Positions 1-12,006 of a DNA stretch of 12,006 nt are shown one piece after another; position 1 is the first letter of the stretch, and every line of letters starts with the position of its first letter. The position numbers were made by a program, and so were the translations under genes. The stretch spans positions 1-12,006 of the forward strand of contig JAMOQH010000081.1 of assembly GCA_027064085.1 (NCBI GenBank). The letters run 5' to 3'. Under the pieces are notes generated by a model. The model was not told the origin of the DNA. It worked only from the letters and a program-made list of their open reading frames with translations, and ran no database searches. This DNA comes from a bacterium. GTDB taxonomy: Bacteria > UBP6 > JAFGXH01.

Positions 1-1601
1 ATATGCCATTGCTTTTAAATTATGGAAAATTATGTGTTAATAAAAAATATAAAGTGGATTCGTTTTTAGATTTAGATAATTTGAAAATTGGCTATCTTGA
101 TAGTGATTATTATGCTGTTGAAGATAATGGGATTATTGAAATGACAAATATTTTTAAACTTGATATAAAATATGTTCCATATGAGACTTATGAAGATGTT
201 TTAAAAGCTGTTGAAAAAAATAAAGTGAATGCTGGTGTTATTAATAGCTTAACCGCAAATCAAATATATGATTATAAAAATATTGTTGATTCAAATTTAG
301 TTTTTGCTGCAAGCGGTGTAAAATATGCAACGCTTAAAAATGAAAATAAAGAGCTTTTATTAAAAATTGATGAAAAGTTGAATGTTTTAATTAATGATAA
401 AGGTTCATATTATTATAATAGATATGATTATTGGTTAAAAAATAAAAAACCGAATTCTTTTCATAAATTTTATAGAGAAAATTTTAAGATAATTATTGCA
501 ACTATTTTATTTTCTTTATTGATTTTCATTTTATTAAGAGTTGAAATTTATCGCAAAACAAAAAAATTAAAAAAAGCAAATGAAAATAATGAAAATTTAG
601 CAAATAAATTTGAAAATCTTGTTAGTTTTTTAAGTTTCAATATTAAAAGGGTATTTGTTAATGGTAATGATTTATTTTTAGCAGAACTTTTAGATGAAAC
701 TATGGAATTAGTTCCGGAAGCTAAATGTGGTGTTGTTTTTAAAGTAGTAAATAATAAATTAAAAGTTGTTAATTATAAAAATTATAAAGATCAAAAACTG
801 CATGAAGTTCTCCTTGAAGCACAAAGCAAATTAAATGGAAATACAAGAAGCAAATTTATAAAATCAGATAAAAGAGTTCTTATAACGTTTAGTGAAAATG
901 AAGATACACTTTGTGGGTTGATAGTTGATATAGGGGATAATTCAAAAGAAACATTTTCAAAATATTCAATTAGAATTTTACGAGTTCTTAAAAAAGTAGC
1001 TGCATCTTATTTCTTAGGTGAAAGTATACATGAATTAAATGAAAATTTTCAAAGGGAACTTATACTTTCAATAGTTCAAATGTTAGAAATTCATGATGAT
1101 TATACAAAAGGTCATTCTGAATCTGTTGCAAATTTATCAAGTAAACTTGCAAAATATATGGGACTTAACGATATGAAAGTAAATGAAATGTACTGGACAG
1201 GCCTTGTACATGATATTGGTAAAATCCTTATTAATAGAGATATTATTAATAAAGAAGGAAGGCTTACTCTTAAAGAATATGAAATAATAAAAAAACATCC
1301 TGAATTTGGATATATGGCTTTAAGAAAATCTAAAGCTACAAAAGATATTGCAAAATATGTACTTTGCCATCATGAAAGGATAGATGGCTTAGGTTATCCA
1401 AATGGTTTAAAAGATAAAGAAATACCTATTGAATCAAAAATAATATCAATTGTTGATAGTTTCGATGCAATGATTTCTTCAAGATCTTATCGTGCTAAGA
1501 TAGATATAGATAAAGCGTTATTGGAAATTGAAAGTAATTTAGGCACACAATTTGATAAAGAAATAGGTAAAGAATTTATTAAAATGATGAATATAAATTA
1601 A
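1..1601 (+). CDS. Sensor cyclic-di-GMP phosphodiesterase (SBP_bac_3 - TM - GAF-like - HD-GYP), copy 1, 5'-truncated
   Basis: This gene runs in from the left edge. The first ATG (base 3) is internal: the residues after it align with residues 106 onward of the next gene, so roughly 105 residues (signal peptide and first lobe of the binding domain) lie outside the window. What remains (532 residues from base 3) is the second part of an extracellular solute-binding domain (about 1-148), a membrane helix (about 161-178), a short charged coiled coil (about 183-205), a GAF-like region (about 206-340) and an HD-GYP domain (about 350-530). The metal and catalytic residues look intact: H371, H403-D404, H432, H456-H457, the GYP triplet at 464-466 and D485. 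HD-GYP enzymes hydrolyse cyclic-di-GMP to pGpG or GMP in the cytoplasm. The ligand is unknown; the family commonly binds amino acids. Its coiled coil and GAF-like region are shorter than in the two paralogues. Probably first visible gene of a four-gene operon. Confidence 0.9.
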   Translation, partial: MPLLLNYGKLCVNKKYKVDSFLDLDNLKIGYLDSDYYAVEDNGIIEMTNIFKLDIKYVPYETYEDVLKAVEKNKVNAGVINSLTANQIYDYKNIVDSNLVFAASGVKYATLKNENKELLLKIDEKLNVLINDKGSYYYNRYDYWLKNKKPNSFHKFYRENFKIIIATILFSLLIFILLRVEIYRKTKKLKKANENNENLANKFENLVSFLSFNIKRVFVNGNDLFLAELLDETMELVPEAKCGVVFKVVNNKLKVVNYKNYKDQKLHEVLLEAQSKLNGNTRSKFIKSDKRVLITFSENEDTLCGLIVDIGDNSKETFSKYSIRILRVLKKVAASYFLGESIHELNENFQRELILSIVQMLEIHDDYTKGHSESVANLSSKLAKYMGLNDMKVNEMYWTGLVHDIGKILINRDIINKEGRLTLKEYEIIKKHPEFGYMALRKSKATKDIAKYVLCHHERIDGLGYPNGLKDKEIPIESKIISIVDSFDAMISSRSYRAKIDIDKALLEIESNLGTQFDKEIGKEFIKMMNIN

Positions 1602-1604
1602 AAG

Positions 1605-1611
1605 AAAGAGG
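1605..1611 (+). promoter_or_regulatory. Ribosome binding site fixing a GTG start
   Basis: AAAGAGG lies 7 bases before the GTG at 1619. This spacing supports the GTG as the true start. The ATG five codons later (1634) would be too far from the site and would shorten the positive end of the signal peptide. Confidence 0.7.
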
Positions 1612-1618
1612 TAGTATT

Positions 1619-3667
1619 GTGAATTATAAAAAAATGATTTCTATAACAATTTTATTATTCGTAATGACTATGTCTTCTTTTTCTTTTTCTAATGAAATAT
1701 TGAAAGTTGGATATTATGATGATTATCCACTTGTATTTAAAGATGATAATGGCGAAGCAGCTGGTTTTATTATAGACATTCTTGATAAATTTAATGCTAA
1801 TAATGATTATGAAATTGAATATATTTATGGTTCGTGGTCTGAAATGTTAAATAGATTAGAAAACGGAAAAATTGATTTAGCTGTAGGTATTTTTAAAAGT
1901 GAAAAAAGAGATGAAATTTATGACTTTAATAAAAATCCATTATTAATTACCTGGGGTAAAGTATCAGTGAATTCAAAATATAAAGTTAAATCATTACTTG
2001 ATCTTGATGGTTTAAAAGTTGGATATATGGATGGTGATTATTATGCTGTTGAAGAAGATGGATTAATTAATGAAGCAAGAGAATTAGATCTTAGTGTTGA
2101 GTTCGTTAAGTATGATACGTATGAGGATATATTTAAAGCTATAGAAAAAAATGAAGTTAATGCAGGAGTTACTAATAATATAGCTGTTAATCAAATATAT
2201 GATTATAAACATATTAAAACAACACCTATAAATTTTGCAGCAAATGGAATAATGTTTGCAACAAAAGAAGGAAAAAATTCTAAAGTTTTAATTGAATTAG
2301 ATGATTTTATTTATAATTTTTCAAAAAATGAAAAATCTGCTTATAATGAATTATATAATTTTTGGTTTACAGATAAATTAAGAAATAAATATGAACTTTT
2401 TTATTATGAAAATAAAACGGAAATAGTATTAAGTATATTTGCAATATTCCTTATTATTGTTTTTTCAAGACTTCAAATATTATATAAGACTAGAGAATTA
2501 AGAAGAACTAATAAAGAATTAAAAAAAGCTAATAAAACTATAAAAAACACTTCTAAAGAAATAAAGAATAATTATAATGATTTAAAATTATTAATTAATA
2601 AATTTGAAAATTTAATATATTTTATTAATAAAAATTTAGTTTCTTCTCATAAGGAAAATGAAGAATCTTTTTTGAAAGAACTTATGATAGAAGCATTTGA
2701 TTTAGTTAAAGAAGCAGATTATGTATTTGCTTATGGTTATGATGAAAATGGTAATTTAGTAATTGTTGATTCAATAAATACTGAAAAAATAAAATTTATA
2801 GATGTTAACAGAAAAAATATTATAAAATTTGATAGCGATATATGTATTGTTAAGGATTTTCAAAATGAATTAATTAAGCATATTGATAAGGAAAGTACTA
2901 AAGATGAAATCATTCGAAAAATGGATATTACAAAAGAATCATTTATTACTGTTTTTAGAAAAGAAGATAGTATAGTTGGTGGTGTTTTACTTGAAATAAA
3001 AAAAGATTCAAATAAATCATTTACTAAAGAATCTGAAAGGCTTATGTATGCTTTAAAAAATATTGCAGAGAGTTATTTATTAAATGAATCTTATTATAAA
3101 GCTAATCAAATTTTTAAAAATGAAATGATTTATGCAATGATTCAACTGTTGGAAATTCATGATAATTATACTAAGGGACATTCTGAAGCAGTTGCAAATT
3201 ATGCAAAAGATTTAGCTAAGTATATTGGAATGAATGATGAAAAAGTAAATGAAATTTATTGGGCTTCAATAGTTCACGATATTGGTAAAATATTAATAGA
3301 TAAGAGTATATTAACAAAAGAAGATTCATTAACTTTTGATGAATATGAAATAATGAAAAAACATCCTGAATTTGGTTATCAAGCACTTAAAGATTCTAAA
3401 TTAACAGAAAAGATTGCTGAATATATACTATATCATCATGAACGAATAGATGGTAAGGGATATCCTAAAGGTTTAAAAGGTGATGAAATACCAATTGAAT
3501 CAAAAATAATTGCAATTGCAGATAGTTATGATGCTATGACATCTGAAAGAACTTATAAAGAACGAATTAGTAAAAAGGATGCATTAAAAGAAATAAAAAG
3601 AAATTTAAATTTACAATTTGATGTTGAATTAGGGCTTAAGTTTATCGATATGATGGAAAGTCGGTGA
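1619..3667 (+). CDS. Sensor cyclic-di-GMP phosphodiesterase (SBP_bac_3 - TM - GAF-like - HD-GYP), copy 2
   Basis: A complete 682-residue membrane sensor. Residues 1-24 form a signal peptide (NYKK, then a hydrophobic run). Residues 27-250 form a type-3 periplasmic-binding-protein domain, beginning with the typical VGYYDDYPL strand and a SEKRDEIYDF segment, and facing outside. A membrane helix spans about 268-284, followed by a lysine-rich coiled coil (about 285-340), a GAF-like region (about 345-490) and an HD-GYP domain (about 500-680). H521, H553-D554, H582, H606-H607, GYP 614-616 and D635 are all present, so cyclic-di-GMP hydrolysis is expected. It starts at GTG, 17 bases after copy 1, and stops 4 bases before copy 3, which argues for one transcript. 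By family logic, ligand binding outside changes the enzyme inside through the helix and coiled coil. The ligand is not deducible here. No GGDEF or EAL domain is present. Confidence 0.93.
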   Translation: MNYKKMISITILLFVMTMSSFSFSNEILKVGYYDDYPLVFKDDNGEAAGFIIDILDKFNANNDYEIEYIYGSWSEMLNRLENGKIDLAVGIFKSEKRDEIYDFNKNPLLITWGKVSVNSKYKVKSLLDLDGLKVGYMDGDYYAVEEDGLINEARELDLSVEFVKYDTYEDIFKAIEKNEVNAGVTNNIAVNQIYDYKHIKTTPINFAANGIMFATKEGKNSKVLIELDDFIYNFSKNEKSAYNELYNFWFTDKLRNKYELFYYENKTEIVLSIFAIFLIIVFSRLQILYKTRELRRTNKELKKANKTIKNTSKEIKNNYNDLKLLINKFENLIYFINKNLVSSHKENEESFLKELMIEAFDLVKEADYVFAYGYDENGNLVIVDSINTEKIKFIDVNRKNIIKFDSDICIVKDFQNELIKHIDKESTKDEIIRKMDITKESFITVFRKEDSIVGGVLLEIKKDSNKSFTKESERLMYALKNIAESYLLNESYYKANQIFKNEMIYAMIQLLEIHDNYTKGHSEAVANYAKDLAKYIGMNDEKVNEIYWASIVHDIGKILIDKSILTKEDSLTFDEYEIMKKHPEFGYQALKDSKLTEKIAEYILYHHERIDGKGYPKGLKGDEIPIESKIIAIADSYDAMTSERTYKERISKKDALKEIKRNLNLQFDVELGLKFIDMMESR

Positions 3668-3671
3668 TAAT

Positions 3672-5726
3672 ATGATAAAAAAAATATTAGTCGCTTTAAT
3701 ATTATTGTTTATAATATTATTTTCAATGTCATTCGATTTTGCCAATGCGAAAACAATTAAAGTAGGTTATTATGATGATTATCCTCTTATATATAAAAAT
3801 GAGGATGGAAAGCCAGATGGTTTTGCAATTGATATTATTAGAGAAATTTTAGAAAATGAAAATTATCAAATAGAATTTGTATATGGAACATGGGCAGATA
3901 TGCTTAGTTTTTTAAAAAATGATGAAATTGATTTAGTAGTAGATATAGTTAAAAGTGAAGAAAGAGATAAAATTTATGATTTTAATGAAAAACCATTGTT
4001 TTTAAGTTGGGGTAAAATTTGTGAAAATAGTAAATATAATGTAGAGTCAATATTTGATCTTGATGGATTTAAAATTGGATATTTAGATGAGGATTATTAT
4101 GCTACTAGTGAAAAAGGAATAAAAACTATAGCTGATAAATTTAATTTAGATATTGAATTTTTCCCTTATCCTACTTATGATGATGTAATTAATGCAGTTA
4201 GTAATAATGAAGTGAATGCAGGTGTAATCAATAAACTTACTATTAGTCAAATATATGAATATAAAAATGTAAAAGATACAACAATTATTTTTGGTGTTAG
4301 TGGTTTGAGAATGGCTACTTTAAATGATAAAAATAATGATGTATTAGATATCATTGATGAGTATTTAGGTAAGTGGAAAAGTGATAAGAATTCATTTTAT
4401 TATTCTAAATATGATTATTGGTTTAATAAAACTAATAATTATGGATTTAAAATATTTTATTATGAAAATAAAAATAAAGTTCTATTAAGTATTTTTATTA
4501 TAATATGTATATTTTTATATTCAAGAATGAAATTATATTTTAAAGTTAAAGAACTTAGGGAAGTTAATAGTGAATTAGTTGATGTTAATAAAAAGGTTGA
4601 TGAAAATTATAAAGAAGTAGATAAAACTTATAAAGATTTAGATTTATTAATTAATAAATTTGAAAAATTAATTAAATTTTTAAGTAAAAATTTGGGAATT
4701 TCACATAAAGGTAGTGAAGAATTCTTTATGTCTGAACTTTTAAACCAATCTATGAATTTAGTTCCTGAAGCGGATTATGGTTTTGTATATAGTTTTGATA
4801 AAAATGATTTGTTAATGGTAATTGATGCGGTGAATATTAAAAGACCTGATTTCAAGAGTTTATATAAAAAAGATTTAGCATTCCTTAATAAAGAAGTAGA
4901 AATAACTGAAAATTTTATGATTAAAATAATCAAAGAACTTGGCAGAGAAGATGAATTAGATGAAATGGTTAGAAGGATGCCTATGTCTAAAGAATCGTTA
5001 TTATTAATTTTAGAAAAGGATAATGAAATCTTTGGTGGTGTTTTATTAGAAATAAAAAAAGGTTCAGAAAAATCGTTTGCTATTGAATCTAAACGAGTTA
5101 TGATTGCTTTAAAAAATATTTCTGAAAGTTATTTTTTAAATCAAAATTTTCATAAAGCAGATGCGATCTTCCAAAAGGAAATTATTTTTTCAATGGTCAA
5201 TATGTTAGAAATTCACGATATTTATACTAAAGGTCATTCAGAATCAGTTGCTAAATATTCAAAATTATTAGCTCAATATGTAAAAATGGATGAAGAAACA
5301 GTAGATACAATTTATTGGGCTGGTTTAGTTCACGATATTGGTAAAATACTAATTAGTAAGGATGTTATTAATAAAAAAGGTAAACTTACGAACGCTGAGT
5401 ATGAAGAAATAAAAAAACATCCTACATTTGGATATAAAGCATTAAATGAATCTAAAGCAACAGAAAATATTGCAAAAATTGTATTATCTCATCATGAAAG
5501 AATTGATGGTTTAGGTTATCCTAATGGTTTAAAAGGCAATGAAATACCTATTGAATCTAAAATAATTCAAATAGCAGATAGTTTTGATGCTATGATATCT
5601 AAAAGATCATATAAAGAGAGTATTACAAAAGAAGGGGCGCTAGAAGAAATAAGAAATAATTTAAATAAACAATTTGATTATGAATTAGGACTTAAGTTTA
5701 TTGAGATGATGGAAGGTAGGGATTAA
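3672..5726 (+). CDS. Sensor cyclic-di-GMP phosphodiesterase (SBP_bac_3 - TM - GAF-like - HD-GYP), copy 3
   Basis: A complete 684-residue paralogue of copy 2 with the same plan. A signal peptide is likely cut after FANA (residue 26). The extracellular binding domain spans about 28-252, the membrane helix about 267-285, the coiled coil about 288-338, the GAF-like region about 345-490 and the HD-GYP domain about 500-682. The active-site set is complete: H522, H554-D555, H583, H607-H608, GYP 615-617 and D636, so it should hydrolyse cyclic-di-GMP. The ATG sits 4 bases after the stop of copy 2. The only upstream purine stretches are GGAAAG (3655-3660, spacing 11) and a weak GGTGA, so translation is probably coupled to copy 2. 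The binding domain differs clearly from copy 2 in sequence (for example VDIVKSEERDK in place of VGIFKSEKRDE), so the three copies may see different ligands or thresholds; that is inference. Confidence 0.93.
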   Translation: MIKKILVALILLFIILFSMSFDFANAKTIKVGYYDDYPLIYKNEDGKPDGFAIDIIREILENENYQIEFVYGTWADMLSFLKNDEIDLVVDIVKSEERDKIYDFNEKPLFLSWGKICENSKYNVESIFDLDGFKIGYLDEDYYATSEKGIKTIADKFNLDIEFFPYPTYDDVINAVSNNEVNAGVINKLTISQIYEYKNVKDTTIIFGVSGLRMATLNDKNNDVLDIIDEYLGKWKSDKNSFYYSKYDYWFNKTNNYGFKIFYYENKNKVLLSIFIIICIFLYSRMKLYFKVKELREVNSELVDVNKKVDENYKEVDKTYKDLDLLINKFEKLIKFLSKNLGISHKGSEEFFMSELLNQSMNLVPEADYGFVYSFDKNDLLMVIDAVNIKRPDFKSLYKKDLAFLNKEVEITENFMIKIIKELGREDELDEMVRRMPMSKESLLLILEKDNEIFGGVLLEIKKGSEKSFAIESKRVMIALKNISESYFLNQNFHKADAIFQKEIIFSMVNMLEIHDIYTKGHSESVAKYSKLLAQYVKMDEETVDTIYWAGLVHDIGKILISKDVINKKGKLTNAEYEEIKKHPTFGYKALNESKATENIAKIVLSHHERIDGLGYPNGLKGNEIPIESKIIQIADSFDAMISKRSYKESITKEGALEEIRNNLNKQFDYELGLKFIEMMEGRD

Positions 5727-6692
5727 ATGAAAGTTATATCATATGGTGAAGCGTTAATTGATTTTACTCCAAAAAAAAATGAGAATAAATTAAATGGAAT
5801 GGATATTGAAACATTTGAAGCGAATCCAGGTGGAGCACCTGCAAATTTAGCTGCTGTACTTGGAAAGTACAATATTAATTCAGCTTTTATTGGTAAAGTA
5901 GGATCTGATAAATTTGGTGATACTTTAATTAATACACTTAATAGCTTTAATGTAGATACTTCTAATGTTATTAAAGATAAATATTATAATACTACTTTAG
6001 CTTTTGTTCATTTAAATGAACAAAATGACAGATCTTTTTCTTTTTTTAGAAATAACGGAGCTGATACTAGAATTACTTTAGATGATATTGATTTAAATAT
6101 ATTTAATGATGCTAGTATATTTCATTTTGGTTCACTTAGTTTTACTGATGAACCGATAAGATCTACTACACTTGATTTATTAGAGTATGTTGATACTAAA
6201 GATTTAATCATATCTTATGATCCTAATTTAAGAGATAAATTATGGTTAAGATTAGATGAAGCTAAATGGTGGATACTTAAAGGTATGGAATATGCAGATA
6301 TAGTTAAAGTATCTGAAGAGGAATTAGAGTTTTTAACTAATAAAGTAGATATTCAAATAGCCTCAGAAGAATTATTTGAACAATTTAATTTAAAATTACT
6401 AATAGTTACTTTAGGTGAAAAAGGAAGTTTTTATAAAACAAAAAACAAAACTGCTATTATTGAAGGTATTAAATCAGAAGTAATAGATACTACAGGAGCA
6501 GGAGATATATTTTATGGATCTTTTCTTTATAAACTAATTAATAATAAAGAAAATATAAAAATAACTAAAGATATTGATTTTAATAGTTTAAATATTGATG
6601 AAATGCTTAAGTTCGCAAATAAGGCTGGATCATTAAGTGTAACAAAAAAAGGTGCAATGACTTCAATACCAAATATTGAAGACATTAAATAA
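5727..6692 (+). CDS. PfkB-family sugar kinase, probable fructokinase
   Basis: A 321-residue ribokinase/PfkB-fold kinase of normal family length. It most likely phosphorylates fructose to fructose-6-phosphate with ATP in the cytoplasm. Visible marks are the sugar-binding NPGGAPANLA (33-42), the lid-side segment FSFFRNNGAD (104-113), YDPNLR (164-169), which is typical of bacterial fructokinases, KVSEEELEFL (194-203), and the anion-hole/catalytic signature DTTGAGD (254-260) with D260 as the expected base. It ends with TKKGAMTSIP (306-314), also usual for this group. The ATG abuts the TAA of the HD-GYP gene with no gap, so it is co-transcribed and probably translationally coupled; GGAAGG (5711-5716) and TAGGGA (5717-5722) are the possible ribosome sites. 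No sugar transporter or sucrose hydrolase lies beside it. Related PfkB kinases acting on other sugars cannot be excluded. Confidence 0.88.
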   Translation: MKVISYGEALIDFTPKKNENKLNGMDIETFEANPGGAPANLAAVLGKYNINSAFIGKVGSDKFGDTLINTLNSFNVDTSNVIKDKYYNTTLAFVHLNEQNDRSFSFFRNNGADTRITLDDIDLNIFNDASIFHFGSLSFTDEPIRSTTLDLLEYVDTKDLIISYDPNLRDKLWLRLDEAKWWILKGMEYADIVKVSEEELEFLTNKVDIQIASEELFEQFNLKLLIVTLGEKGSFYKTKNKTAIIEGIKSEVIDTTGAGDIFYGSFLYKLINNKENIKITKDIDFNSLNIDEMLKFANKAGSLSVTKKGAMTSIPNIEDIK

Positions 6693-6733
6693 TATAAAAA
6701 ATATTACAATAGTATTAAAAAAATGAATTATTA

Positions 6734-6762
6734 TTGTTATTATTTTTTTTAACTGTTAAAAT
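6734..6762 (+). promoter_or_regulatory. Candidate sigma-A promoter for the S41 peptidase gene
   Basis: TTGTTA (6734-6739) and TAAAAT (6757-6762) are 17 bases apart, and a TG one base before the -10 makes an extended -10 (TGTTAAAAT). Transcription would begin near 6769, about 34 bases before the chosen ATG at 6803. The promoter falls inside the 69 bases a longer reading frame from 6734 would claim, which is one reason to reject that longer start. The 104-base gap before it shows no GC-rich terminator, so read-through from the fructokinase is possible. Confidence 0.5.
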
Positions 6763-6788
6763 GTTTAATGAAGATAATAATAAAATAG

Positions 6789-6794
6789 AAGGAG
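6789..6794 (+). promoter_or_regulatory. Ribosome binding site fixing the ATG at 6803
   Basis: AAGGAG lies 8 bases before the ATG at 6803 but only 2 bases before the in-frame ATG at 6797, so 6803 is the better start. The protein then begins MRKLKR, a normal positively charged signal-peptide end. Confidence 0.75.
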
Positions 6795-6802
6795 ATATGA
6801 AA

Positions 6803-8209
6803 ATGAGAAAATTAAAAAGAATTGCATCTTTGATTGTAATAATGGTGGTACTATCTACTTCTACATTTGCAGCAGGTTTTACTATTCAACCAAATCCAGA
6901 AAATGAAAAAGATTATTTTGAGTATTTACTTAATTTTGTAATGGAGAATTTTAAAAGTGAAATTCTAGAAAATGGAATTACTAAAGATGATTTAATTGAA
7001 GGGGCTTATAAAGGAATATTTGATACATTAGATGCACATAGTGTTTATTTTAATGGTGATGAATATGAAGACTTCACTACTTCAACTGAAGGTGAATTTG
7101 GTGGAATAGGAATTTCTGTTACTAAAGAAGATAAATATATAAAAGTAGTTTCTCCTATTAAAGGAACACCAGGAGATGAAGCTGGTTTAAAATCAGGAGA
7201 TAAAATCATTGGTGTTGATGGAGAAGACATTACTGATTGGGATTTATCTAAAGCTGTAGATGTAATGCGTGGAGATCCAGGAGTAAAAGTAATTTTAACT
7301 ATTGATAGAGATAGCGATATATTTGATGTAGAAATTATTAGAGCAATAATAGAAATAGATTGTGTTGAACATGAAGTGTTAGATAACAATATTGGATATT
7401 TAAAAATAATTCAATTTAGTGCAGATTCATATATTGAAACAAAAGATGCATTATTAGATTTAAAAAGTAAAAATGTTGATTCGTTAATTATTGATTTAAG
7501 AAATAACCCTGGTGGTTATCTTGATGAAGTAGTATATATAGCAGATCTATTTATAGATAAAGATAAAGATATAGTACATGTTGATTATGAAAGCCAAGAA
7601 GATATTTCTTATGTTGCTGAAATAGAAGATTTATTTCAAAAGGATATAGTTGTTTTAGTTAATGAAGGTTCTGCATCTGCTTCTGAAATTCTAACTGGTG
7701 CTTTAAAGGATAATAATGAAGCTACTATAGTAGGAACTACTACTTATGGAAAAGGAACTGTTCAAACTTTAATAAAATTAGCAACTGGTGGTGGAATGAA
7801 ATTAACTGTTGCTGAATATATGACTGCTAATCATACTCATATTAATAAAGTGGGTATAGAGCCAGATATAGTGATAGAAAATAATCAAGATAAAAATATA
7901 AAAAAAATAAAAGAATCTTTTGTTCCAACTAATGAACTAAAAACAGTATACTTTAAAGATACATCTTTAAATGTATATGGTGTTCAACAAAGATTAAATG
8001 CTTTAGATTATAATTTAGTTCTTGATGGTATGTTTGGACCAAATACTTTAAAGGCTTTAAATGAATTCCAAAGATCAAATAATCAAACAACTACTAATTA
8101 CATTAATAAAGAAGTAATTAATGAAATCAATGACAAAATTGATAACTACTATAATGCGGATAATGATAACCAGCTTAATAAAGCTATTGAGTTATTAACT
8201 ATTAAATAA
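6803..8209 (+). CDS. Secreted S41 C-terminal processing peptidase (CtpA/CtpB-like) with PDZ and peptidoglycan-binding domains
   Basis: This 468-residue serine peptidase is exported and acts outside the membrane. A signal peptide (residues 1 to about 24, ending TFAA) is followed by an N-terminal helical region (about 34-92), a PDZ domain (about 97-182, with GGIGI at the carboxylate loop), the S41 catalytic core (about 188-358) and a PG_binding_1 domain (about 386-447, with VQQRLNAL and GMFGPNTLKALNEFQ). S292 in GSASASE, K317 in YGKGTVQ and Q321 have the spacing of the Ser-Lys-Gln triad known from CtpB (25 and 4 residues), so it should be active. DLRNNPGGYL (231-240) is the conserved strand before the nucleophile. 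The family clips proteins near their C termini; the PDZ recognises the tail and the last domain would hold it on the wall. An in-frame extension back to 6734 is rejected because of the ribosome site and promoter. Its substrate is unknown. It has its own probable promoter. Confidence 0.92.
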   Translation: MRKLKRIASLIVIMVVLSTSTFAAGFTIQPNPENEKDYFEYLLNFVMENFKSEILENGITKDDLIEGAYKGIFDTLDAHSVYFNGDEYEDFTTSTEGEFGGIGISVTKEDKYIKVVSPIKGTPGDEAGLKSGDKIIGVDGEDITDWDLSKAVDVMRGDPGVKVILTIDRDSDIFDVEIIRAIIEIDCVEHEVLDNNIGYLKIIQFSADSYIETKDALLDLKSKNVDSLIIDLRNNPGGYLDEVVYIADLFIDKDKDIVHVDYESQEDISYVAEIEDLFQKDIVVLVNEGSASASEILTGALKDNNEATIVGTTTYGKGTVQTLIKLATGGGMKLTVAEYMTANHTHINKVGIEPDIVIENNQDKNIKKIKESFVPTNELKTVYFKDTSLNVYGVQQRLNALDYNLVLDGMFGPNTLKALNEFQRSNNQTTTNYINKEVINEINDKIDNYYNADNDNQLNKAIELLTIK

Positions 8210-8255
8210 AGAAGAAAAAAAATAAAGAAAAACAAAATATTACAATTTGGTTACA

Positions 8256-8285
8256 GAATAAAACAAAAACGGAATAAAACAAAAA
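8256..8285 (+). repeat. A-rich tandem repeat, 14 bp, two copies
   Basis: GAATAAAACAAAAA occurs at 8256-8269 and exactly again at 8272-8285, a 16-base period. It lies in the A-rich tract (8210-8300) between the peptidase stop and the DnaA-box cluster. It could be simple low-complexity sequence or an easily melted, bent tract next to the boxes; there is no hairpin or T-run here that would make a terminator. Confidence 0.6.
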
Positions 8286-8311
8286 AGAAATAAATGTATA
8301 AATAATGTATG

Positions 8312-8452
8312 TTATGCACAAAATAGAGGAAATTATTAACAAATTGTGGATAAGTCCTTTGGAAAAGTTGTGGAATTCTAAAACTATCAACATAGTTAAC
8401 ATACTATCAACATATATGAACAAAAAACATATGTTTATCCACATAATCCACA
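8312..8452. other. DnaA-box cluster
   Basis: Within 141 bases there are three exact matches to the DnaA box TTATNCACA: TTATGCACA at 8312-8320 (+), TGTGGATAA at 8345-8353 (the box on the - strand) and TTATCCACA at 8435-8443 (+). A fourth, TAATCCACA at 8444-8452, has one mismatch and abuts the third head to tail with a 9-base period. A perfect 12-bp palindrome, AAACATATGTTT (8425-8436), overlaps the third box by two bases. A weaker TGTGGAATT lies at 8369-8377. AT-rich sequence flanks the cluster on both sides. Known roles of such clusters are replication origins, DnaA titration sites and DnaA-controlled promoters. No dnaA, dnaN or rpmH gene is adjacent and gene direction does not change here, so an origin is possible but not shown. 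The last boxes end 24 bases before the -35 of the downstream promoter. Confidence 0.7.
8383..8414 (+). repeat. 12-bp direct repeat ACTATCAACATA, 20-bp period
   Basis: ACTATCAACATA occurs at 8383-8394 and again, exactly, at 8403-8414. The start-to-start distance of 20 bases is close to two helical turns, so both copies face the same side of the DNA. Between them is the palindrome GTTAAC (8395-8400) followed by a third AACATA (8398-8403). The pair sits between the inner DnaA boxes, which suggests protein-binding iterons or an operator. Confidence 0.65.
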
Positions 8453-8476
8453 GTCAAATTTGTAATATAACTGTAA

Positions 8477-8505
8477 TTAACATTTGATTTCAAATAGTGT
8501 ATAAT
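8477..8505 (+). promoter_or_regulatory. Promoter P1 of the S-layer gene
   Basis: TTAACA (8477-8482, one mismatch to consensus) and a perfect TATAAT (8500-8505) are separated by 17 bases. The upstream sequence is AT-rich, as in an UP element. The expected start near 8512 gives a leader of about 257 nt before the ATG at 8769. Confidence 0.65.
8482..8495. repeat. Inverted repeat in the P1 spacer, candidate operator
   Basis: ATTTGA-TT-TCAAAT is a perfect 14-bp inverted repeat lying almost exactly between the -35 and -10 of P1. The half-site TCAAAT also occurs at 8454-8459, within the palindrome CAAATTTG (8455-8462). A protein bound here would block P1 directly. It matches no operator consensus I recognise with certainty. 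Confidence 0.4.
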
Positions 8506-8562
8506 ACTCATATAACTACAAGTGGTTCTCTTTTACAGTTATGTTACAAAAGTTGAGATAGA

Positions 8563-8591
8563 TTGACTACAAGGACCATAAGTGTTATACT
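8563..8591 (+). promoter_or_regulatory. Promoter P2 of the S-layer gene
   Basis: TTGACT (8563-8568) and TATACT (8586-8591) are 17 bases apart, each with one mismatch to consensus, and TG at 8583-8584 gives an extended -10. This is the best promoter in the window. The expected start is near 8598, 86 bases downstream of P1. Tandem promoters are common for highly expressed S-layer genes. Confidence 0.65.
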
Positions 8592-8647
8592 TTTATGGAG
8601 ATATGATTATTTAGCGTATTTTTTGCGTTTTATAATAAATGCTACAA

Positions 8648-8676
8648 ATATTCGGCACATGTACAATGCTGAATAT
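8648..8676 (+). other. Leader hairpin, 10-bp stem
   Basis: ATATTCGGCA (8648-8657) pairs with TGCTGAATAT (8667-8676), with a single G-U pair, around the 9-nt loop CATGTACAA. No T-run follows, so it is not a terminator. It would be present in both P1 and P2 transcripts. Confidence 0.6.
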
Positions 8677-8680
8677 GAAC

Positions 8681-8730
8681 CAACCAGGTTATAGGCAAGG
8701 GGAGACCGGTTGATTGATCAATTTCCCCTT
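8681..8730 (+). other. Stem-loop with possible H-type pseudoknot in the leader
   Basis: AAGGGGAGA (8697-8705) can pair with TTTCCCCTT (8722-8730), 9 pairs with one G-U. The 16-nt loop contains GGTTG (8708-8712), complementary to CAACC (8681-8685) upstream of the stem, which would form a pseudoknot. Alternatively the loop folds on itself through TTGA/TCAA. The CCTT at 8727-8730 can also pair with AAGG of the ribosome site, a conceivable but weak switch. No T-run follows. Confidence 0.45.
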
Positions 8731-8753
8731 CGACAGAGAGAAACATTGATTAT

Positions 8754-8760
8754 AAGGAGG
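8754..8760 (+). promoter_or_regulatory. Consensus ribosome binding site of the S-layer gene
   Basis: AAGGAGG, fully complementary to the 16S rRNA tail, lies 8 bases before the ATG at 8769. It is the strongest ribosome site in the window and fits a very highly translated product. Confidence 0.85.
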
Positions 8761-8768
8761 AATTTAAG

Positions 8769-11700
8769 ATGAAGAAAATTTTATCTTTAGTATTAGTTTT
8801 AGTACTAGTACTAGGAAGTATGCCTTTAGCATTCGCTGATGAAGCTACACCAACGGCTGGAGAAACATTACAAGCTTACGGTTTAGTTACAGGAATGGAT
8901 GCAGAAGGAAACTTAGGTGAGGATGTACAAGTAACAAGAGCAATGATGATTAAATTGTTAGAAACATTATTAGGGGAAGAAGAGGCTGCATCAACATTTG
9001 CATTACCTTCTACTTTCACTGATGTACCTGCTGACGCATGGTATGCACCTTATGTTGCATATGCTGAGTTAATGGGTTACACAAATGGTATGGGAGACGG
9101 AACTTTCGCTCCAGATGCTTTAGTAAGCAAGCAAATGGTTGCTACTTACTTATTAAGAGCTTTAGGATATGAAGTAACTGCTGAGAACTATGCTACTGCA
9201 GAAGCTGACGCTTTAGCATTAGGAATTGATGTTACTCCTGCTGCTGCTGAGATGACTAGAGGCGAAGCATTTGACATGATGTTAGATGCATTAGCTGTAC
9301 CTACTAAAGATTCAGAAGTAACTTTAGGAGCTAAATTAGAAATCGCTGATTTCACTACTCCAGTAGTAGTAGTTCCAGAAACTTTAGAAGTTGTTTCTGT
9401 TGAAGCTACAAATCTTAGAACTGTTGAAATTACTTTCAACATGGATATGACTGCTAACGAAGAAGCTGATGTTGCTTCAAACTATAAGTTTGATTCTAAT
9501 GCTGCTGCAAAAGCTATAGTTGATGGTGAAAAGGTAACTGTAACAGTTGCTGATGCTAATGCATTAGGTAATTACAGTTCAAAAGATGTTGAGATTAGTA
9601 AAGAACTTGGGTTTGATGAAGATTTAGTTGTTAAAAACGTTTCATTTAAAGATACTACTGTTCCTTCAATTCTTTCTGTTGAAGCAACAGGTCCTAGAAC
9701 TTTGAAAGTGACTTTCTCAGAAGTGTTAGAAGACGATGCTGCTGATGCTTTAACAGGTGTTAAATTAAACGATGGAACTGTTGCTCTTGATACAGCTTCA
9801 AGTATCGTTTACTCAACTAATGAGCCAACTGCAACTATTAAGACTCTTGCTGATTTATCAGAAGGTTTAAATACTCTTAATATTGGTACTACTAATGTTA
9901 TGGTTGATAATGCTGGATACAGCTTACAAGCTGCTGATATTGCATTTGATTATGTTGCAGATACTAGTGAATTAACTGCTACAATTACTGATTCTTCAGA
10001 GACATTTGTTGAGATTACATTTAACAAAGCTCTTAAATCAGGAACATTTATGGGAAATGATAATGTATATATTACTCATACTTATGATACTGCTACAAAC
10101 GAAATTCTTGGAAATAACGTTAATGTAACTAATCCGGATGGCGACGACCAAACTTTTAAAGTAGTATTTGATAATCCGATTCCACCAAATGGCGTGAATG
10201 TATGGGTTGGTTATGTAGATACTGATGCAAAATTAATTGAAGATGGTTATGGCAATGAATTTGCAGCTGCAGTTTATACTGTTTCTGTAACTTCTGATAC
10301 AACTAATCCAACTGCTACAGTTGAATTTAAAGATTCTAATGAAGTAAGAGTAACTTACTCAGAAGATATGGATCAAACTGTTGCAGAAACAACTTCAAAT
10401 TATACACTTAAAGATGCTGATGGTGATAAAGTAAACATAACTAATGCTGTTTATAATGCTGCTGATGACTATGTTACTTTAACTACTGCAACAATTGAGG
10501 GTGGAGAGATGACTCTTGAAGTTAAAAATCAAAAAGACACTTCAGTTGCTGGTAACAAACTTGGAACTCAAGTTTATACTTTCACAGCTACAGATAAGGT
10601 TGAACCTACTGTAACTGATAAAAGTGCGGCTGCTGGAATACAAGTATATGGAGTATCTACTGACAAAGTTAGAGTAGACTTTAGCGAAGCTATGGATATT
10701 ACAACAACTACTGATAAAGATAACTGGTACTTTAATGGATCAGCTCTTGCTGATGATGACACTGTAGAAGCAATTAATGGTAATAAGTCTGTAATAATTA
10801 CTAGAGATGCTGCTGATGTTACAGCAAGTGATACAGTTACTATGGGTAGAGTTAAAGATGCTGCTGGTAACTGGATTAATTCTATTTCTACATCTTTAGT
10901 TGTTATAGATGCTGTTCAAATTGTTCCTAAGACTGTAACTGCTATTTCTACAACACAAATTGAGATGTTATTTGAAGATGAAATAATTACAGGAGCTTTA
11001 ATTGCTGATTTTGAGGTTGATAATGATAATGCAGGATATGATGCTGTTATTGTTGGTATTTCTACAAGCGTTGATGCTGGCGATACTACTATTACTTTGA
11101 CTCTTCAAGATGATGCTACAAATAGTATTGCAGATTATACAGCTGCAGTTGTAAAAGTTAGATCTGCTGGTGGTGCAGCGACTACTGGTGCTATGAATGA
11201 ATATGATATTACTTTAACTTTCACAGAAACTACTGTAGTTGATTCTATTTCTCCTAACTATGTTGGTTCAGTGACTGATGATACTGATGCAAATGGTAAA
11301 ATTGATGCAATTGTAGCTACATTCTCAGAAGATATTTATGTTGCTTCTGTAACAGAAGCTGACTTCTCTGTTGAAGGTTATACAATTGATAGTGTATCTG
11401 TTTCGGGTGCTGAAGTAACATTAGTACTTGAAGAAGGTTCTGAAGCTGATACTGATGCTACTCCTGAAGTAGAATTAGTTGGTGCTGTTGAAGATACTGA
11501 AAGAAACGTTCTTGACGGTGATACTGCAGCTGACGCTGTTGATGCTGCTGCTCCAGTGTTATTGACAGTTGTTAATGAAGCTGCTACAATTAGTACTGAT
11601 GATGTATTAACATTTACATTCTCAGAGGCTGTTGCTATTTTAGCTAACTTAGACGATGTTAATAGCTATACAGTTACTACTGCTGGTGCTGGTTCAATTA

Positions 11701-11903
11701 AAACTGATACAGGTGCAGTTAATACTGATGAAGTTGGAACATTAATGATTAATGATGCTACATGGGCTAATTCTGATAGTATTGCTTTAGTAGCTGCTTC
11801 TTTTGCAGATGCTGCTGGTAATAACTTAAATGCTGCTGCTGATACTGTTACATTTACAGATGTAACAGGTGCAAATGTTGCTGCTAATAACACTATTAAT
11901 TAA
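8769..11903 (+). CDS. S-layer-type surface protein: three SLH motifs plus repeated SbsA-type Ig-like domains
   Basis: A 1044-residue secreted protein. The signal peptide MKK plus a long LVLVLV core ends at AFA (residue 23), before DE. Three SLH motifs follow: about 31-75 (AYGLVTGM, TRAM), 83-134 (FTDVPADAWYAPYV, the best conserved) and 138-176 (TRGE). The first and third lack the usual opening FxDV/W segment. SLH domains bind pyruvylated wall polysaccharide and anchor the protein to the cell surface. From about 205 to the end there are about eight Ig-like units, each opening with a strand such as TVEITFNMDM (218-227), TLKVTFSEVL (311-320), EVRVTYSEDM (525-534), KVRVDFSEAM (633-642), IVATFSEDIY (848-857) and LTFTFSEAV (947-955), as in SbsA-like S-layer proteins. 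It is rich in acidic residues, Ala, Thr and Val and has no cysteine. Richer GC and codon use than its neighbours, two promoters and a perfect ribosome site point to an abundant lattice protein; an adhesin is the alternative. Confidence 0.9.
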   Translation: MKKILSLVLVLVLVLGSMPLAFADEATPTAGETLQAYGLVTGMDAEGNLGEDVQVTRAMMIKLLETLLGEEEAASTFALPSTFTDVPADAWYAPYVAYAELMGYTNGMGDGTFAPDALVSKQMVATYLLRALGYEVTAENYATAEADALALGIDVTPAAAEMTRGEAFDMMLDALAVPTKDSEVTLGAKLEIADFTTPVVVVPETLEVVSVEATNLRTVEITFNMDMTANEEADVASNYKFDSNAAAKAIVDGEKVTVTVADANALGNYSSKDVEISKELGFDEDLVVKNVSFKDTTVPSILSVEATGPRTLKVTFSEVLEDDAADALTGVKLNDGTVALDTASSIVYSTNEPTATIKTLADLSEGLNTLNIGTTNVMVDNAGYSLQAADIAFDYVADTSELTATITDSSETFVEITFNKALKSGTFMGNDNVYITHTYDTATNEILGNNVNVTNPDGDDQTFKVVFDNPIPPNGVNVWVGYVDTDAKLIEDGYGNEFAAAVYTVSVTSDTTNPTATVEFKDSNEVRVTYSEDMDQTVAETTSNYTLKDADGDKVNITNAVYNAADDYVTLTTATIEGGEMTLEVKNQKDTSVAGNKLGTQVYTFTATDKVEPTVTDKSAAAGIQVYGVSTDKVRVDFSEAMDITTTTDKDNWYFNGSALADDDTVEAINGNKSVIITRDAADVTASDTVTMGRVKDAAGNWINSISTSLVVIDAVQIVPKTVTAISTTQIEMLFEDEIITGALIADFEVDNDNAGYDAVIVGISTSVDAGDTTITLTLQDDATNSIADYTAAVVKVRSAGGAATTGAMNEYDITLTFTETTVVDSISPNYVGSVTDDTDANGKIDAIVATFSEDIYVASVTEADFSVEGYTIDSVSVSGAEVTLVLEEGSEADTDATPEVELVGAVEDTERNVLDGDTAADAVDAAAPVLLTVVNEAATISTDDVLTFTFSEAVAILANLDDVNSYTVTTAGAGSIKTDTGAVNTDEVGTLMINDATWANSDSIALVAASFADAAGNNLNAAADTVTFTDVTGANVAANNTIN

Positions 11904-11933
11904 TCAGATAAATTAAAATCAATAAGGTGCCAG

Positions 11934-11960
11934 GGAAGCCTCCGAAAAACTAGGCTTTTT
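11934..11960 (+). terminator. Probable rho-independent terminator after the S-layer gene
   Basis: AAGCCT (11936-11941) pairs with AGGCTT (11952-11957), extendable by two G-U pairs on the left (11934-11935), with a 10-nt loop and a T-run at 11956-11960. It lies about 30 bases after the stop. The T-run is short and is followed by AGGC, so termination may be partial. Weak outer pairing (TGCC 11928-11931 with GGCA 11962-11965) could lengthen the fold. The remaining bases to 12006 show no gene. Confidence 0.6.
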
Positions 11961-12006
11961 AGGCAACAAAACCTATGATTTGAATATTTATTCATAATAA
12001 TAGGCC

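Follow-up and report, generated by a model that had tools for sequence, protein, structure and literature searches.

A cluster of likely DnaA boxes upstream of a candidate S-layer promoter on a probably clostridial contig

Gene content and probable host of the contig

The window analyzed here is the entire 12,006-bp contig C81, from an assembly (G000) of 195 contigs. Three HD-GYP-type genes lie in tandem at positions 3-5726, the first beginning at the contig end and the second and third carrying SBP_bac_3 sensor domains. The region of interest lies between two genes which the first-pass annotation had described as a peptidase and an S-layer gene, and domain matches agree with both assignments:

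6803-8209, plus strand: S41 carboxyl-terminal processing peptidase with PDZ and PG_binding_1 domains (domain match)
8769-11903, plus strand: S-layer protein gene, 1044 aa, with SLH domain (domain match)

The CC/GG relative abundance of C81 is 0.98 compared with 1.35 in the other G000 contigs sampled, which makes it a composition outlier. The best matches of the S41 peptidase within the bin's own family are 38% matches, and the same protein is 91% identical to one encoded on contig C147 of genome G460, the nearest relative, whose family was reached through a clostridial class. Flanking HD-GYP, PfkB and S-layer genes are common to the window and G460. A DNA search among the bin's relatives returned short weak matches and nothing better, and a contig scan of genomes with the bin's DnaA led to distant named relatives and none closer. 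Judging from its composition and nearest relatives, C81 is probably clostridial DNA that was mis-binned into another lineage's assembly, and the position of dnaA in G000 (contig C80) was therefore given no weight. In G460, a YefM/YoeB-type toxin-antitoxin pair lies on the opposite strand between the PfkB and peptidase genes of C147 (L222:5780-6284); the window has no counterpart of this pair.

The DnaA-box array and its conservation

Within positions 8312-8452 the first-pass annotation had reported three exact TTATNCACA boxes, along with a box of one mismatch adjoining another. All of these are present there. Further members were recognized with a matrix built from 143 boxes in nine oriC regions from the family (TTATCCACA and TTATCAACA each occurring 31 times):

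8312-8320, plus strand: DnaA box 1, TTATGCACA, exact (pattern match); identical in G460
8333-8341, plus strand: DnaA box 2, TTATTAACA (oriC matrix); TTATCAACA in G460
8345-8353, minus strand: DnaA box 3, TTATCCACA, exact (pattern match); identical in G460
8384-8392, plus strand: weak DnaA box 4, CTATCAACA (oriC matrix); within block CTATCAACATAGTTAACATACTATCAACATA, unchanged in G460
8404-8412, plus strand: weak DnaA box 5, CTATCAACA (oriC matrix); identical in G460
8435-8443, plus strand: DnaA box 6, TTATCCACA, exact (pattern match); identical in G460
8444-8452, plus strand: DnaA box 7, TAATCCACA, one mismatch, head to tail with box 6; not kept in G460, which has CAATTCACA

Both sequences found at box 2, TTATTAACA and TTATCAACA, are common box forms in the oriC regions of the family. 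The DnaA proteins of ten relatives keep the DNA-binding signature GRDH(T/S)TV(I/M)HA, and the same types of box recur in their oriC regions.

The proposal that three exact boxes are well above expectation holds for their clustering and not for their count. Since the whole 12-kb window contains three exact boxes, all in the array, and 1.25 are expected from shuffling, the signal of the array is clustering rather than number. Seven boxes were found in 141 bp using the oriC matrix, and none of 5000 shuffles exceeded three. The matrix threshold was placed just below CTATCAACA when the site was already known; the result for exact boxes is independent of this threshold, and a stricter one of 9.7 bits retains five boxes in the array. 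Exact-box triples within 133 bp are expected about 0.0008 times by chance in G460, and one exists, at the orthologous place. Genome-wide there is no excess of exact boxes in G460 (73 in 2.1 Mb vs 107 for a reversed-pattern control) and hardly any in G380 (152 vs 136), with 161 vs 141 in G000. Paired boxes at C66:8119/8281 of G000 were discarded as lying inside a coding frame. The conserved repeat block was found in none of the viral contigs searched. The array most likely comprises about seven probable DnaA sites, clustered non-randomly and located outside oriC.

The window and G460 align from about position 8295 into the S-layer gene. Exact boxes 3 and 6 are offset from box 1 by 33 and 123 bp in the window and by 33 and 124 bp in G460. 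Conservation in related genomes, a check suggested in the first-pass annotation, extends to six of the seven boxes in G460 and, beyond G460, to two boxes in G380, TTATCCACA and an inverted TTATCAACA, close to the end of the peptidase gene. Between the window and G460, box bases are identical at 60/63 positions and inter-box bases at 65/79 (82%; Fisher p = 0.02), and identity at fourfold sites of the peptidase gene is 83%. A comparison of the six kept boxes with the remainder gives p = 0.003, with a grouping made after the result had been seen. Because inter-box bases are themselves 82% identical and two species are compared, part of the box conservation reflects general closeness. Twelve further S-layer upstream regions from the family, scanned alongside those of the window, G460 and G380, contain no DnaA boxes, so the array is dispensable for S-layer expression in the family. 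As far as these sequences indicate, it is confined to the lineage of the window, with two boxes in G380.

Other groups of boxes were seen elsewhere in these relatives. A second group in G460 lies at the end of contig C155 (L223:2636-2801), following an AmmeMemoRadiSam-type gene and preceding a frame that the contig end truncates. On contig C133 of the same genome (L224:4623-4654), TTATACACA, TTATCAACA and TTATACACA immediately precede an adenosylcobalamin-dependent ribonucleotide reductase gene. Four boxes within 71 bp lie directly downstream of tsaD (gcp) at about 313.4 kb of contig C1 in G380 (L225:1356-1426).

Candidate promoters, WalR-type operators and leader of the S-layer gene

The same intergenic region contains two candidate promoters, three matches to the WalR/YycF-type operator pattern TGTWAH-N5-TGTWAH, and a structured leader:

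8239-8255, minus strand: WalR/YycF-type operator TGTAACCAAATTGTAAT, just 3' of the peptidase gene; similar site in G460
8461-8477, plus strand: WalR/YycF-type operator TGTAATATAACTGTAAT, touching the -35 of P1; same in G460
8477-8505, plus strand: candidate distal S-layer promoter P1, TTAACA-17-TATAAT (pattern match); both hexamers identical in G460
8532-8548, minus strand: WalR/YycF-type operator TGTAACATAACTGTAAA, before P2 (pattern match)
8563-8591, plus strand: candidate proximal S-layer promoter P2, TTGACT-17-TATACT, with extended -10 (pattern match); similar in relatives
8592-8768, plus strand: S-layer 5' leader with a hairpin common to the family and an AGGAGG ribosome-binding site (fold, alignment)

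The case for P1 and P2 rests on their conservation, since about as many pattern matches are expected by chance. The -35 of P1 begins 33 bases after the end of box 6 and 24 bases after the end of box 7. A scan of 15 S-layer upstream sequences gave at least one operator match in every case, and the minus-strand operator before P2 in all 15 of them (window, G460, G380 and twelve others; L125, L163-L183), followed in relatives by a promoter similar to P2. By this pattern, the WalR/YycF-type operator beside the array is more widely conserved than the DnaA array. Promoters of the WalR/YycF regulon in Firmicutes carry operators of the same form, and those in the window would be a separate control layer beside the array. 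Several genes for S-layer proteins are under the influence of WalR in C. difficile (PMC9210968).

The fold of 8511-8790 is better than that of shuffled sequences (z = -3.1), and a hairpin-like segment of the GGGG...UUGAUCAA...CCCUU type is common to eleven aligned family members (alignment A2). An Rfam search of the S-layer leader gave no match. The doubtful bin, the two candidate S-layer promoters, the WalR-type operators and the structured leader are additions to the first-pass annotation.

Possible roles of the array

In B. subtilis, the six strongest DnaA regions other than the two oriC clusters have between 4 and 11 sites (PMC4447404), and several strong extra-oriC regions control the gene that follows (PMC4447404, PMC8203912); among the genes affected by DnaA, sda is activated and vpr, ywlC and others seem to be repressed (PMC4447404). 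These regions (sda/yqeG, ywlC, ywcI/vpr, yydA, gcp/ydiF, trmE) resemble the array in having several boxes in a short intergenic stretch, are often found upstream of genes and use the same 9-bp box (PMC4447404). They differ from it in that the downstream gene in the window is an S-layer gene with WalR-type operators. We interpret the array as an extra-oriC DnaA-box cluster of the B. subtilis kind, upstream of the distal S-layer promoter in a clostridial host, with a probability of roughly 0.7. Binding of DnaA to the array itself is judged probable. Among the roles offered by the first-pass annotation, the displaced origin lacks support, and the titration site and the DnaA-controlled promoter together make up the best-supported class. 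The array may thus be a DnaA sink, a DnaA-responsive control site for the S-layer gene, or both, and its sequence favors neither sink nor control strongly. Provided that DnaA binds, we would give an effect on S-layer transcription an even chance, and a sink that leaves the S-layer gene unaffected a chance somewhat short of even.

One half of this class taken alone holds that the array is a sink or timing site adjusting free DnaA, with the S-layer neighborhood incidental and transcription unaffected. In favor of this, the locus lies near oriC in relatives, and the boxes after tsaD (gcp) in G380 together with the strong B. subtilis DnaA region downstream of gcp and ydiF indicate that clusters not aimed at a promoter exist. 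However, the array is located upstream of a conserved promoter candidate, as most known strong B. subtilis clusters are located upstream of DnaA-regulated genes, and we regard a pure sink as rather unlikely. The datA and DARS sites of Escherichia coli, which adjust DnaA activity, are like the array non-coding DnaA-box sites. These sites depend on a particular arrangement of boxes and on helper proteins such as IHF or Fis.

The array could also belong to another regulator, such as an OmpR-type protein acting on TTAACA/TCAACA repeats, with some of the DnaA matches arising by chance. The block CTATCAACATAGTTAACATACTATCAACATA is fully conserved yet only weakly box-like, WalR-type operators are nearby, and the repeats CTATCAACA and TTAACATA could be sites of such a protein. 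Three conserved exact TTATNCACA boxes on both strands would not be expected from such repeats, and this explanation seems improbable. Chance clustering in AT-rich DNA, retained through the closeness of two genomes, is in our view still less probable; it would be consistent with the lack of a clear genome-wide excess of exact boxes in G460 and G000, but it is opposed by the shuffles, by the rarity expected of exact triples in G460 and by the better conservation of boxes than of the bases between them.

The least probable explanation is that the array is a displaced or second replication origin. Dense boxes on both strands in AT-rich DNA would suit an origin, and the bipartite oriC of Clostridia (e.g. 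Clostridioides difficile, PMC7561715) has the same box types and AT-rich DNA; unlike it, the array has no DnaA-trio run, no adjoining dnaA/rpmH/dnaN and no gene-direction switch. The relatives have an ordinary oriC at dnaA: box clusters are found there in ten family genomes (the G460 assembly does not contain the dnaA region), and TAG/TAA trio runs occur in the dnaA-dnaN gap of 10/10 relatives. None occurs in 8291-8520 of the window, in agreement with the first-pass annotation, which had also correctly observed that gene direction does not change at the site, all six named genes being on the plus strand. GC skew, which it had suggested examining over the whole replicon, revealed no switch within the 12 kb, with G exceeding C on either side of the site. 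No dnaA was found within the 12-kb window, and the peptidase lies 88 kb from dnaA in G380 (treating its chromosome as circular), 94 kb in G458 and 82 kb in G446, with an S-layer-like gene downstream of it in all three. A second origin is unlikely on this evidence, and an origin of either kind has only a very slight chance.

For an extra-oriC cluster upstream of the distal S-layer promoter, we infer that DnaA would occupy several boxes of the array together. The bound array would act as a DnaA sink, as a DnaA-responsive element tuning P1, or as both. S-layer synthesis would then respond to the level or nucleotide state of DnaA, and the WalR-type operators would carry separate cell-wall control. 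That DnaA directly controls the distal S-layer promoter, with coat synthesis timed by the initiator and layered over WalR-type control, is a possibility we advance tentatively. An S-layer gene as target of a DnaA-box cluster was not found in the literature searched, outside of which most subscription papers fall, and this is weak evidence of novelty.

In cells that have an S-layer, its protein usually ranks with the most abundant products, and its synthesis must keep pace with growth. The array may link production of this coat to the cell cycle, and it extends the short list of probable extra-oriC DnaA sites by a clostridial example. The family-wide WalR-type operator beside it is a testable prediction in its own right. 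A DnaA array at an S-layer promoter, if true, would tie envelope synthesis directly, and in a testable way, to the initiation of replication.
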